A stretch of DNA of 64,000 bases from Sphingorhabdus sp. EL138 (lineage in GTDB: Bacteria; Pseudomonadota; Alphaproteobacteria; Sphingomonadales; Sphingomonadaceae). Both the position numbers and the translations under genes were made by a program. The notes beneath the pieces are model-generated. The model was not told the origin of the DNA and did not search any database. It worked only from the letters and a program-made list of their open reading frames with translations. Below are positions 1 through 64,000 of the stretch, in pieces. Positions within the stretch are counted from its first letter, which is position 1; every line of letters begins with the position of its first letter. The DNA lies in NCBI RefSeq assembly GCF_900258045.1, contig NZ_OGVD01000004.1:248001-312000 (forward strand), read 5' to 3'.

Positions 1-623
1 CGATCCGAAAGATTCAAGCGCACGAACCGGATATGCTGGCCAGCTTGGATTGGAACGAAGCGATGGAACAGGCAGAAACCGGCCGCATAGATTTTGACGG
101 CGGCAGTCTGCTGATCTCCTTAACACCAGCGCTGACGGTCATTGACGTAGACGGTCCGCTCGTACCGCTTGAGTTAGCAAAACGCGCGGCCAAGCAGGTT
201 GCGCTAGCGCTTACGCGGTTTGATATTGGTGGTTCAACCGGCGTCGATTTTCCGACCTTGCAAGCAAAAGCAGAGCGAACAGAAGTCTGCGCTATATTCG
301 ATCAGCATATGACGGGCAATTGCGAACGGACGGCGATTAACGGTTTTGGCTTCATGCAAGTGGTCAGCCGCAAGACGGGCCCTTCGGTGCTGGAAATAGT
401 GCAGGCGGATAAGGTGCTGAGTGCGACCCTCTCGCTATTGCGCCATGCGGAACGGACTCCGGGAACCGGTGCCATGCGGCTTGACGTACATCCGGCGGTC
501 GCGGCGAAGCTCAAGCACAGGCAGGCGTGGCTGGATATGCTGTCACAACGCACCGGTCGTGGCGTTTCAATTGCGACAAAAGGCGATATCACCATAGCGG
601 GCGGGCAAATCGCATCGGTTTAG
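1..623 (+). CDS. Ribonuclease E/G family protein, 5' end cut by window
   Basis: The reading frame is open from the first bases of the window (codons in phase with base 3) to the stop at 621-623, so the start lies upstream. The visible ~206 residues resemble the catalytic-domain end of the short RNase E/G proteins of alphaproteobacteria: a strand-like LTVIDVDG segment, a helix rich in KRAAKQVALAL, the IGG and VDFPTL segments, and a late GFGFMQVVSRK segment. Such enzymes cut single-stranded RNA during rRNA and mRNA processing. It ends 46 bases before maiA on the same strand and may be cotranscribed with it. The S1 domain expected near the N-terminus is outside the window. Confidence 0.7.
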   Translation, partial: IRKIQAHEPDMLASLDWNEAMEQAETGRIDFDGGSLLISLTPALTVIDVDGPLVPLELAKRAAKQVALALTRFDIGGSTGVDFPTLQAKAERTEVCAIFDQHMTGNCERTAINGFGFMQVVSRKTGPSVLEIVQADKVLSATLSLLRHAERTPGTGAMRLDVHPAVAAKLKHRQAWLDMLSQRTGRGVSIATKGDITIAGGQIASV

Positions 624-669
624 TCCGCTGCACTTGCATTTTCATGGCTCGCTCTGCACAAGCCGTTCC

Positions 670-1302
670 ATGACAGATATCATTCTCTATGACTATTGGC
701 GCAGCTCCGCCAGCTACCGCGTGCGTATCGCGCTCAACCTAAAGGGCATTGCCTATAAATCGGTCACAAAAAATCTGCTCGACGACAGCACCAAACAGGC
801 GGATTATATTGCGCGCAATCCGCAGGGTTTCATTCCGATGCTGCATATTGACGGCCACGATCTGACCCAGTCGCTGGCGATTATCGATTATCTTGATGCG
901 ACAGTTCCGGAACCACCCATGGTATCGAGCGACCCGCTGGAACGCAGCCGGACGCTGGCGCAAGCGCTGGTAGTCGCGGCGGATATTCATCCGGTGAACA
1001 ATCTTCGGATCATGAAATATCTAAAAAACGAAATGGGTCAGGATAAGGAAGCGATCAACATCTGGTATCGCAATTGGGTGAGTGAGGGCTTTAAGGCGCT
1101 GGAAGTCATGGCACCGGAAAGCGGGTTTTTTGGCGGCGATGCACCCAATCTTGCCGATGTCTGTCTGGTCCCGCAAATGTATAATGGCCGCCGGTTTGAA
1201 ACCGATATGACGGCCTTTCCAAAACTCGTGCGGATTGATGCTGCATGCAATGAGCTGGCGGCGTTTCATAACGCAGCGCCCGAACAGGTGAAAACAGTCT
1301 AA
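670..1302 (+). CDS. maiA: Maleylacetoacetate isomerase (zeta-class GST)
   Basis: A 210-residue protein that begins with a thioredoxin-like GST fold. SSASYRVRIALNLKG near residues 10-25 matches the zeta-class SSCSxRVRIAL glutathione-site motif, followed by NPQGFIPML and the QSLAIIDYLD motif. The family uses glutathione to isomerise maleylacetoacetate to fumarylacetoacetate in tyrosine/homogentisate breakdown. I chose ATG 670 because it places the GST fold at the N-terminus; an in-frame ATG at 634 would add 12 unrelated residues. Its stop codon overlaps the start of the next gene by one base, so the two are probably translationally coupled. No other tyrosine-degradation gene is visible here. 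Confidence 0.85.
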   Translation: MTDIILYDYWRSSASYRVRIALNLKGIAYKSVTKNLLDDSTKQADYIARNPQGFIPMLHIDGHDLTQSLAIIDYLDATVPEPPMVSSDPLERSRTLAQALVVAADIHPVNNLRIMKYLKNEMGQDKEAINIWYRNWVSEGFKALEVMAPESGFFGGDAPNLADVCLVPQMYNGRRFETDMTAFPKLVRIDAACNELAAFHNAAPEQVKTV

Positions 1303-3431
1303 TGAAAAAAACTATTTTGGCGTTGCCGCTTCTGGCGACAATGGCGTTCGTGAGCTTTCCTGCTTGGGGGCAAGAGGCTGCAGATTCGACTGGAGCAGAC
1401 GATCCTCTTTGTTGTGTGATCTTTGGAGCGGATGCCTTTGTAATTACAGTTGATGGGTTAGCAGAACCTCAAGGAAACAATGTCTATTCAACGGTAACCG
1501 TCAAAGCTGCTGATCGATCCAGCATCGAGAACACACTGCGCACGGTTCCCGGTTTGCAGCAATTCCGCCGGTCCGATGCGCGCTCTGCCAATCCGACCAG
1601 CCAGGGGATTACGATACGTGGGTTGGGCGGTAACGCCTCGTCGCGCGCTGTCCTGTTGCTTGACGGTGTCCCGCAAGCCGATCCCTTTGGCGGTTGGGTA
1701 GCTTGGCCAGGCTATGACGCGCTCGCACTTGGTTCAGCCCGAATAACACGCGGTGGTGGCAGCGGCAGCGAGGGATCAGGTGCCATTGCAGGAACCGTTG
1801 AATTGTTTAGCCAGGATGTCGGCAATCTGATCGAATTGGGTGCAGCTTATGGCAGCCGTAATAGCGTTGATGCGGACCTGCTCTTTGGCCGTGAACTGGG
1901 GCAGGGACAGCTCACTATCTCGGCCAACTACGCACGTGGTGACGGCTTTACGCCGATTATTGAAAGCCAGCGCGGCGATGTTGACCGTCAGGCGGAATAT
2001 GAGCAGGCCGGTATTGCAGTACGCTATGTCGCGCCGCTGACCGACAATACCGAACTGCAGGCCAACGTTCGCGCGTTCACCGATGATCGCGAACGCGGCT
2101 TTGCGTTTAGCGAAAATCACAATGACGGCGCTGATGCCAGCATCCGGCTGGTCAACCGGTCCGATACCGGTTGGCAATGGTCGGCCTTGGGGTATGTTCA
2201 GATCCGCAATTTTGACGTGAGCTTTGGCGGTGTCGCGGCGGATCGCAACAGTGTCCGGCGAGTGTTTGAACAGTTTAATGTGCCGTCAACCGGGCTTGGT
2301 GCAAGGTTTGAAGTGCGGCCACCGGTTGGCGACAATGTCGAACTGCGCGTTGGCGGAGACTGGCGGCGGACGGAAGGCGAGACAAACGAGAATTTCTTCT
2401 TCCTCGACGATGACACCCCGCGCCGCAGCCGCAACGCGGGCGGCTCGACCGCCACTTATGGCGCCTTTGTCGAGGCCAGCGTGCAGGCCACGGAGGCACT
2501 AACCCTGACAGGCGGTGGCCGCATTGATTTTTGGACCATCGATGATGGCTTCCGCAGAGAGATTGAATTGATCAACCCATTCCCGGGTTCCGTGCGCACG
2601 GACGCTCAATTTGATAATCGCGACGGAACCGAGTTCACGGCACGCGGCGGCTTTGCATATGATGCGACCGATCAATTGGCGTTGCGCGGTGCAGCCTATC
2701 TGGGCTGGCGTTTGCCGACGTTGAACGAACTGTTCCGGCCCTTCCGCGTTGGTCCAGATGCCACTGCGGCGAATGAACTGCTCGAGCCAGAGCGAGTGAA
2801 AGGCGCGGAACTGGGGCTGGACTGGGATAGCGAATCTGTCTCTATCGGGATCACGGCTTTCTACAACGAACTGGATGATGCGGTTGCCAATGTAACACTG
2901 GACACGGGGCCAGGACTATTCCCAGGTGTCGGCTTCGTCTCAGGGGCAGGCGTCTTCCGTCAGCGCCAAAATCTGGATTCCATTGAATCCAAAGGCATTG
3001 AAATCGACACCGAATTTGATCTTGGCAGCCTGGTGAATAATTTATCCGCTCGTGCCGCCTATTCCTATGTTGATGCGGAAGTAAACGCCTCTGGAGATGC
3101 TGCTGCGGTTGATGGATTACGTCCGGCACAGATTCCTGAGCATAATGCTTCTGCCAGCCTGCTTTGGGAGCAGGAAAATGGCACCGGTGCGTCTGTGTCA
3201 CTACGATATATTGGCAATCAGTTCGAAGATGATCAGAATAGCCGCCGACTGGATGATGCATTCACCATTGATGGCCGTCTCGCTTTTGCAGTGAATGATC
3301 GTTTGTTGGTCGAAGGGCGGGTTGAAAATCTGTTTGATGCGCGGGTAGAGACGGCCGTTAGTAGTAGCAATATTATCGAACGTGCTTTTCCGAGGACATT
3401 TTGGATTGGACTTCGAACCAAAATTGAATAA
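1302..3431 (+). CDS. TonB-dependent outer membrane receptor
   Basis: A 709-residue protein with a signal peptide (residues 1-23, cleaved after FPAWG-Q), a possible TonB box around FVITVDG (residues 46-52), a plug domain (IENTLRTVPGLQQFRR, GITIRGLGG, LLLDGVPQADPFGG) and a long beta-barrel. The plug resembles BtuB/FecA-like receptors, but the substrate cannot be read from the sequence. Two adjacent cysteines (DDPLCCVIFG) lie between signal peptide and plug, which is uncommon. The C-terminus ends GLRTKIE, without the terminal aromatic residue that usually signals BAM assembly. It overlaps maiA by one base and is followed 9 bases later by a MarR regulator, so the three genes may be one transcript. 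Confidence 0.85.
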   Translation: MKKTILALPLLATMAFVSFPAWGQEAADSTGADDPLCCVIFGADAFVITVDGLAEPQGNNVYSTVTVKAADRSSIENTLRTVPGLQQFRRSDARSANPTSQGITIRGLGGNASSRAVLLLDGVPQADPFGGWVAWPGYDALALGSARITRGGGSGSEGSGAIAGTVELFSQDVGNLIELGAAYGSRNSVDADLLFGRELGQGQLTISANYARGDGFTPIIESQRGDVDRQAEYEQAGIAVRYVAPLTDNTELQANVRAFTDDRERGFAFSENHNDGADASIRLVNRSDTGWQWSALGYVQIRNFDVSFGGVAADRNSVRRVFEQFNVPSTGLGARFEVRPPVGDNVELRVGGDWRRTEGETNENFFFLDDDTPRRSRNAGGSTATYGAFVEASVQATEALTLTGGGRIDFWTIDDGFRREIELINPFPGSVRTDAQFDNRDGTEFTARGGFAYDATDQLALRGAAYLGWRLPTLNELFRPFRVGPDATAANELLEPERVKGAELGLDWDSESVSIGITAFYNELDDAVANVTLDTGPGLFPGVGFVSGAGVFRQRQNLDSIESKGIEIDTEFDLGSLVNNLSARAAYSYVDAEVNASGDAAAVDGLRPAQIPEHNASASLLWEQENGTGASVSLRYIGNQFEDDQNSRRLDDAFTIDGRLAFAVNDRLLVEGRVENLFDARVETAVSSSNIIERAFPRTFWIGLRTKIE

Positions 3432-3440
3432 ATATTACTT

Positions 3441-3884
3441 ATGACCGCTAACCTTGACGATTTTATCCCGTACCAACTGTCCACCGCATCCAATGCGGTG
3501 AGCGATCTGATTTCAAGCGAGTACAAGAGCCGCTTCGGGCTGAAAATCCCGGAATGGCGGGTTATGGCTGTTCTCGGCAATCGCGGTGCATCGACGCAGC
3601 GGCAGCTTGTCGAAGCGACCCTGATGGACAAAGTGACAGTAAACCGGGCTGTTAAAACTCTGGTGGATCGCCAGTTGTTGGGCCGCAGTCCAAATAATGC
3701 CGACGGTCGTTCTCATCATTTGATGCTCAGCCAGAATGGCCGCGACCTTTATGACCAGATCATGCCCGCAGCAGAAGCAATGGAAAAGAAGGTGATGACT
3801 GTCCTGACAGACGATGATCAGCGGCATCTGTCGGAAATGCTGGCTAAGATAAAACAGTCTGCTGATGATATCGCGGCCGGTTGA
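3441..3884 (+). CDS. MarR family transcriptional regulator
   Basis: A 147-residue protein with the MarR winged helix-turn-helix: PEWRVMAVLGNRGASTQRQLVEATLMDKVTVNRAVKTLVDRQLL forms the HTH and recognition helix, and RSPNNADGRSHHLMLSQNGRDLY is the wing with its conserved D-x-R. Family members bind palindromic sites as dimers and usually lose DNA affinity on binding a small ligand. It begins 9 bases after the TonB receptor stop, so the receptor or maiA is the obvious candidate target. A strong hairpin terminator follows it. Confidence 0.88.
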   Translation: MTANLDDFIPYQLSTASNAVSDLISSEYKSRFGLKIPEWRVMAVLGNRGASTQRQLVEATLMDKVTVNRAVKTLVDRQLLGRSPNNADGRSHHLMLSQNGRDLYDQIMPAAEAMEKKVMTVLTDDDQRHLSEMLAKIKQSADDIAAG

Positions 3885-3912
3885 ACAGCCGGTTTGACAG
3901 TATCCCGAACAA

Positions 3913-3948
3913 AAAAAGAGCGGTTTTGAAGACCGCTCTTTTTCATTT
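3913..3948. terminator. Bidirectional intrinsic terminator
   Basis: A 12-bp perfect stem (AAAAAGAGCGGT / ACCGCTCTTTTT) with a 7-base loop, flanked by A-run and T-run. It lies between convergent marR and tadC and can end transcripts from both sides. Confidence 0.9.
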
Positions 3949-3967
3949 TTTGTTTTGATGCCTTTAG

Positions 3968-4954
3968 CTACATCATCGTATCGGAGATCGAACAGGCTGC
4001 CGGCCCAAGGATCACGATAAATAGCGTCGGCAGAATGAACAGGATCAGCGGAATTGTCATAATCGCTGGCAGACGCGCGGCTTTTTCTTCAGCCCGCATC
4101 ATCCGATCATTCCGGAACTCTGCTGAGAGAACGCGCAAGGCTGATGCTAGCGGCGTACCATATTTCTCGGTCTGGATCATCGTTGTGACCATGCCTTTGA
4201 CATGCTCCAACGCCACACGATAGGCGAGATTCTCAAAAGCCTGACGGCGTTCTGTGAGGAAGCCCAACTCAATGGATGTCAGTGAAAACTCATCCGCCAG
4301 TTCGGGATAGGCATCGCCCAGTTCCTTTGCCACACGGGCAAAAGCGGCGTCGACGGTCAGTCCAGCCTCGGCACAGATGACCAAAAGGTCAATCGCGTCT
4401 GGCAGGCCTTTGCGGACCAGATCGGTTCGCTTGGCAATCAGGTTGTTCAGATAAACATCAGCGCCCTTATAACCCGCGATGCAGGCACCGGCGAAAGCAC
4501 CGAACTTCTTGATCGGTGTCCAGTCGGGCATGTAATCAAAGCCATAAAGGGCGAGGGCAGCAGCGCCGCCGAGAACAATCGGCAAGACCAGACGGCTGAA
4601 GATAACCGCGTAAGCGAGGTCTTTCGAGCGGATACCGGCCTGGGCCAGTTTCTGCTGCGATTCTTTTAGCTGATCGTCCTGCAAAACTTTGAGAGACGAC
4701 AGCATGCCGCGCATACGATCAGTTGTATCGTTCTGCTGGATCAGCTTAGCGCGCTTCTTGGTTGTTGAGGCGGTGATACCGGCCTTTAACTGTTCACGCC
4801 GTTCGTTCAGCGATTTGACACGCTTCGCCATGGGATCTCGGACGGTTACGGCCGTATAGATTGCAAACACAACAGCGAGCGTTGCTACGGCAGCCAATAT
4901 GGTTGCCACCCAGAGGACGTCTATTCCCAGTAAAGTTGGACCACTATCGGGCAT
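3968..4954 (-). CDS. tadC: Tad pilus inner-membrane platform protein TadC
   Basis: A 328-residue type II secretion F-domain protein. A membrane segment near residues 12-32 is followed by a cytoplasmic stretch, then more membrane segments, including a C-terminal hydrophobic hairpin (IMTIPLILFILPTLFIVILGP). The central GLPDAIDLLVICAEAGLTVDAAFARVAKELG is the T2SSF domain signature. TadC pairs with TadB to form the platform on which the Tad ATPase assembles Flp pilin. It is the last gene of the minus-strand Tad locus, 17 bases after tadB. Confidence 0.9.
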   Translation of the reverse strand: MPDSGPTLLGIDVLWVATILAAVATLAVVFAIYTAVTVRDPMAKRVKSLNERREQLKAGITASTTKKRAKLIQQNDTTDRMRGMLSSLKVLQDDQLKESQQKLAQAGIRSKDLAYAVIFSRLVLPIVLGGAAALALYGFDYMPDWTPIKKFGAFAGACIAGYKGADVYLNNLIAKRTDLVRKGLPDAIDLLVICAEAGLTVDAAFARVAKELGDAYPELADEFSLTSIELGFLTERRQAFENLAYRVALEHVKGMVTTMIQTEKYGTPLASALRVLSAEFRNDRMMRAEEKAARLPAIMTIPLILFILPTLFIVILGPAACSISDTMM

Positions 4955-4971
4955 TGCCTTACACCTTCCTC

Positions 4972-5952
4972 TTAGATTTCAAAGTTAACCATTTTGGCCA
5001 TGATGAACACACCGATGCTCATCCAGGTCAGCCCGCCGAGGCCAGCGATGATCAAGCGTTCTTCGTAAAAGAATCCAGCGAGATAAGTCGGGTTAACCGA
5101 CCATACCAAGGCGAAAACGATGAATGGCAATGAACCAACAATGTAGGCGGATGCCTTTGATTCCGACGACATGGCTTTGATTTTCAGTTTCATCTGGCCA
5201 CGTTTACGCAGCACATCTGCCAGGTTGGCCAGCGTTTCGGCCAGGTTACCACCTGTCTCACGTTGAATGGCGAGCGTGATGCAGAAAAATTTGAATTCTG
5301 GTGTATCGAGCCGTTTGGCGCTTTCCTGCAAAGCATCTTCCATTGTCCGGCCAATTTTGATCCGGTCAACAACCTTGGCAAATTCTTCGCCTACAGGTCC
5401 GTCAATTTCCTTTGCAACCACACCGATGGTTTCCGTTACCGGTAGACCCGAACGCAGACCACGAACCAAAAGTTCGATCGCATCAGGGAATGAAGCGGTA
5501 AACTTGCTGACTCTCATGCTGATCAGGATGCCGACAATCATATGCGGTAGGCCAAATCCAACCGCCAGTCCCCCAAATATGCAAAGGAGCAAGGGCGCTC
5601 CCTGAAAGATCAGGCCGGCACAGACGAGAACAGCGATTCCGAGGCAAACCGAAAAAAACTGCTTGATGGTCCATTCGCGCCCGGTTCGGTCGAGCCGGAT
5701 GGCGAGCATATCCATTCTCGACAGCGTTTCGCCAGTGGGCCGATGGTTTTTCCGGCGGGCACTGACCGCCTTTTTCATCTGTTCTTCCATTTTGGCATTG
5801 GTGCTTTCCGAATGACGGAAGCGCACTTTGTCCAGACGCTTTGCCTTTGCCGTAGCCTCTGAAGGGCCGGCAAAAGCAAACACGATGAGCATAAGGACTA
5901 GCAATATTCCTCCACCCAGAATGGCTGTCTGCATCATATCCATTACGTGCAT
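4972..5952 (-). CDS. tadB: Tad pilus inner-membrane platform protein TadB
   Basis: A 326-residue T2SSF-domain protein with an N-terminal membrane segment (residues 10-30), a paired segment near 100-140 and a C-terminal pair. FPDAIELLVRGLRSGLPVTETIGVVAKE and the later IQRETGGNLAETLANLADVLR are typical of TadB. An ATG three codons in (5943) is an alternative start. In most Tad loci the ATPase gene cpaF/tadA sits between cpaE and tadB. Here only 31 bases separate tadB from cpaE, so cpaF is absent from its usual place. Confidence 0.9.
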   Translation of the reverse strand: MHVMDMMQTAILGGGILLVLMLIVFAFAGPSEATAKAKRLDKVRFRHSESTNAKMEEQMKKAVSARRKNHRPTGETLSRMDMLAIRLDRTGREWTIKQFFSVCLGIAVLVCAGLIFQGAPLLLCIFGGLAVGFGLPHMIVGILISMRVSKFTASFPDAIELLVRGLRSGLPVTETIGVVAKEIDGPVGEEFAKVVDRIKIGRTMEDALQESAKRLDTPEFKFFCITLAIQRETGGNLAETLANLADVLRKRGQMKLKIKAMSSESKASAYIVGSLPFIVFALVWSVNPTYLAGFFYEERLIIAGLGGLTWMSIGVFIMAKMVNFEI

Positions 5953-5983
5953 CCTTGCATGTTAGAAAGAAACGGGTTGGGCA

Positions 5984-7273
5984 TCACGATTCGGATGTCT
6001 CGCCTTCTTTCTTCTTCTTTGATGGCAGGAGTGATTTCATCCCTCCAAATTTGTCCATCAGCGATGTTTTTGCTTTGCCTTCGCCTTCTTCACCTTCGTC
6101 TTCGACGGTGCCAAGAATATGTTCGGACAGCGCAATAATCTTGCCGGTCGCCTTGCTTGATTTACCAGCTTCTACAAAGGCTTGCCCCAATTTCGCTGCA
6201 TGCGCGGCTGCTTTGGGGTCGGCCGGGATCATGATATCGATTTTGCGTTCGATCGAATTCTCAAAATCCTGTCTGGAGATTTCCAGACCACCGGATTGCA
6301 CTTTGTTGGCAACAACAATCACTTTGCTCTGCGCTGCATGCGATTTCAGCCATGACAGCAATCGAATAGCATCGCGGGCAGAAGCCAATGTCAGTTCCGT
6401 GACAATGACGGTCGCGTTCACATCGCCCAGGAGATGCGGATAGTTGATCAGCATGTCGCGTGGCAGGTCGATAACCGTGCATTCGAAGGCGGCACGAAAT
6501 TCTTCCTGCAATTGGAAAAAGGCTGTTCCGTCTGTCATCATCGGCGAGTTGATCGGTGCCTCAGCCGACAGCAGAGACAGCTTCTCGTTCGCCTTGATCA
6601 TCGCCCGTTCAATGAACAGACCGTCGATCCGGCTGGGATTATCGATGGCATCGGTAAGTCCGCGGCCTGGCTCAAGGTCCAACGCCAGAGCGCCAGTACC
6701 GAAATGAACATCAAGATCGAGAAGCGCGGTCAAACGCTCTTTCTCGTTGCTGAGTAACCATGCAAGCGATGTTGCAATCGTCGATGCGCCGACGCCTCCA
6801 CGGGTCCCGATGACTGCCGTGGAAACATGTGGCTTCTCACTAGCTTGTTCATCGGTTTTCGGTGCGTTGAGCACGGCTTGTGCCTGACTCAGTACATCGC
6901 GCAATTGTTCGGGGCTGAACGGTTTCAGGAGATAGTCCTGCAGACCGCTAACGATCAGGTCGCGGTAAAGACGGACGTCGTTTACCTGACCCATGGCAAT
7001 AACCACAGTTCCAGGTTCGCAGACTTCAGCCAAAGAATTGATGTCGGCCAATGGATCGCCAGATTCGGACAGATCAACCATCAGAATATTTGGGCTCGCC
7101 GCAACAGAAAGCGACTGCACCGCGTTGCGAAGTCCACCTTTGTGGCACTTGTCTACCGGCCAGCCCATCTCTTCTACGACAGGACGCAGCAGGTCCAGCG
7201 TATCTTCATCACATACGAAAGCGGAGAACGGATCACGTCCGTTTACGGCACCGGGTTTCCAGGGAGCGTTCAT
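5984..7273 (-). CDS. cpaE: Tad pilus localisation ATPase-like protein CpaE/TadZ
   Basis: A 429-residue protein with an N-terminal atypical receiver-like domain (residues ~18-130) and a MinD/ParA-like domain starting at VIGTRGGVGASTIATSLAW. CpaE/TadZ proteins mark the polar site of Tad pilus assembly. The deviant Walker A loop has Arg and Ala where MinD-type ATPases carry Lys residues (TRGGVGAST), so ATP turnover may be weak. The C-terminus is highly charged and Glu/Lys-rich. Its start codon overlaps the cpaD stop region by one base, so the genes are coupled. Confidence 0.88.
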   Translation of the reverse strand: MNAPWKPGAVNGRDPFSAFVCDEDTLDLLRPVVEEMGWPVDKCHKGGLRNAVQSLSVAASPNILMVDLSESGDPLADINSLAEVCEPGTVVIAMGQVNDVRLYRDLIVSGLQDYLLKPFSPEQLRDVLSQAQAVLNAPKTDEQASEKPHVSTAVIGTRGGVGASTIATSLAWLLSNEKERLTALLDLDVHFGTGALALDLEPGRGLTDAIDNPSRIDGLFIERAMIKANEKLSLLSAEAPINSPMMTDGTAFFQLQEEFRAAFECTVIDLPRDMLINYPHLLGDVNATVIVTELTLASARDAIRLLSWLKSHAAQSKVIVVANKVQSGGLEISRQDFENSIERKIDIMIPADPKAAAHAAKLGQAFVEAGKSSKATGKIIALSEHILGTVEDEGEEGEGKAKTSLMDKFGGMKSLLPSKKKKEGETSES

Positions 7274-7881
7274 TATAGGCCTCCAGCTTGTTTGGCTTTG
7301 TCACGATAGGCACGAATGGCTTTTGATGCTTCCGACTGATCTTCGCCATCGCGGGCCTGGCCGCGCACGAGATCTTCAGGATCGGCAATCATTGCCGCCA
7401 TTGTGCTGTTAACTCCGCATCCATAATTTTCGCTCGTACGAGCCTGAAAATCGGTATGGCTGCGGTTGCTCCAATCCGGGCAACCAGGAACGGTTGCGGT
7501 TGAGCGTGAAACAACAACGCGCATTGCGCCGCTTGGAACATTGCCTTCGGTTACCGGGGCAATGTCGCTGATCAATAATCCTTTTTGAGCGGCCAGGGCT
7601 TCAACTGCACCGCGAGCCGAGGCTCCGGCGTTGTAACCCGGGTCGTCAATGGCAACGCGATCTCCATATCCCAGATCCAAGGCATCAAACCAGCCCGCAA
7701 GGCGGCGAAACTCGGCATCGGGGAGTGATCCCGATCCTGCCGTGTTGACGTCCAGCACGAAGTGGGACCGGGTAACAACCGGTTGCCGTTCGCTGTACAC
7801 GGTACGGTTGGCTGTCGTGCTACCGCATGCTGCGACAGATAGTCCGAGAGCGGTTACAAGTGCTATAGAAACAAAACGCAT
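7273..7881 (-). CDS. cpaD: Tad pilus lipoprotein CpaD
   Basis: A 202-residue lipoprotein with signal peptide and lipobox (SVAAC, Cys19), followed by the CpaD domain. The late segment VPGCPDWSNRSHTDFQARTSENYGCGVNSTMAAMIADPEDLVRGQ is the diagnostic family signature with its cysteine pair. CpaD proteins are outer-membrane partners of the Tad secretin. It sits between cpaC and cpaE in canonical order. Confidence 0.9.
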   Translation of the reverse strand: MRFVSIALVTALGLSVAACGSTTANRTVYSERQPVVTRSHFVLDVNTAGSGSLPDAEFRRLAGWFDALDLGYGDRVAIDDPGYNAGASARGAVEALAAQKGLLISDIAPVTEGNVPSGAMRVVVSRSTATVPGCPDWSNRSHTDFQARTSENYGCGVNSTMAAMIADPEDLVRGQARDGEDQSEASKAIRAYRDKAKQAGGL

Positions 7882-7902
7882 GATGTCTTCTCCTGAAACG
7901 GA

Positions 7903-9543
7903 CTATTTATCGAAGCTGAAACCGGGGGCAGCGCCACCAGATTTCTTCGGCTTTTTGGCGGTTTTACTGCTGCCTGGTGCGGACATGCTGCTGAGTGCAG
8001 GGCCCGATGCGACCGGTGGAGCAACCTTTGGTTTTGGGCGATCACCGGTACCGGTTGAACTGTGCCGGTTCATAATCAGCCGTTCAAAATCATTGGCTTG
8101 CTTGAAGCCATCGGTGGGCAGGACGATATCGCTGTCGCTGACCGGTTTGACGAGATATGGTGTCACAACGATCATCAACTCGGTTTCGTTCTTTCGATAT
8201 CCGTCCGATTTGAAGAGGTTACCAAGCACTGGTATATCGGCCAATCCCGGTGTTTTATCAATGGATGAGCTGTAGCTATTCTGCATCAACCCAGCAATCA
8301 TGAAGCTTTCGCCGGAACCCAGTTCAATTGTGGTTTCCGCCTCTCTTGTAGAGATAGCCGGAATCTCAAATCCGTTGAGACGAACGGCCCCTTGTGAGGA
8401 TATTTCCGATACGCTTGGTTTTACGCGAATCGAGATACGCCCGTTTGAAAGAACGGTCGGTGTGTAAGAAAGGCTAACACCAAAATTCTGGTAGGTAACA
8501 CTAACTTCACCAAAGCCCGAGGATTGCGGTATCGGGAATCGGCCACCCGCGAGGAAGGTTGCGGTTTCACCTGAAATGGTGGTTAAATTGGGCGATGCCA
8601 ATGTTGTCGATAGACCAATCCGTTCAGATACATCGAGAGCCGTCGCAATATCCAATCCAAACAGACGCCCTGCCGCAGTGACGGCATCCAATCCACTTGC
8701 TTGATTGAAGTTAAATGCCGTACCGCCTTGCGTAACAAATTGACCGGTGGCCGTGTTAAATGGCAGGGAAATTGATCCTGCCGGTAATCCGAACAAGCTG
8801 GAAGCATCCAGCGTGGGGAATCCACTTGTATCGAAATCAGTAATCGCCCCGAAGTTACGACCCCTGTTAACTCCAAATTGAAAACCATTGGTAGTATCGC
8901 GTGTCGTCACGTTGCCATTGATATTCTTGGCAAGCGAGCGAGCTACTTCTGCAAAACGGACCCGTAAATTGACCTGCAAAGGGGTCGCTGTTTTTAGTCT
9001 GCTAACAACACGCGTGTCATCGCCAACATAGGCCTGAACCAGATTTTCTGCTTCTTCAGCATCATCCGGATTAGCGATTGTTCCTGTTAAAAGCACAAAG
9101 TTGTTTGTTGTGCTCACCGAAATTTTTGCGTCTGGCATGGCTAAGCCCAGCATCTGGTCAATCGATGAAATCTCAGCACCAACAGAAACTTCCGCAGAAT
9201 ATACGACCTTGCCTGAACGGCTAGTTGCATAGAAGCTGGTTTGTCCGCCTGACTTCCCAAAGATGTATAGCTGGCGTTGGGAGCGAACCTGCACGTCGGC
9301 AATATCATCTTCAGCAATGAAAACGTCTTGGATCGGCGCCGGCAGTGTAATCAGCTTGCCACGACCAACAGCAACCGAAACACGGGATTGTGGTGCGGTA
9401 ATCTTGACCGATTGAGCGTTAAGTGGTGTCGCGCTGTTGACGGACACGGTTAGAGCCAGGACGGAAGTAACAGCCGCGCCCATCACCTTTTTTGCTGATA
9501 TTTTGTTTGTTTGGCGGTTATGCTTTGCATATTGAATGGCCAT
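7903..9543 (-). CDS. cpaC: Tad pilus outer-membrane secretin CpaC/RcpA
   Basis: A 546-residue secretin. It has an N-terminal signal-like hydrophobic segment (~20-43), a pilus-assembly N-domain (VGRGKLITLPAPIQDVFIA), a BON-like domain with NFVLLTGTIANPDDAEEAE, and the C-terminal secretin domain with the ETATFLAGGRFPIP and ELGSGESFMIAGL segments. It forms the outer-membrane pore for the Flp pilus. The tail after residue ~490 is basic and Pro/Ser-rich (PKPKVAPPVASGP), perhaps a periplasmic extension. It directly abuts cpaB. Confidence 0.92.
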   Translation of the reverse strand: MAIQYAKHNRQTNKISAKKVMGAAVTSVLALTVSVNSATPLNAQSVKITAPQSRVSVAVGRGKLITLPAPIQDVFIAEDDIADVQVRSQRQLYIFGKSGGQTSFYATSRSGKVVYSAEVSVGAEISSIDQMLGLAMPDAKISVSTTNNFVLLTGTIANPDDAEEAENLVQAYVGDDTRVVSRLKTATPLQVNLRVRFAEVARSLAKNINGNVTTRDTTNGFQFGVNRGRNFGAITDFDTSGFPTLDASSLFGLPAGSISLPFNTATGQFVTQGGTAFNFNQASGLDAVTAAGRLFGLDIATALDVSERIGLSTTLASPNLTTISGETATFLAGGRFPIPQSSGFGEVSVTYQNFGVSLSYTPTVLSNGRISIRVKPSVSEISSQGAVRLNGFEIPAISTREAETTIELGSGESFMIAGLMQNSYSSSIDKTPGLADIPVLGNLFKSDGYRKNETELMIVVTPYLVKPVSDSDIVLPTDGFKQANDFERLIMNRHSSTGTGDRPKPKVAPPVASGPALSSMSAPGSSKTAKKPKKSGGAAPGFSFDK

Positions 9544-10502
9544 TATTTGTCTCCAAACTTAACTTCATTGACGGCATTACCGCGTGCTATCCGGACTTTT
9601 GGTCCTTCTGGCTTTTGTTCTTTGGTCAACTGCGGTGGGGTGCGTGCTTCAAAGCGTGACACTTCACCGCCGGTTGAGAAGGTTGATTTCTTGGAATCCG
9701 GCCGTGTTGCGAGAGACTTGATCATAGCCGCTTCCTGGGCTGGATCATCGGTTTTAGGCAGTTTGATCTCACCAGAGGCAATCGCTTCTTCAAGCTCTGC
9801 GGTGCTATCAGCCAGCGAACGAAGGGACAGGCTCAGCGTACCCAAAGTTTGGGCAACAGCTACTTTTTCAGCAATTTTCGGCGTGGCTTCAAGCGTAACC
9901 AACTTGGTTTTGACCGGTACGGCCTGACCTGCCTCATTTGTTGTTTGGGTAACGCGGTTATCGGTAGCGAGAACCCGAATATTACGGATAACCGTTTCCG
10001 ATACTTTGAATTCCGGTCCTTGACCTTTAATTGTCTGTGTTAGCACCAGGTCAACTCGGTCTCCCGGGAACACGAAACCGGCAACACCGGTCAAGCCAGA
10101 AACAGGAATAGTAACGGCACGCATGCCGGGGCCGAGTGCTGCTGCCAGGAAGCCGCGGTCACCCGGGCTAACAATAGCGCCTTTGGTGAGTGGCTGTCCG
10201 GCAGTAATAGCGTTACGAACGACTGTACCGTTCAGAGATTCAATACTCGTACCTTCTTTTTGGAAATAAGCTTCCTCAACAAGGTCTTCCGGCCAAGGCT
10301 GGAAGCTGAAGGCATCAGGCGTAATGATAGTGCCAACGGGCAAGGCGCGCGAAGCGACGAGAACTTCGTCCCCCAGTACTTCGACCTTTTTCGCTTCCAC
10401 TTGTGGTGCAGCAGCACCCGCGAACATACTTCTGGCGAGCAATGCTGTGACCGCAGCCACTACCAATGCGCCGATAAGCAAAATTAGTTTCTTCTTGTCC
10501 AT
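9543..10502 (-). CDS. cpaB: Tad pilus assembly protein CpaB/RcpC
   Basis: A 319-residue protein with one N-terminal membrane anchor (residues 5-26) and a SAF domain (VLVASRALPVGTIITPDAF), followed by the RcpC/CpaB domain (GMRAVTIPVSGLTGVAGFVFPGDRVDLVLT). Family members are periplasmic proteins that work with the secretin and may bind peptidoglycan. The C-terminal ~60 residues are charged and look disordered. It overlaps cpaC by one base. Confidence 0.92.
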   Translation of the reverse strand: MDKKKLILLIGALVVAAVTALLARSMFAGAAAPQVEAKKVEVLGDEVLVASRALPVGTIITPDAFSFQPWPEDLVEEAYFQKEGTSIESLNGTVVRNAITAGQPLTKGAIVSPGDRGFLAAALGPGMRAVTIPVSGLTGVAGFVFPGDRVDLVLTQTIKGQGPEFKVSETVIRNIRVLATDNRVTQTTNEAGQAVPVKTKLVTLEATPKIAEKVAVAQTLGTLSLSLRSLADSTAELEEAIASGEIKLPKTDDPAQEAAMIKSLATRPDSKKSTFSTGGEVSRFEARTPPQLTKEQKPEGPKVRIARGNAVNEVKFGDK

Positions 10503-10575
10503 GACGTCTTACGCCTCCTGAATGCCCCACCGGAATCGATCACCCTGAATGATCCGTTGGCGGTAGATTTCTCTT

Positions 10576-11049
10576 TCAAGTAAAATGGTTAAAATATCGT
10601 TCGTTAATTATCCAAAGCCCTGCAAATGATATGGCAACTCCATATGGGACCTTTACTGGACCCTCAGTTTTTTGGATTTTCTTAGCTGTTATCATTAACA
10701 GCGTGAGGACTCCGCCAGCGATGGACATGATCACCAACATCTGAATTAGCGTGAGCCAATGGAGCCACAACGCAATGGCTGTAAGGAGTTTTACGTCCCC
10801 GCCGCCCATCGCACCGATCGCGAACATTCCGGCAAATATGGTAAACACGACCGTAGCGATGCCAATTTGCCACACCATGTCTGGCCAGAAAGCCATGTCG
10901 CTGGCGATCCAGAATACGGGTGCGCCCAATGCAATGGCCAGATTCAGCTTGTTGGATATGTGACGGCTCTTGATATCAGTGATCGCGGCCACGATCAGCG
11001 CAATTGCCAAGCCGCCCCAGAGCAAGTAAATGAGTTGTTCCCCGTTCAT
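10576..11049 (-). CDS. cpaA: Prepilin peptidase CpaA/TadV (A24 aspartyl protease)
   Basis: A 157-residue polytopic membrane protein with both catalytic aspartates of type IV prepilin peptidases: the ITDIKSRHISNKLN motif near residue 26 and the GAMGGGDVKLL motif (GxGD) near residue 86. It processes Flp prepilin and related pseudopilins. It is the first gene of the Tad operon, and its start faces the divergent hydrolase gene. The predicted Flp pilin gene, usually just upstream of cpaA, is not here. Confidence 0.9.
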   Translation of the reverse strand: MNGEQLIYLLWGGLAIALIVAAITDIKSRHISNKLNLAIALGAPVFWIASDMAFWPDMVWQIGIATVVFTIFAGMFAIGAMGGGDVKLLTAIALWLHWLTLIQMLVIMSIAGGVLTLLMITAKKIQKTEGPVKVPYGVAISFAGLWIINERYFNHFT

Positions 11050-11110
11050 GGGAAACAGCTTTAAGAAAAATGCCTTACCAAATAGTAACCATCATGGCCG
11101 GAGCCCATTT

Positions 11111-12073
11111 TTGAGTCGATTAAACCCGCCTGTATTTGATCGACGCTCCATCCCTGAAGACGCGCAAGAGCTGATCTGGCACGCCCCGGATGGTTGGGCG
11201 TTGCGGCAATTTGAATGGCCGCAGCCCAGGAGTAATGCTCGCGGTTCGATATTGTTCATGACCGGTCGAGCAGATTTCTATGAAAAATATCTCGAGACAT
11301 TCAACGATTTTCACGCTGCTGGATGGAATGTTACTTCGCCCGATTGGCGAGGGCAGGGCGGTTCGGGCCGATGTGGTCCGCATCCACATGTCGGGCACAT
11401 CGATGACTTTGCGACATGGGTTGATGATCTGAGTGCTTTTTACGAACAATGGCGGGGCGGGCATAGTGGACCTCATGTAGTCATCGGTCACAGCATGGGT
11501 GGTCATCTTGTTACCCGTGCGCTGGCTGAACAGCGCATTCATCCCGATGCCGCGATATTATGTGCGCCAATGTTGGCACCAGCGGGCGGGGGTATGCCTG
11601 AATGGACTGCGCATCTACTGTCCAAAATGATCTGCGCCTTTGGGAGGGAGAAGCGTCGCGCCTGGAAGGTCAGTGAAAAACCATTGGAACCGGAAATATT
11701 GCGGCAGGGTTTGCTGACTCACGACGCTGATCGCTATTCTGATGAATTTTTCTGGTTTAGGGAACGCCCGGATGTGCGTTTGGGGCCAGCAAGCTGGCGC
11801 TGGGTAGAGCGGGCTTATTCTTCCACCCGCGGGCTTAGAAACCGTAGGCACCTTGAAGCAGTGGATATCCCGGTATTTTTTCTGGCAACGGAAGTGGACG
11901 AACTGGTTGACCATCCGACCATAGAACGTGCTGTACACTTGCTGCCCCATGCCGAGATTAAACTATTCGGCAAAGAATGTGCTCACGAGATCTACCGCGA
12001 GGCTGACCCTGTACGGGATGCTGCCTTGCAAGCCAGTTTTGAGTTTCTAGATAGGGTAGCACCGCAGCAATGA
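11111..12073 (+). CDS. Alpha/beta hydrolase, lysophospholipase-like
   Basis: A serine hydrolase with the nucleophile elbow GHSMGG, an early TGRADFYEKYLETF segment typical of the PldB/lysophospholipase group, and DWRGQGGSGR in the oxyanion region. The end carries a likely acid (TEVDELVDHP) and His (CAHEIYRE). The frame is open to ATG 11030 and ATG 11048, but those overlap the start of divergent cpaA. I prefer TTG 11111, with a GGAG Shine-Dalgarno at 11100-11103 and room for promoters; this gives 320 residues. The substrate is unknown, perhaps a lysophospholipid or monoacylglycerol. Confidence 0.8.
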   Translation: MSRLNPPVFDRRSIPEDAQELIWHAPDGWALRQFEWPQPRSNARGSILFMTGRADFYEKYLETFNDFHAAGWNVTSPDWRGQGGSGRCGPHPHVGHIDDFATWVDDLSAFYEQWRGGHSGPHVVIGHSMGGHLVTRALAEQRIHPDAAILCAPMLAPAGGGMPEWTAHLLSKMICAFGREKRRAWKVSEKPLEPEILRQGLLTHDADRYSDEFFWFRERPDVRLGPASWRWVERAYSSTRGLRNRRHLEAVDIPVFFLATEVDELVDHPTIERAVHLLPHAEIKLFGKECAHEIYREADPVRDAALQASFEFLDRVAPQQ

Positions 12074-12085
12074 GTAAGTTTACCC

Positions 12086-13213
12086 ATGAACCAATATGAT
12101 GTTGCCATTATCGGGGCCGGAATTGCGGGCGCAAGTATTGCGTCAGAAATAGCCGGGCATTGCTCTGTCATCATATTGGAAGCGGAAGACCAACCGGGAT
12201 ATCACAGCACCGGCCGGTCAGCGGCATTTTGGACGGAGAGCTATGGCGGGCCGCAGGTGCAGCCGCTGACCACTGCTTCTTACGATTTTCTCCATCATCC
12301 GCCCGCCAGGTTTTCCGAGGCCAGTTTTTTGAAGAAGCGCAGGGCCATCAATATCGGACGTGCCGGTGACCAGCATCTGCTGGAGGATTTCGTCTCTGAG
12401 TTCAAAGATAGCGGGATATCTATGGTTCGATGGGACCGGGATGATATTACGGCTGTCGTGCCTCATCTGAAGCAAGGATGGGATCGAGCGGTTTATGAGC
12501 CTGATTGCTGCGATATCGATGTGGCCGGGTTACACATGGCTTATATACGTGATGCGAAACGCAAAGGTGTCGCCTTATCCTGTAACACCCGGGTCGAGGA
12601 AATTGCGCATGACGAGAGCGGATGGGTGATCAATAGTGGCGATAATGCCATTGGCGCGAAGTTGATAATCAATGCCGCTGGCGCATGGGCAAGCGAAATC
12701 GCCAGTCTTGCAGGCGCGTTGCCAATCGAAATTCAACCGATGCGCCGAACGATGGTGCAGTTACACACCGATCCGCCGTCCGCACCAGATATGCCGTTGG
12801 TCGTGGCACTGGACGGCAGTTTCTATTTCAAGCCCGAAGCCGGCGGTAGTTTCTGGCTCAGTCCGCATGACGAAACACCGGTTGTTGCCAGTGATGTAGC
12901 GCCGGAAGAATGGGATGTCGCGGTGGCGATAGATCGCTTTCAATCGATACTGGACGTCGAAATCAAAAGCGTAAACCGCAAATGGGCGGGGCTGCGCAGC
13001 TTTACGCCTGATCGACTGCCGGTTTATGGATATGATCCCCAGCAGCCCGATTTTTTCTGGTTTGCTGGGCAAGGAGGCTTTGGCATTCAGACAGCACCGG
13101 CCGCAGCGAAACTGGGGAAATCGATTTTACTGGGTATGGAAAAAGACGCTGCCGTAAAGGGACTGGATTTCGATCTATACGATCCTTCGCGTTTCGCCGT
13201 TATGATGGCTTGA
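12086..13213 (+). CDS. FAD-dependent oxidoreductase (D-amino acid oxidase/dehydrogenase type)
   Basis: A 375-residue DAO-family flavoprotein. The Rossmann FAD motif VAIIGAGIAGASIASEIAG is at residues 5-23 and is followed by the STGRSAAFW segment. A second FAD-contact region (LIINAAGAWASEIASLAG) and the C-terminal WFAGQGGFGIQTAPAAAKLG complete the fold. The family oxidises secondary or primary amines such as D-amino acids, glycine or sarcosine; which one is not clear. It starts 12 bases after the hydrolase stop and is probably in the same operon. Confidence 0.82.
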   Translation: MNQYDVAIIGAGIAGASIASEIAGHCSVIILEAEDQPGYHSTGRSAAFWTESYGGPQVQPLTTASYDFLHHPPARFSEASFLKKRRAINIGRAGDQHLLEDFVSEFKDSGISMVRWDRDDITAVVPHLKQGWDRAVYEPDCCDIDVAGLHMAYIRDAKRKGVALSCNTRVEEIAHDESGWVINSGDNAIGAKLIINAAGAWASEIASLAGALPIEIQPMRRTMVQLHTDPPSAPDMPLVVALDGSFYFKPEAGGSFWLSPHDETPVVASDVAPEEWDVAVAIDRFQSILDVEIKSVNRKWAGLRSFTPDRLPVYGYDPQQPDFFWFAGQGGFGIQTAPAAAKLGKSILLGMEKDAAVKGLDFDLYDPSRFAVMMA

Positions 13214-13312
13214 TAAATTCATCATTGCGTTCAGCGCCTTAAGACGCAATAAATCTCCTGTCCGATACGGACCGACAAAGGCCAGTATAGGCCTAAAATG
13301 GAGACAGATAAT

Positions 13313-13489
13313 ATGGCGCACAAATTTGAAATTTATAAGGACAAAAAGGGCGAGTTCCGGGTTCGCTTTAAACATAATAGCGAGATCATGTTCTCAACCG
13401 AAGGTTATAAGAGCAAATCCAGCGCCAAAAATGCAATTGCTTCCATCATTAAAAACGGCCCCGGCGCTGAGGTTGAAGATAACAGCTAA
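13313..13489 (+). CDS. DUF1508 (YegP-like) small protein
   Basis: A 58-residue protein matching the single-repeat DUF1508 family: FEIYKDKKGEFRVRFKHNSE followed by GYKSKSSAKNAIASIIKNGP. These small alpha/beta proteins are widespread and their role is not established. ATG 13313 was chosen over the in-frame start at 13298 because the family starts just before the FEIYKD strand. Confidence 0.85.
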   Translation: MAHKFEIYKDKKGEFRVRFKHNSEIMFSTEGYKSKSSAKNAIASIIKNGPGAEVEDNS

Positions 13490-13514
13490 GTTAATAGCTA
13501 TCTAAACAATTACC

Positions 13515-13540
13515 GTCATCCCGGTCAGCGCCGGGATGAC
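13515..13540. repeat. REP-like perfect palindrome between convergent genes
   Basis: GTCATCCCGG and CCGGGATGAC form a perfect 10-bp stem around a 6-base loop. It lies between convergent DUF1508 and rnhA. No T-run follows, so it is better read as a REP-type element that could also stop or stabilise transcripts. Palindromes of this CATCCCGG type are common in sphingomonads. Confidence 0.7.
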
Positions 13541-13547
13541 ATTTGCG

Positions 13548-14000
13548 TCAATGGCCGGCAGCCACGTTCATCGCGGCATTGCTGGCCAGCATATCGGCGC
13601 GCTCGTTGTCCGCGTCTCCGGCATGACCCTTGACCCAATGCCATTCGATATCATGGCGTTTCACCGCTTCGATGAGGTCTTGCCATAGATCGGCATTTTT
13701 GACCGGCTTTTTTCCTGCGGTGCGCCAACCATTTTTCTGCCAGTTAAACACCCATTTGGTGATACCGTCCTTCACGTAGGTGCTGTCAATCGACAGTTTG
13801 ACCCTGCACGGCCGCTTTAACGCATTGAGCGCTTCAATAGCAGCGCGCAATTCCATTCGGTTGTTGGTCGTCTCCGGTTCGCCGCCGGAAATTTCCTTTT
13901 CTGTTTTGCCATGCCGGATTAATGCTCCCCAGCCGCCCGGACCGGGATTGCCCTTGCACGCGCCGTCTGTTGCGATTTCGACAAAAGAGAGATCACTCAT
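13548..14000 (-). CDS. rnhA: Ribonuclease HI
   Basis: A 150-residue RNase H1 with all four catalytic acids in context: Asp in [17 protein letters not shown] (~residue 12), Glu in [13 protein letters not shown], Asp in [10 protein letters not shown], and Asp in NERADMLA. It removes RNA from RNA-DNA hybrids. Its start overlaps the thrB stop by four bases (ATGA). The operon order ispH-thrB-rnhA is usual in alphaproteobacteria. Confidence 0.97.
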
Positions 14001-14956
14001 GCGACGAAGACCCCTGGATTGGCCTGATAATATTTCAGACGATTGAGAAATGCGGTCGGGTCTTTGCGAGTCACCAGAGCGTCGGCGGGCGTGTTGATCC
14101 AGTCATACGCACGGGTCAATAAAAAGCGTAGTGACGCTCCCCGTGCCAAAACTGGCAGGGCCGCGCGTTCTTCTGCGCTGAGATCAAATGCATCGCTATA
14201 GCCCTCCAGAAGCGCGGCCGAGATCGCTTCGTCAAACTGTTCGCCATCTTCGGAAAAACACCAAGCCGCATGGGTCACAGCCACGTCATGGGCGCGAACA
14301 TCTGTGCAGGAAAAATAAAAGTCAATCAGGCCGGTAACCGCATCATCAAGCATCAGCACATTGTCCGGGAACAAATCGGCATGGATGACAGATTGTGGCA
14401 ATGTGACTGGCCAATGTGCATCAAGATAATCGAGTTCGGCCACCACGATATCATTGAGATCAGGTGCAATTTCATTCAGTCCGCCGGGACCGCAATCAGC
14501 GGCGAGCTCGCGCCATGTGTCGTGATCCATGCTATTGGCGCGCTGCATGTTGAAGTCTTGTAGAGCATCATGCATGCCGCCTAGCGCTTGGCCCGTGGCT
14601 CGGGCTTGTGCCGCAGTCGGCATCGTCACGGAAATACCGGGAAGAAATTTGATCAGACAAGCATGTCGGCCGCACAAATTTTGTATTTTCGTACCAGTGC
14701 GGTCTGCGATCATCGGCGGTACCGGTTGTTTTTTCTCGGCCAAATGGTCGAGCATCGCAATGAAGAAGGGTAAATCGTCCGGGTCGACGCGCTTCTCGTA
14801 AAGCGTCAAAATGAACCGATCTTGCGTCGTTTCAATCAGGTAATTACTGTTCTCTACGCCCTCGGCTATGCCTTTGGCAGATACTAATGTGCCAACATCA
14901 AACCGGCCCAAGAAGGTTTCAATCTCTTCAGCACTGACCTTGGTATAAACAGCCAT
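13997..14956 (-). CDS. thrB: Homoserine kinase (APH-fold type)
   Basis: A 319-residue homoserine kinase of the aminoglycoside-phosphotransferase fold, the form used by many alphaproteobacteria. [22 protein letters not shown] begins the family, [12 protein letters not shown] is the catalytic loop (HxDxxxxN) and [10 protein letters not shown] is the metal site. It phosphorylates homoserine in threonine synthesis. It overlaps ispH by one base and rnhA by four. Confidence 0.95.
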
Positions 14957-15915
14957 CAGGCGGCTTCGAGTCCACGCGGTAGCTTGAAAACCATGCGCTC
15001 GTCAGCCGTTTTTATCTTTTGTTCGTCGACGATGTAACGTTCTTCAAGATGGGATACGACTTCGCGCACCAATATTTCCGGAGCAGAGGCGCCGGCGGTC
15101 AGGCCAAGCGTTTCAACACCTTCGACCCAGCCAAAATCAATGTCATCGGCGCGCTGGATGAGATAGGCATCTGTTCCTTCACGCTCGGCAACTTCTACAA
15201 GGCGCAAGCTGTTGGAGCTGTTTGGCGCACCGATAACCAGAACCAGATCGCAAGACTTCGCTATGCGTTTTACCGCGTCCTGACGGTTTGACGTTGCATA
15301 GCAGATATCTTCGCCTTTTGGTCCGACGATATTGGGGAAACGTTCCTGCAGCGCTTCGACAATCGCTCTGGTATCATCGACCGAGAGGGTGGTCTGAGTA
15401 AGGAATGAAAGCTTCTCCGGGTCCGCTGGCTTTAGCGCGGCAACATCATCCAGAGTCTCGACCAGAGTCATCATGCCTTCGTCGACCTGGCCGAAAGTGC
15501 CTATGACTTCAGGATGATTTTCGTGTCCGACGAAGATAATATGGCGCCCTGCCTCAACCTGTCGTTCCGCCTGACGATGTACCTTTGACACCAGAGGGCA
15601 AGTAGCATCGACATATTCCAGGCCGCGTTCTTCTGCTTTGTGCGGTACGGCTTTGGGCACTCCGTGTGCTGAAAAGACCACCGGAACACCGTCCGGTACC
15701 TCGTCAAGTTCCTCGACGAATACGGCACCAAGTTTTTTCAATTCATCCACAACATAGCGGTTATGGACAATTTCGTGGCGTACATAGACAGGAGCTCCAT
15801 ATTTTTCGATCGCCAGTTCCACGATTTTTATGGCCCGATCAACGCCCGCGCAAAAACCGCGAGGGGCTGCTACAAGCAAGCTAATACGGGGTTTTCCTGA
15901 TTCTGCATGATTCAT
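14956..15915 (-). CDS. ispH: 4-hydroxy-3-methylbut-2-enyl diphosphate reductase
   Basis: IspH (LytB) performs the last step of the MEP isoprenoid pathway, making IPP and DMAPP at an iron-sulfur cluster. The three cluster cysteines are visible in [23 protein letters not shown] and [11 protein letters not shown]. The frame continues two codons upstream to a TTG at 15921, but ATG 15915 is the more likely start. It is the first gene of the ispH-thrB-rnhA operon and is divergent from the lipoprotein gene at 16073. Confidence 0.96.
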
Positions 15916-16072
15916 AATCAAAGCCTTAATGAAAAACGGAGGCGGCGAAAAGCCTGTCTGTTCATCCTATGGATGGTTGCGTGCTCTTAAAGGCATAGAT
16001 AAGGGTTTCCAAACCCTGAACAAGGACGCAGGTCAAATCTGCGCGAAATGGGACAAAAGGCAAGGAATAAGC

Positions 16073-16732
16073 ATGATACTCAAACGGCGTTTCGATAAGT
16101 TGCTATTGACCGGTGGAACGGTTTTGGCATTGGCGGGTTGCGCGCAAGACGGCGCCATCGATGTCAGCTCCGGTGTTGGCGTTAGCGTAACCCGAAGTGG
16201 TTGTCCTGCGGTTGCCGTTCCCGACTATACAGGCGATGTCACCATTTTTGATCCCGTGAACAGCACAGATGCGAGTGCGATTGATGTTGTGGCCAATATC
16301 ACCAACGTCCGTTCAACTTGTAACAGCGAGGGTGCGCGGATTTATTCTGAGGCTACGTTTGATGTTTATGCGGTCCGCTCTCGCCCCCAGGGTTCGCGAA
16401 CGGTTACCGTACCATATTTTTCGACGGTCGTGCAGGGCGGGACCGCCGTAGTTGCCAAGCGCGTTAAAAATGTAACGCTGACTTTCGCTGATGGCGAATA
16501 TCGCGCTTCAGCTTCCGGTAAAGCGGGCTCCTATGTTGATGCGGCTGCTGCGCGGCTTCCAGAAGATGTAATCGAACGCATTACACGCAAAAGAAAACCT
16601 GGAGACCCTGATGCCGCACTGGATCCGCTGGCGGACCCAGCGGTGCGAGCTGCGGTAGCAAGGTCAACTTTTGAGCTTTTGATCGGTTTTCAGCTGACCC
16701 CGGAACAGCTGCAATATAACGCGACCCGATAA
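16073..16732 (+). CDS. Putative lipoprotein of unknown function
   Basis: A 219-residue protein with a lipoprotein signal peptide (basic ILKRRFDKLL, hydrophobic core, lipobox LALAGC). The mature part looks beta-rich, with Val/Thr strands such as DVVANITNVRSTCN, and two further Cys residues. The C-terminal region is helical and charged. I do not recognise a family. The frame is open to 15929, but the signal peptide fixes the start at ATG 16073. It lies upstream of argS, 104 bases away, on the same strand. Confidence 0.75.
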   Translation: MILKRRFDKLLLTGGTVLALAGCAQDGAIDVSSGVGVSVTRSGCPAVAVPDYTGDVTIFDPVNSTDASAIDVVANITNVRSTCNSEGARIYSEATFDVYAVRSRPQGSRTVTVPYFSTVVQGGTAVVAKRVKNVTLTFADGEYRASASGKAGSYVDAAAARLPEDVIERITRKRKPGDPDAALDPLADPAVRAAVARSTFELLIGFQLTPEQLQYNATR

Positions 16733-16836
16733 ACCTCTTGGTCAACAAAGCTCTGGGCCGATAAGGTTCCGGGCGCAAATTCTGTTTGGCTCGGCGGGTC
16801 CGGGCTCTATAATCTATTGAAAATTGGGGTGAAGCG

Positions 16837-18561
16837 ATGCTGTTTCATATTTTCCAGCAACATATTGATAAAGCACTAGATGATCTGGTGTCAGATGGCG
16901 ATCTACCGGCTGACCTTGATCGCAAAAATGTGACGCTGGAGCCACCGCGCGATCCGTCACATGGTGATTTGTCAACCAATGCTGCAATGGTCCTGTCAAA
17001 GGCAGCAGGAGAGAAACCACGCGATCTGGCGGAGAAGATTGTCGGCAAACTCGAAGCTCTTGATGATATCAAAACGGCAGAAATGGCCGGACCGGGATTT
17101 ATAAACCTGCGCGTCAGTGATGCTGTTTTGATCGCGGAACTGAAAGAAATCGAGGCATTGGGCGCGGACTATGGCCGCTCTGACAAGGGGCAGGGCGTCA
17201 CCGTCAATGTTGAATATGTATCAGCCAATCCAACTGGCCCCATGCATATGGGGCATTGCCGCGGCGCAGTCGTAGGCGATGCGCTGGCTGATTTGCTCGA
17301 GTTTATCGGGCACAAGGTGATCCGCGAATATTATGTCAATGACGCCGGTGCGCAGGTCGATATTCTCGCTGAATCTGTCCATATCCGTTATCGCGAGGCA
17401 CTAGGCGAGACGATTTTGGCAATTCCTGAGGGGCTTTATCCCGGAGACTATCTCAAGCCAGTAGGCTGGGCCTTGGCGCAGCAACATGGCGATAAATATG
17501 TTGATGCGCCGATTGATGAATGGTTACCGATGTTCCGCAAGGCCGCCGTAGCCGGCATGATGGACATGATCCGGGCCGATCTCGCACTATTGGGCATCGA
17601 GCATGATGTTTTCTCGTCTGAAGCGGAGTTACATGAAGCCGGCAAAGCAGATGCCGCCGAAGCCGAATTGCGGTCCCGCGATCTGGTCTATGACGGTGTC
17701 CTTGAAAAACCCAAGGGCAAGACCATTGACGATTGGGAACCAGTAGAGCTGCCGTTGTTCCGTTCTACCCAATTTGGAGATGATCAGGACCGGCCGATCA
17801 AGAAGTCCAATGGCCGCTGGACCTATTTTGGTGGCGATCTCGCTTATCATTTTCAGAAAGCCCAAAAGGCTGATGAGCTGATTGATATTTGGGGTGCCGA
17901 TCATTCCGGCACGGTCAAGCGGATCAAGGCTGCCGTGGCGGCGCTGACCGAGGGCAAAACCAAATTTGACGTGAAGCTGATCCAGATGGTGCGGTTGCTG
18001 CGTGATGGCGAGCCGGAGAAGATGTCGAAACGTTCGGGCAATTTTGTCACTATCGCCGACATGGTCGAAGAAGTGGGCAAGGATGCGGTGCGTTTCACGA
18101 TGCTGACCCGCAAGGCCGATGCGCAGATGGACTTTGATTTTGCCAAGGTAGCCGAGGCGTCACGGGACAATCCGGTATTCTATGTGCAATATGCCCATGC
18201 CCGGATTCAATCCACCTTGCGCAAAGCGGCGGACGAGGAAAACATCCTTCCCTCAGCCGATCATCTCGACAAGCTTGGCGCCGAAGAGCTCGACCTTATC
18301 AAACAGGCAGCTCAATTCCCGAGAATCGTCGAATCGGCCGCGATGAGTCGTGAACCGCACCGGATTGCTTTCTACCTCAACGACCTCGCAGCGGCGTTTC
18401 ACGCCTTCTGGAATATGGGCAATGATCGGCCGGAAATGCGGATCATCATGGTTAACGACCCTGCCATGACGTCTGCTAGGCTTTTCTTAGCTAAATATTT
18501 AGGGCAAGTAATTAAGAACGGTCTCGCGCTGATGGGGGTCAGTGCCGCTGACAAGATGTGA
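16837..18561 (+). CDS. argS: Arginyl-tRNA synthetase
   Basis: A 574-residue class I synthetase. It has an N-terminal Add-1 domain, the ANPTGPMHMGHCRGAVVGD segment carrying the HIGH-type motif (HMGH), EYYVNDAGAQVD, the KMSKRSGNFV loop, and a C-terminal DALR anticodon-binding domain. It charges tRNA-Arg. The start is supported by a GGGTGAAG ribosome site. The downstream order SPOR-nagZ-scpAB-tatABC is conserved in alphaproteobacteria. Confidence 0.97.
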   Translation: MLFHIFQQHIDKALDDLVSDGDLPADLDRKNVTLEPPRDPSHGDLSTNAAMVLSKAAGEKPRDLAEKIVGKLEALDDIKTAEMAGPGFINLRVSDAVLIAELKEIEALGADYGRSDKGQGVTVNVEYVSANPTGPMHMGHCRGAVVGDALADLLEFIGHKVIREYYVNDAGAQVDILAESVHIRYREALGETILAIPEGLYPGDYLKPVGWALAQQHGDKYVDAPIDEWLPMFRKAAVAGMMDMIRADLALLGIEHDVFSSEAELHEAGKADAAEAELRSRDLVYDGVLEKPKGKTIDDWEPVELPLFRSTQFGDDQDRPIKKSNGRWTYFGGDLAYHFQKAQKADELIDIWGADHSGTVKRIKAAVAALTEGKTKFDVKLIQMVRLLRDGEPEKMSKRSGNFVTIADMVEEVGKDAVRFTMLTRKADAQMDFDFAKVAEASRDNPVFYVQYAHARIQSTLRKAADEENILPSADHLDKLGAEELDLIKQAAQFPRIVESAAMSREPHRIAFYLNDLAAAFHAFWNMGNDRPEMRIIMVNDPAMTSARLFLAKYLGQVIKNGLALMGVSAADKM

Positions 18562-18591
18562 GCGTTCGAGAATTGCTGTGGGGTTTGAGTA

Positions 18592-19230
18592 ATGTCTGAT
18601 GTGAATAGTGATAGTCTGGATCTGGACGATGACAATCGTCTACCTTGGCTGGAATCTGCCGAAGACTATGATGGAGAGGATGAATATTCTCCCCTTCGTG
18701 TCGCCTTGTTTGTAGGTTTGGCCATAGCGCTGCTGGCAGCAATTGTCGGCGGCATCTATTGGATGCAGAACCGCGATGCAGGTGGACTGAGCGGCGACGG
18801 CACATTGATCGCGGCACAGGAAGGCGATTATAAAATACGCCCTGATGATCCGCAGGCCAAGCAGTTCGAAGGCGAAGGCGACGCCAGTTTTGCGGCTTCC
18901 GAAGGACAAGGCACAGCAGGTAAACTTGGCACAGCGCCGCCTGTAGAGGCTCCGATCAAGAAAGCTGCAACTGTTGCTCCATCAGCTCCCGGCAGTGCAA
19001 TGATTCAGCTTGGTGCATTCAGTTCCGCCGGGCAGGCCGATAGCGCCTGGTCCGGTTTCAGCCGACGCTTTGCTGACATTGGCGCCTTGCCGAAGAAAAT
19101 TGTGCAAGGCACGGTTGAAGGTGGAACTATCTATCGCCTCAATGCGGTGGCTCCGAACGTTCAGGCAGCGCAACAGGTGTGCAACGGTTTGAAAGCAGCA
19201 GGTGAAAGCTGCCTCGTCGTTCCACAATAA
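18592..19230 (+). CDS. SPOR domain inner-membrane protein
   Basis: A 212-residue bitopic protein: acidic cytoplasmic N-terminus (residues 1-38), one membrane segment (~39-60), a linker, and a C-terminal SPOR domain (MIQLGAFSSAGQADSAWSGFSRRF...NGLKAAGESCLVV). SPOR domains bind denuded glycan strands of septal peptidoglycan, so the protein probably acts in cell division. Its position between argS and nagZ is the usual one in this group. The late Cys pair (VCNGLK...ESCLV) is a common feature of SPOR folds. Confidence 0.88.
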   Translation: MSDVNSDSLDLDDDNRLPWLESAEDYDGEDEYSPLRVALFVGLAIALLAAIVGGIYWMQNRDAGGLSGDGTLIAAQEGDYKIRPDDPQAKQFEGEGDASFAASEGQGTAGKLGTAPPVEAPIKKAATVAPSAPGSAMIQLGAFSSAGQADSAWSGFSRRFADIGALPKKIVQGTVEGGTIYRLNAVAPNVQAAQQVCNGLKAAGESCLVVPQ

Positions 19231-19394
19231 GCTTTAAAGATATCGGTTTCCTCTCGCGCTTCGGGTGAGCGCGGCAAGGTGCCTGCGTCGAAAATCGGGG
19301 ACGCGCTGTGGATAACGGCGCTTTCCGCTTTACCGGTCCGCCAATTTTCCGCATGATGAGTCATATTATGCGCGGGATTGGGTAGAGTTAAGTC

Positions 19395-20402
19395 ATGAAG
19401 CCGGTCATTTTTGGTATGTCGGGATTAAGCCTGACGGCGGATGAAAAGGCGTTTTTCAAGGAAAGCGACCCAGCGGGCTATATTATTTTCGGCCGCAATG
19501 TTGAAACCAAGGACCAGTTACGGGCGCTGACCGATGAACTGCGTATTATACATGGCCGCGATGATCTGGCGATATTGATCGATCAGGAAGGCGGTCGGGT
19601 TGCGCGGATGCAGGAACCGGTCTGGCCGAAATTCCCGCCCGGCGAAACTTTTGACAAGCTCTACGACATTGCGCCCGCAACCGCGATAGAGGCGGCGCGG
19701 CTGAATGCACAGGCGATTGCCGAAAGCCTTCGTGAAGTCGGCATTACGGTCAATTGCCTGCCGCTGCTCGATGTTCGTCAGCCGGACACTGTGGATGCCA
19801 TTGGCAACCGTGCGATGGGCAGCGATCCGATGCAGGTGGCGGCCTTGGGTCGTGCGGTGATCGACGGCCAGACCAAGGGCGGCGCGGTGAGCGTCGTCAA
19901 ACATATGCCGGGCCACGGCCGCGCTGTGGTTGATAGCCATATGGAATTGCCGAAAGTAAGCGCTTCTGCCGAAGAACTGGAAACCGATATCGCTCCGTTT
20001 CGTTCGCTTTCGGATGCACCGATGGGGATGACCGCACATATTGTCTATACCGCCTGGGATGCAGAGCGCTGCGCAAGTCTGTCACCAACGGTGATCGACA
20101 ATATCATTCGCGAGGCCATCGGCTTTGACGGGCTGCTGTTCTCGGACGATCTCGACATGAAAGCATTGAAAGGCGAAGTGCCCGAACGCGCACGTGATGT
20201 GGTCGCGGCGGGTTGTGATATTGCGCTTAATTGCTGGGGCCGGATGGATGAGATGGTCGGCATTGCTGACCTGCTGGGTGAGATTAGCGACAAATCCCGC
20301 GAACGGCTGGACAAAGCCATGGCCACATTGGGTCAGGCTGGTGAACAGGTGGAATTGGTCGAGCTGTTATCCCGCCGAGACGCATTGCTGGCGGCGGCCT
20401 AA
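19395..20402 (+). CDS. nagZ: Beta-N-acetylhexosaminidase NagZ
   Basis: A 335-residue GH3 enzyme of the NagZ type. IDQEGGRVARM is at residues ~56-66, the KHMPGHGRAVVDSH loop carries the general acid/base histidine, and FSDDLDMKAL carries the nucleophile Asp. NagZ releases N-acetylglucosamine from anhydro-muropeptides in peptidoglycan recycling. Its stop overlaps the scpA start by one base. The 164 bases before it show no gene. Confidence 0.95.
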   Translation: MKPVIFGMSGLSLTADEKAFFKESDPAGYIIFGRNVETKDQLRALTDELRIIHGRDDLAILIDQEGGRVARMQEPVWPKFPPGETFDKLYDIAPATAIEAARLNAQAIAESLREVGITVNCLPLLDVRQPDTVDAIGNRAMGSDPMQVAALGRAVIDGQTKGGAVSVVKHMPGHGRAVVDSHMELPKVSASAEELETDIAPFRSLSDAPMGMTAHIVYTAWDAERCASLSPTVIDNIIREAIGFDGLLFSDDLDMKALKGEVPERARDVVAAGCDIALNCWGRMDEMVGIADLLGEISDKSRERLDKAMATLGQAGEQVELVELLSRRDALLAAA

Positions 20403-21202
20403 TGACAGACAAGCCGGAAATTATCGAAGAGTCGGACGAAGAGGGGTTTTTCTTTACCCAAGCTGCTAGCGAGGAAGAGGCAGCGCTCACGCTAAATATC
20501 GATGGCTGGGAAGGCCCGCTTGATTTGCTTCTGGCCTTGGCGCGCAACCAGAAAGTGGATTTGCGGGAAATCTCGATCCTGGAGCTGGTCCAGCAATATC
20601 TGAAATATATCGCCGACGCACAAAGTCTGAAGCTGGAGTTAGCGGCAGATTATCTGGTGATGGCGGCATGGTTGACCTATCTCAAATCCGGCTTGCTGCT
20701 GCCCAAGGATCCGGAGGTGGATCCTTCGCCGGAAGAACTGGCTCTGCGTCTGCAAATGCGGCTGGAACGGCTCAACGCCATGCGGGAGGCCGGCGCGCGA
20801 TTGCTGGCCCGTGACCGGATTGGCCGTGATGTTTTTGCTCGCGGGGCACCGGAAGGTCTGCGCGTTGTAAAAAACCGGCATTGGCAGGCAGAATATTATG
20901 ACCTGATCTCCGCCTATGGCCGGGTCAAATTGCGCAATATTCCGCCAGTGCACATCGTCAAACAGCGGATGGTAATGACGCTGGAAGACGCGTTGGCGCG
21001 AGTGTCGTTGATGCTTGGTGAAGCGATCGACTGGACGGATATCAGGGATTTTCTCCCGCCAGGCGCGCCGCCGCAGCTACGAAAGTCGGCTTTGGCATCT
21101 AGTTTCGTTGCCGCATTGGAACTGGCACGTCAGGGAAAATTGGTGCTGAGTCAGGATGAGAGTTTTGCGCCCCTAAAATTGAAAGCAAGCAGTGATGGAT
21201 AA
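20402..21202 (+). CDS. scpA: Segregation and condensation protein A
   Basis: A 266-residue kleisin. The N-terminal GPLDLLLALARNQKVDLREISILELVQQYL helix contacts the SMC neck; a middle region (ADYLVMAAWLTYLKSGLLLP) and a C-terminal winged helix that binds the SMC head follow. ScpA closes the SMC-ScpAB ring that organises the chromosome. It overlaps both nagZ and scpB. Confidence 0.95.
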   Translation: MTDKPEIIEESDEEGFFFTQAASEEEAALTLNIDGWEGPLDLLLALARNQKVDLREISILELVQQYLKYIADAQSLKLELAADYLVMAAWLTYLKSGLLLPKDPEVDPSPEELALRLQMRLERLNAMREAGARLLARDRIGRDVFARGAPEGLRVVKNRHWQAEYYDLISAYGRVKLRNIPPVHIVKQRMVMTLEDALARVSLMLGEAIDWTDIRDFLPPGAPPQLRKSALASSFVAALELARQGKLVLSQDESFAPLKLKASSDG

Positions 21203-21902
21203 GCCAGTGGATGATGATCGCAGTCTGATCATGGGAATGAATGTTGAAATGGATGAAGGCACGCGGGCTGTAGAGGCGACCTTGTTCGCGTCGGAAAACC
21301 CTATGACGATTGCGGATATCCAACTTTATGTCGGCGAAGAAATAGATATCCGCGCTGCGCTCAACGATCTGCAGAACGACTATTCTGGACGCGGCATATC
21401 GCTGATAAAAACCGGCGACCGCTGGCACTTTCAAACGGCGCATGACCTGTCACACCTGCTGCGTCGGGAGCGGGCGGAACTGCGCAAATTGAGCCGCGCG
21501 GGCATGGAAACGCTAGCAATCATCGCCTATCACGAACCGGTCAGTCGCGCGGAAATCGAAGCGATCAGGGGCGTTCAAGTGGCAAAAGGCACGCTTGATG
21601 TGCTGATGGAGGCAGGCTGGGTTCGCCCAACGGGGCGTCGCGAAGTACCGGGAAGGCCGCTTATCTACGCGACAACCGCTGAGTTTCTAACCCATTTCGG
21701 CCTGCAAAGCCGCAAGGAACTGCCGGGCATTGATGACCTGAAAGCCGCTGGTTTGCTGGACCCGGTCGATCTGGCGATGGAACGGCTGGAGATGGAGGCG
21801 GAAGAGGAATTGCCGCTGGAACAAGAGCTTAACGAAGATGGTGCACAAGAAAATGATGATGACACCGCCGATTCACTGGAAAATGAGGCGGAAAGCGCTT
21901 AA
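21195..21902 (+). CDS. scpB: Segregation and condensation protein B
   Basis: Two winged-helix domains are visible: VEATLFASENPMTIADIQLYVG near the N-terminus and LSRAGMETLAIIAYHEPVSRAEIEAIRGV in the second, with the RREVPGRPLIYATT strand. The C-terminal ~45 residues are very acidic and probably disordered. It dimerises and binds ScpA. ATG 21195 overlaps the scpA stop by eight bases; a GTG one codon earlier and ATG 21231 are alternatives. Confidence 0.94.
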   Translation: MDKPVDDDRSLIMGMNVEMDEGTRAVEATLFASENPMTIADIQLYVGEEIDIRAALNDLQNDYSGRGISLIKTGDRWHFQTAHDLSHLLRRERAELRKLSRAGMETLAIIAYHEPVSRAEIEAIRGVQVAKGTLDVLMEAGWVRPTGRREVPGRPLIYATTAEFLTHFGLQSRKELPGIDDLKAAGLLDPVDLAMERLEMEAEEELPLEQELNEDGAQENDDDTADSLENEAESA

Positions 21903-21930
21903 GTAGAGGGCATAGATCAGGAGATTTTCG

Positions 21931-22158
21931 ATGCAACCGAGTATTTGGCAGATTTTAATTGTAGCAGCGTTGGTGCTGATCCTGTTCGGTCGCGGCCGGA
22001 TTTCGGAAATGATGGGCGATGTCGGCAAAGGGATCCGTTCCTTCAAAAAAGGCATTACCGAAGAAGAGGAAAGCGCCAAGGCTTCGGCCCAGATTGACAG
22101 CAAACCAGCGGATGTCAGCGCAGACAAGGCGGCAACGTCCGACAAGACGGTCAGCTGA
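21931..22158 (+). CDS. tatA: Sec-independent protein translocase TatA
   Basis: A 75-residue protein with the TatA layout: short N-terminus with [19 protein letters not shown] as the membrane helix, then the amphipathic [10 protein letters not shown] segment and an acidic/polar tail. The usual F-G pair at the hinge is present (LFGRGRI). TatA oligomers form the passage for folded, twin-arginine substrates. Confidence 0.95.
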
Positions 22159-22200
22159 GAAGAGCCGACCGGATTCTGGTCCGGATAGCGGCGCACAGAT

Positions 22201-22572
22201 ATGTTTGACCTTTCCATATCCGAGATCGCGATTATCGTGATCATTGCCATTGTCGTGATCGGCCCGAAAGAGCTGCCCCGCGCATTGGCAACAGCTGGCC
22301 GCTGGATGGCAAAGGCACGCGGCGTCATGGGTAATTTCCGCACCGGCTTTGACGCAATGGTCCGCGAGGCGGAATTGCAGGAAATGGAAAAGAAATGGGC
22401 GGCGGAGAATGAGCGTATCATGCTCGAGCATCCGACGGTTTCTGACGATGAACCGGTTATGCAACCATTGGATGGCCCACCTGCGACAGAGGAAAAAAGC
22501 GACAGCGACCAGCCTGATCTGCCGTTGGGCGATGATACACCAGAAAAACCGCCAGAAAAACCGGGCGCATGA
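22201..22572 (+). CDS. tatB: Sec-independent protein translocase TatB
   Basis: A 123-residue protein beginning MFDLSISEIAIIVIIAIVVIGPKELPRAL, the canonical TatB membrane helix and GPKELP hinge. An amphipathic helix and an acidic, Pro-rich tail follow. TatB pairs with TatC to bind twin-arginine signal peptides. It overlaps tatC by four bases. Confidence 0.95.
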   Translation: MFDLSISEIAIIVIIAIVVIGPKELPRALATAGRWMAKARGVMGNFRTGFDAMVREAELQEMEKKWAAENERIMLEHPTVSDDEPVMQPLDGPPATEEKSDSDQPDLPLGDDTPEKPPEKPGA

Positions 22573-23348
22573 ACGAGCAGTCCGCGCCCGATATCGATGA
22601 GAGCAAAGCGCCGCTGATCGAACATCTGATCGAGCTGCGCCAGCGGTTGGTCTGGTCGGTTGTGGCACTGGCTATCGCTTTTGCCGCTAGCTTCTATTTC
22701 GCCGATGAGATATTCGGAATGTTGGTTGTGCCGTTAACCGACGCTTTCCCGCCGGGTGAAGGGAAGCTGGTCTATACCAAGCTCTATGAAGCCTTTTTTG
22801 TCGAAATAAAGGTTGCAATGTTCGCTGCCTTTTTTATCGCCTTTCCGATCATCTCCAACCAGCTTTGGGCTTTTGTCGCGCCCGGCCTTTATGCCAACGA
22901 GAAAAAGGCGTTTCTGCCGTTTCTGTTTGCCACACCGATATTATTCACTGCCGGAGCAGCATTGGCCTATTATATTGTCATGCCCACGGCATTCCGTTTT
23001 TTCCTCGGCTTTGAAGGCGAAGTCGGCGGCATGACCCAAGAGGCCTTGCCTGCCATGGGGGACTATCTCGATCTGGTGATGCGGTTCATTCTGGCCTTTG
23101 GCGTATGTTTCCAGTTACCGGTGCTGTTGTTGCTCCTCAACCGTGCAGGATTGGTCACACGCGATCAACTGAAAGGCCTGCGCCGCTATATGGTCGTCGC
23201 AGCCTTTGTGTTGGCCGCGATCTTGACGCCGCCGGATGTGGTGTCGCAGTTCCTGCTCGGCCTGCCATTGATCATGCTTTACGAGGTATCGCTGGCAATC
23301 ATGTGGTTTACCGAACGCAAAAGAGCGAAACTGGAAGCTACCGAATAG
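22569..23348 (+). CDS. tatC: Sec-independent protein translocase TatC
   Basis: A 259-residue six-helix membrane protein. The cytoplasmic N-terminal segment APLIEHLIELRQRLVWS is the conserved signal-peptide-binding region, and a late segment FVLAAILTPPDVVSQFLLGLPLIMLYE is diagnostic. It is the receptor core of the Tat translocase and closes the tatABC operon. Its stop is directly followed by the end of a minus-strand entericidin gene. Confidence 0.96.
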   Translation: MNEQSAPDIDESKAPLIEHLIELRQRLVWSVVALAIAFAASFYFADEIFGMLVVPLTDAFPPGEGKLVYTKLYEAFFVEIKVAMFAAFFIAFPIISNQLWAFVAPGLYANEKKAFLPFLFATPILFTAGAALAYYIVMPTAFRFFLGFEGEVGGMTQEALPAMGDYLDLVMRFILAFGVCFQLPVLLLLLNRAGLVTRDQLKGLRRYMVVAAFVLAAILTPPDVVSQFLLGLPLIMLYEVSLAIMWFTERKRAKLEATE

Positions 23349-23349
23349 C

Positions 23350-23475
23350 TTAGTTTATCGCGTCTTCACCCGCACGGCCGACCGATTCAATATCCTGTCC
23401 GACGCCCTGAACCGTATTACAGGCCGCGAGCACGAGGGTTGATGAAATAAGCAATGATGCCAAAATCTTGCGCAT
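23350..23475 (-). CDS. Entericidin-like small lipoprotein (copy 1)
   Basis: A 41-residue lipoprotein, MRKILASLLI followed by a lipobox LAAC and the entericidin-type NTVQGVGQDIESVGRAG. It has a good ribosome site (AGGAGA) 6-7 bases before ATG. Entericidins are small outer-membrane lipoproteins linked to envelope stability and stationary-phase lysis in enterobacteria; in sphingomonads their role is not established. It is about 70% identical to the next copy upstream, which implies a tandem duplication. Confidence 0.88.
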   Translation of the reverse strand: MRKILASLLISSTLVLAACNTVQGVGQDIESVGRAGEDAIN

Positions 23476-23498
23476 GGTAATTCTCCTGATGATATGGA

Positions 23499-23624
23499 TT
23501 AATCGATCGCCCGTTCGCCAGCCCGGCCAACGGATTTGATATCGTCCCCAACACCTTGCACAGTGTTGCAGGCGCCCAGCAAGAGTGCCGATGAGAGGGT
23601 AATAGAAGCGATTATTTTGCGCAT
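23499..23624 (-). CDS. Entericidin-like small lipoprotein (copy 2)
   Basis: A 41-residue homologue of the neighbouring copy: MRKIIASITL, lipobox LGAC, then NTVQGVGDDIKSVGRAGERAI. The two genes are 23 bases apart on the same strand, downstream of the ZnuD-like receptor. Its ribosome site (AGGAG) is buried in the 3' arm of a strong hairpin at 23630-23666, so translation may be controlled by RNA folding. Copy 1 lacks this hairpin. Confidence 0.88.
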   Translation of the reverse strand: MRKIIASITLSSALLLGACNTVQGVGDDIKSVGRAGERAID

Positions 23625-23629
23625 AAGGT

Positions 23630-23666
23630 AACTCCTGATCCTGCGTTTTCAGCAGAATCAGGAGTT
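23630..23666 (-). promoter_or_regulatory. Inverted repeat covering the entericidin ribosome site
   Basis: A 10-bp perfect stem (AACTCCTGAT / ATCAGGAGTT), one mismatch, four more pairs and a 7-base loop. In the minus-strand RNA the AGGAG of entericidin copy 2 lies in the stem. It also sits 14 bases after the receptor stop. No U-run follows, so it is either a ribosome-site-masking hairpin or a weak terminator. Confidence 0.6.
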
Positions 23667-23679
23667 ATCCCGATTCCGG

Positions 23680-25812
23680 CTAAAAACTAAATTTCGCGCT
23701 GATACGAATATCACGACCTGCCAGCGGTACAAAATCTTTCGTGAACGAGGCATGACGACGCGCATTCACATCAAAGATATTGTTGGCGGATGCGAGTAAC
23801 GTTACACCGCCATCTTTGCCCAAAGGCCGCCATGCAGCGGAGGCATTGACCATCGTGAAACTATCGGTTGGGGTTTCAAAGGTCGAAACGCGATTTTGGC
23901 TGTCTGACCATTCCAGTTCTGCCCGCAGATCGAGAGAATCGCTCTGGGCTCCAATTCCGCCGAGCAGCCGCAAGGGCGGGATCCGTGGAACGGGGCCGCC
24001 GCCATCCTTGATTTTCGCGCGGACATAGTCGGCAACCCCGTCGGTGACGAAAGCAAATCCGCCTGCACGGGCGACAACGAAGGATGCGGAGGCTTCAAAG
24101 CCATAATAGGTCGCATCTTCTTGAAAGAATTGGAAAACCGGCAAGCCATCTTCTTCTGCACCGGTTTCCGTTTCAAAGATATAGTCATCGAAAAAATTGG
24201 CATAAACGGTTGCGCTGAGCTGGATATCTTCGGAACTCCAGCGGGCATAAAGCTCTCCGCCCCAGCTTTTTTCGGTGGTGAAATTGGGGTTACCAATTTC
24301 AAACGCCTGCGTGGCAATGTGCGGGCCATCGGACAGCAGTTCTTCCGCCGATGGTGCACGTTCCGAGCGGGAGAGATTGACGCCCAGTCTCAGACCATTG
24401 TCATCAGGGGCATAGGCAAAGCCCAATGCGCCAGAGAAGCTGTCGAAACTGCGATCAAAATTGACAATGCTGGACTCGATATCGGTATGATCGAACCGGG
24501 CTGCTGCCTCGACCTCGAAATTGCCGAGATCAATTTCCTGCACGGTAAACAAGGCCCAGCTTTCAATACTATTTTTGGGCACGAAGGCTTCGGCGCCAAT
24601 CGCGTTGAAATCGCGAACCAAAAGCTGCGTGCCGATTACACCGCGCCAGCCATTACGTTCGTTCTGCACCAGTTCCGCACGGGCTTCGATGCCTTCCACT
24701 TCAAATACGGTGCCGACTTCATCGCCTTCAAATTCGGTATGTTCATAGTCAGAATAGCCGGCGCGCAGATTCAGTGATTCAAAGAAACCATCGCCCAGAT
24801 TAACCCCGGCACGGAGATCAACACGGATCTGTTCGAGGCCGATGGTCACAGGACCTTCTTCCTCTTCTTCACCGGTGGGGTCAGCTGGATCCCCGTCTTC
24901 ATGGGCATGTTCCGCGCCGGGGCGGGAGGGAACGCCATAATCTGTGTCATAATAGCTGACGGAAAAGCCGATATTGCCGCCTTCTGTAATATAGGCAAGG
25001 CCGGTAGAGGCATTGATGGTTTCGCTAGCGGTGTTGAACACCGTTCCCCGCTGATCGGCGGTTTCAGCCAATTCAGCGGCTTCATCAAGATTACCCTCTT
25101 CCGTCTCCTCAGCTACTTGTTCCAGCACTTCGCTGCGCAGTTCCGGAGCCAGAACAAAGCCGGAGATGTCGAGGTCATCGGTATTGCGATAGCTGCCGTT
25201 AATATGGAAAACCAGAGAGTCGGTCAGCGGCACGTCCAGAGATCCGCCAACGCTCCAGTCATCGGCCGCGCTGCCAAAGCCGCCGACGGCATCGAGGTGA
25301 AAGGCTTCATCAGGGACATCGCGGGGGATTCGCTTGTCGATAACGTTGACCGCGCCGCCGATTGCATCACCACCAAACAGCAGTACCGCCGGCCCGCGGA
25401 GTACTTCGACACTCTGAGCGGTCAGCGGATCAATGGTCACCGCATGGTCGACCGAGGTATTGGATGCATCCAGCGTGCCGATACCATCGGTCAGCACCCG
25501 GACCCGTGGCCCTTGAAAGCCGCGCAGGACTGGCCGAGAGGAGCCGGGGGCAAAGCTGGTAGATGAAACACCGGGTAATTTGGTCAGACTGTCACCAATC
25601 TGGCCGCGCAAATCCTGCGTCAACTGATCACCGGTCAACACGGATGTCCCCGCCAATATGTCAATCCGGTCGACATAGGGCGCGGTTACAACAATGGCAT
25701 CGTCATTGTGAAAATCATCACCGGTTTCCGTCTGTTGAGCAGACTGGGCGAATGCCGGGGAGGCAGGCAATAATATAATAGCGGCGGAAGTCAGAAACTT
25801 GTGATGGGACAC
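23680..25812 (-). CDS. TonB-dependent receptor, ZnuD-like (probable zinc uptake)
   Basis: A 710-residue receptor starting at a GTG, with a signal peptide (residues 1-22), a plug (DAIVVTAPYVDRIDILAGTSVLTGDQL, then PVLRGFQGPRVRVLTDGIGTLDASNTSVDHAV) and a C-terminal FSF end. The plug and the DHAVTIDPLTAQSVEVLRGPAVLLFGGDAIGGAVNV segment resemble ZnuD receptors. An extracellular loop is rich in His and acids (EHAHEDGDPADPTGEEEEEG), as in zinc-binding ZnuD loops. Zinc as the substrate is an inference. Two palindromes lie upstream (25864-25878, 25907-25923). The entericidin genes follow on the same strand. Confidence 0.82.
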   Translation of the reverse strand: MSHHKFLTSAAIILLPASPAFAQSAQQTETGDDFHNDDAIVVTAPYVDRIDILAGTSVLTGDQLTQDLRGQIGDSLTKLPGVSSTSFAPGSSRPVLRGFQGPRVRVLTDGIGTLDASNTSVDHAVTIDPLTAQSVEVLRGPAVLLFGGDAIGGAVNVIDKRIPRDVPDEAFHLDAVGGFGSAADDWSVGGSLDVPLTDSLVFHINGSYRNTDDLDISGFVLAPELRSEVLEQVAEETEEGNLDEAAELAETADQRGTVFNTASETINASTGLAYITEGGNIGFSVSYYDTDYGVPSRPGAEHAHEDGDPADPTGEEEEEGPVTIGLEQIRVDLRAGVNLGDGFFESLNLRAGYSDYEHTEFEGDEVGTVFEVEGIEARAELVQNERNGWRGVIGTQLLVRDFNAIGAEAFVPKNSIESWALFTVQEIDLGNFEVEAAARFDHTDIESSIVNFDRSFDSFSGALGFAYAPDDNGLRLGVNLSRSERAPSAEELLSDGPHIATQAFEIGNPNFTTEKSWGGELYARWSSEDIQLSATVYANFFDDYIFETETGAEEDGLPVFQFFQEDATYYGFEASASFVVARAGGFAFVTDGVADYVRAKIKDGGGPVPRIPPLRLLGGIGAQSDSLDLRAELEWSDSQNRVSTFETPTDSFTMVNASAAWRPLGKDGGVTLLASANNIFDVNARRHASFTKDFVPLAGRDIRISAKFSF

Positions 25813-25863
25813 GGATTACTCTTCTCTAATTTTGGGAACTGGTGCTGACGCAGTTAGAAGAAA

Positions 25864-25878
25864 TGATATGATATATCA
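25864..25878. promoter_or_regulatory. Palindrome near receptor promoter
   Basis: TGATAT-GAT-ATATCA, a 6-bp dyad with a 3-base spacer, 52-66 bases upstream of the ZnuD-like receptor start. It could be a Fur/Zur-family operator or simply an AT-rich -10 region. Confidence 0.35.
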
Positions 25879-25906
25879 ATTCTAAAAAGGCGAATTCGCA
25901 AAAGTG

Positions 25907-25923
25907 ATGTAAATTTGTTACAT
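25907..25923. promoter_or_regulatory. Candidate operator between ZnuD-like receptor and VOC gene
   Basis: ATGTAA-ATTTG-TTACAT is a perfect 6-bp dyad over 17 bases. Its size and ATGT...ACAT ends are compatible with a Zur-type box. It lies in the divergent promoter region, 95 bases before the receptor and 28 bases before the VOC gene. Confidence 0.4.
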
Positions 25924-25950
25924 TATGACTTTCTGGTGAGGAGAGGAAAT

Positions 25951-26412
25951 ATGACCCAATGGAAAGAAGACGGCTATCATAGCGTCACCGCTTACCTGAC
26001 CGTCGATGATGCGGCGGCGGCAATCGATTTTTACAAGGCGGCCTTTGGCGCCGAGGAAGTGATGCGCATGCCGATGGGCGACAAGATCGGTCATGCGGAT
26101 ATTTTGGTCGGCGATAGCCACATCATGCTGGCCGACGAGTTCCCCGATATGGACAAGCTTGGTCCCAAGGCGAGGGGCGGCGCCACCAGCAGCCTGATGA
26201 TCTACGTCGAAAATGCTGATGTCGCTTTTGACCAGGCGGTTGCGGCGGGTGCGACCGCAATCCGACCGGTAGAAGATCAGTTTTACGGTGATCGTTCCGG
26301 TTGGGTGAAAGACCCGTTCGGCCATGAATGGACCTTGTCCACGCATATTGAAGATGTCAGTCCGGAAGAAATGAACCGCCGAATGACAGAGATGATGGCC
26401 GAGGGGGCTTGA
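25951..26412 (+). CDS. VOC family protein (PhnB/glyoxalase-like)
   Basis: A 153-residue protein of the vicinal oxygen chelate fold, PhnB-like branch. It begins SVTAYLTVDDAAAAIDFYKAAFGAEEVMRMPMGDKIGHADILVGDSHIMLADEFP and ends WVKDPFGHEWTLSTHIEDV, the usual two-beta-alpha-beta layout. The reaction is not known. ATG 25951 has a strong GAGGAGAGG ribosome site; an upstream TTG at 25915 is unlikely. It is divergent from the ZnuD-like receptor across two palindromes. Confidence 0.85.
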   Translation: MTQWKEDGYHSVTAYLTVDDAAAAIDFYKAAFGAEEVMRMPMGDKIGHADILVGDSHIMLADEFPDMDKLGPKARGGATSSLMIYVENADVAFDQAVAAGATAIRPVEDQFYGDRSGWVKDPFGHEWTLSTHIEDVSPEEMNRRMTEMMAEGA

Positions 26413-26465
26413 AAGCATTCAACTACCGGATGACGAATAAATATTTCTAGTTTAGGTTATCTTTC

Positions 26466-27650
26466 ATGACCTTCACTAAAAAAATCCTGTTGCTCGGCTC
26501 GGGTGAACTGGGCCGCGAATTCGTTATCTCGGCAAAGCGCCTCGGTGCTTATGTAATCGCCTGCGATGCCTATGCCGCTGCGCCGGCGATGCAGGTTGCT
26601 GATGCGCATGAAGTATTTTCCATGCTCGACGGTGACAAGTTGCGCGCCGCGATTGCAAAGCATCAGCCTGATCTGATCGTTCCAGAGGTTGAGGCCATTC
26701 GCACGGAAATTCTCGCTGAGGTGGAGGCGGACGGTTTCAATGTTGTGCCATCTGCCCGCGCGACGCAGCTGACCATGAACCGTGATGCCATTCGGGATGT
26801 TGCTGCACAGGAACTGGGCCTGACCACCTCTCGCTATCATTATGCTGAAAGCTTTGCCGAGGTGCAGGCTGCCGCTGATGATATTGGGTTGCCGCTGGTT
26901 ATCAAGCCAGTCATGTCCTCTTCCGGCAAGGGGCAGAGCAAAGTTGACAGCGCCGATGCACTGGAAGCTGCCTGGAATTACGCTGTGGACAATATGCGCG
27001 GCGACCGGGCGCGGGTGATTGTCGAGCAGTTTATCGACTTCGACTATGAAATCACCCTGCTCACCATCCGTACACGGGACGGCATCCTGTTCTGTCCGCC
27101 CATCGGTCATCGCCAGGAACGCGGCGATTATCAGGAAAGCTGGCAACCCGCAGCGATGGCGGACGATGCCCTCGCCACCGCACAAGATATGGCGCGCAAG
27201 GTCGTCGATAATCTTGCTGGAGACGGAAAGGGATGGGGCCTGTTCGGCGTGGAATTTTTTGTCACCAAAACGGGCGAAGTCATTTTCTCCGAACTCAGTC
27301 CGCGTCCCCATGATACCGGAATGGTCACTTTGATCGGCCAGAATTTGAGCGAATTCGATCTTCATGCCCGCGCCATCATGGGTCTGCCCATCCCGCACAT
27401 CGCCCTGACCGCACCAGCCAGCGCCAGCGCCGTGATTTTGGCGGAACGGGATAGTGATGACTTTGCCTTTACAGGCGTCGATGATGCCCTGGCCATGAGC
27501 GGCGAGGGCGCGGAGGTGGACGTGCGGATCTTCGGGAAACCGGTTACACGGCCCTATCGGCGGATGGCCGTTGCGCTGGCAACTGGAGCAGACTGCGATG
27601 CGGCGAGGGCATTGGCGAAACAGGCGGCCGATACAGTCGAAATTAGATAG
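26466..27650 (+). CDS. purT: Formate-dependent phosphoribosylglycinamide formyltransferase
   Basis: A 394-residue ATP-grasp enzyme. ILLLGSGELGREFVISAKRLG starts the N-terminal domain, VIKPVMSSSGKGQSKV is the ATP-grasp lid, and GVEFFVTKTGEVIFSELSPRPHDTGMVTLI is the metal/ATP site. PurT uses formate and ATP to formylate GAR in purine synthesis, independently of folate. The length matches the family. No other pur gene is adjacent. Confidence 0.95.
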   Translation: MTFTKKILLLGSGELGREFVISAKRLGAYVIACDAYAAAPAMQVADAHEVFSMLDGDKLRAAIAKHQPDLIVPEVEAIRTEILAEVEADGFNVVPSARATQLTMNRDAIRDVAAQELGLTTSRYHYAESFAEVQAAADDIGLPLVIKPVMSSSGKGQSKVDSADALEAAWNYAVDNMRGDRARVIVEQFIDFDYEITLLTIRTRDGILFCPPIGHRQERGDYQESWQPAAMADDALATAQDMARKVVDNLAGDGKGWGLFGVEFFVTKTGEVIFSELSPRPHDTGMVTLIGQNLSEFDLHARAIMGLPIPHIALTAPASASAVILAERDSDDFAFTGVDDALAMSGEGAEVDVRIFGKPVTRPYRRMAVALATGADCDAARALAKQAADTVEIR

Positions 27651-27744
27651 TAAGCAAATGAAAATGCCGGTTGACATTGGATGCCGTTGACCGCTGATAA
27701 GTAGCCAGAAAATCAATGGCATCAATCAACAGAAAGCATCATTC

Positions 27745-28446
27745 ATGACCGCTGAATATATCCTTTACGGATCCCCTCTGTCCCCATTCCAACGCAAGAC
27801 GGAGGCGATACTCGCGCTCAAGGGGCTCGACTATGATTGTGTGGCGATCAATATCATGGCGATGCCGGACTGGTATCTTGAGATCAGCCCGCTGGCCCGG
27901 ATTCCGGCCTTGCGCGACATGTCTATTGGCACTGAGGGAACGGCTGGTACCATTGCGGACAGCTCCGCCATGTGCGGCTATCTGGAAAAGAAATGTCCGC
28001 AGCCCGCCGCTTATCCCGATGATCCTTTCCTATATGGTCGCGCTTTGTGGCTGGAGGAATATGCCGACAGTGTTCTGGCGATGAACGGCGGCGGCGGCGT
28101 GTTCCGGCCGATTATTTTTTCCGCCATGTCGGGTAAGGAACCCGATCTGGAAACCGCGCGCAAGACATGGAATGAAAAACTGCCGCCGCTATGGGACTAT
28201 CTTGAAGGCCAACTTGACGGCAGACAATATTTTCTGGGTGATCGGCTCTCGATCGCGGACATTGCCATTGCGGCGCAATTGATGCAGACCGATTTGATTG
28301 CCGGACCACCCGATGCCGGTAAATGGCCTGGCTTGGTTGCGTTTCTGGAGGCGATGAATGCGCAAGATGTTTTTCAGCGCAATCTGAGCGCTTGCCAAAA
28401 AATGTTGGCGAAGATGGTCCCGGAGAAATTTGATCTGGCAGCCTAG
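27745..28446 (+). CDS. Glutathione S-transferase family protein
   Basis: A 233-residue GST with an N-terminal thioredoxin domain (EYILYGSPLSPFQRKTEAILALKGLDY, IPALRD) and a C-terminal helical domain (GDRLSIADIAIAAQLMQ). The first domain holds SPLSPFQRK where other GSTs carry their catalytic Ser or Cys. The substrate is unknown. It stands alone between purT and the M3 peptidase. Confidence 0.82.
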   Translation: MTAEYILYGSPLSPFQRKTEAILALKGLDYDCVAINIMAMPDWYLEISPLARIPALRDMSIGTEGTAGTIADSSAMCGYLEKKCPQPAAYPDDPFLYGRALWLEEYADSVLAMNGGGGVFRPIIFSAMSGKEPDLETARKTWNEKLPPLWDYLEGQLDGRQYFLGDRLSIADIAIAAQLMQTDLIAGPPDAGKWPGLVAFLEAMNAQDVFQRNLSACQKMLAKMVPEKFDLAA

Positions 28447-28621
28447 TGGACAGTTGTCGTCGTTCATCGACGGCTAAGTGCCTTTCGTCTAAAACATGAT
28501 TTCAAACGCAACCTTTTTGCCTTTGGTGCAAGGTTATTATATTGGGGTATCAAGAGTAAGAAAGCGTGGCGTATTTTGTCCTGAACGGGGCGAAATAACC
28601 CGTCTATTGGAGAGACATATT

Positions 28622-30865
28622 ATGCGATTTTCAGTTTCCAGCCGCAAATTTTTTCTGGGCGTGTCAACCGCTGCCTTGCTTGGTTTTGGCGGAAGCCCCG
28701 CTATGGCAGCGCAAACAACAGCAGAACTTAACAGGATGAGTGCCAATGGAAATAGCGGCATGAAAAAAACCGCTGATGATGCAGCTGAAAATACAATTTT
28801 GCAGGAATGGACTGGCCCTTATGACGGTGTCCCGCCATGGGATGAAGTGAAGGTGTCAGACTTCCCTAGCGCATTCCAGGCGCTGATGGACGAGGGCAAG
28901 AAGGAGGTCGACGCCATCTTGGCCAAGCCTGAACCAGCGACATTCGACAATTTCATGGTTCCCTGGGAGCTGGCCGGTTCAAAGGCCAACGAAGTGTTCG
29001 CACTTTGGGGTGTGCATTCCAGCAATCTCTCCAATGAAGAAGTCCGCAAGGTTCAAGGCGAGTGGTTGCCGAAGATTTCGGCCTTTTACAATAAGATTCA
29101 ACTCGACCCGCGTCTCTTCCAGAAGACTAAGCAAGTCTATGACAATCTTGAAACCTCCGGTCTGGACGCGCAGCAGAAGCGACTGGTCACGCGGCAGTAT
29201 GAATCGCTGGTCCGCAATGGCGCGGAACTGCAAGGCGAAGACAAGAAAGAGCTGATCCGCCTCAATACCGAATTGTCCAAGGCGTTTAATGAATTTTCGA
29301 ACAAGGTCCTCGCGGATGAGGAAACCTATATTTACCTGACTGATGAGGCAGAGCTGGCAGGACTTCCTGACAGCTTCATTGCTTCCATCAAGGCCGCAGC
29401 CGAAGCGCAGGAAAAGGAAGGCTGGGCGTTGAAGAACACCCGTTCGGTGATGCAGCCCTTCCTGCAAAACTCGACTAACCGTGATCTTCGAAAGAAGGTT
29501 TACATGGCCTATATTAATCGCGGCGATAATGGTGACGCCAACGACACCAATATGACAATTGCCAAGGTCCTGAAGCTACGCGCTGACCGGGCCAAGCTGC
29601 TCGGTTTTGAAAGCCATGCTCACTATCGGATGGCCGACACCATGGCGCAGAATCCGGAAACCGCGATGGACCTGATGATGAAAGTCTGGCCAGCTGCAGT
29701 CGGCCGAGTGAAGGAAGAAGTGGCGGACATGCAGGCAGTTGCCGATGCCGAGGGCGCGGGCATCACCATTGAGCCCTGGGATTACCGTTTTTACGCAGAG
29801 AAGGTTCGCAAAGCGAAATATGATCTCGATGAAGCGGAGATCAAACCTTATTTCAAGCTCGACAACATGGTCGATGCGATGTTTGAAATGGCGAACAAAC
29901 TCTACGGCATGACCTTCACCGAAAATACTGGCTCGGTGCCAGTCTTCGAGCCGCAAGTGCGCACTTTCGAAGTGAAGCGCGGCGACCGGGTTATCGGGTT
30001 GTTCTATCTCGACAATTTCGCACGAGAGGGTAAACGCTCCGGCGCCTGGATGACAACCTATCGCAGCCAGTATGAACTGGGCGGCCAGAACCGCTATATT
30101 TTTGCCTCGAACAACAATAATTTCGTTCCGGGCGGTGAAGGGAAGCCGACGCTGATCAGCCTCGACGATGCGTCGACGTTGTTCCACGAGTTCGGTCATG
30201 CGCTGCACTATTTCAATTATGATATCACCTATCCGGGCTTTGGCGGCACGCCGCGCGATTTCGTGGAGTATCCCAGCCAGGTTCATGAGAACTGGTTGTT
30301 GACCCGGCATATTCTCGACAATTATGCGAAGCATGTCGAAACCGGTGAGCCGATGCCGCAGGCACTGGTCGACAAGATCGAAAAGTCGAAAACTTTCAAC
30401 GAAGGCTTTGCAACGGTGGAATATCTGTCCAGTGCGATCGTCGACATGAAACTGCATAATCGTGCGGAACCGGTCACTGATCCCGACGCGTTCGAGCGGG
30501 AAACGCTGGCTGAGATTGGCATGCCGCGAGAGATTGTCATGCGTCACCGCCTGCCGCAGTTTAATCACCTGTTCTCGTCAGACGCCTATTCAGCCGGCTA
30601 TTACAGCTATCTCTGGTCGGAAACCATGGACGCAGACACTTGGGCTGCGTTTGAAGAAGCGGGCAACGTCTGGGATCCTGAAGTGGCCGAGCGTTATCGC
30701 TCGATCATATTGGCGACCGGCAATGAAACAGATCGCAAAGAAGCATACCGCAAATTCCGTGGCCGCGATCCTGAAGTTAAATATATCCTCAAGAAACGCG
30801 GCTTCCCGGTCCCCGGAGAAACGGTAGAAGCAAGTAGTGGCGGTGAGACCAGCGGTAACGACTAA
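28622..30865 (+). CDS. M3 family metallopeptidase, exported (oligopeptidase/dipeptidyl carboxypeptidase)
   Basis: A 747-residue zinc peptidase with the HEFGHALHYF motif (HExxH) and the downstream glutamate region typical of M3 enzymes such as OpdA/Dcp. A twin-hydrophobic signal peptide (SSRKFFLGVSTAALLGFGGSPAMAA) indicates export to the periplasm. M3 enzymes degrade short peptides. The frame is open to 28496, but the signal peptide and a GGAGAG ribosome site fix ATG 28622. The 175 bases before it contain no gene. A strong terminator follows at 30895. Confidence 0.9.
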   Translation: MRFSVSSRKFFLGVSTAALLGFGGSPAMAAQTTAELNRMSANGNSGMKKTADDAAENTILQEWTGPYDGVPPWDEVKVSDFPSAFQALMDEGKKEVDAILAKPEPATFDNFMVPWELAGSKANEVFALWGVHSSNLSNEEVRKVQGEWLPKISAFYNKIQLDPRLFQKTKQVYDNLETSGLDAQQKRLVTRQYESLVRNGAELQGEDKKELIRLNTELSKAFNEFSNKVLADEETYIYLTDEAELAGLPDSFIASIKAAAEAQEKEGWALKNTRSVMQPFLQNSTNRDLRKKVYMAYINRGDNGDANDTNMTIAKVLKLRADRAKLLGFESHAHYRMADTMAQNPETAMDLMMKVWPAAVGRVKEEVADMQAVADAEGAGITIEPWDYRFYAEKVRKAKYDLDEAEIKPYFKLDNMVDAMFEMANKLYGMTFTENTGSVPVFEPQVRTFEVKRGDRVIGLFYLDNFAREGKRSGAWMTTYRSQYELGGQNRYIFASNNNNFVPGGEGKPTLISLDDASTLFHEFGHALHYFNYDITYPGFGGTPRDFVEYPSQVHENWLLTRHILDNYAKHVETGEPMPQALVDKIEKSKTFNEGFATVEYLSSAIVDMKLHNRAEPVTDPDAFERETLAEIGMPREIVMRHRLPQFNHLFSSDAYSAGYYSYLWSETMDADTWAAFEEAGNVWDPEVAERYRSIILATGNETDRKEAYRKFRGRDPEVKYILKKRGFPVPGETVEASSGGETSGND

Positions 30866-30894
30866 ATCGCATAGCCTTCAGTTAAAGATTGTAC

Positions 30895-30927
30895 CGCGCC
30901 AGTCCGAAAGGGCTGGCGCGTTTTTCT
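30895..30927 (+). terminator. Intrinsic terminator after M3 peptidase
   Basis: CGCGCCAG with CTGGCGCG forms an 8-bp GC-rich stem, extended by three pairs around a GAAA loop, followed by a T-run. Confidence 0.88.
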
Positions 30928-31013
30928 TGTCCGTCGGTGCATCGCTGCGCCCTTGACGTTGCTGCACGTGCCTGACAAGTTTCCGATCAAAACATATAAG
31001 AGGATTTCAAATC

Positions 31014-31922
31014 ATGACAATCAACGCTGTCCGTACCCCAGACGAGCGGTTTTCCGATATTCCCGACTTTGATTATCCGGTTCATTATGCGGAGGATTTG
31101 CCGGGCTATGAAGGGTTACGTGCTGCCTGGATTGATGAAGGTGCCAAAGATGCTGATCGCACTTTCCTGTGTTTGCATGGAGAGCCGAGCTGGTCCTTTC
31201 TCTATCGCCGGATGATCCCCGTTTTTCTTGAAAGTGGTGCCAGGGTCGTTGCACCCGATTTCTTTGGTTTCGGTCGTTCTGACAAACCAACAGAGTTGGA
31301 CGACTATACGTTTGATTTTCACCGGAATCATATCCTCGCGTTGGTCGAGCGGTTGGACCTCAAGAATATCACATTGGTGGTCCAGGATTGGGGTGGATTG
31401 ATCGGTCTTACCCTGCCGGTCGACGATGCGTTCAAAGCGCGATTGTCGCGTCTGATTGTCATGAATACCGGGCTTGGGTTGGGCCGTACACCCGGAGATG
31501 GCTTCAACGCCTGGAAAGAATTTGCGCTAAATACGCCAGAGTTTAAAACCGGCCAAATTATCGCCAGCGGCACGCCGCATCTCACGGAACAGGAAATCGC
31601 GGCCTATGATGCTCCATTTCCCGATCCCACTTATCAGGCCGGTGCACGCAAGTTCCCGGCGCTAGTGCCGGTGTCGCCGGACATGGATGGCGTCGAGGTT
31701 AGCACTCAAGCCGCTGTTTTCTGGAAAGACGAATGGCAAGGTGCCAGCTTCATGGCGATCGGTGACGCCGACCCTGTGCTGGGCCCGCCGGCGATGTTGA
31801 AGTTGCAAAAACTGATTAACGGTTGCCCCGACCCAATGATGATTGAAGGCGGCGGCCATTTCGTGCAAGAATGGGGAGAACCGATTGCCCGGTCTGCACT
31901 GGAGGCTTTTGGCGATATCTAG
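31014..31922 (+). CDS. dhaA: Haloalkane dehalogenase
   Basis: A 302-residue alpha/beta hydrolase with haloalkane dehalogenase features: the oxyanion motif LHGEPSW (Glu57), PDFFGFGRSDKP, the nucleophile Asp125 in VVQDWGG with the following Trp126 as a halide ligand, and a late GGGHFVQEWGE with the catalytic His. The HGEPSW form fits the HLD-I/DhlA-like group. It would hydrolyse carbon-halogen bonds to alcohols. A natural substrate in a marine bacterium could be a halogenated alkane. The symbol is used for the enzyme class, not for a specific orthologue. Confidence 0.8.
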   Translation: MTINAVRTPDERFSDIPDFDYPVHYAEDLPGYEGLRAAWIDEGAKDADRTFLCLHGEPSWSFLYRRMIPVFLESGARVVAPDFFGFGRSDKPTELDDYTFDFHRNHILALVERLDLKNITLVVQDWGGLIGLTLPVDDAFKARLSRLIVMNTGLGLGRTPGDGFNAWKEFALNTPEFKTGQIIASGTPHLTEQEIAAYDAPFPDPTYQAGARKFPALVPVSPDMDGVEVSTQAAVFWKDEWQGASFMAIGDADPVLGPPAMLKLQKLINGCPDPMMIEGGGHFVQEWGEPIARSALEAFGDI

Positions 31923-31977
31923 TCAACTACCGGCGATCCTGATACAGATAGCGCGTTAAAAGACAAAGGACGGAGCT

Positions 31978-32664
31978 TTGTTGAGCGATAGTTTGGACAG
32001 GATTTTTATTCACCCCCTGACGGCCTCGCAGGTGCTGCTAATTGCGGTCGCTCTCACCTTGGCTTCGTCTGTCTATTGCGTGATCTACACAACGCTGGCT
32101 GGTCGGGGAGAACCCTTGATCGAGGGAATTATCTGGGCGGGACTGAATATTGTCCCGTGGCTGATGTGCTTTGAATTGGCAAAGCGACTGGGGTCTTGGC
32201 CCGCACAACTGGGTGTTATCGTTGCCTTCGCGGTCGGAATGTCTTCTCTGGATACGTTGATATATGACAGCACCATCATGTTCGAGCTTACCAGACGGCT
32301 GCCCGGTGCGGCAATTATCGCCGGAATGCTGGTACTGTCCTGGATATTGAAGCGCCTTGCCTCTGATCATGCGGTAGCCAAAAAACTGGTCTCCACGAAC
32401 GAACTTCCTCTGCTTGTCGATCAGATCGGATGGGTTGTAGCCGCCGGCAATTATGTTGAATTGCATGGATCGGGGCCGCCCGTACTGCACCGGATGTCCA
32501 TATCCGCGATGGAAGAGCTTTTATCCGCGCATGATTTTGTCCGAATCCACCGATCCGTTCTGGTGCGGCGTCAGAATATCCAGGGCTTAGCGGGCAATAT
32601 TCTCACCCTGGATAATGGCCAGACTTTCAAAATCGGCAATCGGTATCGCTGGGCATTGCAGTAA
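31978..32664 (+). CDS. Membrane-anchored LytTR transcriptional regulator
   Basis: A 228-residue protein with about four hydrophobic segments in residues 15-125 (LLIAVALTLASSVYCVIY, IIWAGLNIVPWLMCF, LGVIVAFAVGMSSL, AAIIAGMLVLSWIL) and a C-terminal LytTR DNA-binding domain (DQIGWVVAAGNYVELHG, FVRIHRSVLVRRQNI, LTLDNGQTFKIGNRYRW). Membrane-bound LytTR proteins sense envelope or quorum-type signals without a kinase. The start is TTG (31978 or 31981) with a GGACGGAG ribosome site. The following hydrolase gene is 94 bases downstream and could be its target. Confidence 0.82.
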   Translation: MLSDSLDRIFIHPLTASQVLLIAVALTLASSVYCVIYTTLAGRGEPLIEGIIWAGLNIVPWLMCFELAKRLGSWPAQLGVIVAFAVGMSSLDTLIYDSTIMFELTRRLPGAAIIAGMLVLSWILKRLASDHAVAKKLVSTNELPLLVDQIGWVVAAGNYVELHGSGPPVLHRMSISAMEELLSAHDFVRIHRSVLVRRQNIQGLAGNILTLDNGQTFKIGNRYRWALQ

Positions 32665-32758
32665 GAGAGTTTCCGCGCAGAAATTTCGTCCCTTCGTCAC
32701 ATCGCCCTTTCTGGGCCGCGTTGGGCGCCCTTATCATTCGCCCTTATCACGAACGAGC

Positions 32759-33877
32759 ATGAAAGGGATGATGATGCGCCGAATGTTGACAGGGTTGATC
32801 CTCGCGGTAGCTATGGCCGGAGCCAATGCAGACAGTCTGAAAGCCGAAACGCGCGTGACCGGAGACTTGCCGGTGACATCAGATCTTGCGTTGGAACAGA
32901 CGGACGGGCTGGAAACCGAATATGGCGTGATCACGACAAGCGAGGGGTTGCGGCTACGCAGCGTTGTGACGCGTCCAGAAGGGGCCACTGGACCGCTACC
33001 CGCCATATTTGTGACCCAATGGGTTTCTTGCGACAGCATAGTCTTTCCGGAAGGGCGCGATACGCAATTGCGATTGCTGGCCCGGCAGTCCGGAATGGTG
33101 ATGATCCGGATCGAGCGCTCCGGAACCGGCGACAGCGAAGGGCCGGGATGTGACAGGCTCGACTATGATACGGAGGTTCGCCACTATCGCGAAGCACTGG
33201 TTCAGGCCAAGCAGCATCCCTGGGTTGACCCGCAGCGCGTGGCCGTTTTGGGCAGCAGCCTGGGATCAACCACTGCACCTCTGGTTGCGCAGAATAATAA
33301 TGTCGCTGGCGTGATCGTACAAGGTGGTGGCGCGGTGACATATCTGGAACGCATGATCCATTTTGAACGTCTGTATGTGGAACGATCTGGTGCTGTAAAA
33401 CCGGAAGATATCCACCCTGAAATGCTTCAGCGCATTAGTTTTTTGCAGCATTATCTGATTGGTCAGAAAACACCCGATCAGGTCGCTTCAGACCATCCCG
33501 AATTGGCGGGCGTCTGGCAGAAAATCCGCGGGACTGATCCCGAAAACCATTACGGTCGTCCATTTGCATGGCATTGGCAAGCGGCGGAAAAAAACTTCCT
33601 TGCAGCTTGGTTGTCGCTGGATGCACCTGCCATGGTTGTATTTGGTGAATACGAACAGTTTGAGAGCCGCCACGGCCACCGTATGATTGTCGATATGATC
33701 AACCGAAAATCTCCCGGTGCTGCACAATGGCTGGAAATCAAACAGGCCGATCATGGGCTGGCGCTATATCCAGACACCTATTCTGCTTATGCCTACGAAA
33801 ACGGTGCCACAGCCCATCAACTCTATGTTGCCCCCGTCAGCCAATGGCTGCGGCGCGTCGTAGGTTTGTCAAAATAG
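32759..33877 (+). CDS. Exported alpha/beta hydrolase, CocE/dipeptidyl-peptidase-like
   Basis: A secreted serine hydrolase of about 372 residues. After a signal peptide (RRMLTGLILAVAMAGANA) comes an alpha/beta-hydrolase domain: LPAIFVTQWVSCDS, MVMIRIERSGTGDSEGPGCD, and the nucleophile elbow AVLGSSLGSTTAPLV. The late KQADHGLALY supplies the histidine. ATG 32759 was chosen; ATG 32774 (MRRMLTG) has a better-spaced AAAGGG ribosome site. It may form an operon with the LytTR gene upstream. The substrate is unknown. Confidence 0.7.
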   Translation: MKGMMMRRMLTGLILAVAMAGANADSLKAETRVTGDLPVTSDLALEQTDGLETEYGVITTSEGLRLRSVVTRPEGATGPLPAIFVTQWVSCDSIVFPEGRDTQLRLLARQSGMVMIRIERSGTGDSEGPGCDRLDYDTEVRHYREALVQAKQHPWVDPQRVAVLGSSLGSTTAPLVAQNNNVAGVIVQGGGAVTYLERMIHFERLYVERSGAVKPEDIHPEMLQRISFLQHYLIGQKTPDQVASDHPELAGVWQKIRGTDPENHYGRPFAWHWQAAEKNFLAAWLSLDAPAMVVFGEYEQFESRHGHRMIVDMINRKSPGAAQWLEIKQADHGLALYPDTYSAYAYENGATAHQLYVAPVSQWLRRVVGLSK

Positions 33878-33890
33878 AGCGCGCAACCGG

Positions 33891-34172
33891 TTAAGCGGCC
33901 ATCGCGGTCTTGCTGAAGCTTTCGGTAAAGCGTGGTTCCATCGGTTGACTGGACACAATCGCTAGCGGCAGCGCCGTTTCGCAATGCGCGCATTCGGCGC
34001 TGAACCGGCCAACATGCCAGTGCGATTTACCGCAGCCAGGGCAGCGATTGACGATGTCCAGATGGTACATCGGTTGATATCCGCGCTGTAGCACGGCTGC
34101 TTCTTGCTGACTGCTGGTTTCGGCCAATACGTCTTGAGGACGGTTGACGAATGATCTCGGGGACAAATACAT
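33891..34172 (-). CDS. Small zinc-ribbon protein of unknown function
   Basis: A 93-residue protein with a rubredoxin-like CPGCGKSHWHVGRFSAECAHC pattern (two CxxC pairs 17 residues apart), which should bind one zinc. The flanks are polar and probably disordered. I do not recognise a characterised family. The AT-rich region upstream (34200-34430) is its likely promoter. It starts just before the RNA polymerase-terminating end of the convergent hydrolase gene. Confidence 0.65.
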   Translation of the reverse strand: MYLSPRSFVNRPQDVLAETSSQQEAAVLQRGYQPMYHLDIVNRCPGCGKSHWHVGRFSAECAHCETALPLAIVSSQPMEPRFTESFSKTAMAA

Positions 34173-34431
34173 CGTTCTTCCTTCTCTTGGTTGCCAAAAT
34201 TGATACGCACGAGACTAAGATTTGTTACTGAATTGACGGTGAACCGTTTCTTTCCGTCGATGAAAAGATAGGGATTCACAAAAATGTAGATAGTATTTTT
34301 CCGCCATTTTTAAGTGACCAGCCGCACACCAATCCGCAACTCGTTGAATCAGAGTGGAAAAAAAAGTTAAAAAAATATTACCAAAAACCGCCAAATATTG
34401 ACAAATATCCTTAAGATCGGCCAAAAACTGG
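34173..34431. other. AT-rich intergenic region
   Basis: 259 bases rich in A/T (notably 34340-34400) between two minus-strand genes. It holds the presumed promoter of the zinc-ribbon gene; no gene or clear operator was seen. Confidence 0.6.
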
Positions 34432-35268
34432 TTAACGCAGCGCCTCTTCGAGCAAGCGGGCGAGTCTTAAGCCGGACCTTTTGATCTGGAGTCGGGCGAT
34501 TGGAATCAGAGTGCGAATTTCATCATTGTCCACTTTGCCCCGTGTTTTCAATTTTGAGCCACAGGATGGCTGATCTTCGGCCGTCGGATAACTGTAATCA
34601 CGGGATATCTGCCACGCCTGTATTGCCCAGAAATCGGTGGTCCCCAATGATTTTTCGGATTTTTCTTCTGCGCTATAGTGGCGTACCATCTCTGGCCCAT
34701 CGGTGATTGCCCGTTCTGCCAGCGGCCCATCCCATAGCCAATGCAAGTTCATGCGGCCCTCTATTATCCCATAGGCGGCACTGACATCATTTCCACCGCG
34801 ATCGCTGCGGTCGCCGCTGTGGAGCGGCATATGCATATCACCTACGAAATGGACGAGGAAGGTTAACGCCTCCAGCCGGATATGGGCGGGCAGGGACTTG
34901 TCTTTGAGCAGTGCAGCATTGCGATCAACCTGTGCCGATACGCAGTTGCCATTGCGGCACGCGCTTTTCAGATCGAACGGCTTGCAGATATCGACATTTT
35001 GATAATGCCATGGGCTGGTATAGCCCCAGCGCAACCGGTCACGCCGCACGCAATCCGGCCAGACACTGGCATCGCTTATATTTTTGAGGTCGCATTTCGG
35101 TGTGCCGAGCAGGGCGGCTGACTGAAACAGATCGTTCATCCTCGCTTTGGTGGTGGAGTCGATATTGGTCTCTGCAATGCCGGCAATGGTGCGATGGGCA
35201 TATTCAGCCCAAGCGAGAGCGGGCGAAGGAGAGAGAAGTAGAACGATGAGGAAAAGTTGTTTCAGCAT
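34432..35268 (-). CDS. S1/P1 nuclease
   Basis: A 278-residue secreted zinc nuclease. After the signal peptide (MLKQLFLIVLLLSPSPALA) the mature protein begins WAEYAHRTIAGIAETN, matching the N-terminal Trp and His of the family's three-zinc site. Further ligands are visible in WHYQNVDIC, LVHFVGDMHMPLHSGDRSDRGGND and NLHWLWD. Such enzymes cleave single-stranded DNA and RNA and have 3'-nucleotidase activity, often for phosphate scavenging. The frame continues to 35328, but the signal peptide fixes ATG 35268. It lies 71 bases downstream of the ClpP-like gene on the same strand. Confidence 0.92.
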   Translation of the reverse strand: MLKQLFLIVLLLSPSPALAWAEYAHRTIAGIAETNIDSTTKARMNDLFQSAALLGTPKCDLKNISDASVWPDCVRRDRLRWGYTSPWHYQNVDICKPFDLKSACRNGNCVSAQVDRNAALLKDKSLPAHIRLEALTFLVHFVGDMHMPLHSGDRSDRGGNDVSAAYGIIEGRMNLHWLWDGPLAERAITDGPEMVRHYSAEEKSEKSLGTTDFWAIQAWQISRDYSYPTAEDQPSCGSKLKTRGKVDNDEIRTLIPIARLQIKRSGLRLARLLEEALR

Positions 35269-35339
35269 ATAATTCTGGTGCGCCATTTTGATGACAGTAA
35301 TATGTATTTTTGACGGTCCAGCCATCAAATGGTTCGCCG

Positions 35340-36062
35340 CTATTCTACATTGGCAACATTATATTTGATCGCTTCCTCTCTGGTAAGGCACCGCCGTGTG
35401 GATTGGTCGGATCCTTCTGTTTTGACGGCCTTTTGTTTATACATGATATCCTTCAGCAGCTTGCGCGACACGCCCATGCGAATAAGGAAGTCATTATCTT
35501 CGGTGGCGAGCAAGGCGCTCTCCTGTTCCACTTCGCCGATCAACTCGACAGTGGAGTCAGTGCCCATTTCAATACTGTAGTTAATCGCGTTTCTGTCACC
35601 GGTCATGGTGAACATGTGAACCATGAAACCGCCATCTGCCTCAATGATCCGGGCGCGACCGCCCATGAAGACGAAATTACATGCGCTGAAACAGCTCCAT
35701 CCAGCCGGAATACGAGTGATCATCAATCCGCCCTGTTCACGGATGATTCGGCCAGCTTCATTGCCAGCGCGAGCATGGCCGCCAGGGGACCTGAGCCATA
35801 TTTCAGTGATATCAGGGTTATCCGACAAGGTTTTCTTGAGCCGATCCGGCAGGCCGATATCTACAACACCTTCGGCGAGTAGTACCTTGGTATCATTTTT
35901 CTTTATGGGCGTAAGCACCATTTCCTCGTTACTCGTCCAGTTCGGTTCAGCCGGGCAGGTTGGATTGTCGGGATCCATCTTCAGTTCATTTTTTGGCGCC
36001 GTGTTTCCCGGAACGGCCAGCATTGCTGCCAGCAATATCAGAGATTTGTAATATCTGTTCAT
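35340..36062 (-). CDS. Exported ClpP/crotonase-fold protein (COG3904-like)
   Basis: A 240-residue protein with a signal peptide (SLILLAAMLAVPGNTA) and a ClpP-fold domain. SPGGHARAGNEAGRIIREQG precedes the nucleophile segment SCFSACNFVFMGGRARI (Ser in SACN), and GGFMVHMF carries the likely His. It resembles predicted periplasmic ClpP-like proteins whose substrates are not known. Start choice: ATG 36062 has GGGG nine bases upstream; ATG 36068 is an alternative. It is divergent from the glycine-zipper gene. Confidence 0.75.
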   Translation of the reverse strand: MNRYYKSLILLAAMLAVPGNTAPKNELKMDPDNPTCPAEPNWTSNEEMVLTPIKKNDTKVLLAEGVVDIGLPDRLKKTLSDNPDITEIWLRSPGGHARAGNEAGRIIREQGGLMITRIPAGWSCFSACNFVFMGGRARIIEADGGFMVHMFTMTGDRNAINYSIEMGTDSTVELIGEVEQESALLATEDNDFLIRMGVSRKLLKDIMYKQKAVKTEGSDQSTRRCLTREEAIKYNVANVE

Positions 36063-36255
36063 GGCCATTTTCCCCGTTCGACGGACGATAACATAGTCTA
36101 ACAATGTTTTTGTCACAAGAAGTGCGATATTTCACAGACAGCGTGTGAAAGGCAGCATATTTTCCAGTTTCATTACGTTATGCAACTCACGCCAGATCAT
36201 GCGAAGGTTGCGATAATTCTTGTTTGAAGCTAGCAATTTTAGAGGGGACGATCTG

Positions 36256-37326
36256 ATGGCATTATTAAAACCGAATATATTTCATGCGCTGGTCGCTGCG
36301 TCCTTTCTGGCCGGTATTGGATCGCCTGCCTTGTCCCAGGAGGAGGCTAGCTCGCCGGCGGATAGTCCGCCGCTGTCTGCAGCCGATCGTGCTTATGTCC
36401 CCCCCGCAACGGCCGAACCGGATTTACCGGCATTACCGCCAACACCGGTGTTGACCGATGAAGGCTATCCAGATTGCCGTGAGGATTTTCAGAAAATTGC
36501 CGCGCCTTTTGACAAGGCCGAGGATACCAATCGCTGTACTGTTTTGCTCGACCAATATTATGCTGAAGTGCTGACCCCGTTCCGGCAACGGATGATCGAC
36601 CATCAGAATGAAATATCAGGTATTTATACGTCCAAGGTCGCTGGCAAGATGGAATATTCTGCAAAAAGCCGGGACGATTTTTACAAAGCGATGATGCAGG
36701 AACATGCTGCATCAGACCCTGACGGCGCCAATCTCGCCGACTATCGTACTTTGGAAGCACGTTATCAGCAGGATCGTGCCTATTTGCAGGACCGGTTTTG
36801 TTTCAACACCGGTTGTGGCGGATATCCGGTGCCGGAATATGTTGCCGCAGACGAGGAATCCGAAAGCGGCACAAAAGAGGGCAAGGGAAAAAGCGCCAAA
36901 AAATCCAAAGGGCCGCAAAAATGCAAGAAGGCCAAAAAACGCGGCGGTTTGTTGGGTGGCTTGCTTGGGGGCGTTGCGGGTAACGCCGCAGGCCTTGGAA
37001 AAATCGGAACACTGATTTCCAGCGCAGCGGGCGCGGTGTTGGTCAGCGAAATTGCTTGCCAACTGACCGAAGAGGAACAGAAGGAAGCCGTTGCAGCAAC
37101 AGTGGAAGTTACTGAAAAGGAAGAAGTCGGCGCCACCGCCACCTGGAAAAGCCCGACGCGGGCTGGTGTCTCGGGATCGTCAACGGTTACCGCCCTAAAT
37201 ACTGAGCCCAATGGCCGTAAATGCCTGAACATAACCGACGTCGCGATAATCGACGGTCAGGAAACCCGTGTCTCCAAGCAAATGTGCCGTGGGCAGGGCG
37301 AAGAAGGATATACCATACTCGCCTAG
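36256..37326 (+). CDS. Exported glycine-zipper / surface-antigen-like protein
   Basis: A 356-residue protein with a signal peptide (residues 1-27). A helical, acidic region of ~180 residues is followed by a strongly basic cluster (~210-240, KEGKGKSAKKSKGPQKCKK). Next come a glycine-zipper (GGLLGGLLGGVAGNAAG) and a C-terminal beta-domain like that of 17-kDa surface antigens (NTEPNGRKCLNITDVAIIDGQE, MCRGQGEEGYTIL). This layout suggests outer-membrane association, but a precise role is unknown. The basic cluster before the zipper is unusual. An in-frame start at 36220 adds 12 residues and is less likely. Confidence 0.65.
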   Translation: MALLKPNIFHALVAASFLAGIGSPALSQEEASSPADSPPLSAADRAYVPPATAEPDLPALPPTPVLTDEGYPDCREDFQKIAAPFDKAEDTNRCTVLLDQYYAEVLTPFRQRMIDHQNEISGIYTSKVAGKMEYSAKSRDDFYKAMMQEHAASDPDGANLADYRTLEARYQQDRAYLQDRFCFNTGCGGYPVPEYVAADEESESGTKEGKGKSAKKSKGPQKCKKAKKRGGLLGGLLGGVAGNAAGLGKIGTLISSAAGAVLVSEIACQLTEEEQKEAVAATVEVTEKEEVGATATWKSPTRAGVSGSSTVTALNTEPNGRKCLNITDVAIIDGQETRVSKQMCRGQGEEGYTILA

Positions 37327-37337
37327 CCAATGGACAG

Positions 37338-38924
37338 TTAGGCCAGATCAGCCTTGATAAAGTCGGCTGCCCGCTCGCCAATCATGATGCTGGGTGCATT
37401 GGTATTGCCGCTGATAATTTCCGGCATGATCGATGCGTCGGCTATATAGAGTCCATCCAAGCCTTTGAATTTCAAGCGGCTATCAACGACCGCATTGTCG
37501 TCACTGCCCATGCGGCAAGTGCCAACAGGATGATAAACGGTATCTGCGCGGTCCCGGATGAGAGCATCAAGCGTGTCATCATTGCTCATGTCGATGGGAT
37601 GGCGGTTGGTGGGTTTGAAATCGGTTAGCGGCGGCGCTTCCATGATCCGCTGCATATGCCGGACACCAGCACGCAACGTTGCAATGTCGCGATCATCGTC
37701 GAGGAAATTGGGGTCAATGGCTGGCGGCGCCTTGGGATCGGTCGAACCCAGCCGGACTGTGCCCTTGCTATGGGGGCGCAGGACACAGGCGTGGCAGCTA
37801 AAGCCATGGCCTTTGACTTTCTCGCGACCATGATCCTCCAGCATGGCGGGCACGAAATGATATTGAATATCGGGCGCCGGTACGTCGGGGCTGGAACTCC
37901 AGAAGCCACCGGCTTCGGCATAGGGAGTGGTCATGATGCCGGTGCGCTTCATCCGATGCTCGATGATCGCCTTGCCCATGCGCACAGTGCCTTGCAGGGA
38001 ATCGCCGATCAATTCCTTGGATTCGGTTTTATAACCCGAAACAAAATCGATATGGTCTTTCAGGTTTGCCCCGACCTCCGGTTTGTCGGCTACGACGTCC
38101 ACGCCTTTTTCGTTGAGGTGTTCCGCAGGACCAATGCCCGATAGCTGCAGGATATGCGGTGACCCAAAGGCGCCCGCCGAAAGGACGACGGCTCCCTTGG
38201 CGGAAAGAGTTTCTCGCCCGAAACCGCGTTTAATCTGGACGCCTGTTACGCGGCCATTTTCAACGATCAGCTTCTCGACCAGCGATTTGGTTTTGATATC
38301 CAGATTCTGCCTTTGACGACCCGGTTCGACATAGGCGCGCGCAGCAGACCAACGCTCGCCGCCTTTCTGGGTGACCTGATAGATGCCCATGCCTTCCTGC
38401 TCGGCACCGTTAAAATCATCGCGGATCGGCAGCTGCAAATTGCGCGCGGCTTCGACAAAGGCGACGCTACCGGGGTTCAGCCATTTCTGATCGGATACGG
38501 ATAACGGGCCATCACCGCCATGATAGTCATCGCCGCCCCGCTCGTTACCTTCCGATTTCCTGAAATAGGGCAGGACATCATCATAGCTCCAGCCATCGCA
38601 TCCGAGCGCAGCCCAATTGTCATAATCCCACTTATTGCCGCGTATATAGACCATCGCGTTGATTGCACTGGAACCACCGAGACCGCGACCGCGCGGTTGA
38701 TAGCCGATGCGGCCATTGAGCCCCTTTTGCGGGATGGTATCAAACCGCCAGTTTGCGTTTTTCAGCAGAAACGGCATCATTCCAGGCGTTTTGACGAGGA
38801 AATTATTGTTATTGCCGCCGGCTTCAATCAGGCAGACGGACCGTTTGCCATCTTCGCTCAGCCGTCCGGCAGCCGCGCTGCCCGCCGATCCGCCGCCAAT
38901 GACGATGATGTCATATTCTGCCAT
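37338..38924 (-). CDS. GMC family oxidoreductase (choline/alcohol dehydrogenase type)
   Basis: A 528-residue GMC flavoenzyme. The N-terminal FAD motif is DIIVIGGGSAGSAAAGRLSEDG; GLGGSSAINAMVYIRG is the first GMC signature; GAFGSPHILQLSGIGPAEHL is the second; HPVGTCRMGSDDNAVVD carries the catalytic His, and NTNAPSIMIGERAADFI ends the protein. Members oxidise alcohols such as choline, long-chain or cyclic alcohols; which is not clear. The next gene upstream on the same strand is a sterol-desaturase-like enzyme, which might suggest a lipid or terpenoid alcohol. Confidence 0.9.
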   Translation of the reverse strand: MAEYDIIVIGGGSAGSAAAGRLSEDGKRSVCLIEAGGNNNNFLVKTPGMMPFLLKNANWRFDTIPQKGLNGRIGYQPRGRGLGGSSAINAMVYIRGNKWDYDNWAALGCDGWSYDDVLPYFRKSEGNERGGDDYHGGDGPLSVSDQKWLNPGSVAFVEAARNLQLPIRDDFNGAEQEGMGIYQVTQKGGERWSAARAYVEPGRQRQNLDIKTKSLVEKLIVENGRVTGVQIKRGFGRETLSAKGAVVLSAGAFGSPHILQLSGIGPAEHLNEKGVDVVADKPEVGANLKDHIDFVSGYKTESKELIGDSLQGTVRMGKAIIEHRMKRTGIMTTPYAEAGGFWSSSPDVPAPDIQYHFVPAMLEDHGREKVKGHGFSCHACVLRPHSKGTVRLGSTDPKAPPAIDPNFLDDDRDIATLRAGVRHMQRIMEAPPLTDFKPTNRHPIDMSNDDTLDALIRDRADTVYHPVGTCRMGSDDNAVVDSRLKFKGLDGLYIADASIMPEIISGNTNAPSIMIGERAADFIKADLA

Positions 38925-38944
38925 GTTGTTCTCTCCATTTTACA

Positions 38945-38995
38945 TTGTCATGCTGAACTTGTTTCAGCATCTCCCTGTTCTATTGCAGGGTGACT
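38945..38995. repeat. REP-like element at the end of the desaturase gene
   Basis: GTCATGCTGAACTTG and the following TTTCAGCATC form a hairpin typical of sphingomonad intergenic repeats, followed by a second small dyad (CCCTG...CAGGG). Here the element overlaps the last codons and stop of the desaturase gene. Confidence 0.65.
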
Positions 38996-39889
38996 TGTTC
39001 TTTGTTCGGTCTGCGCGGCCAACCACCGCGCTCTGATCGTCTCGCTGCTGTCGCGACTGCCATCATGGCTCCAACCAGGCGGCTTGATCATATAGAATAG
39101 CTTGTAGCGCCACGGGGCAGTCCACAGATCCTTGGCCATACCAATCCATTCGTGAAACACCGCCCATAAGATATTGTAGCTTTTGAGATTTTTGATGATG
39201 CCATATTGGATTTGCTCATCACTACGCTCTTCTTCAAACGTGCCGAACATCTTGTCCCAGATGATGAAAATACCGGCGTAGTTTTTGTCAAGATAGCGCG
39301 GATTGGTGGCATGGTGGACCCGGTGATGAGACGGGGTGTTCATCACCGCCTCAAACCAGCGCGGCATCCGGTCAATCGCTTCGGTATGGATCCAATATTG
39401 ATAGAGTAGGTTAACCCCTCCAACAAAGGCGATCATTGCGGGGTGGAAGCCGATCAGGAACATTGGGAGCGAGAATATCCAGGTCAGCGCAAAGGTGCTG
39501 GTCCACGGCTGACGCAATGCGGTTGAGAGATTATAATGCTCACTGCTATGATGATTGACATGAGCCGCCCAGACCCAGCGGATGCGATGTGCACCGCGGT
39601 GGAAGACATAATAGAAGAAATCATCAACGAATATCGCGAGGATCCAAGCCCACCAGGTGAATGGGACATCGAATAATCTAAACTGATAGACCCAATATAT
39701 CGCCGCCACGGCAAGCCCGCCGGTCAATATTCCAGCAACAACGCTGCCTGTTCCCAGTGTCAGTGATGTCGCCATGTCTTTGACATCATATTTGATGTCA
39801 TCGCGGTACCGGCTCATGAAAAATTCGATCGCCACCGTCACGACAAAAAACGGAATCGCATAAAGGGTCGGGTCGGGAAGATTGTCCAT
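38948..39889 (-). CDS. Sterol desaturase / fatty acid hydroxylase family protein
   Basis: A 313-residue integral membrane di-iron protein with the histidine boxes HRGAH, HVNHH and HRVHHATN between hydrophobic segments. The family hydroxylates or desaturates sterols, carotenoids or fatty acids; the substrate cannot be told from sequence. The last ~18 residues, including the stop, are encoded inside a REP-like element, so the C-terminus has been replaced or extended by repeat DNA. Upstream of the GMC oxidoreductase on the same strand, 23 bases away. Confidence 0.9.
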   Translation of the reverse strand: MDNLPDPTLYAIPFFVVTVAIEFFMSRYRDDIKYDVKDMATSLTLGTGSVVAGILTGGLAVAAIYWVYQFRLFDVPFTWWAWILAIFVDDFFYYVFHRGAHRIRWVWAAHVNHHSSEHYNLSTALRQPWTSTFALTWIFSLPMFLIGFHPAMIAFVGGVNLLYQYWIHTEAIDRMPRWFEAVMNTPSHHRVHHATNPRYLDKNYAGIFIIWDKMFGTFEEERSDEQIQYGIIKNLKSYNILWAVFHEWIGMAKDLWTAPWRYKLFYMIKPPGWSHDGSRDSSETIRARWLAAQTEQRTSHPAIEQGDAETSSA

Positions 39890-39929
39890 GCGTCCTATTT
39901 ACAGCGCTGTCAGCAACTGTCCAGCAGGA

Positions 39930-40481
39930 TTAGTTGGCTCCGCCCGCCAAAGCGTCGACCATTGCGCGTATCGGGGTGATGTCATATCCGGCATTTCCGG
40001 CAAGCCGTGCAATCTCGTCTGGTGAGACGCCCTGTTTGGCCTGTGCCAATGACCATAGCAAAGTGGAGCGTGTTCCCGACCGGCAATAGGCGAGCGTCTT
40101 GCCTTCGGCTCCGTCAAGAGCCGCGATCATTGCATCGACTTGCGGTCCGGAAAACCCGCTATGTGTAATCGGGATAGCGATATAGTCGATTCCAGCCGCC
40201 TTCGCGGCTGCTTCGATATCGGCGCTCTGGGGCGCTGCCGGTTCCTCGCCATCGGGGCGATTGTTAACGATCAAGCGTACGCCATCCGCCTTGGCGGCCG
40301 CAACATCTTCCAAGCTGATTTGCGGTGAGACACTTATTTTATCGTTTATTTTCCGGAACATGTTTTCAACCTTTTCTACAGGAACAGAGGAATTTTCTTC
40401 CGCGAAACTGGTGGAATATCCCAGCACCGCACCACCGAGCAGCAGACCGCCGGTTGCCAATGATGCGATAACCTTTTTCAC
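39930..40481 (-). CDS. Exported DSP-like phosphatase (TIGR01244/beta-lactamase hydrolase-like)
   Basis: A 183-residue protein starting at GTG with an N-terminal hydrophobic segment (MKKVIASLATGGLLLGGAVLG) and a dual-specificity-phosphatase-like domain: ISPQISLEDVAAAKADGVRLIVNNRPDGEE and the catalytic loop LAYCRSGTRSTLLW (CX5R). Most relatives are cytosolic or fused to a sulfurtransferase or beta-lactamase; here a signal sequence suggests export. The start overlaps the recQ stop by four bases, so it is translationally coupled to recQ. Confidence 0.82.
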   Translation of the reverse strand: MKKVIASLATGGLLLGGAVLGYSTSFAEENSSVPVEKVENMFRKINDKISVSPQISLEDVAAAKADGVRLIVNNRPDGEEPAAPQSADIEAAAKAAGIDYIAIPITHSGFSGPQVDAMIAALDGAEGKTLAYCRSGTRSTLLWSLAQAKQGVSPDEIARLAGNAGYDITPIRAMVDALAGGAN

Positions 40482-42265
40482 ACGCTTTCCTCTTGTGCTT
40501 CAGATACCTCTCTTATCACATTCAGAAAGTCTTCCCCATATTTTTCAAGCTTCGCCGCACCGATGCCGGGCAGCTCGCCCAACGCTGACAAGCTGCGTGG
40601 TTTGAAGCCGGTCATATCACGCAGCACGCTGTCATGGAAAATAACATAGGGGGGTACGCCTTGATCCTTGGCCAGCTCCATACGTTTGGCGCGGAGGGCA
40701 TCGAACAACGGATCGCCCACTGGATTGGGAGAAGAACCGCCGCGCCGTTTCTTGCGTTCGCGTTTTGGTGGCTCGACAATTGCAACCTCAGTTTCGCCTT
40801 TTAAAATTGCGCGGGCCTCCGGTCCGAACATCAGCCCGCCGTGCTCGGTGTTGCGCAGGGCGTCGCGCAGCAGCAGTGATCGTGAGACGGGTTTGATCAG
40901 CGGCGCTTCCTCGGTATCAACAATGTCGAAAACCGAAAGCTGGTCATGGCCGCGCGACAGCACTTTGTCTTCCTGTTTGCCGGTCAGCACCGCTTCAAGA
41001 TGACCGACGCCAAAACTCTGTCCGGTGCGATAGACGGCGGAGAGAAATTTGCGTGCCAGTTCGGTAACATTGCGGGTAATCGGCGCATTCAGGCAGTTAT
41101 CACAATTGCCGCAGCTTTGCGGTGGTTCTTCGCCAAAATGCTTCAGCAGGATGGCGCGGCGACATCCTGCTGCTTCCACCAAGCCGCCAAGCGCCGATAG
41201 CCTTGTGCGTTCGCTGTTCAGGCGCTGTTCGTCCACTTCCGTCAGTCTTTGCCGCGCCTTGGCGAAATCTTCTGCTCCCCAGAACATATGTGCCTCGGCA
41301 GGATCGCCGTCGCGGCCCGCGCGGCCGGTTTCCTGATAATAGGCTTCGATGGATTTGGGCAGACCTGCATGGGCAACAAATCGCACATCCGGCTTGTCGA
41401 TACCCATACCGAAGGCAATGGTCGCGACCATTACCATATCTTCAGAAGCGACAAAATCGGCTTGATTGCGCTGCCGCACTTCCGGTGGTAACCCTGCATG
41501 ATAGGCTCGGGCGCTGCGGCCTGTTCTGGCAATTTGATCTGCCATTTTTTCGGTCGCATTTCGGGTTGGAGCATAGATGATACCGGGACCGGACAAACGT
41601 TCTACCAGATCGGCTATTTGCCGGGTCAGGCCTTTACGGGGCGAAATGCTATAGCGGATATTGGGCCGGTCAAAGCCAGCGATGACCAGTCCATCTTGCT
41701 CGATGCCAAGCTGCACCAAAATGTCATCCCGCGTATGTTTGTCGGCGGTGGCTGTGAGCGCCAAGCGCGGCACATCGGCAAAATGATCGAGCAAGGGTCG
41801 CAGCAAGCGGTAATCGGGCCGGAAATCATGCCCCCACTCGGAAACGCAATGGGCTTCATCAATCGCAAAAAGCGAAATCTTCGTCTGTTCGAGCAGGTTT
41901 CTGAAATGCTCGCCGGATGCGCGTTCCGGCGCGGCGTAGAGAAGGTCAAGTTCACCAGCCTTCAACCGCGCGATCGTCTCCGCCCAATTGTCATCTGCTG
42001 AAGTAAGTGTTGCCGCGCGAATGCCGACCGCCTCCGCGCTGCGCAACTGATCGTGCATTAGGGCAATAAGCGGAGAGATAACAACAACCGTGCCTTCATT
42101 GGCAATGGCGGGCAGTTGATAGCATAGCGACTTGCCGGCGCCGGTTGGCATGACTGCGAGCGTATTTTGGCGCTCCATCACCCGCGCGAGAACCCGATCC
42201 TGCACGCCGCGAAACGCGGTAAATCCAAAGGTCGATTTCAGGAGCGGCAGCAGGTTCTCGATCAT
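40478..42265 (-). CDS. recQ: ATP-dependent DNA helicase RecQ
   Basis: A 595-residue RecQ. Walker A in AVMPTGAGKSLCYQLPA, the DEAHC box in FAIDEAHCVSEWGHDFRPDY, QETGRAGRDGDPAEA in the second RecA domain, a zinc-binding region with the GNCDNC cysteines, a winged helix, and a C-terminal HRDC domain (LSALGELPGIGAAKLEKYGEDF) are all present. It unwinds recombination and repair intermediates. Length and domains are complete. Confidence 0.97.
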   Translation of the reverse strand: MIENLLPLLKSTFGFTAFRGVQDRVLARVMERQNTLAVMPTGAGKSLCYQLPAIANEGTVVVISPLIALMHDQLRSAEAVGIRAATLTSADDNWAETIARLKAGELDLLYAAPERASGEHFRNLLEQTKISLFAIDEAHCVSEWGHDFRPDYRLLRPLLDHFADVPRLALTATADKHTRDDILVQLGIEQDGLVIAGFDRPNIRYSISPRKGLTRQIADLVERLSGPGIIYAPTRNATEKMADQIARTGRSARAYHAGLPPEVRQRNQADFVASEDMVMVATIAFGMGIDKPDVRFVAHAGLPKSIEAYYQETGRAGRDGDPAEAHMFWGAEDFAKARQRLTEVDEQRLNSERTRLSALGGLVEAAGCRRAILLKHFGEEPPQSCGNCDNCLNAPITRNVTELARKFLSAVYRTGQSFGVGHLEAVLTGKQEDKVLSRGHDQLSVFDIVDTEEAPLIKPVSRSLLLRDALRNTEHGGLMFGPEARAILKGETEVAIVEPPKRERKKRRGGSSPNPVGDPLFDALRAKRMELAKDQGVPPYVIFHDSVLRDMTGFKPRSLSALGELPGIGAAKLEKYGEDFLNVIREVSEAQEESV

Positions 42266-42354
42266 CCGGCTTTCCTACCCAGCGTATCGGCGAAGTGAAA
42301 CCGTTAAAGTGGAAATGACCGATTTTGTTGGAGTGGTATTGGGTGCCGTGAAGG

Positions 42355-43656
42355 TCAGTCGGGCATCGAACGTGTCGCGCGCCAAAAATGAAAGCCGGCC
42401 CAGATGTTGAAAAGCGCCAGAATCGCAAGGGCACGCTGAAGCGCGGCGGCCTCGCCGAGTTCGTTGGCAAACGTATCTGACAGGATGCCGACAAATACCG
42501 GCCCGACGCCCAGACCGATAATACCCGCGATGAGCAGATAGATCGCCACCGCCATGGCGCGGGTTTCGTCACTGGCCAGTTTTTGCAGCGCGGCAAAATT
42601 GGGACCATAGTAAAAGGTCGCGGCAAAGGTCGGGATAGCCAGCAACATCACTGCGATATTGGCGCTTGGTCCATATATGGCCCAAATCATCCCCGGAGCT
42701 GAAACCACCATGACCAACGCTGCGACGAGCAGCGGCAGCGTCGGGCGCAGCTTGCCAAAATAGTCACCAGCGCGGCCACCGAGCCATGCGCCGAACCCGC
42801 CTGATATACCAACCATGACGCCAAGTTTCCAACCCAGTTCGCCATAGCCGATTTCATGGACCCGGACGAACAGACCGCCATAGAAGCTTGCCAACCCATA
42901 GGAGACAAACTGCACCAGCACGCCAGCCGCAACTAGGTGCCAGTAAGCGGGCTTGGAAGACAGTTCGATCAACGCGTCCTTCAATTTGGTTTTGCTTGGG
43001 TCAGGTTTGAAAGCCGCAGCCAATGACACGTTGCCGCGCGGATCGGGAACCGTGAACCAGATTACCACCGCAATGATGATCCCTGGTAACCCGGCCATCA
43101 AAAAAGCTACGCGCCAGCTGAAATTTTCGGCAATCCAGCCGCCGCCAGCATAGGCGATAAATGCACCTATTGGCACCGACATGCCCAATATGCCCAGAGC
43201 GCCCGCGCGACGTTCAGGCGGGAACAGATCGGCAATCAGCGAATGGGAAGCGGGCGCCGAACCTGCTTCCCCGATGCCGACTCCGACACGGGCCAGAAAA
43301 AGCTGAATGAAATTGGTCGCGAGGCCGCAGGCAACGGTCATGGCGGACCAGATGGCTATGGCTATGGCTATAATGCGGCTGCGGTTCCACTTGTCGGCCA
43401 GAGCAGCTACCGGGATGGCGAGAGTGGTATAAAAAATCGCAAATGAGAGTCCGGTCATCAGCCCGATTTGCGTATCGCTTAGACCTAGATCCCGCTTTAC
43501 TGGTTCAGCTAAAATGGAAATGATCTGACGATCAAGGAAGTTGAGCATCGTGACGATGAACAATACGCCAAGTACATAGTTGGGATAGCGACTGGACATC
43601 GCTGTTCCGGTTCCCGCGGTGGTTTCAAGTCCTGCCATTACGCATCTGTTTGACAT
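42355..43656 (-). CDS. MFS transporter, spinster-like
   Basis: A 433-residue twelve-helix transporter. NYVLGVLFIVTMLNFLDRQIISILAEPVKRDLGLSDTQIGL is the opening typical of spinster-like MFS members, and ADKWNRSRIIA is the loop 2-3 motif. The family exports or imports varied organic solutes, so the substrate is unknown. ATG 43656 has an excellent GGAGG ribosome site 8 bases upstream. It lies between recQ and the TIR gene, all on the minus strand. Confidence 0.88.
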   Translation of the reverse strand: MSNRCVMAGLETTAGTGTAMSSRYPNYVLGVLFIVTMLNFLDRQIISILAEPVKRDLGLSDTQIGLMTGLSFAIFYTTLAIPVAALADKWNRSRIIAIAIAIWSAMTVACGLATNFIQLFLARVGVGIGEAGSAPASHSLIADLFPPERRAGALGILGMSVPIGAFIAYAGGGWIAENFSWRVAFLMAGLPGIIIAVVIWFTVPDPRGNVSLAAAFKPDPSKTKLKDALIELSSKPAYWHLVAAGVLVQFVSYGLASFYGGLFVRVHEIGYGELGWKLGVMVGISGGFGAWLGGRAGDYFGKLRPTLPLLVAALVMVVSAPGMIWAIYGPSANIAVMLLAIPTFAATFYYGPNFAALQKLASDETRAMAVAIYLLIAGIIGLGVGPVFVGILSDTFANELGEAAALQRALAILALFNIWAGFHFWRATRSMPD

Positions 43657-43683
43657 GCAATGACCTCCGGAGACACCCTTTGT

Positions 43684-44847
43684 TTAATTAGGACTTCGTT
43701 CGACAGGGCGCGCTATATTTTCCTCGAAAGCGCGCTCACCATCATCGTTGAAAGCATCGCTAAACTGGCTTCTGAATTCCGGTCTGGGTGGGTCCCGGGG
43801 TACGTCCAGATTACCAGCAGCAATGGCTCGCAAAATTGCGATCCGTTCCCGAACAATCGTGGCAACACAAGCGGTGTCAGGACAGGTGTCTCGTGTTTCG
43901 GTGCGCCATGCGCGTTGTTGTCGCTGAAGCCTGGGAGCATTTGGGCCGGCAGCGGACATTGCGTTCTTGTAAACGGACGACAAGGTCCGGTCGAGCTTGG
44001 CAAGTTCCGGGGTGTTGCAGATTAGAAATTCAATCCGCTGCGACGCTTTGGCACAATCAAAACTCGGCCCGTCGGGCGGCAGCGGTTTTGGAGCGACCGG
44101 TTTTGCTACTGGTTCAGGGTCCGGTTCTTCGGCCATATCGTCGTCCACCGGTTCGGCGGGATTTTCGACAGGATCAACCGGTGGCAAAGGCTCGTCCGCA
44201 CTCATGGTGGTCCAGATCAGGAAGCCAGCGACTACAGCCACGAAAAGCCCGGCGATACCGACAATCGGCAGCCAATTGGTTTGTGACTTTTCAGGTTCCC
44301 AATCATCATAGTCTTCATAAACCGGCTCAGGCTCGGGTTCGGGCTCCGGATCCGGTTCCGGCTCTGGAGCTTCGGCTGCGCTCGCCTCGTCATTGCCGCT
44401 ATGTTCGATCAGATCATCGACGGTCATGGTTTTCTGGACCGTGCCAGCAAGTTGATGCGCCTTGGCAGCAACCCGTTCAATTGTGCTCTCGCGCTGTTCG
44501 AGCCAGTCGATCCACTGCGAACTGGCAAGATGATAAGCCAGTTCATCCGGGGCAAGTTCTTCGAGCCGTACGGGAATAATGGCCTTTCGTGACGAATCTG
44601 CCAGGATCAGCTCGCGCTTCACATGGGGACTTTTGTCTGACTTGCTGCAGAAGAGAAGCAGCGTTGCACAGCTTTGATCAATGGCGCGTTTTATCGCCAT
44701 ATCGAATGCCTCGCCGGGTTCAACATCGCGGGGGGCCAGCCAACAGGTCACGCCATATTTGGCCAGAGATTTTTCGAGTTCCAGCGCGACAGGCAATTTA
44801 CTGGAATGATGGCTGATAAACAGCTGAGTCGCTGGTTCTTGCCCCAT
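43684..44847 (-). CDS. TIR-domain membrane protein with periplasmic LprI-like domain
   Basis: A 387-residue three-part protein. Residues 6-118 form a TIR domain (QLFISHHSSKLPVALELEKSL, CWLAPRDVEPGEAFDMAI, KSPHVKRELILA), with Glu79 the candidate NAD-cleavage residue. An acidic Pro/Glu linker (157-190) leads to one membrane helix (193-213). After it, a Pro-rich linker ends in a DUF1311/LprI-like domain (263-342) with the Cys pattern FDC...LIC...TC...TAC. The TIR part should be cytoplasmic and the LprI-like part periplasmic, a layout I do not recall as described. ATG 44847 was chosen over an upstream TTG. It is divergent from the cyclase gene at 44971. Confidence 0.78.
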   Translation of the reverse strand: MGQEPATQLFISHHSSKLPVALELEKSLAKYGVTCWLAPRDVEPGEAFDMAIKRAIDQSCATLLLFCSKSDKSPHVKRELILADSSRKAIIPVRLEELAPDELAYHLASSQWIDWLEQRESTIERVAAKAHQLAGTVQKTMTVDDLIEHSGNDEASAAEAPEPEPDPEPEPEPEPVYEDYDDWEPEKSQTNWLPIVGIAGLFVAVVAGFLIWTTMSADEPLPPVDPVENPAEPVDDDMAEEPDPEPVAKPVAPKPLPPDGPSFDCAKASQRIEFLICNTPELAKLDRTLSSVYKNAMSAAGPNAPRLQRQQRAWRTETRDTCPDTACVATIVRERIAILRAIAAGNLDVPRDPPRPEFRSQFSDAFNDDGERAFEENIARPVERSPN

Positions 44848-44889
44848 ATTTCCCCGTTCCCCTCCGGCGTAGCCGTCATGCGTTCCCAA

Positions 44890-44970
44890 TCACATAGCGG
44901 AGCTTATACCCAAGATAGTGACTAAAGCCATAATTTGCGGCATTTGCAAAACTTAACTAGGAGGGATTGC
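44890..44970. promoter_or_regulatory. Divergent promoter region of TIR/LprI and cyclase genes
   Basis: About 80-120 bases separate the two start codons, so both genes are likely controlled from here. A clear AGGAGGG ribosome site precedes the cyclase ATG. I see no distinct palindromic operator. Confidence 0.5.
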
Positions 44971-46722
44971 ATGGGGGCAAGCTTAACTGAAACCAAAAAA
45001 GCCATCGACAAAGGAAATTTGTTGCTGGCCTACGATCTTGCCCGCGTGGCGATCGATAAGGGTGATACATCGGCAGAATTGCGACACTTGCTGGTGCTGA
45101 CGCTCGCTCGTATGGGCGATGGGCCGCAGGCGATGGAACTATATGAAGAATATGGTCTGCACAGTTCGGCCAATGCGCATCATCGTTCAATTGCTGCGCG
45201 AATATTGAAAGATGCGGCGCTGGCGATGCCGGATGGTGATGATCGTGATGAAGCGCTGTTGTCCGCCTACCGGGCTTATACCAAGATTTATGAGGATAGT
45301 GGTGACGCTTATCCAGGCATCAATGCTGCCAGTCTTGCCCTGATAAGCGGGCGCAAGAAACAGGCACAGGCGCTGGCTTCTTCAATCATTGCACTCAAGG
45401 AAATATCGAACCCGAAAGACTATTATGATGCGGCGACACTGGCCGAAGCCCTGTTGATCAACGAGCGGGTCGATGAGGCTGCCGCTGCACTATACATGGC
45501 GAGCCAGTTGCCCGATGCCAATAGCGGTGCAAAGTCGAGCACCAATCGCCAACTTGCATTGCTGGCCCGAACATTGGGGCTGGATGCTGATCGGGAAAAT
45601 GCTGTGCTCGCCCCGATATCGCCGCCCACCGTCGTTCATTATTGCGGTCATATGTTTCTTGAAGATGCGGCAACCGAGGCGGCTTTGCGGAACCGGATTG
45701 ACGAATTTCTGAACAAGCAGAATGGCGATTTTGCTTACGGCTCCTTGGCGGCCGGTGCTGACATATTGGCGGCGGAAGCGATGTTGGCACGCGGTGGGGA
45801 ACTGCATCTGACGCTGCCATTTCTAAAGGAAGATTTTATCGAGCAGTCTGTCATACCTGCTGGTGAGGGATGGCTTGGGCGGTTCGAACATTGTCTGGAA
45901 TCGGCTACCAGCGTGCATTTCGCGACGGAAATGAACTATGTCGGTGATCCGGCACAATTTGGTTATGCCAGCAAAGTCGCCATGGGCATGGCGAAATTGC
46001 GGGCGGATTATCTCGGTACATCTCCGCAGCAATTGGCTTTGTGGGATGGGGTGGCGGTTGACGGACCCGCCGGAACCGGTGCCGATGTCAAGGCTTGGAG
46101 TGACTATGGCGGCGTCACTACAGTTATCGCACCGGACGCAATTGATCGCAATCTGAGCTGGCCCGAACAACCTGATACAGATGACCTGGGCCGCGGTCTG
46201 GCGGCGTTTTTGTTCACCGACTTTCCGGGTTTCTCGAAACTTGCGGAAGCGGCACTGCCGGCCTTCTGGCAAGGTGTAATGGGACGGATGGGAGCAGTGC
46301 TGGACAATTATCCGGACCAGGTTCTGGCGAAGAACAGCTGGGGAGATGCGGTGTTGGCAATCACCCCGGATGCGCCGGTTGCTGCCGAGATTGCGCTGGC
46401 CCTGCAAGAAACTTTGCAGGATTTTGACTATGGCCTGCTGGGGCTTTCCGAAAGCAGCGGCATGAGGATCGGCGTCCATTATGGACCCGCCTATCAGACT
46501 AAGGATCTGATCACTGGTAAAACGACCTTTTATGGTACTGAAGTCTCACGCGCCGCGCGGATTGAACCGGTTACTCCGCCTGGCGCGGTGTTTGTGACGG
46601 AACCTTTCGCCGCGATCCTGATTCTGGAGGCGTCTGACCGGTTCAAATGCCGCTATGTCGGGAATGTCGAGTTTGCCAAAGGCTATGGGACATATCCGAT
46701 CTATCGCCTGATGCCAGTCTAG
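44971..46722 (+). CDS. TPR / SLOG-like / class III nucleotide cyclase protein
   Basis: A 583-residue protein with three parts. Residues 1-205 are alpha-helical repeats (TPR-like, LAYDLARVAIDKGD, LLTLAR-type heptads). Residues 220-390 (VHYCGHMFLEDA, GSLAAGADILAAEAMLARGGELHLTLPF) resemble a SLOG-type nucleotide-binding Rossmann fold. Residues 408-583 are a class III adenylate/guanylate cyclase domain with metal Asp417 (FTDFPGFS) and Asp459 (SWGDAVLA) and Arg530 in EVSRAARIEP; the usual Asn four residues before the Arg is Ser. It may sense a ligand through SLOG and make a cyclic nucleotide. ATG 44971 has AGGAGGG upstream. Divergent from the TIR/LprI gene. Confidence 0.75.
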   Translation: MGASLTETKKAIDKGNLLLAYDLARVAIDKGDTSAELRHLLVLTLARMGDGPQAMELYEEYGLHSSANAHHRSIAARILKDAALAMPDGDDRDEALLSAYRAYTKIYEDSGDAYPGINAASLALISGRKKQAQALASSIIALKEISNPKDYYDAATLAEALLINERVDEAAAALYMASQLPDANSGAKSSTNRQLALLARTLGLDADRENAVLAPISPPTVVHYCGHMFLEDAATEAALRNRIDEFLNKQNGDFAYGSLAAGADILAAEAMLARGGELHLTLPFLKEDFIEQSVIPAGEGWLGRFEHCLESATSVHFATEMNYVGDPAQFGYASKVAMGMAKLRADYLGTSPQQLALWDGVAVDGPAGTGADVKAWSDYGGVTTVIAPDAIDRNLSWPEQPDTDDLGRGLAAFLFTDFPGFSKLAEAALPAFWQGVMGRMGAVLDNYPDQVLAKNSWGDAVLAITPDAPVAAEIALALQETLQDFDYGLLGLSESSGMRIGVHYGPAYQTKDLITGKTTFYGTEVSRAARIEPVTPPGAVFVTEPFAAILILEASDRFKCRYVGNVEFAKGYGTYPIYRLMPV

Positions 46723-46732
46723 TACTTGTTGC

Positions 46733-48004
46733 TTAGAGATAGTCTTTCAGCAACGGGCCGACATCGACTTTTGCTTTCAGACGGTTGGCCAGCATGTAGA
46801 CACCGCCAAATTTGCGGTGAATGAAAACCGTATCAACCGGCGGGACATGCCAGAAATCGCGGGCCGCCGCAAAACGCATCCCTTCGTCGCGCAGATCCTG
46901 CGCGATTGCATTGTCGGAAAAGTCTATTGGACCTTTTTTACGCAACGGCGCCATGGCCATCTCGAACATGTCCATGATGGCCTCCTGATGATGGTCCGCT
47001 GCGCTGTCATCGAACAAGCCGATTTTGATCGCTGCTTTCTGGGCTGCCTCGCGATCGCCGGCCATTCCGGCGATCACCAGCTTGCGATATTGATTGGCGA
47101 CACGTTTCGGCACGGCACGGGTCGCACCAAAGTCTAGCAGCACGAGTTGCCGCGTTTCGTGATTATAGCGATAGTTGGCAAAATTAGGATCAGTTTGCAT
47201 CAACCGAAATTCAAACAGTTCGCGGAGCATCAGGCTGAATAGCAGTTTGATGATGCGGTTGCGTTCCCTTTGGGATGCAGACGCCATGGACTCGATAGGC
47301 GCGCTATCAATGTAGGACATGGCGAGGACATGACCGGTCGTGAGATCTTTGTGCAATGCCGGTACCTGAAAGTCCGGTGCATCTTTCAGCAACTTGCCAA
47401 AGCGTTTGAGATAGGCCGCTTCCTGCTCATAATCCGCTTCCTGATGCAGCTGCAGCTTGGCTTTCGAGAGCATCGGGGCGATGTCGAGTGATTTGGGCAC
47501 GACACCGGACAGGTTGATAAGCGATGCGACATTATCGACGTCGCTATCAATGCTTTCCCGTACGCCGGGATATTGGACCTTGATAGCAAGATCGCGGCCA
47601 TCAGCCGTGGTGGCGCGATGGACCTGACCGATGGAAGCGGCGGCAACAGGCCTCATCTGGAAATCTTCAAACCGGTCTTGCCAATCTGACCCATATTGAG
47701 AGGATATCACTTTAAGCAACTGCTTTTGAGGCATATATTGCGCATCGGCGCGCAGTCGGGCAAGAATTTCGGACAGTTCTGGCGGAAGGAAATCGCTGGC
47801 ATCCATCGACAGCATCTGCCCCAGTTTCATCGCCGCACCGCGCAGATTGGCTAGCTGGTTGGTCAGTTTAATCGCGTTGCCAGGCGTAAGCAGCATGTCG
47901 CTGATCTTCGGACGTTCGCCTTCGGCCAGACGTTTTGCTCCCTCCAGCAACATGCCTCCGCCAATTGCCGTTGCCATGGTCCCGAAGCGGGCAAAGCGCG
48001 ACAA
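46733..48004 (-). CDS. ABC1 kinase family protein (UbiB/AarF-like), 5' end disturbed
   Basis: A 423-residue atypical kinase with the ABC1 signature: AAMKLGQMLSMD (KxGQ), AAASIGQVHRATTADGRDLAIKVQYPG (ADCK nucleotide loop) and LVLLDFGATRAVPK (DFG). Homologues act in ubiquinone synthesis or lipid homeostasis. The first available start is a TTG at 48004. However, the frame stays open upstream, encoding a KGLAVPSGRLSRFARFG stretch that I recall as conserved in relatives, until a stop just beside an ATG at 48072-48074. Losing one A of the run at 48068-48071 would join that ATG to the frame, so an N-terminal frameshift or sequencing error is likely. Confidence 0.85.
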   Translation of the reverse strand: MSRFARFGTMATAIGGGMLLEGAKRLAEGERPKISDMLLTPGNAIKLTNQLANLRGAAMKLGQMLSMDASDFLPPELSEILARLRADAQYMPQKQLLKVISSQYGSDWQDRFEDFQMRPVAAASIGQVHRATTADGRDLAIKVQYPGVRESIDSDVDNVASLINLSGVVPKSLDIAPMLSKAKLQLHQEADYEQEAAYLKRFGKLLKDAPDFQVPALHKDLTTGHVLAMSYIDSAPIESMASASQRERNRIIKLLFSLMLRELFEFRLMQTDPNFANYRYNHETRQLVLLDFGATRAVPKRVANQYRKLVIAGMAGDREAAQKAAIKIGLFDDSAADHHQEAIMDMFEMAMAPLRKKGPIDFSDNAIAQDLRDEGMRFAAARDFWHVPPVDTVFIHRKFGGVYMLANRLKAKVDVGPLLKDYL

Positions 48005-48179
48005 GCGTCCGCTGGGTACAGCGAGCCCTTTTTCCGGCGATTTGCGCTTACTGGCTATGATCGTGTCTTTTCATTTTTGGAAAACGTCGGTCAATATGTC
48101 GTAGGTGATTTCGGCTTTAATCCCGATACGCCGATGGGGACAGTGTCATTTTTGCATGCGTTGTTCTAACACATGCCGC

Positions 48180-49082
48180 ATGTTGCATGTCGTTCATCAT
48201 GGTGACTATGTCGCGCCGGCGCCCACACGCGGCAGTTTTGCTTTCGACAAATACCGGCTGGTCATGGACGCAGTGAAACAGTTGTCAGACCGGTACACCG
48301 TTTACGCGCCGCATGCGATGGAACGTGAATGGCTCGAAGCCGTACATGACCCGGAATATGTTGATCAGGTTTTGTCTGCTGTGGTGCCTCATGAGAAAGA
48401 ACGGCGGATCGGCTTTCCGGTTTCGCAAGAGATCGCGCGGCGGGTGCGATTTACCTCTGGCGGGACATGGCTGGCCGCGAAACTGGCGCTGGACCATGGC
48501 TATGCGGCCAACAGTGCAGGGGGCAGTCATCATGCGCTGGCTGATACCGGGGCCGGCTATTGTGTGTTCAATGATCTGGCGGTGAGTGCCAACCGGCTGA
48601 TCGCGGAGGGCGATGCCGGACGGATATTGATCCTCGATCTGGATGTGCATCAGGGAGATGGCACGGCTTCACTCTTGGCCGGGCGTAGCGACATTATGAC
48701 CGTGTCTGTCCATGCTGAGAGGAATTTCCCGGTGCGCAAGGCCCAATCCACTCTGGATATCGGACTGGAAGATGGCACGGACGATGTACGATATTTGGCG
48801 AAGCTGGTAAAGCATCTCCCGGCGTTGCTAGATGATTTTCGTCCGGATCTGGTCCTCTATCAAGCCGGGGTCGATCCCCATGTCAATGACCGGCTGGGGC
48901 GTCTCGCCCTGACTGATGAAGGTCTTGCAGCGCGCGAGCGCTTTGTTATCGCACAGGCACGAGGCAGAAAAGTCCCGGTCGCCAGCGCCCTGGGTGGAGG
49001 TTACGGGCAAGACCATCAGACTGTTGCAATGCGTCACGCGCGCTCGATGCTGACTATGGCAGCTGAAAATGACCGCCGTTGA
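48180..49082 (+). CDS. Histone deacetylase family protein (acetylpolyamine/AcuC-like)
   Basis: A 300-residue class II-type deacetylase. The zinc-site motifs are present: [22 protein letters not shown] (His-His pair), [11 protein letters not shown] (Asp and His ligands) and [11 protein letters not shown] (Asp). Bacterial members deacetylate acetylpolyamines, acetyl-CoA synthetase or other small substrates. The frame is open to 48105, but ATG 48180 starts the conserved [12 protein letters not shown]. It lies between the ABC1 kinase and the second TIR locus. Confidence 0.88.
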
Positions 49083-49103
49083 GCGAGTTTCTGGAGCGAT
49101 GTT

Positions 49104-49808
49104 TCAGGTTCGACGAAGTGGAAGGCGGATGACGCCAAAGGACAAGGCCTGACACAGGCCAAGGATCGCCAGAACCAACAGGCCGAGACCCGCCCGCCCG
49201 CCGAGCAGCGTTTCCAGCGATTGTCCGCCGCTCAACGAAAAGCTGATGAGGCCGATGATGAGCAAAAGGATGACTGCCATTGCCAATCCACCCAGCAGGC
49301 GCAGGCCGATATTAGCAACCGTCCATTGCTTTCGTTTCCCAAGCCGCGGGGCCGTTTGACTATGGAAGATCGCATCGTTCAAGATCTCGACGTCCTGGCT
49401 AAAGGAAATATGCCGCACGAACAGCGCGTTGCGATCCAGTAACGGGTGAAGCTCCTCAGGCAACTGATCCCGCGTCGGCATATCGGCCTCGTTGAGCAGA
49501 ACGGGGATCACCCGTTTGCCGAGGCGCAGCGCCTCTGCCACTTCCATGCGCACAAAATCATTCTCGTTGGATATGCGCGGTCGTGCGCCTTTTATCGTCT
49601 GCCCCAGCCATTTGTCACCGATGAGGACGAGGCAGATATCGGCCTCGGCCATTGCACTGCGCAAACGGTCTGGAAAAGCCTCGCCAGCCGCAATCGATTC
49701 CACGTCTAGAAACACCGACTTAACGCCCGGCAGGTCGGCTAGCCGGTCCGCCAGTCGCGCTGTGGCATCCCGGCTGTCATCGCGGCGGTAACTGAGGAAT
49801 ATGCGCAT
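49104..49808 (-). CDS. TIR-domain protein with two C-terminal membrane helices
   Basis: A 234-residue protein with a TIR domain in residues 1-145: MRIFLSYRRDDSRDATARLADRL, VFLDVESIAAGEAFPDRLRSAM, ADICLVLIGDKWL, then NDFVRMEVAEALRLGKRVIPVLL with candidate catalytic Glu89. Two hydrophobic segments follow (167-192 and 205-228), which anchor it in the inner membrane. TIR domains cut NAD or mediate assembly. Start: ATG 49808; a TTG at 49817 overlaps the stop of the upstream gene by three bases. It is downstream of the lipoprotein gene in one operon. Confidence 0.82.
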   Translation of the reverse strand: MRIFLSYRRDDSRDATARLADRLADLPGVKSVFLDVESIAAGEAFPDRLRSAMAEADICLVLIGDKWLGQTIKGARPRISNENDFVRMEVAEALRLGKRVIPVLLNEADMPTRDQLPEELHPLLDRNALFVRHISFSQDVEILNDAIFHSQTAPRLGKRKQWTVANIGLRLLGGLAMAVILLLIIGLISFSLSGGQSLETLLGGRAGLGLLVLAILGLCQALSFGVIRLPLRRT

Positions 49809-49813
49809 GGTCT

Positions 49814-50731
49814 TCAACGCTTGAAATTGGCCGCGATGGTCATGTTGAGCTTCGTCTTCGCCAAGTGGATGCGCGGAGTTAAACGGCCGGGTGCGATCAT
49901 CCGTACCTTGCCGGTGCGGGAGTTTTTAGTGAACTCATAAATCAACGCCTCAACATTGTGATCGCCCGTGAAAGCGATTTTTTTATAGGCGGTCGAAAGA
50001 TTATTGCTGCCAGCGCTGAGCCTTCTCTGTGCTTCGGTGCTGGACAGTGACCGGCGGCTGGTTTGATAGGGAGTGTCGCTGACGACCACGGCAATATAGC
50101 GATAGAATCCCGGAGGCGCGTCAAGGAACAGGCCTCTGACGAAACTTGTCAGGGAATCGGAATTGCGCTGACTGGGCAAGGTATAGCGTTCCGTACCAGG
50201 CAGCGGATCGCCCTTGGCGCTAATTTTTTCAATACGGGTGACCAGAACAAAGCCGCCCGGCGCAGAAAAATAACTATATTCAAGATAGCCTGCATCCTCG
50301 AAAGCCGCCTTAAGCTTCTGACCGGCATCGTGAAGTGACAAATTTGCCCGACCCTTGATGAAGCGGTCAAGGCTGACGCGCGAGGACGGCGTTTCAGGGG
50401 GCCAGACGGGATATCTGGGGATTTTGGGACCTCCCTTAAACAGCCCTGATAATGATCCGGTCCTGATGGAGCGTTTGACTGTCTTCCCGGCTTTCGATCC
50501 GACCTTGTCAACTATTCTCTTCTGCGCGGGACGCGGGCGTGGTTTGGCCACCGCTACGGGAGGCGGCGGCGGAGGGGGAGGAGGAAGGGCAGCGGGCTTC
50601 GGCTCGGCCATGGGGGAGGCGACTTGCTGTGATTGGCCGGTTAAAGGCTTGCTCGCGCAGCCCGACATCAGCAGCATCGTCACACTCGCCGCTGCGGCGA
50701 CATATCGATAGTGCTGGCTGGCCCCCGTCAT
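49814..50731 (-). CDS. Proline-rich outer-membrane lipoprotein, unknown function
   Basis: A 305-residue lipoprotein (signal peptide, lipobox LLMSGC, Cys25). A Pro-rich linker (~46-70, run of nine prolines then KPRPRPAQK) may span the periplasm. The C-terminal ~200 residues are compact and start with VSLDRFIKGRANLSLHDAGQKLKAAFEDAGYLEYSYF; I do not recognise the family. It is the first gene of a two-gene operon with the TIR protein (5-base gap). It could be the outer-membrane partner or sensor of the TIR protein. The frame reaches 50794 but ATG 50731 gives the lipoprotein signal. Confidence 0.7.
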   Translation of the reverse strand: MTGASQHYRYVAAAASVTMLLMSGCASKPLTGQSQQVASPMAEPKPAALPPPPPPPPPVAVAKPRPRPAQKRIVDKVGSKAGKTVKRSIRTGSLSGLFKGGPKIPRYPVWPPETPSSRVSLDRFIKGRANLSLHDAGQKLKAAFEDAGYLEYSYFSAPGGFVLVTRIEKISAKGDPLPGTERYTLPSQRNSDSLTSFVRGLFLDAPPGFYRYIAVVVSDTPYQTSRRSLSSTEAQRRLSAGSNNLSTAYKKIAFTGDHNVEALIYEFTKNSRTGKVRMIAPGRLTPRIHLAKTKLNMTIAANFKR

Positions 50732-50895
50732 GTTCCCCACCTGAATAGCCCCATGTAAAGCCTTGTAATCCAATAAAGCTGTGAGGTCCATCATCGAAAC
50801 CAGCGGGTGGTTTTGTCGAGTATGAAGTTTCTCTGTTCATCCGGCTAATTTTGTTGTTAACCTACGACATAAAATAAAGCCTAAGGGAGTCCTCC

Positions 50896-53800
50896 ATGAA
50901 ATATCGTCTGATTACGGCGCTTGCTGCCATTTCTCTTGCTGGGCAGGTGCATGCACAATCGTCTGATGACAAATCCAAAGAGGAAAATTGGGACGTTAAC
51001 GCTCCAAAAGGTGCAACCATCAAGCAGGTGCCGATCAAGACCGATGAAGGCAGCTGGATTGATGTCGATGTCAGTCCCGACGGCAATAGCATCGCTTTTG
51101 CGCTGCTTGGCGATATTTATACGATGCCGATGGCAGGTGGAACGCCCACTCGTATTGCTGAAGGGCTAGCGTGGGAAGTGCAGCCGCGTTTCTCTCCTGA
51201 CGGGAAACGTATCGCCTTTACCTCGGACCGTGGCGGTGGCGACAATATCTGGATTATGAACCGCGATGGCAGCGACAAGCGGCAGGTAACAAAAGAGAAA
51301 TTCCGCCTGCTCTATCAGCCGAGCTGGAGCCCCGACGGCCGGTATATCATTGCCAAGAAACATTTCACCACCGGCCGGTCACTCGGAACCGGGGAAGTCT
51401 GGGTCTACCATGTTTCGGGCGGAGCAGGGGTTGTTCTGGTGAAAAAGCCTAATGAGCAGCACCAAAAAGAGCTGGGCGAGCCTATTTATGCCCCCGATGG
51501 CAAGTCGCTTTATTATACTCGCAATATCACGCCTGGTGGTCAGTTTATCTATGCGCAGGATTCCAATACGGACCTGTTCAATATCGAGGAATATGACTTG
51601 GAAACCGGTGAGATTACGACCGCTGTATCGGGTCTCGGTGGGTCAGTGCGGCCAACACCATCGCCAGATGGCAAGAGCATTGCTTTTGTCCGGCGTGAGC
51701 GGGCGAAGTCCAAGCTTTATGTAAAAGACCTCGCCACCGGAATAGAGCGCAAGGTCTATAACGATCTGGATCAGGATGTGCAGGAGACATGGGCTGTCAC
51801 CGGGGTTTATCCCAACATGGATTGGACACCGGACAGTCGTAGTATTGTCTTTTGGGCCGGCGGAAAAATCCGCAAGGTTGCCGCCGATGGTTCCGGTGCA
51901 TCGATCATCCCGTTTGCTATCAATGACACGCGCGGCATTGCAGATGCTCCGCATCCTAAAATTACTGTAGCGCCCGATAGCTTCACCACAAAGATGCCGC
52001 GCTTTGCTGAAGTTTCGCCTAACGGCCGACAGGTTGTGTTTGAAAGCCTTGGGCAACTTTACATCAAGTCAATGGGTGGTGGTGCGGCAAGGCGCCTGAC
52101 CCGCAGCAATGGCCAACGCGAGCTTTTCCCGTCCTGGTCCCGTGATGGCCGGTCGATTGTTTTTGTCGAGTGGACCGATAGCAACCTTGGTCGGATCAAG
52201 ACGGTGAGTGCTTCCGGCGGATCGGCTCGTGTCGTGACCAATCGGCCCGGTCATTACGCCCGACCGCATTTCTCCCCTGATGGCCGCACGATCATTTTCG
52301 AAATGCAGGGCGGCGGATATCTAACCTCCCCCGACTATTCAGTGGAAGATGGCGTGTACCGTGTCGCTGCATCGGGCGGCACACCCGAACGTGTCGCAAA
52401 GGGGGCTGCAGGACCCCAATATGGCGCGAACAGCGACCGTCTGTTCATGATGGCGCAGAAAGACAATAAACGTGTGTTGATGAGCAGCGACCTTAAAGGC
52501 GAAGCGAAGCGCACCCATGCAACCGGCGAATTGGCTAATGACTATATAGTGTCACCAGACGGGCAATATGTCGCTTTCCGCCAGAATTATGAAGTGTTTG
52601 TCATGCCTCTGCTTCCCGGTACGCAGGCCGTTGCAGTTGCTCCGGACAGCAAGTCGCTGCCGGTAATCCGAGTCAGCAAGGGCGGGGCGGACTACATACA
52701 CTGGTCGCAAAACGGGCAGCAACTCCATTGGAGCATTGGACCGCAAGTCTTTACCGCGAAGACCAGCGCTCTTTTTCCCAATGCGCCAGCAGGGAAAGAC
52801 GCACCGAAATTCACTCCGCCAACCAGCGGCGTCTCGCTGGAGCGAATTGTCGCCGCCGACAAGCCCGCTGGGGTGGTCGCTTTGATCGGCGCGCGGTTGA
52901 TCACGATGGCTGATGATCAGGGCGGGGTCGTTGAGGATGGCACGATTGTCGTCAAGGACAACAAGATCATCTCTATCGGGGGGCGTGGCAGTATTGCCGT
53001 TCCAGCTGAGGCAACCGTGGTTGATGTCACAGGCAAAACCATTGTGCCCGGATATATCGATGCGCACGCCCATGGCGCTCAGGGAACGGATGAATTGGTC
53101 CCGCAGCAAAACTGGTCACTGATGCAGAATCTGGCACTGGGCACCACGACCATTCATGACCCGTCCAGCAGGGCGAGCGAGATTTTTGTGGCAGCAGAAA
53201 TGCAGCGGGCCGGCCAATTGATCGGGCCACGTATCTTCTCAACCGGTGAGATTGTATATGGAGCAAAAGCGCCGCGCGTTTATGCGGAGATCAACAATCT
53301 CGATGATGCGCTGGACCATGTCCGGCGGCTGAAGGCGCAGGGAGGCAGCAGCGTCAAAAATTATAATCAGCCACGCCGGGAACAGCGTCAGCAGGTTGTC
53401 GAAGCCGCGCGTCAGGAGAACATGCTGGTCGTGGCAGAGGGCGGATCGCTCTATGGCATGGATATGGCATTGATTGCTGACGGCAACTCTACGCTGGAAC
53501 ATAATATCCCGCTGGATATTTTCTACGACGATGTCATCCAAATGTTCTCGCAATCACAGACCAACTACACACCTACAATAGTGGTCAGCTATGGTGGTCT
53601 CGCCGGTGACCCATATTGGCGGCAGGCGACCGATGTGTTCAAGCATCCGCTGCTAACACACACGCCGCCGAAACAGTTGGCCGCTGCTAACGTGCGCCGG
53701 ACCAAGGCACCGGAAGAGGATTTTGTCGATGACGATAATGCCCGCGAAGCCAAGAAGCTGGCGGACAAGGGTGTGTTGGTATCCATCGGTGCGCACGGTC

Positions 53801-54105
53801 AACAAGCCGGTATCGCGACCCATTGGGAACTTTGGTCCTTCGTTCGTGGCGGCATGTCGCCGTTACAGGCGCTGCGGTCCGGTACGATTGATTCCGCCAA
53901 ATCACTTGGCATGGCTGATGAGATTGGATCGCTGGAAGCCGGTAAGCTCGCCGATCTGGTTGTACTGGACGCCGACCCGACCGTCGATATCCGCAACAGT
54001 GACAAAATCCACCGCGTCATGGTCAATGGCCGGATGTACGATCCGGTGACTATGAACGAAGTCGTGACCGGAGCACGGAAACGGTCAGCTTATTGGTGGG
54101 AGTAA
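50896..54105 (+). CDS. Exported beta-propeller amidohydrolase fusion
   Basis: A 1069-residue protein. After a signal peptide (residues 1-21) come repeats of the TolB/WD40-like propeller type with the SPDGK/SPDGR motif (DVSPDGNSIAFALLGDIYTM, FSPDGKRIAFTS, WSPDGRYIIAKK and more), to about residue 600. The C-terminal half is a metal-dependent amidohydrolase: VPGYIDAHAHGAQGTDE with the HxH ligands, LEHNIPLD, VSIGAHGQQAGIATH, and SLEAGKLADLVVLDADP. Such exported fusions probably bind a peptide-like or cyclic amide ligand through the propeller and hydrolyse it. Divergent from the lipoprotein-TIR operon. Confidence 0.88.
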   Translation: MKYRLITALAAISLAGQVHAQSSDDKSKEENWDVNAPKGATIKQVPIKTDEGSWIDVDVSPDGNSIAFALLGDIYTMPMAGGTPTRIAEGLAWEVQPRFSPDGKRIAFTSDRGGGDNIWIMNRDGSDKRQVTKEKFRLLYQPSWSPDGRYIIAKKHFTTGRSLGTGEVWVYHVSGGAGVVLVKKPNEQHQKELGEPIYAPDGKSLYYTRNITPGGQFIYAQDSNTDLFNIEEYDLETGEITTAVSGLGGSVRPTPSPDGKSIAFVRRERAKSKLYVKDLATGIERKVYNDLDQDVQETWAVTGVYPNMDWTPDSRSIVFWAGGKIRKVAADGSGASIIPFAINDTRGIADAPHPKITVAPDSFTTKMPRFAEVSPNGRQVVFESLGQLYIKSMGGGAARRLTRSNGQRELFPSWSRDGRSIVFVEWTDSNLGRIKTVSASGGSARVVTNRPGHYARPHFSPDGRTIIFEMQGGGYLTSPDYSVEDGVYRVAASGGTPERVAKGAAGPQYGANSDRLFMMAQKDNKRVLMSSDLKGEAKRTHATGELANDYIVSPDGQYVAFRQNYEVFVMPLLPGTQAVAVAPDSKSLPVIRVSKGGADYIHWSQNGQQLHWSIGPQVFTAKTSALFPNAPAGKDAPKFTPPTSGVSLERIVAADKPAGVVALIGARLITMADDQGGVVEDGTIVVKDNKIISIGGRGSIAVPAEATVVDVTGKTIVPGYIDAHAHGAQGTDELVPQQNWSLMQNLALGTTTIHDPSSRASEIFVAAEMQRAGQLIGPRIFSTGEIVYGAKAPRVYAEINNLDDALDHVRRLKAQGGSSVKNYNQPRREQRQQVVEAARQENMLVVAEGGSLYGMDMALIADGNSTLEHNIPLDIFYDDVIQMFSQSQTNYTPTIVVSYGGLAGDPYWRQATDVFKHPLLTHTPPKQLAAANVRRTKAPEEDFVDDDNAREAKKLADKGVLVSIGAHGQQAGIATHWELWSFVRGGMSPLQALRSGTIDSAKSLGMADEIGSLEAGKLADLVVLDADPTVDIRNSDKIHRVMVNGRMYDPVTMNEVVTGARKRSAYWWE

Positions 54106-54134
54106 ATTAGACGGCCCCGATCCGATCTGCAGAG

Positions 54135-54854
54135 TCAGGCTTGGCGCCGCAAAATCGGATTGGGGCCGTCTTCAAAAACATAGGGGGGGTTGAGGGATAG
54201 GAACTCTTCAACTGCTGTTCGGCAGCCGCCGTAATCGTGAAAATCATCAATCACAATCACGCCGCCCGGACTCAGCTTCGCCGCAATAGACTTCAGGCAA
54301 TAGGCGACAGGTTCGTACCAGTCGCAATCGACATGCGCAAAGGCCAGTCTGTCCACATTAGCGCCTGACCATGTATCTTCGAACAAGCCTTTATGCAGAA
54401 AAATACCATTTTTACCGACCGTTAGCCCATGGCGGGCAAAACTGTCTTTGACGTCCGAGAATAAATCGTCCCTGTAACCATAGTAGGACTCGCCACCGAT
54501 ACCGCGCGATGTTCCTGATTTAATGGTTTCGTACCGGGATTTCGATTTATGATCGTCTTTCTCAGAGGTCGGTTCGGGGATCATGCCAAAAACGTCAAAG
54601 CCATGAAACTGGCGATTTTCACGCTGACTGGCAATGAGAATGGCTGAACCGCCCAGGGCCACTCCAAACTCGGCAAAGTCTCCTTCGACGCGGCTGACTG
54701 ATTTCAGCGCGTCCTCGATCCTTATCAACTTGGCCGGAGCGAGGTAGGTCAACCCTTCCCGTAATATCGTCCGGGAAAGTTGTGAAAGGCCATAGGTGCT
54801 GAAGCGATGACGTATACGCCGCGCCAATGGACGAAGGGGGATAGGCAAAGCCAT
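54135..54854 (-). CDS. TylF/MycF family O-methyltransferase
   Basis: A 239-residue SAM-dependent methyltransferase. The VEGDFAEFGVALGGSAILIA segment and FHGFDVFGMIPEPT carry the SAM site, and HVDCDWYEPVAYCLKSIAAKLSPGGVIVIDDFHDYGGCRTAVEEFL carries the family's catalytic metal region (D...DD). Members methylate sugar hydroxyls; in this setting it may modify a polysaccharide, but no glycosyltransferase is nearby. It stands alone. Confidence 0.85.
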   Translation of the reverse strand: MALPIPLRPLARRIRHRFSTYGLSQLSRTILREGLTYLAPAKLIRIEDALKSVSRVEGDFAEFGVALGGSAILIASQRENRQFHGFDVFGMIPEPTSEKDDHKSKSRYETIKSGTSRGIGGESYYGYRDDLFSDVKDSFARHGLTVGKNGIFLHKGLFEDTWSGANVDRLAFAHVDCDWYEPVAYCLKSIAAKLSPGGVIVIDDFHDYGGCRTAVEEFLSLNPPYVFEDGPNPILRRQA

Positions 54855-55000
54855 AGATCCACAATAGTCTGAAGACGTTGGATAACCAATTCGTCTTCCG
54901 GCCGTTGAGCGGTCTCAGAACCCAAAAAAAGCACGTCCCTTCGGATTTGACCGACGTCGATAGAATCTATGGTAAAGGGCGCAGTCGACTCTACGGCTTC

Positions 55001-56428
55001 CTACTTGCGATAATCGAGCGGTGGTTTTCGGTCACCCAACAGCGACTTATACTTATAATCCGGACCCCGTGCTTTATCGAATTCGGCCTTGGCTTCGGCC
55101 CGCAACTCGGGATTGGTATAAAGCTCAATTGCGGCAAGGGTCAGTGTTTTTGCAGCCACCTGCGTGCCTTTGAACCCGATCGACATGCCGCTGGCTGCCG
55201 ACGACTGCCAGCTATGGGCAGAGGTTCCCGGAACCCAGGTTGCGGTGCTCAGGCCGACCGTCGGGGTGGCATAAGACACATCACCTACGTCGGTAGAGCC
55301 ATAACCAAGGGTCACATCATAGGGCTGTATCTCGGCCTCACTGCCGAGTTTCAGTTTCGGATTGTTGAAGCTGGCATATATGCGCTCGGCGAATTTTTGC
55401 TCTTCGGGCGTATAGGTTATGCCGCCAATCTGCCGTAATTTGGCATCCACCATTTTGGCCAACGGTTCGTTGACAAGCAACGGGTTGTTACCGTGAATGA
55501 CCTCCCAATCGACTTTGGTACCAGTGCCCAATGCAGCGCCGCGGGCGGCATCTTCCAGGCGTTTCCATATCGCATCAACGCCGTCCGGATCGGGGTGACG
55601 GACATAGTAAAAAACTTCGGCGAAATCAGGTACGACGTTGGGCGCAGTACCGCCTTCGGTAATGACATAGTGGATACGCGAATCCTGCGGCACATGCTCG
55701 CGCATCATGTTGATCATAAGGTTGAATGCCTCGACGCCGTCCAGCGCAGATCTCGCTTTTTCCGGAGCACCAGCCGCGTGAGCAGACACGCCTTTGAAAC
55801 GGAATTTGGCAGACCGATTGGCCAATGTGGTCCGTGCAGCCGCCGAATTTTCGTCATCAGCATGCCAGTGGAGGGTGAAATCAACATCGTCGAACAAGCC
55901 CGCTCTAACCATGTAGACTTTGCCGCTGCCACCTTCTTCGGCCGGTGTTCCGTAGAGTCGAACCGTTCCCGGAGTCCCGGTCTCGTCGAGCCATTTCTTC
56001 ACGGCAATAGCGGCTTCCACCGATCCTGCCCCGAACAGATTATGACCGCAAGCGTGAGAAGCGTCTTTGCCCGCGATGGGCGATCTTGTCGCAACGGCGT
56101 CCTGATTAATGCCGGGCAGGGCATCAAATTCAGCGAGGATGGCAATGATCGGACCGCCATTGCCATATTCTGCAACAAAGGCAGTCGGGATTTCTGCTAC
56201 GCCCGCCTCAATCTGGAATCCCTGCGCGCGCAGGCTTTGTTGCAGCAGGCCGCTGGCTTTTTCTTCTTGATAGCCGACTTCTGCCCATTCCCAGATTTGA
56301 CGAGCCACGCTGGCGGTTTCATCATAACGCGCATCAATTCCCATAAGGATTTCAGCTTCTTTGCTGTCTTGTGCGTGTACCGAAGCCGGCAATGCGGCAA
56401 GCGCGAATAGATAAACCAAGCGTTTCAT
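55001..56428 (-). CDS. M20 family amidohydrolase, exported (AbgB-like)
   Basis: A 475-residue secreted metallohydrolase. A signal peptide (MKRLVYLFALAALPASVHAQ) is followed by the M20D amidohydrolase domain: IWEWAEVGYQEEKASGLL, IIAILAEFDALPG, ASHACGHNLFGAGSVEA and HWHADDENSA with the zinc ligands, and GYGSTDVGDVSYATP. Relatives such as AbgB hydrolyse p-aminobenzoyl-glutamate or N-acyl amino acids. ATG 56428 was chosen over 56449. The divergent region with the small secreted gene is rich in TGCAA motifs. Confidence 0.88.
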   Translation of the reverse strand: MKRLVYLFALAALPASVHAQDSKEAEILMGIDARYDETASVARQIWEWAEVGYQEEKASGLLQQSLRAQGFQIEAGVAEIPTAFVAEYGNGGPIIAILAEFDALPGINQDAVATRSPIAGKDASHACGHNLFGAGSVEAAIAVKKWLDETGTPGTVRLYGTPAEEGGSGKVYMVRAGLFDDVDFTLHWHADDENSAAARTTLANRSAKFRFKGVSAHAAGAPEKARSALDGVEAFNLMINMMREHVPQDSRIHYVITEGGTAPNVVPDFAEVFYYVRHPDPDGVDAIWKRLEDAARGAALGTGTKVDWEVIHGNNPLLVNEPLAKMVDAKLRQIGGITYTPEEQKFAERIYASFNNPKLKLGSEAEIQPYDVTLGYGSTDVGDVSYATPTVGLSTATWVPGTSAHSWQSSAASGMSIGFKGTQVAAKTLTLAAIELYTNPELRAEAKAEFDKARGPDYKYKSLLGDRKPPLDYRK

Positions 56429-56478
56429 AAAATACCCCATAGTGATCATTGCCAGAAGGTTGGCACAACATTGGCCAG

Positions 56479-56572
56479 TTGCGCAACAATATTACGGGGC
56501 TCGCACTTTTTGCAATAAACGCAGGTCAATTGCAAAAATGCAACTCGCGGGTGCAACATTTCACATTGCAAC
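56479..56572. promoter_or_regulatory. Cluster of TGCAA motifs in divergent promoter region
   Basis: Six TGCAA-type sites in about 95 bases: the palindrome GTTGCGCAAC (56479-56488) and TGCAA at 56511, 56531, 56539, 56552 and 56567. Two of them form the dyad TTGCA-AAAA-TGCAA. This density suggests a binding array for one regulator. It lies between the divergent M20 gene and the secreted 88-residue gene. Confidence 0.4.
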
Positions 56573-56631
56573 TTACTTTTATGTAAGCATACTGGTTTTG
56601 CATCCTCCCTAACTCTCATTGGAGATCCACT

Positions 56632-56898
56632 ATGAACAAGTTTACTTCTATCATCCTCGGAGCAGCCGCGCTTTCGCTGACGGCTCCTGCAGCATTTGCC
56701 GCTGACGCAGAACGTAATGATCGCCTCTATGATGCTTCGGGTTCGAGCGTTGCCAAGGTCAACCGTGTTGCTGATGACGGCGATGTACTGGTCATCTACA
56801 AAGGCAAAGTGCGCCGGGTTCAGGCTGAAACACTGACCAAAACCGATGGCAAGTTGATGACATCAATGACCAAAAAAGAAATTCGCCGCCTGAAATAA
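56632..56898 (+). CDS. Small secreted protein of unknown function
   Basis: An 88-residue protein with a signal peptide (KFTSIILGAAALSLTAPAAFA, cleaved near residue 23) and a small, charged mature domain: RLYDASGSSVAKVNRVADDGDVLVIYKGKVRRVQAETLTKTDGKLMTSMTKKEI. The repeated basic/beta pattern suggests an OB- or SH3-like fold. It has a good ribosome site (TTGGAGATCC). No known family. A terminator follows. Confidence 0.75.
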   Translation: MNKFTSIILGAAALSLTAPAAFAADAERNDRLYDASGSSVAKVNRVADDGDVLVIYKGKVRRVQAETLTKTDGKLMTSMTKKEIRRLK

Positions 56899-56940
56899 TG
56901 GGTCGCGGAGGGACAGTGTTCCTCTGTCAGGCAGTGAAAA

Positions 56941-56979
56941 TGAAAGCCGGTGCACCCCCTCATGCGCCGGCTTTTATAT
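56941..56979. terminator. Intrinsic terminator
   Basis: AAGCCGGTGC and GCGCCGGCTT form a stem with one mismatch around a 10-base loop, then a TTTT run. It lies between the secreted gene and mobA, which converge. Confidence 0.8.
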
Positions 56980-57552
56980 TTGGGTTTCCGCAGCAGCCAG
57001 ATCCTCAGGCGTGTTGATGTTGATAAATGCGTCTTCATCATGCCATGTTACCAACTTCGCATCACATTGCCGGACCAGCCAGTGCAGCGATGGAGATCGT
57101 TCGCCGACATCATGTGTTCCCCGCACACTATTGACGATATCGCAGCGCCAGTAGCCAAAAACCGGGTGCAGGCGTCTAGGGCCTTGCGCAACTGAGCAGC
57201 CGGAAACCGAGCTTAGTCGCGATATGATATCATCAGGCGCAAAAGGTGCATCTACCGGTATTGTAACGAAGCCTGTCGCCTCCGCGCACAATATTGGCAA
57301 TTGCGCAGCAATCGTAAAAATTGCACCAACCGGGCCGCCCGGCATATCGGGATCATCCGAGATGATATCGAGGCCGGTATGAAAATCATCGGGCGCTGAT
57401 AGCCATATCCGGTCTACCGAAGGCTGGTATCGTGCTATGGCCCGGTCGATCAACCGCTGTCCGTCAAGTCGGATAGTCGCTTTTTCCCGGCCCATACGGC
57501 GAGACATACCGCCAGCTAAAATGATAAGGCAGATGGGGGGATTGTCATTCAT
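56974..57552 (-). CDS. mobA: Molybdenum cofactor guanylyltransferase
   Basis: A 192-residue nucleotidyltransferase with the LILAGGMSRRMGREKATIRLDGQRL signature and the VTIPVDAPFAPDDIISRL metal site. MobA attaches GMP to Mo-molybdopterin to make MGD. The frame is open to 57648, but ATG 57552 has a GGAGCAAAAG ribosome site and starts the family fold. Downstream of the CHAP gene, 40 bases away on the same strand. Confidence 0.92.
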   Translation of the reverse strand: MNDNPPICLIILAGGMSRRMGREKATIRLDGQRLIDRAIARYQPSVDRIWLSAPDDFHTGLDIISDDPDMPGGPVGAIFTIAAQLPILCAEATGFVTIPVDAPFAPDDIISRLSSVSGCSVAQGPRRLHPVFGYWRCDIVNSVRGTHDVGERSPSLHWLVRQCDAKLVTWHDEDAFININTPEDLAAAETQI

Positions 57553-57592
57553 CTTTTGCTCCAGCGCGGATGGCACTGCAGCCGTTCTGGCT

Positions 57593-58336
57593 TTAGCTGC
57601 CCACTCTGTCCAGCAATTCTCCGATGAGATCGGTTGGCTGAGCGTCATCTAACCGGTTATCTGCCAGCTGTTCCCGTTGTGCCTGCTGTTCCAGTTCGGA
57701 CTTCATGTTTCGGGCAAAAAGATTGCGGTTGGGCGCCCTGGGCTGGTGAACGGCAGTTGTCGCAGCCCATTGTCTGCCCACATTTTTCCGAAAATCGCTT
57801 GATTTCTCATTGGGATAGATAAACCCATTCACTGGATAGGCAGTTTTGCCGAGCGCCCCAATCGGCGCATACCAGATCTTTACGCGGCTCCAGTCTCCAT
57901 TTGGCGAAACATCAACGGCGGCAACGCTGCGTTCAATCTGTCCGCGACGACCGTTAATCGGGGACCAGTTGGCGTGGTCCAGCAAAATGTTACGGTCATC
58001 AATAATCTGGCTAACAACAGCAACATGACCTAGCCGCATTTTGCCATGGCTCTTGAGTGAGAGGACCGCGCCGAGCTGTGGAACATTACCGCGCTCATAA
58101 GCAAAGCGTGCCTGTCGCCACCACGTATGGGCGTCGCCGTAAATCTGGATACCGCTCTGTTCGCGGGCGAAGGGAACGCATTGCAAATATGCTGATTGCG
58201 AACCGTCAGCCGCACGAGCCATGGCAGGGAATAATATTGCCTGCAGCACCAGCAAGATAGGTATGATCGCACCGCCCAGTTTCTTGAGGAGCTCAACCAG
58301 CCTGTCTGACGTGATATTTTTGACAGCGATCTGCAT
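57593..58336 (-). CDS. CHAP-domain peptidoglycan amidase/peptidase
   Basis: A 247-residue protein with an N-terminal membrane segment or signal (GGAIIPILLVLQAILFPAMARA) and a CHAP domain: catalytic Cys in YLQCVPFAREQSG (Cys53), His in RLGHVAVVSQ (His104), and a third residue in LDHANW. It probably cleaves peptide bonds of peptidoglycan. A Gln/Arg-rich C-terminal tail follows. It is upstream of mobA with no functional link evident. Confidence 0.85.
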   Translation of the reverse strand: MQIAVKNITSDRLVELLKKLGGAIIPILLVLQAILFPAMARAADGSQSAYLQCVPFAREQSGIQIYGDAHTWWRQARFAYERGNVPQLGAVLSLKSHGKMRLGHVAVVSQIIDDRNILLDHANWSPINGRRGQIERSVAAVDVSPNGDWSRVKIWYAPIGALGKTAYPVNGFIYPNEKSSDFRKNVGRQWAATTAVHQPRAPNRNLFARNMKSELEQQAQREQLADNRLDDAQPTDLIGELLDRVGS

Positions 58337-58383
58337 GGAGCCGATCTACGTGAAAGGCGCAAATTCCTGGCTAAAATAATTGG

Positions 58384-59457
58384 TTAACGCTTTGTAACTC
58401 TGCCCTCGGCGACCTGGAAATGCATGGCGTGATCGGGCACATCTTCAAATAATCCCGGTTCGGTGCCGGTTAGCCAGACTTGCCCGCCTTTCTCTGCAAG
58501 CTGCCCGAACAGGGTTGCGCGGCGTCGGGGATCCAGATGGGCCGCCACTTCATCTAGCAACAGGATCGGGCGGCTCCCTCTCTGTTCGGTGATAAGGTCG
58601 GCATGTGCCAATATGATCGAGAAAAGCAGAGCTTTCTGCTCTCCGGTTGAGCATTTTTCCGCCGCTTGGTCCTTTGTTCGGTGAAAGACGGTCAGGTCAG
58701 CGCGGTGTGGTCCTTTCAATGTGCGCCCCGCGGCCCGGTCTGCCTGGCGGCTTGCCCTCAGTGCCTCCAACAAAGCTGACTGGTTGCGCAGCTCGTCATC
58801 ATCCAGATTGAGTCGGGCTGCAGCGAAGAGTCCGTTATCGGTCATCGCAAGGGCCTTGTTCAAAGCCTCTGTAATACGGAAACGGGCTTCTGCCAGAGTG
58901 CTGCCAAAGTTCGCAAGCTGCCCATCCAGCGCGTCCAGCCATTCCGCATCCGGCATATATTCGTCGGCCAACAACCGATTGCGCTCGCGCCTCGCGGCAT
59001 CATAGCGCGTGCAGTTGCGGGCATGATCAGGCTCCAGCGCGGTGACAAGACGATCCAGAAAGTTACGCCGTCCCGAGGCACCTTCCATGAACAGGCGATC
59101 CATTGCGGGGGTCAGCCATAATATTGATAGCCATTGCGCCAGATCATTAGTGGGTACGGCGGCGCCATTGACGCGCGTTTTCCTGCGCTCCGGATATTCT
59201 GCGCTGGTGCCGGTGCCCAGTTGAACATCGTCCAGTTCGGCCGCCACCGCGAAGTCGCCAGCACCGCCTTCAAAGGCGATGTCTTTAAGTGCCGCTCGGC
59301 GTAAGCCACGCCCCGGCGAGAGTAGCGATACCGCTTCCAGTATATTGGTCTTTCCGGCCCCGTTTTCGCCACTCAGCACGACAAAGCCGGGCGTAGTCTC
59401 CAAGCGCAGCTGCGGATAGTTTCTGAAATTTTGCAGGGTGAGCCGGGAAATCGTCAT
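58384..59457 (-). CDS. recF: DNA replication and repair protein RecF
   Basis: A 357-residue SMC-like ATPase: Walker A in [20 protein letters not shown], the signature segment [20 protein letters not shown], and Walker [15 protein letters not shown]. RecF loads RecA at gaps together with RecO and RecR. In this region it is not next to dnaA/dnaN. Its promoter region is shared with the divergent small-peptide/PspC operon. Confidence 0.96.
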
Positions 59458-59566
59458 GACAGGACGTCACTCCTAGCCGTGCAGCGATATGATGAGAAGA
59501 AAATTCGCAAGCTGAGGTAGGCTTGTTCATATCTTATTCACATAATGCTAAAGGTTAGTAAATGAC

Positions 59567-59579
59567 ACCAAATAGTGGT
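59567..59579. promoter_or_regulatory. Possible enhancer-binding site upstream of the sigma-54 promoter
   Basis: ACCA-AATAG-TGGT is a short dyad about 70 bases upstream of the -24 element. Its position would suit an activator site. It is too short to trust alone. Confidence 0.25.
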
Positions 59580-59645
59580 TTTAGACAATTTTACAATTGA
59601 TGGTGAATCGACATAAGTATATGAAATATAAGAAGAACATGAAAC

Positions 59646-59661
59646 TGGCACGGCTTGTGCA
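59646..59661 (+). promoter_or_regulatory. Sigma-54 (-24/-12) promoter
   Basis: TGGCACGGCTTGTGCA has the sigma-54 GG and GC doublets exactly ten bases apart, with TGGCACG at -24 and TGC at -12 matching the consensus in all but one position. It reads toward the small-peptide/PspC operon, with an expected start near 59672. Psp operons are classically sigma-54/PspF-driven. Confidence 0.8.
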
Positions 59662-59726
59662 ACGTATGAGACATCTTCGCCAACACAACCGCGAAGCCCA
59701 GTTTTTAAATTAGAAGGAAATCAAAA

Positions 59727-59846
59727 ATGTTCGCCAATGTTTCAAACAATATCACCGCCGCTTTCGCCGCTTTCGTTTCTGCCGCTGTCTTCATCGGTGC
59801 CAGCGTTGGACCAGCGATCAACAATGCCGGCTCTCTGGTAATCTAA
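59727..59846 (+). CDS. 39-residue hydrophobic peptide, first copy
   Basis: A very small protein, MFANVSNNITAAFAAFVSAA then VFIGASVGPAINNAGSLVI. It has one hydrophobic helix and a conserved C-terminal PAINNAGSxVI shared with the next gene. The ribosome site AGAAGGAAA precedes ATG. It is the first gene after the sigma-54 promoter. I know of no characterised family; the layout suggests a membrane micro-protein acting with PspC. Some sphingomonad annotations may give such ORFs names borrowed from the divergent recF. Confidence 0.75.
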   Translation: MFANVSNNITAAFAAFVSAAVFIGASVGPAINNAGSLVI

Positions 59847-59877
59847 TTTTTCTCCAAACCCCCTGAAAGGAAATATC

Positions 59878-59997
59878 ATGACCTACGAACTCCAAAATAA
59901 GTTTCTTGCCGGCTTTGCCGCTCTTTTCTCAGCTGCGATTTTTGTGAGCGCCAGCATCGCTCCAGCCATCAACAACGCCGGTTCAATGGTGATCTGA
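59878..59997 (+). CDS. 39-residue hydrophobic peptide, second copy
   Basis: A homologue of the preceding peptide (MTYELQNKFLAGFAALFSAA, then IFVSASIAPAINNAGSMVI), same length and same C-terminal motif. A GAAAGGAAA ribosome site precedes ATG. Its stop overlaps the pspC start (TGATG), so it is translationally coupled to it. Two copies in a row point to an operon-specific function rather than chance. Confidence 0.78.
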   Translation: MTYELQNKFLAGFAALFSAAIFVSASIAPAINNAGSMVI

Positions 59998-60260
59998 TGG
60001 CGGACAAGAACAAATCCACCGGTTCCACGCCAACCAGCTGGCCTGAACCCATTTCATCAAACAAACGGAAGAATAATCCTGTGAAAAATAAACTGAAACT
60101 CGACAAGGCCAATGGCAAGCTGATGGGCGTATGTTCCGGCCTTGCAAACTGGAGCGGCATGGACGCCAATCTGCTGCGTATCATCTTCGTACTCGCAACG
60201 ATCTTTGGCTTCGGTTCTGCGATCATTATCTATCTCGCCATCGGCCTGATTGTCGACTAA
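59997..60260 (+). CDS. PspC-domain membrane protein
   Basis: An 87-residue protein: a polar N-terminus (~40 residues, KNKSTGSTPTSW) and a PspC domain at the end (NKLKLDKANGKLMGVCSGLANWSGMDANLLRIIFVLATIFGFGSAIIIYLAIGLIVD). PspC proteins are membrane parts of the phage-shock response to envelope stress. The start overlaps the stop of the peptide gene before it. A sigma-54 promoter upstream supports stress control. No pspA, pspB or pspF is visible in the window. Confidence 0.88.
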   Translation: MADKNKSTGSTPTSWPEPISSNKRKNNPVKNKLKLDKANGKLMGVCSGLANWSGMDANLLRIIFVLATIFGFGSAIIIYLAIGLIVD

Positions 60261-60381
60261 TTGCAGAGATAATATCGCCCATATGATATAACATACAGAA
60301 AACATTGAATAATAACCATAGACCGCTCTGATAAATCCGTGTATTTAATGACTAGTCATTGAGTAATTTATCGGAGCGCGG

Positions 60382-61335
60382 ATGTCCGGCCACCACCATC
60401 ATCACGGACATATTTTCCACAGCCATCATGATCGCCATGGCCCGCACGGCCATATGCCGACGAATTTTAGCCGCGCGTTCGCACTCGGCATTACGCTCAA
60501 TATCATCTACATCATAATCGAGGTAACTTACGGGGTGCTGTCAGGCTCGATGGCCTTGCTCGCCGATGCCGGTCACAACCTTTCCGACGTATTGGGACTC
60601 GCTGTCGCATGGGCTGGAGCGGAGCTTGCCAAGCGGCCGCCGAGCAGACAGTTTACCTATGGTCTTGGTGGGTCGTCCATATTGGCCGCTTTACTCAATG
60701 GACTGTTTCTGCTGGTCGCTTGCGGCGCAATTGCTTGGGAAGCGATCGAGAGGTTCAGTGCCCCCAGCGAAGTAGCCTCCACGACTGTCATCATCGTTGC
60801 CTCTATCGGCATCATTATCAATTTCGGAACCGCGATGCTGTTCCTCCGCGGGCAGAAGGAAGACATCAACATTCGCGGCGCGTTTCTGCATATGATGGCA
60901 GATGCAGGTGTTTCAGCCGGTGTCGTCGTTGGCGGGATTGCGATTTTCTATACCGGATTTAACTGGATCGACCCCTTGATCAGCCTGTTCATCGTTGCGT
61001 TGATCTTTTGGAGCACTTGGGGGTTACTATCGGAAGCCGTGCGTATGTCCCTGGCAGGTGTTCCGCGGGATATTGATGTGGAAGAGGTTTTTGACGCTCT
61101 ATCAGATTTCCCCGGTGTAGAAACTGTGCATGATCTGCATATCTGGCCGATGAGCACCAGTGAAACGGCGATGACAGCGCATCTGGTCATTCCGGGCGGC
61201 CATCCCGGCAAAGGGTTTCTGGCGGACGTGCAGACATCCATGAAGAAACGGTTCGCAATTCACCATATCACAATCCAGATCGAGTTGGAGGATGAAGAGG
61301 CCGATCTCTGTCAAACCGATTGCGGGTCGGGTTAA
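60382..61335 (+). CDS. Cation diffusion facilitator (zinc/cobalt exporter type)
   Basis: A 317-residue CDF transporter. The N-terminus is a His-rich metal-binding segment (residues 4-24, GHHHHHGHIFHSHHDRHG). Six membrane helices follow, with the transport-site motif DAGHNLSDVLGL in TM2 and HMMADAG in TM5. A cytoplasmic CTD ends with the CxxxC motif. Relatives (ZitB, CzcD, DmeF) export Zn, Co or Cd in exchange for protons. It lies 121 bases after pspC; GGAG precedes ATG. Confidence 0.9.
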   Translation: MSGHHHHHGHIFHSHHDRHGPHGHMPTNFSRAFALGITLNIIYIIIEVTYGVLSGSMALLADAGHNLSDVLGLAVAWAGAELAKRPPSRQFTYGLGGSSILAALLNGLFLLVACGAIAWEAIERFSAPSEVASTTVIIVASIGIIINFGTAMLFLRGQKEDINIRGAFLHMMADAGVSAGVVVGGIAIFYTGFNWIDPLISLFIVALIFWSTWGLLSEAVRMSLAGVPRDIDVEEVFDALSDFPGVETVHDLHIWPMSTSETAMTAHLVIPGGHPGKGFLADVQTSMKKRFAIHHITIQIELEDEEADLCQTDCGSG

Positions 61336-61359
61336 TGCTCTGATTTTGTGCGGTTGAGG

Positions 61360-61383
61360 GTCCAAAGTTCACACAGTTCACAC
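61360..61383 (+). repeat. 24-bp direct repeat, copy A
   Basis: Begins GTCCAAAGTTCACACA and ends TTCACAC; differs from copy B at one position (G for A). The unit contains an internal TTCACAC duplication. Confidence 0.85.
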
Positions 61384-61451
61384 GTATTTTTCCTCACCTG
61401 CAAAGCGCTCATGCTGAGCGCGACCAATAGGACAGTTTTCTATATCCAGCT

Positions 61452-61475
61452 GTCCAAAGTTCACACAATTCACAC
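61452..61475 (+). repeat. 24-bp direct repeat, copy B
   Basis: Second copy of the unit, 92 bases after the first, same orientation. Spacing and repetition suggest a binding site or a decayed mobile/REP unit. Confidence 0.85.
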
Positions 61476-61803
61476 ATCATTTTGTGGAACGGAAATTTAT
61501 TCAGAATTGAGAATGAGCCGGATGAAATCTATCATATGAAAACATGTGTAGGAAAGCAGTTTGCGGCCGACGCATCTTGACAGGTCTTTGAAAGGCCAGT
61601 GCTGGTTAACGGCAAAAAACCACAGAAAACCGGTAAATTAAGCGGGTATCACCCAAGGGCATTAACCATGCAAAACAGGGGAGCTGTTAACCTTTGCCTA
61701 ATCATCTACTGGTATTTGAATAAGACAAGATGTCGGTTGGTTTTAAAAATATATGAAATCATCGACAGCAATATCATCTTGTCATTTTCAGGTTCGGAAT
61801 TTC

Positions 61804-62157
61804 ATGAGCGACAGCAATGTAAAAGGTCTGCAAGGAAAGCGCATCAAGCGCGGTGACCACCGGGTTTCCACGCGTGCCGGGGTTGAGATTTCTGCTGAAG
61901 TCCGCGAACCGGGATTGGGCCGGGTTGAAGCGATGATTATCGACCTGTCGCTGTCCGGGTTTCGCATGCGTTGTATGACCCGGTTGACCGGCGAAAAGAA
62001 TATATTCATGGGCTTGCCCTCCTTTGCCGCGATAGAAAGCAAAATTTGCTGGGTAGAGGGTGACTATTATGGCTGTGAATTTGTTCAGGCCCTGCATCCA
62101 GCGGTATTTGATCATATCGTATCGAAATATCCGACGCTGAAAATGGCGGCTTCCTGA
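61804..62157 (+). CDS. PilZ-domain protein
   Basis: A 117-residue protein with the PilZ fold. KRGDHRVSTRAGVEISAE supplies the R-rich first motif (a variant of RxxxR) and LSLSGFRMRC supplies the D/NxSxxG motif (here IDLSLSGF). PilZ proteins bind c-di-GMP. An in-frame upstream start at 61753 is unlikely; ATG 61804 starts the conserved part. Confidence 0.85.
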   Translation: MSDSNVKGLQGKRIKRGDHRVSTRAGVEISAEVREPGLGRVEAMIIDLSLSGFRMRCMTRLTGEKNIFMGLPSFAAIESKICWVEGDYYGCEFVQALHPAVFDHIVSKYPTLKMAAS

Positions 62158-62209
62158 TCGCCCTCTGATCATCATTGCGTGACTTTGGCAATTCGCTAGT
62201 CTCGCAGAC

Positions 62210-62734
62210 ATGGCTCGCAAATATTTCGGTAAATTTGGAACCACATTGCTGTTCCTGGCTGTTATTGGTGGCGCATGGGTTTTGATGCGCTGGGTTAACC
62301 CGGCAGAGATCATCGTCATTAATGGCGAACAGGTTAGCGTGATTGACGGAGACAGCTTTCGGGATGCGGATATGGAATATCGCATCTACGGTATTGATGC
62401 GCCGGAATATCGCCAATCATGCAAAGATGCCGCAGGGCAAGATTGGCCTTGCGGCAAACAGGCACGCGCGGCGCTGGAAGAGAGTTTGGGTGCTGGCGAC
62501 TATAGCTGCGATGTTCATGCCCGGGATCAATATGGGCGAACTATCGTAACCTGCATAAGCGACGACAAAGACCTTGGTGCTCACATGGTGTCTGAAGGCC
62601 ATGCGATATCATCTGATAATTTTGATCAGGTCATTTACGGGGCCGAAGAAGCGCAAGCGGAAAATGCCAAGCGCGGAATCTGGCAAGGCACTTTTGAAAA
62701 ACCGTCTAGTTGGCGCGCGTCGCATCCAAGGTAG
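62210..62734 (+). CDS. Thermonuclease (staphylococcal nuclease) family protein, membrane-anchored
   Basis: A 174-residue protein with an N-terminal membrane anchor (residues 9-29) and an SNase domain: VSVIDGDSFRDADMEYRIYGIDAPEYRQSC (catalytic Arg and Glu region), RDQYGRTIVTC (Arg), and NAKRGIWQGTFEKPSSWRA. These enzymes cut DNA and RNA with calcium. The 3' end overlaps the convergent rhodanese gene by 29 bases. Confidence 0.9.
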   Translation: MARKYFGKFGTTLLFLAVIGGAWVLMRWVNPAEIIVINGEQVSVIDGDSFRDADMEYRIYGIDAPEYRQSCKDAAGQDWPCGKQARAALEESLGAGDYSCDVHARDQYGRTIVTCISDDKDLGAHMVSEGHAISSDNFDQVIYGAEEAQAENAKRGIWQGTFEKPSSWRASHPR

Positions 62735-63299
62735 CAGGACTGCGTAAAGATTGTGCATCCAGCGTGAAGGGAGAAGGTTCTCCGGTCCAGTTCGCGCGCG
62801 GATCGGCAATATGGGTCACCCCGTCCAGTTCATAGATATTCTCATAGCCATAGCCGTAAAGGTTTATAAAAGTTGGGATATTCAACGCCAATGGCGCGCG
62901 TTTCAGAACGATCGGCGGAACATTGTCGCGAAAGTTATTATTGCAGTAGATCAAGATCGGCCGCGATTTTTCGCCCAATATCTTGGTCAGCTTTTCTTCG
63001 GTGAAATCGGAGAACGGAATATTGATCGCGCCGTCAATATGACCCTGCGCAAAGGCAGCGGCGGAACGGGTGTCCAAAATGACAGCGTTTGGTTGCTTTG
63101 CCACTATGTTAAAACGATCCAGATCGATCAGCCGGCCGGTACGATATTCGGATAGCTGCTCGGTGAGTTGCAGAAAGCCTGCATAGTCCACCTGAGGATT
63201 GCGCGGTGTTTCAGCGGGTTGCCCTGTTTGTGCTATAGTGGGCTGTATAGCGAGAATTGAGAGGATGGTGGCTGATGCCAATAGCGGTGATATTTTCAT
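62706..63299 (-). CDS. Exported rhodanese-domain protein
   Basis: A 197-residue secreted protein with a signal peptide (MKISPLLASATILSILAIQPTIAQ). The rhodanese domain contains AVILDTRSAAAFAQGHIDGAINIPF and the catalytic loop ILIYCNNNFRDNV with Cys. Periplasmic rhodaneses may shuttle sulfane sulfur or act as binding proteins. It overlaps the convergent nuclease gene. The start ATG 63299 was chosen from the signal peptide. Confidence 0.85.
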   Translation of the reverse strand: MKISPLLASATILSILAIQPTIAQTGQPAETPRNPQVDYAGFLQLTEQLSEYRTGRLIDLDRFNIVAKQPNAVILDTRSAAAFAQGHIDGAINIPFSDFTEEKLTKILGEKSRPILIYCNNNFRDNVPPIVLKRAPLALNIPTFINLYGYGYENIYELDGVTHIADPRANWTGEPSPFTLDAQSLRSPATLDATRAN

Positions 63300-63460
63300 G
63301 AATGCTGTCCCTCCAGATGCCATAGCCGCAAAATCTAGACATTTCGGATTGCCAAAAGCTGAACCGCGGGTAATTGGCGAGGCACATCTGCCGTTGCGCT
63401 TGGGGGAAATGGACCTATTGTCATTTCACAGCTGCGAGCGGGATCGCAAACGGGGGAAGC

Positions 63461-64000
63461 GTGCACGATAATATCAAACCAAACTGGTTGTCGGAGATTG
63501 TCCGGCGCTTTTCCGTGTTCGTCTACACCATTACCGGGTGGACAGCCGTTCAGGAAAACCCGGCGCCGCGCAAATGCGTGATCATTGCCGCGCCGCATAC
63601 CAGCAACTGGGACTTCATCTACTTTTTCGGGCTGACCAACAAGCTGAAGATCCAGTCCTACTGGATCGGCAAGGATACGCTGTTCAAATGGCCGTTCGGC
63701 GACATGATGCGGCGAATGGGCGGTATTCCGGTCGACCGGTCCAAATCGAACAACATGGTCGATGCGATGGTCGCGGAGTTTGAGAAGCGCGATGACTTCA
63801 TACTTACCATTCCGCCAGAAGGGACGCGCGGCAACGTTCGGCAATGGCGAACCGGCTTCTACTATATTGCGCTGAAGGCCAAAGTCCCGCTGATCATCGG
63901 GATGATGGACTATGCCAAGAAAACCGGTGGGCTTGGGCCGCAGATTGAGGTGACCGGCGATTATGAAGCCGATATGGCGAAGGTCAGCAGTTTTTATCAC
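63461..64000 (+). CDS. 1-acyl-glycerol-3-phosphate acyltransferase-like, 3' end cut by window
   Basis: A frame starting at GTG 63461 with a GGGGGAAG ribosome site and open to the window end (180 codons). It encodes an acyltransferase: HTSNWDF is the catalytic HX4D box, PPEGTRG the second motif. The enzyme class acylates lysophospholipids or other acceptors at the membrane. The protein is truncated by the window edge, so its full length is unknown. No ATG start exists in this frame near the 5' end. Confidence 0.85.
   Translation, partial: MHDNIKPNWLSEIVRRFSVFVYTITGWTAVQENPAPRKCVIIAAPHTSNWDFIYFFGLTNKLKIQSYWIGKDTLFKWPFGDMMRRMGGIPVDRSKSNNMVDAMVAEFEKRDDFILTIPPEGTRGNVRQWRTGFYYIALKAKVPLIIGMMDYAKKTGGLGPQIEVTGDYEADMAKVSSFYH

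Follow-up and report, generated by a model that had tools for sequence, protein, structure and literature searches.

Recurrent proximity of TIR genes to a TPR-S/SLOG-like/cyclase gene suggests a modular surface-to-cell signalling pathway in Sphingorhabdus sp. EL138 and related bacteria

We analysed a divergent gene pair in the window, that is, the whole 64,000-nucleotide stretch of DNA; its features are listed in Table 1. The left gene encodes P1 and the right gene encodes P2, which begins at the ATG at 44971. The likely start of P1 is the ATG at 44847, giving 387 aa, and in two of five orthologues (L091 and L092) the open frame does not contain the 14 additional residues of an alternative TTG start. 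The TIR_2 and LprI (PF07007) domains of P1 scored 68 and 31.7 bits against curated Pfam cut-offs of 28 and 22, respectively, and a hydropathy scan of five named orthologues placed a single membrane helix near residues 192-209, confirming the architecture (TIR, one membrane helix and LprI) that the initial annotation had read from the sequence. From the inferred membrane side, the LprI domain is predicted to be periplasmic; note that the LprI family name alone implies nothing about lysozyme inhibition by the P1 copy. Glu79, which had been proposed for mutagenesis, falls on what we take to be the catalytic Glu position of TIR domains, and this Glu was kept in every one of the 116 TIR domains at the loci that were fetched, a count that includes near-copies. 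PADLOC models matching the TIR part of P1 were SAVED_TIR (E 4e-10) and Aga TIR (E 4e-6), and Pfam detected no cyclic-nucleotide-binding domain in P1 or the other TIR partners scanned.

Table 1. Features of the P1/P2 locus, with positions in the window
Feature	Position	Strand	Support
P1: TIR - transmembrane helix - LprI, receptor-like, 387 aa	43684..44847	-	Pfam, orthologues
LprI domain of P1, residues 265-322, predicted periplasmic	43882..44055	-	Pfam E 2.1e-7
P1 membrane helix, about residues 191-212, approximate	44212..44277	-	hydropathy scan of orthologues
TIR_2 domain of P1, residues 10-123	44479..44820	-	Pfam E 1.4e-18
Glu79 of P1, TIR catalytic Glu position (presumed)	44611..44613	-	Glu in 116/116 TIR domains
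Gap between P1 and P2 start codons	44848..44970	.	
P2: TPR-S - SLOG-like - class III nucleotide cyclase, 583 aa	44971..46722	+	
TPR-S domain of P2, residues 22-122	45034..45336	+	Pfam E 1.1e-9
SLOG-like region of P2, residues 213-405; LOG-aligned part 45616-45837	45607..46185	+	profile comparisons
Class III cyclase domain of P2, about residues 408-579	46192..46707	+	
Asp417 of P2, first metal ligand	46219..46221	+	58/58
Asp459 of P2, second metal ligand	46345..46347	+	58/58
ABC1-family gene	46733..48004	-	adjoins P2 in window, G153, G291, G440

In P2, TPR-S (PF20308) scored 39.2 bits against a Pfam cut-off of 27.6, and Guanylate_cyc (PF00211; residues 467-578, E 1.3e-6) and MAP3K_TRAF_bd (residues 34-180, E 4.3e-6) were also above their Pfam cut-offs, in agreement with the earlier reading of TPR-type repeats and a class III cyclase with both metal aspartates. 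Neither a Sir2 nor a Macro domain was found in P2 by Pfam. At E≤1, TPR-S was found in all 58 aligned P2 relatives and Guanylate_cyc in 56 of them. The Asp417 and Asp459 columns were Asp in 58/58 relatives, 57 of which had been fetched with patterns containing the second metal Asp, and Arg530, presumably the transition-state Arg of class III cyclases, was likewise kept in 58/58. On the other hand, positions 526 and 455, which we take to be the canonical transition-state Asn and adenine-specifying Lys sites, were occupied by Ser, Thr or Ala (34, 22 and 2 relatives) and by Asn or Ser (57 and 1), respectively, so that cyclase activity of P2 is not assured.

Four short P2 homologues have no TPR-S; their SLOG-like part and cyclase remain, and a TIR gene lies no more than 1 kb away. 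Among 10 far homologues, eight are without both metal Asp, one of the two is missing in L026, and in L084 both columns hold Asp, though in a stretch that matches poorly. A TIR gene nevertheless lies within 5 kb in nine of the 10 (all but L032), indicating that cyclase activity cannot be the sole output. A Crp-type gene was found at eight of the 10; note that the Crp profile was built from eight of the genes it later found, so that only the remaining matches are new.

No Pfam family matched the middle region of P2. However, the initial annotation had regarded this region as SLOG-like and had staked its reading on this point, and profile comparison supports the assignment: the LOG family of SLOG proteins matched at 76% (hhalign, E 2.3e-5 for a single comparison), whereas the best of 56 control profiles reached 1.6%. 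DprA (0.5%), YAcAr (0.2%) and TIR profiles did not match. Furthermore, only three of 177,635 distinct PDB sequences reached E≤10 with the region, and two of these are LOG enzymes (E 1.6), with an alignment that covers the Gly-rich loop. The similarity to LOG (cytokinin riboside 5'-monophosphate phosphoribohydrolase) extends over 73 profile columns, the Gly-rich loop included; the second half, however, fails to align, and the LOG catalytic motif PGGxGTxxE is not recognisable with confidence in P2.

The start codons of P1 and P2 are 123 bp apart, and the two genes had been thought to share one short promoter region. The gap is indeed short, but a shared promoter is conjectural: a 56-bp block of it (44905-44960) recurs upstream of P1 in genome G401, where P2 does not adjoin, indicating that the block is part of at least the upstream region of P1. 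Neighbouring genes in the window encode an MFS transporter, a RecQ-like protein (identified by eye), the ABC1-family protein, which is missing at the P1 locus of G401, and a histone-deacetylase-like protein; this neighbourhood, most of which is shared within the genus, does not resemble a defence island. A second TIR gene lies 2.4 kb away at 49104-49817; PADLOC ThsB models match its product over about 60 residues (E 4e-8), and ThcB4 matches it below that model's cut-off. The genome of the window holds 12 cNMP_binding matches, none of them near P2.

We then considered P2 homologues elsewhere. A TIR gene lay within 5 kb at 42 of 52 P2-homologue places, against about 0.43 expected if each genome is taken as 3.3 Mb, and at 57 of 80 named P2 loci. 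The position, strand and C-terminal part of the linked TIR gene varied between loci, the TIR partners scanned carrying LprI, SH3, FHA, TPR or WD40, or two transmembrane (TM) helices by hydropathy. Note that the SH3 label of 15 loci rests on one Pfam scan (L074, in genome G180). On a quick P2 tree, the kind of partner at TIR-bearing loci changed five times, which is the minimum for six kinds; partner labels were assigned by length, by position and from manually made lists, the tree carries a long-branch warning (L164, L166, L160, L158 and others) and omits L137, whose gene is cut at a contig end, and the counts of label changes omit seven contig-edge loci. A CNB-patatin gene adjoins P2 in L164, and a Crp-type gene does so in L150. 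No TIR gene was found within 5 kb at 15 of the 80 named loci, these having at least 3.5 kb on both sides, or at eight of the 22 P2 loci of the genome sample in which the cyclase is intact.

TIR genes and P2 also occurred together without being linked. Among 397 genomes of one family, P1-like TIR proteins were found in 24 and P2 in 47, and 22 of the 24 had P2 (Fisher p 5e-21, not corrected for kinship); G276 and G417 have P1-like TIRs and gave no P2 match. Counted by genus, P1-like TIRs occurred in eight genera, all among the 20 of 96 with P2 (p 1e-6). Just four of 45 P1-like TIR genes stood beside P2. The two-TM TIR, or its TIR part, was present in nine of the 397 genomes, eight matches being near full length and one (G074) covering residues 1-192; P2 was present in all nine and adjoining in three. 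The TIR-cyclase link thus proved stronger than the initial annotation could have known. TIR proteins as a class often occur where P2 is absent (59/147 genomes).

In genus g75, the nine genomes with a match hold two to six P1-like TIRs each, and eight of the nine have P2. The scanned g75 receptors terminate in LprI, DUF3617, TonB_C or nothing recognised. By eye, two receptors (L244 and L237:1548-2564) have SPOR-like ends; Pfam gave no SPOR at E≤0.01 for the end of the L244 receptor. Three Phenylobacterium MAGs have two P2 loci each, indicating that one hub per genome is not universal.

The divergent arrangement itself was found only in genus g1 (G000, G153, G291 and G440) and close named kin (L090-L093 and L142). 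The genes are neighbours there, and conservation of the pair across Sphingomonadales, for which a search had been proposed, did not hold; the first search found no exact divergent pair outside the genus. Elsewhere P2 adjoins a different TIR protein, on either strand and either side, or none, and within one genus it adjoins one TIR gene or another depending on the genome, with the other TIR gene often kept. In G401, P1 has no adjoining P2, and a P2 only 67% identical to that of the window is kept elsewhere in the genome. The flanking MFS and RecQ genes of G401 match those of G440 at 96% and 96%, compared with 89% and 94% for the window. A move of P2 from a two-TM TIR operon to P1 would agree with loci outside the genus where a two-TM TIR gene lies upstream of P2. 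However, G401, which has P1 without P2, is nearer at its flanking genes to G440, which has the pair. A loss of P2 from G401, or a second copy of long standing, would fit too, and since the identity is just 67%, the P2 of G401 was possibly acquired by transfer.

The domains, conserved residues, recurrent linkage, unlinked co-occurrence and variety of TIR partners described above are direct observations, and the recurrent proximity of the genes in related bacteria suggests a modular pathway that carries signals from the surface into the cell. Specifically, P1/P2 may be one exemplar of a system of envelope-facing TIR receptors, an NAD-derived signal and a TPR-S/SLOG-gated cyclase hub, a reading that we consider about evenly poised between right and wrong. 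The receptors would combine an N-terminal cytoplasmic TIR domain with, in most cases, a single membrane helix and with a C-terminal part that can be exchanged (a periplasmic LprI in P1), and the hub, P2, would join TPR-S and the SLOG-like domain to a class III nucleotide cyclase. The ectodomain of a receptor would sense an envelope event, upon which the TIR domains would cluster and convert NAD+ to an ADP-ribose-type signal. Once this signal was bound by the TPR-S/SLOG part of P2, the cyclase would be switched, and the cyclic nucleotide would act on cyclic-nucleotide-binding proteins such as Crp-type regulators or, alternatively, the CNB-patatin protein encoded beside P2 in one Actinomycetota MAG. 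We infer, rather than observe, the order in which these steps occur, which molecules carry the signal, which base the cyclic nucleotide has, what the stimulus is and what purpose the system serves. More tentatively, the modularity may resemble that of Toll-like receptors, membrane receptors with catalytic TIR domains inside and exchangeable outer domains (LprI, DUF3617, TonB_C, SH3 and others) converging on one TPR-S/SLOG-gated cyclase that relays an NAD-derived signal into a cyclic-nucleotide response.

Signalling could instead run by protein contact, with TIR and the TPR-S scaffold binding directly as in animal TLR/MyD88 or ASK assemblies and no NAD-derived messenger involved. The TPR-S domain and MAP3K_TRAF_bd similarity of P2 would suit such a relay, as would the TPR, WD40 or FHA domains, usually contact-making, of several partner TIR proteins; however, the catalytic Glu is kept in every TIR domain compared, and it is TPR-S that is lost in the four short homologues while the SLOG-like part stays, so we consider this relay unlikely. 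The opposite order of events, in which the cyclase senses and the TIR protein, activated by the resulting cyclic nucleotide, is a toxic NADase effector, seems to us quite improbable. A Pycsar system whose effector is PycTIR consists of two halves, a cyclase and a TIR protein, according to passages of PMC11224242, and both enzyme sites are kept here (the TIR Glu and the cyclase metal Asp). Yet PycTIR, in the same passages, has a cyclic-nucleotide-binding domain of the kind that Pfam did not find in P1 or the other scanned TIR partners, P2 had no PADLOC match at E≤1, and where one P2 is accompanied by several TIR genes with envelope-type ends, these resemble inputs more than outputs.

An anti-phage abortive-infection system related to Thoeris would account for the combination of TIR and SLOG-like domains, for the SAVED_TIR and Aga TIR matches of P1, for the CNB-patatin gene beside P2 in L164 and for the second TIR gene with its ThsB and sub-threshold ThcB4 matches. 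We nonetheless consider this reading improbable: P2 has neither a Sir2 nor a Macro domain and no match in a PADLOC scan that covered four window proteins, the Pfam-scanned window neighbours other than TIR proteins do not belong to known defence families, and members of the genus share most of the neighbourhood. It is very doubtful that P1 and P2 are chance neighbours sharing just an intergenic gap and no joint function. Such a view would explain why the divergent arrangement was found only in one genus and its close kin and why P1 stands without P2 in G401, but linkage and co-occurrence are far above expectation, and G401 retains P2 elsewhere.

If the modular receptor-hub reading is right, bacteria would have a pathway in which TIR enzymes serve as transmembrane receptors bearing exchangeable outer domains, and NAD-derived and cyclic-mononucleotide signalling would stand in series. 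It would also give a testable ligand for TPR-S, a domain resembling part of an animal ASK protein. The genus in which P2 lies beside one or another TIR gene, the other often being kept, offers a natural experiment.

Among known systems, Pycsar (PycC with PycTIR or PycTM) likewise partners a class III-type cyclase with a TIR protein. It differs in that the P2 cyclase is fused to TPR-S and SLOG-like parts and the TIR proteins scanned, P1 included, have no CNB domain, the feature expected of a Pycsar effector. P2 gave no PADLOC match at E≤1, in a library that may lack PycC models, and no molecule named PycC was among 28 PDB matches. Of the three CTP-specificity residues of EaPycC, the PycC enzyme covered by the comparison, F100 corresponds to F415 of P2 and the other two differ (N455 and W457 in P2), by offset only, residues being counted from the metal Asp. 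In Thoeris the TIR protein ThsB makes a cADPR variant and, as passages of PMC9503650 describe, the SLOG domain of ThsA recognises TIR-made cADPR variants. The P1/P2 pair similarly combines a TIR protein with a second protein having a SLOG-like domain. However, P1 carries a membrane helix and ends in LprI, the output domain of P2 is a nucleotide cyclase, and its SLOG-like region is closest to LOG; the Thoeris-type second protein, in which SLOG is joined to Sir2 or Macro, was not found, P2 having neither Sir2 nor Macro and no PADLOC match.

Also close are the predicted conflict systems centred on TPR-S. Burroughs and Aravind, in J Bacteriol in 2020, are said to have named TPR-S and to have predicted that it reads NAD+-derived signals. 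The pairing, which the initial annotation did not recall as described, is therefore new only in part: that prediction reportedly preceded it, while no description of the TIR-LprI or TPR-S-SLOG-cyclase combination was found in the open-licence PMC literature. TPR-S, TIR genes alongside and similarity to a region of animal ASK (MAP3K_TRAF_bd) are common to the predicted systems and P1/P2. The P1/P2 system is thus a variant within the kind reportedly predicted already; the ectodomains of envelope type, the swapping of partners and the pattern of many receptors with one hub come from the present analysis.

P1 (387 aa), the TIR protein of the window, carries TIR_2 at residues 10-123 and LprI at 265-322, and P2 (583 aa) carries TPR-S (22-122), MAP3K_TRAF_bd (34-180) and Guanylate_cyc (467-578), all above the Pfam cut-offs, so that this HMM search bore out the TIR, LprI and cyclase domains claimed in the initial annotation. 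The two start codons are separated by 123 bp. A hydropathy scan called a single membrane helix in all five named P1 orthologues, and Pfam predicted no membrane part in P2. The TIR part of P1 matched the PADLOC models SAVED_TIR (E 4e-10) and Aga TIR (E 4e-6), and NCBIfam matches of P1 were all below cut-off. P2 had no PADLOC or NCBIfam match at E ≤ 1, and none of 58 aligned P2 relatives matched an NCBIfam model at E ≤ 0.001. The TIR catalytic Glu was retained in 116 of 116 TIR domains.

Features of the P1/P2 region, in window positions
Feature	Position	Strand	Remark
P1	43684-44847	minus	TIR + LprI gene, divergent from P2
P2	44971-46722	plus	TPR-S/cyclase gene, divergent from P1
ABC1-family gene	46733-48004	minus	adjoins P2 in window, G153, G291, G440
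Second TIR gene	49104-49817	minus	overlaps 326-aa gene
326-aa gene	49814-50794	minus	no known Pfam family

No Pfam family matched residues 213-405 of P2, where many of its invariant residues fall (G226, G257, G262, E269, P283, G298, W301, R304 and G339 across 58 sequences). A profile of this region, built from 34 sequences, was compared by hhalign with LOG and 56 control gene families. The LOG family matched with a probability of 76% (E 2.3e-5, 73 columns) against a maximum of 1.6% for the controls, in line with the earlier SLOG-like reading of the middle of P2; the DprA, YAcAr and TIR profiles gave no match. A PDB sequence search with this profile returned three matches at E ≤ 10, namely a TATA-binding protein (0.66) and two LOG enzymes (1.6), the latter aligning over the Gly-rich loop. 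We take residues 213-405 to be SLOG-like, the first half appearing most similar to LOG. As for the cyclase part, both claimed metal aspartates, D417 and D459, as well as R530, were invariant in 58 of 58 aligned sequences, 57 of which were fetched by cyclase motifs. The position that we take, from textbook adenylate cyclases, to be that of the adenine-specifying Lys was Asn in 57 of the 58, and the transition-state Asn position held Ser (34), Thr (22) or Ala (2). The whole-P2 profile matched 28 PDB sequences at E ≤ 0.001, each with its best stretch in the cyclase part, and PycC was absent from their molecule names.

P2 homologues were found in 51 of 199 genomes of the family, at 52 places, and a TIR_2 gene lay within 5 kb at 42 of these, compared with about 0.43 expected from the TIR counts of those genomes with 3.3 Mb assumed per genome. 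For homologues with an intact cyclase, the count was 14 of 22. Among 80 named loci, a TIR open frame lay no further than 5 kb away in 57. It was absent from this range in 15 loci with 3.5 kb or more on each side, and the remaining 8 are short or cut. In the named loci, the TIR partner was divergent, upstream or downstream on the same strand, or convergent, and scanned representatives ended in LprI, TPR, SH3, FHA or WD40 (Pfam). Another partner type, the two-TM TIR, has a pair of hydrophobic helices in its C-terminal part, and Pfam adds no domain to its TIR. In a P2 tree made by a quick method, the six LprI loci formed one clade (SH-aLRT 100), which grouped with four loci having an upstream two-TM TIR (SH-aLRT 99). 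At one locus, a gene for a 2084-aa RTX-repeat protein (L138:1720-7974) ends just before the P2 homologue. At another (L101:4048-5640, on the contig of L055), a gene for a 530-aa multi-helix membrane protein overlaps the start of the P2 homologue; this protein has no Pfam domain above cut-off, its end is TIR-like by eye only, and its genome (G018, 85% complete) has no TIR_2 match.

The association extended beyond adjacency. Searching 397 genomes of the family with the P1 TIR domain (E ≤ 1e-15) gave 45 genes in 24 genomes, and the P2 SLOG-cyclase part (E ≤ 1e-40) was found in 47. Only 4 of the 45 genes adjoined P2, yet 22 of the 24 genomes had P2 (Fisher p 5e-21, kinship ignored), the other two being G276, where the match has 36% identity, and G417, an assembly of 500 contigs that is 87% complete. 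By genus, all eight with P1-like TIR fell among the 20 of 96 with P2 (p 1e-6). The two-TM TIR query matched nine genomes, G074 over residues 1-192 only; all nine had P2, which was adjacent in G401, G355 and G300. As a control, any TIR_2 protein occurred in 48 of the 51 genomes that have a P2 homologue and in 59 of the 147 that lack one, the latter indicating that TIR genes as such are independent of P2. G077 had 14 TIR_2 matches and no P2 match in the 199-genome search.

In 46 of the 47 genomes with P2 of the SLOG-cyclase type there was a single match, and in the 47th, G376, it lay as two complementary pieces on two contigs. Nine genomes of one genus, g75, had 2-6 P1-like TIR genes each, and P2 was present in eight of them. 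The proteins read there comprised TIR followed mostly by one membrane helix (not called in L237:473-1543) and a C-terminal part that was LprI, DUF3617, TonB_C or unrecognised; the LprI end was found in L254 and, slightly below cut-off, in L235. P1-like TIRs of one genus with DUF3617 or TonB_C ends, some in tandem, lay in L242, L239, L237, L250, L240 and L244; SPOR-like ends were seen by eye only, in L244 and L237. In G074, G142 and G195 of g75, P2 follows secA (recognised by eye), and the 5 kb around it hold no TIR gene. Two P2 loci in each of three Phenylobacterium MAGs (L105/L126, L114/L121 and L120/L134) count against this picture of many receptors and one hub.

In the window's genus, P2 neighbours appear to have been exchanged. 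P2 is flanked by P1 and, on the other side, the ABC1 gene in the window, G153, G291 and G440, and these genomes retain, away from P2, a two-TM TIR gene 78-79% identical to that of G401. In G401, P2 lies away from P1 and directly follows the two-TM TIR gene, the latter as in G355. The gene after ABC1 is histone-deacetylase-like in the window and G440, and gene calling gave no such gene at this place in G153 and G291. In G401, the histone-deacetylase-like gene is the next one beyond the P1 start. Upstream of P1, the window and G401 share a 56-bp block with 89% identity. The ABC1 gene is missing from the G401 P1 locus, where P2 is also missing, and may travel with P2; these data fit both a gain and a loss of P2 beside P1. 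Relatives of the second TIR gene and of the 326-aa gene occur in G291, G440 and G401, the C-terminal hydrophobic helices of the former being seen in the G401 orthologue. Its TIR part matched ThsB models (E 4e-8) and, below cut-off, Thoeris type III ThcB4, each over about 60 residues.

Nine of ten far P2 homologues kept all twelve checked TPR-S and SLOG-like positions (L083 changes two). Eight lacked both cyclase metal Asp and L026 lacked one; L084 has Asp in both columns, in a stretch that matches poorly. TPR-S is absent from four short homologues, which keep the SLOG-like part and the cyclase. A Crp-type gene was found in the fetched stretches of eight of the ten far loci, and in that of L072, where both metal Asp of the cyclase are retained, by a profile built from eight of these genes; that of L084 is cNMP_binding + HTH_Crp_2 (Pfam). 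Among the 80 named loci, a Pfam-confirmed Crp-type gene lies directly upstream of P2 in L150, and the profile also matched in L164 and, in more distant genes, in L141, L152 and L163. The P2 match of L164, which comes from an Actinomycetota MAG, is directly preceded by a CNB - NTE P-loop - patatin gene (6091-7992) whose product is a possible effector of the cyclic nucleotide; a TIR-WD40 gene stands divergent at this locus. None of the 12 cNMP_binding matches in the window genome lies near P2. In L084:5183-9596, genes for a TIR-TM-TPR protein, a small unknown protein and a TPR-S-SLOG protein whose cyclase is mostly decayed stand with an opposite-strand Crp-type regulator. Similar sets occur in L080, L082 and L083, a cyclic-nucleotide-type regulator persisting beside a decayed cyclase.

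In the proposed mechanism, TIR would be the input and the cyclase the output. We favour this order since the TIR side is multiple, membrane-bound and outward-variable, and P2 mostly occurs once and has, by Pfam, no membrane part. Burroughs and Aravind (2020) reportedly named TPR-S and predicted it to read out NAD+-derived signals, making the P1/P2 system a variant of an already predicted kind. The kind itself is known; the evidence on receptor modularity is new here. Passages of PMC8195603 cite that work, among others, both for TIR-made NAD+-derived signals and for the origin of parts of the ASK signalosome in bacteria. The comparison with Pycsar rests on part of PMC11224242. Other conflict systems contain cNMP cyclases, TIR and SLOG domains, according to a section of PMC7159879, and in Thoeris, as an excerpt of PMC9503650 describes, the SLOG domain of ThsA recognises cADPR variants made by TIR.
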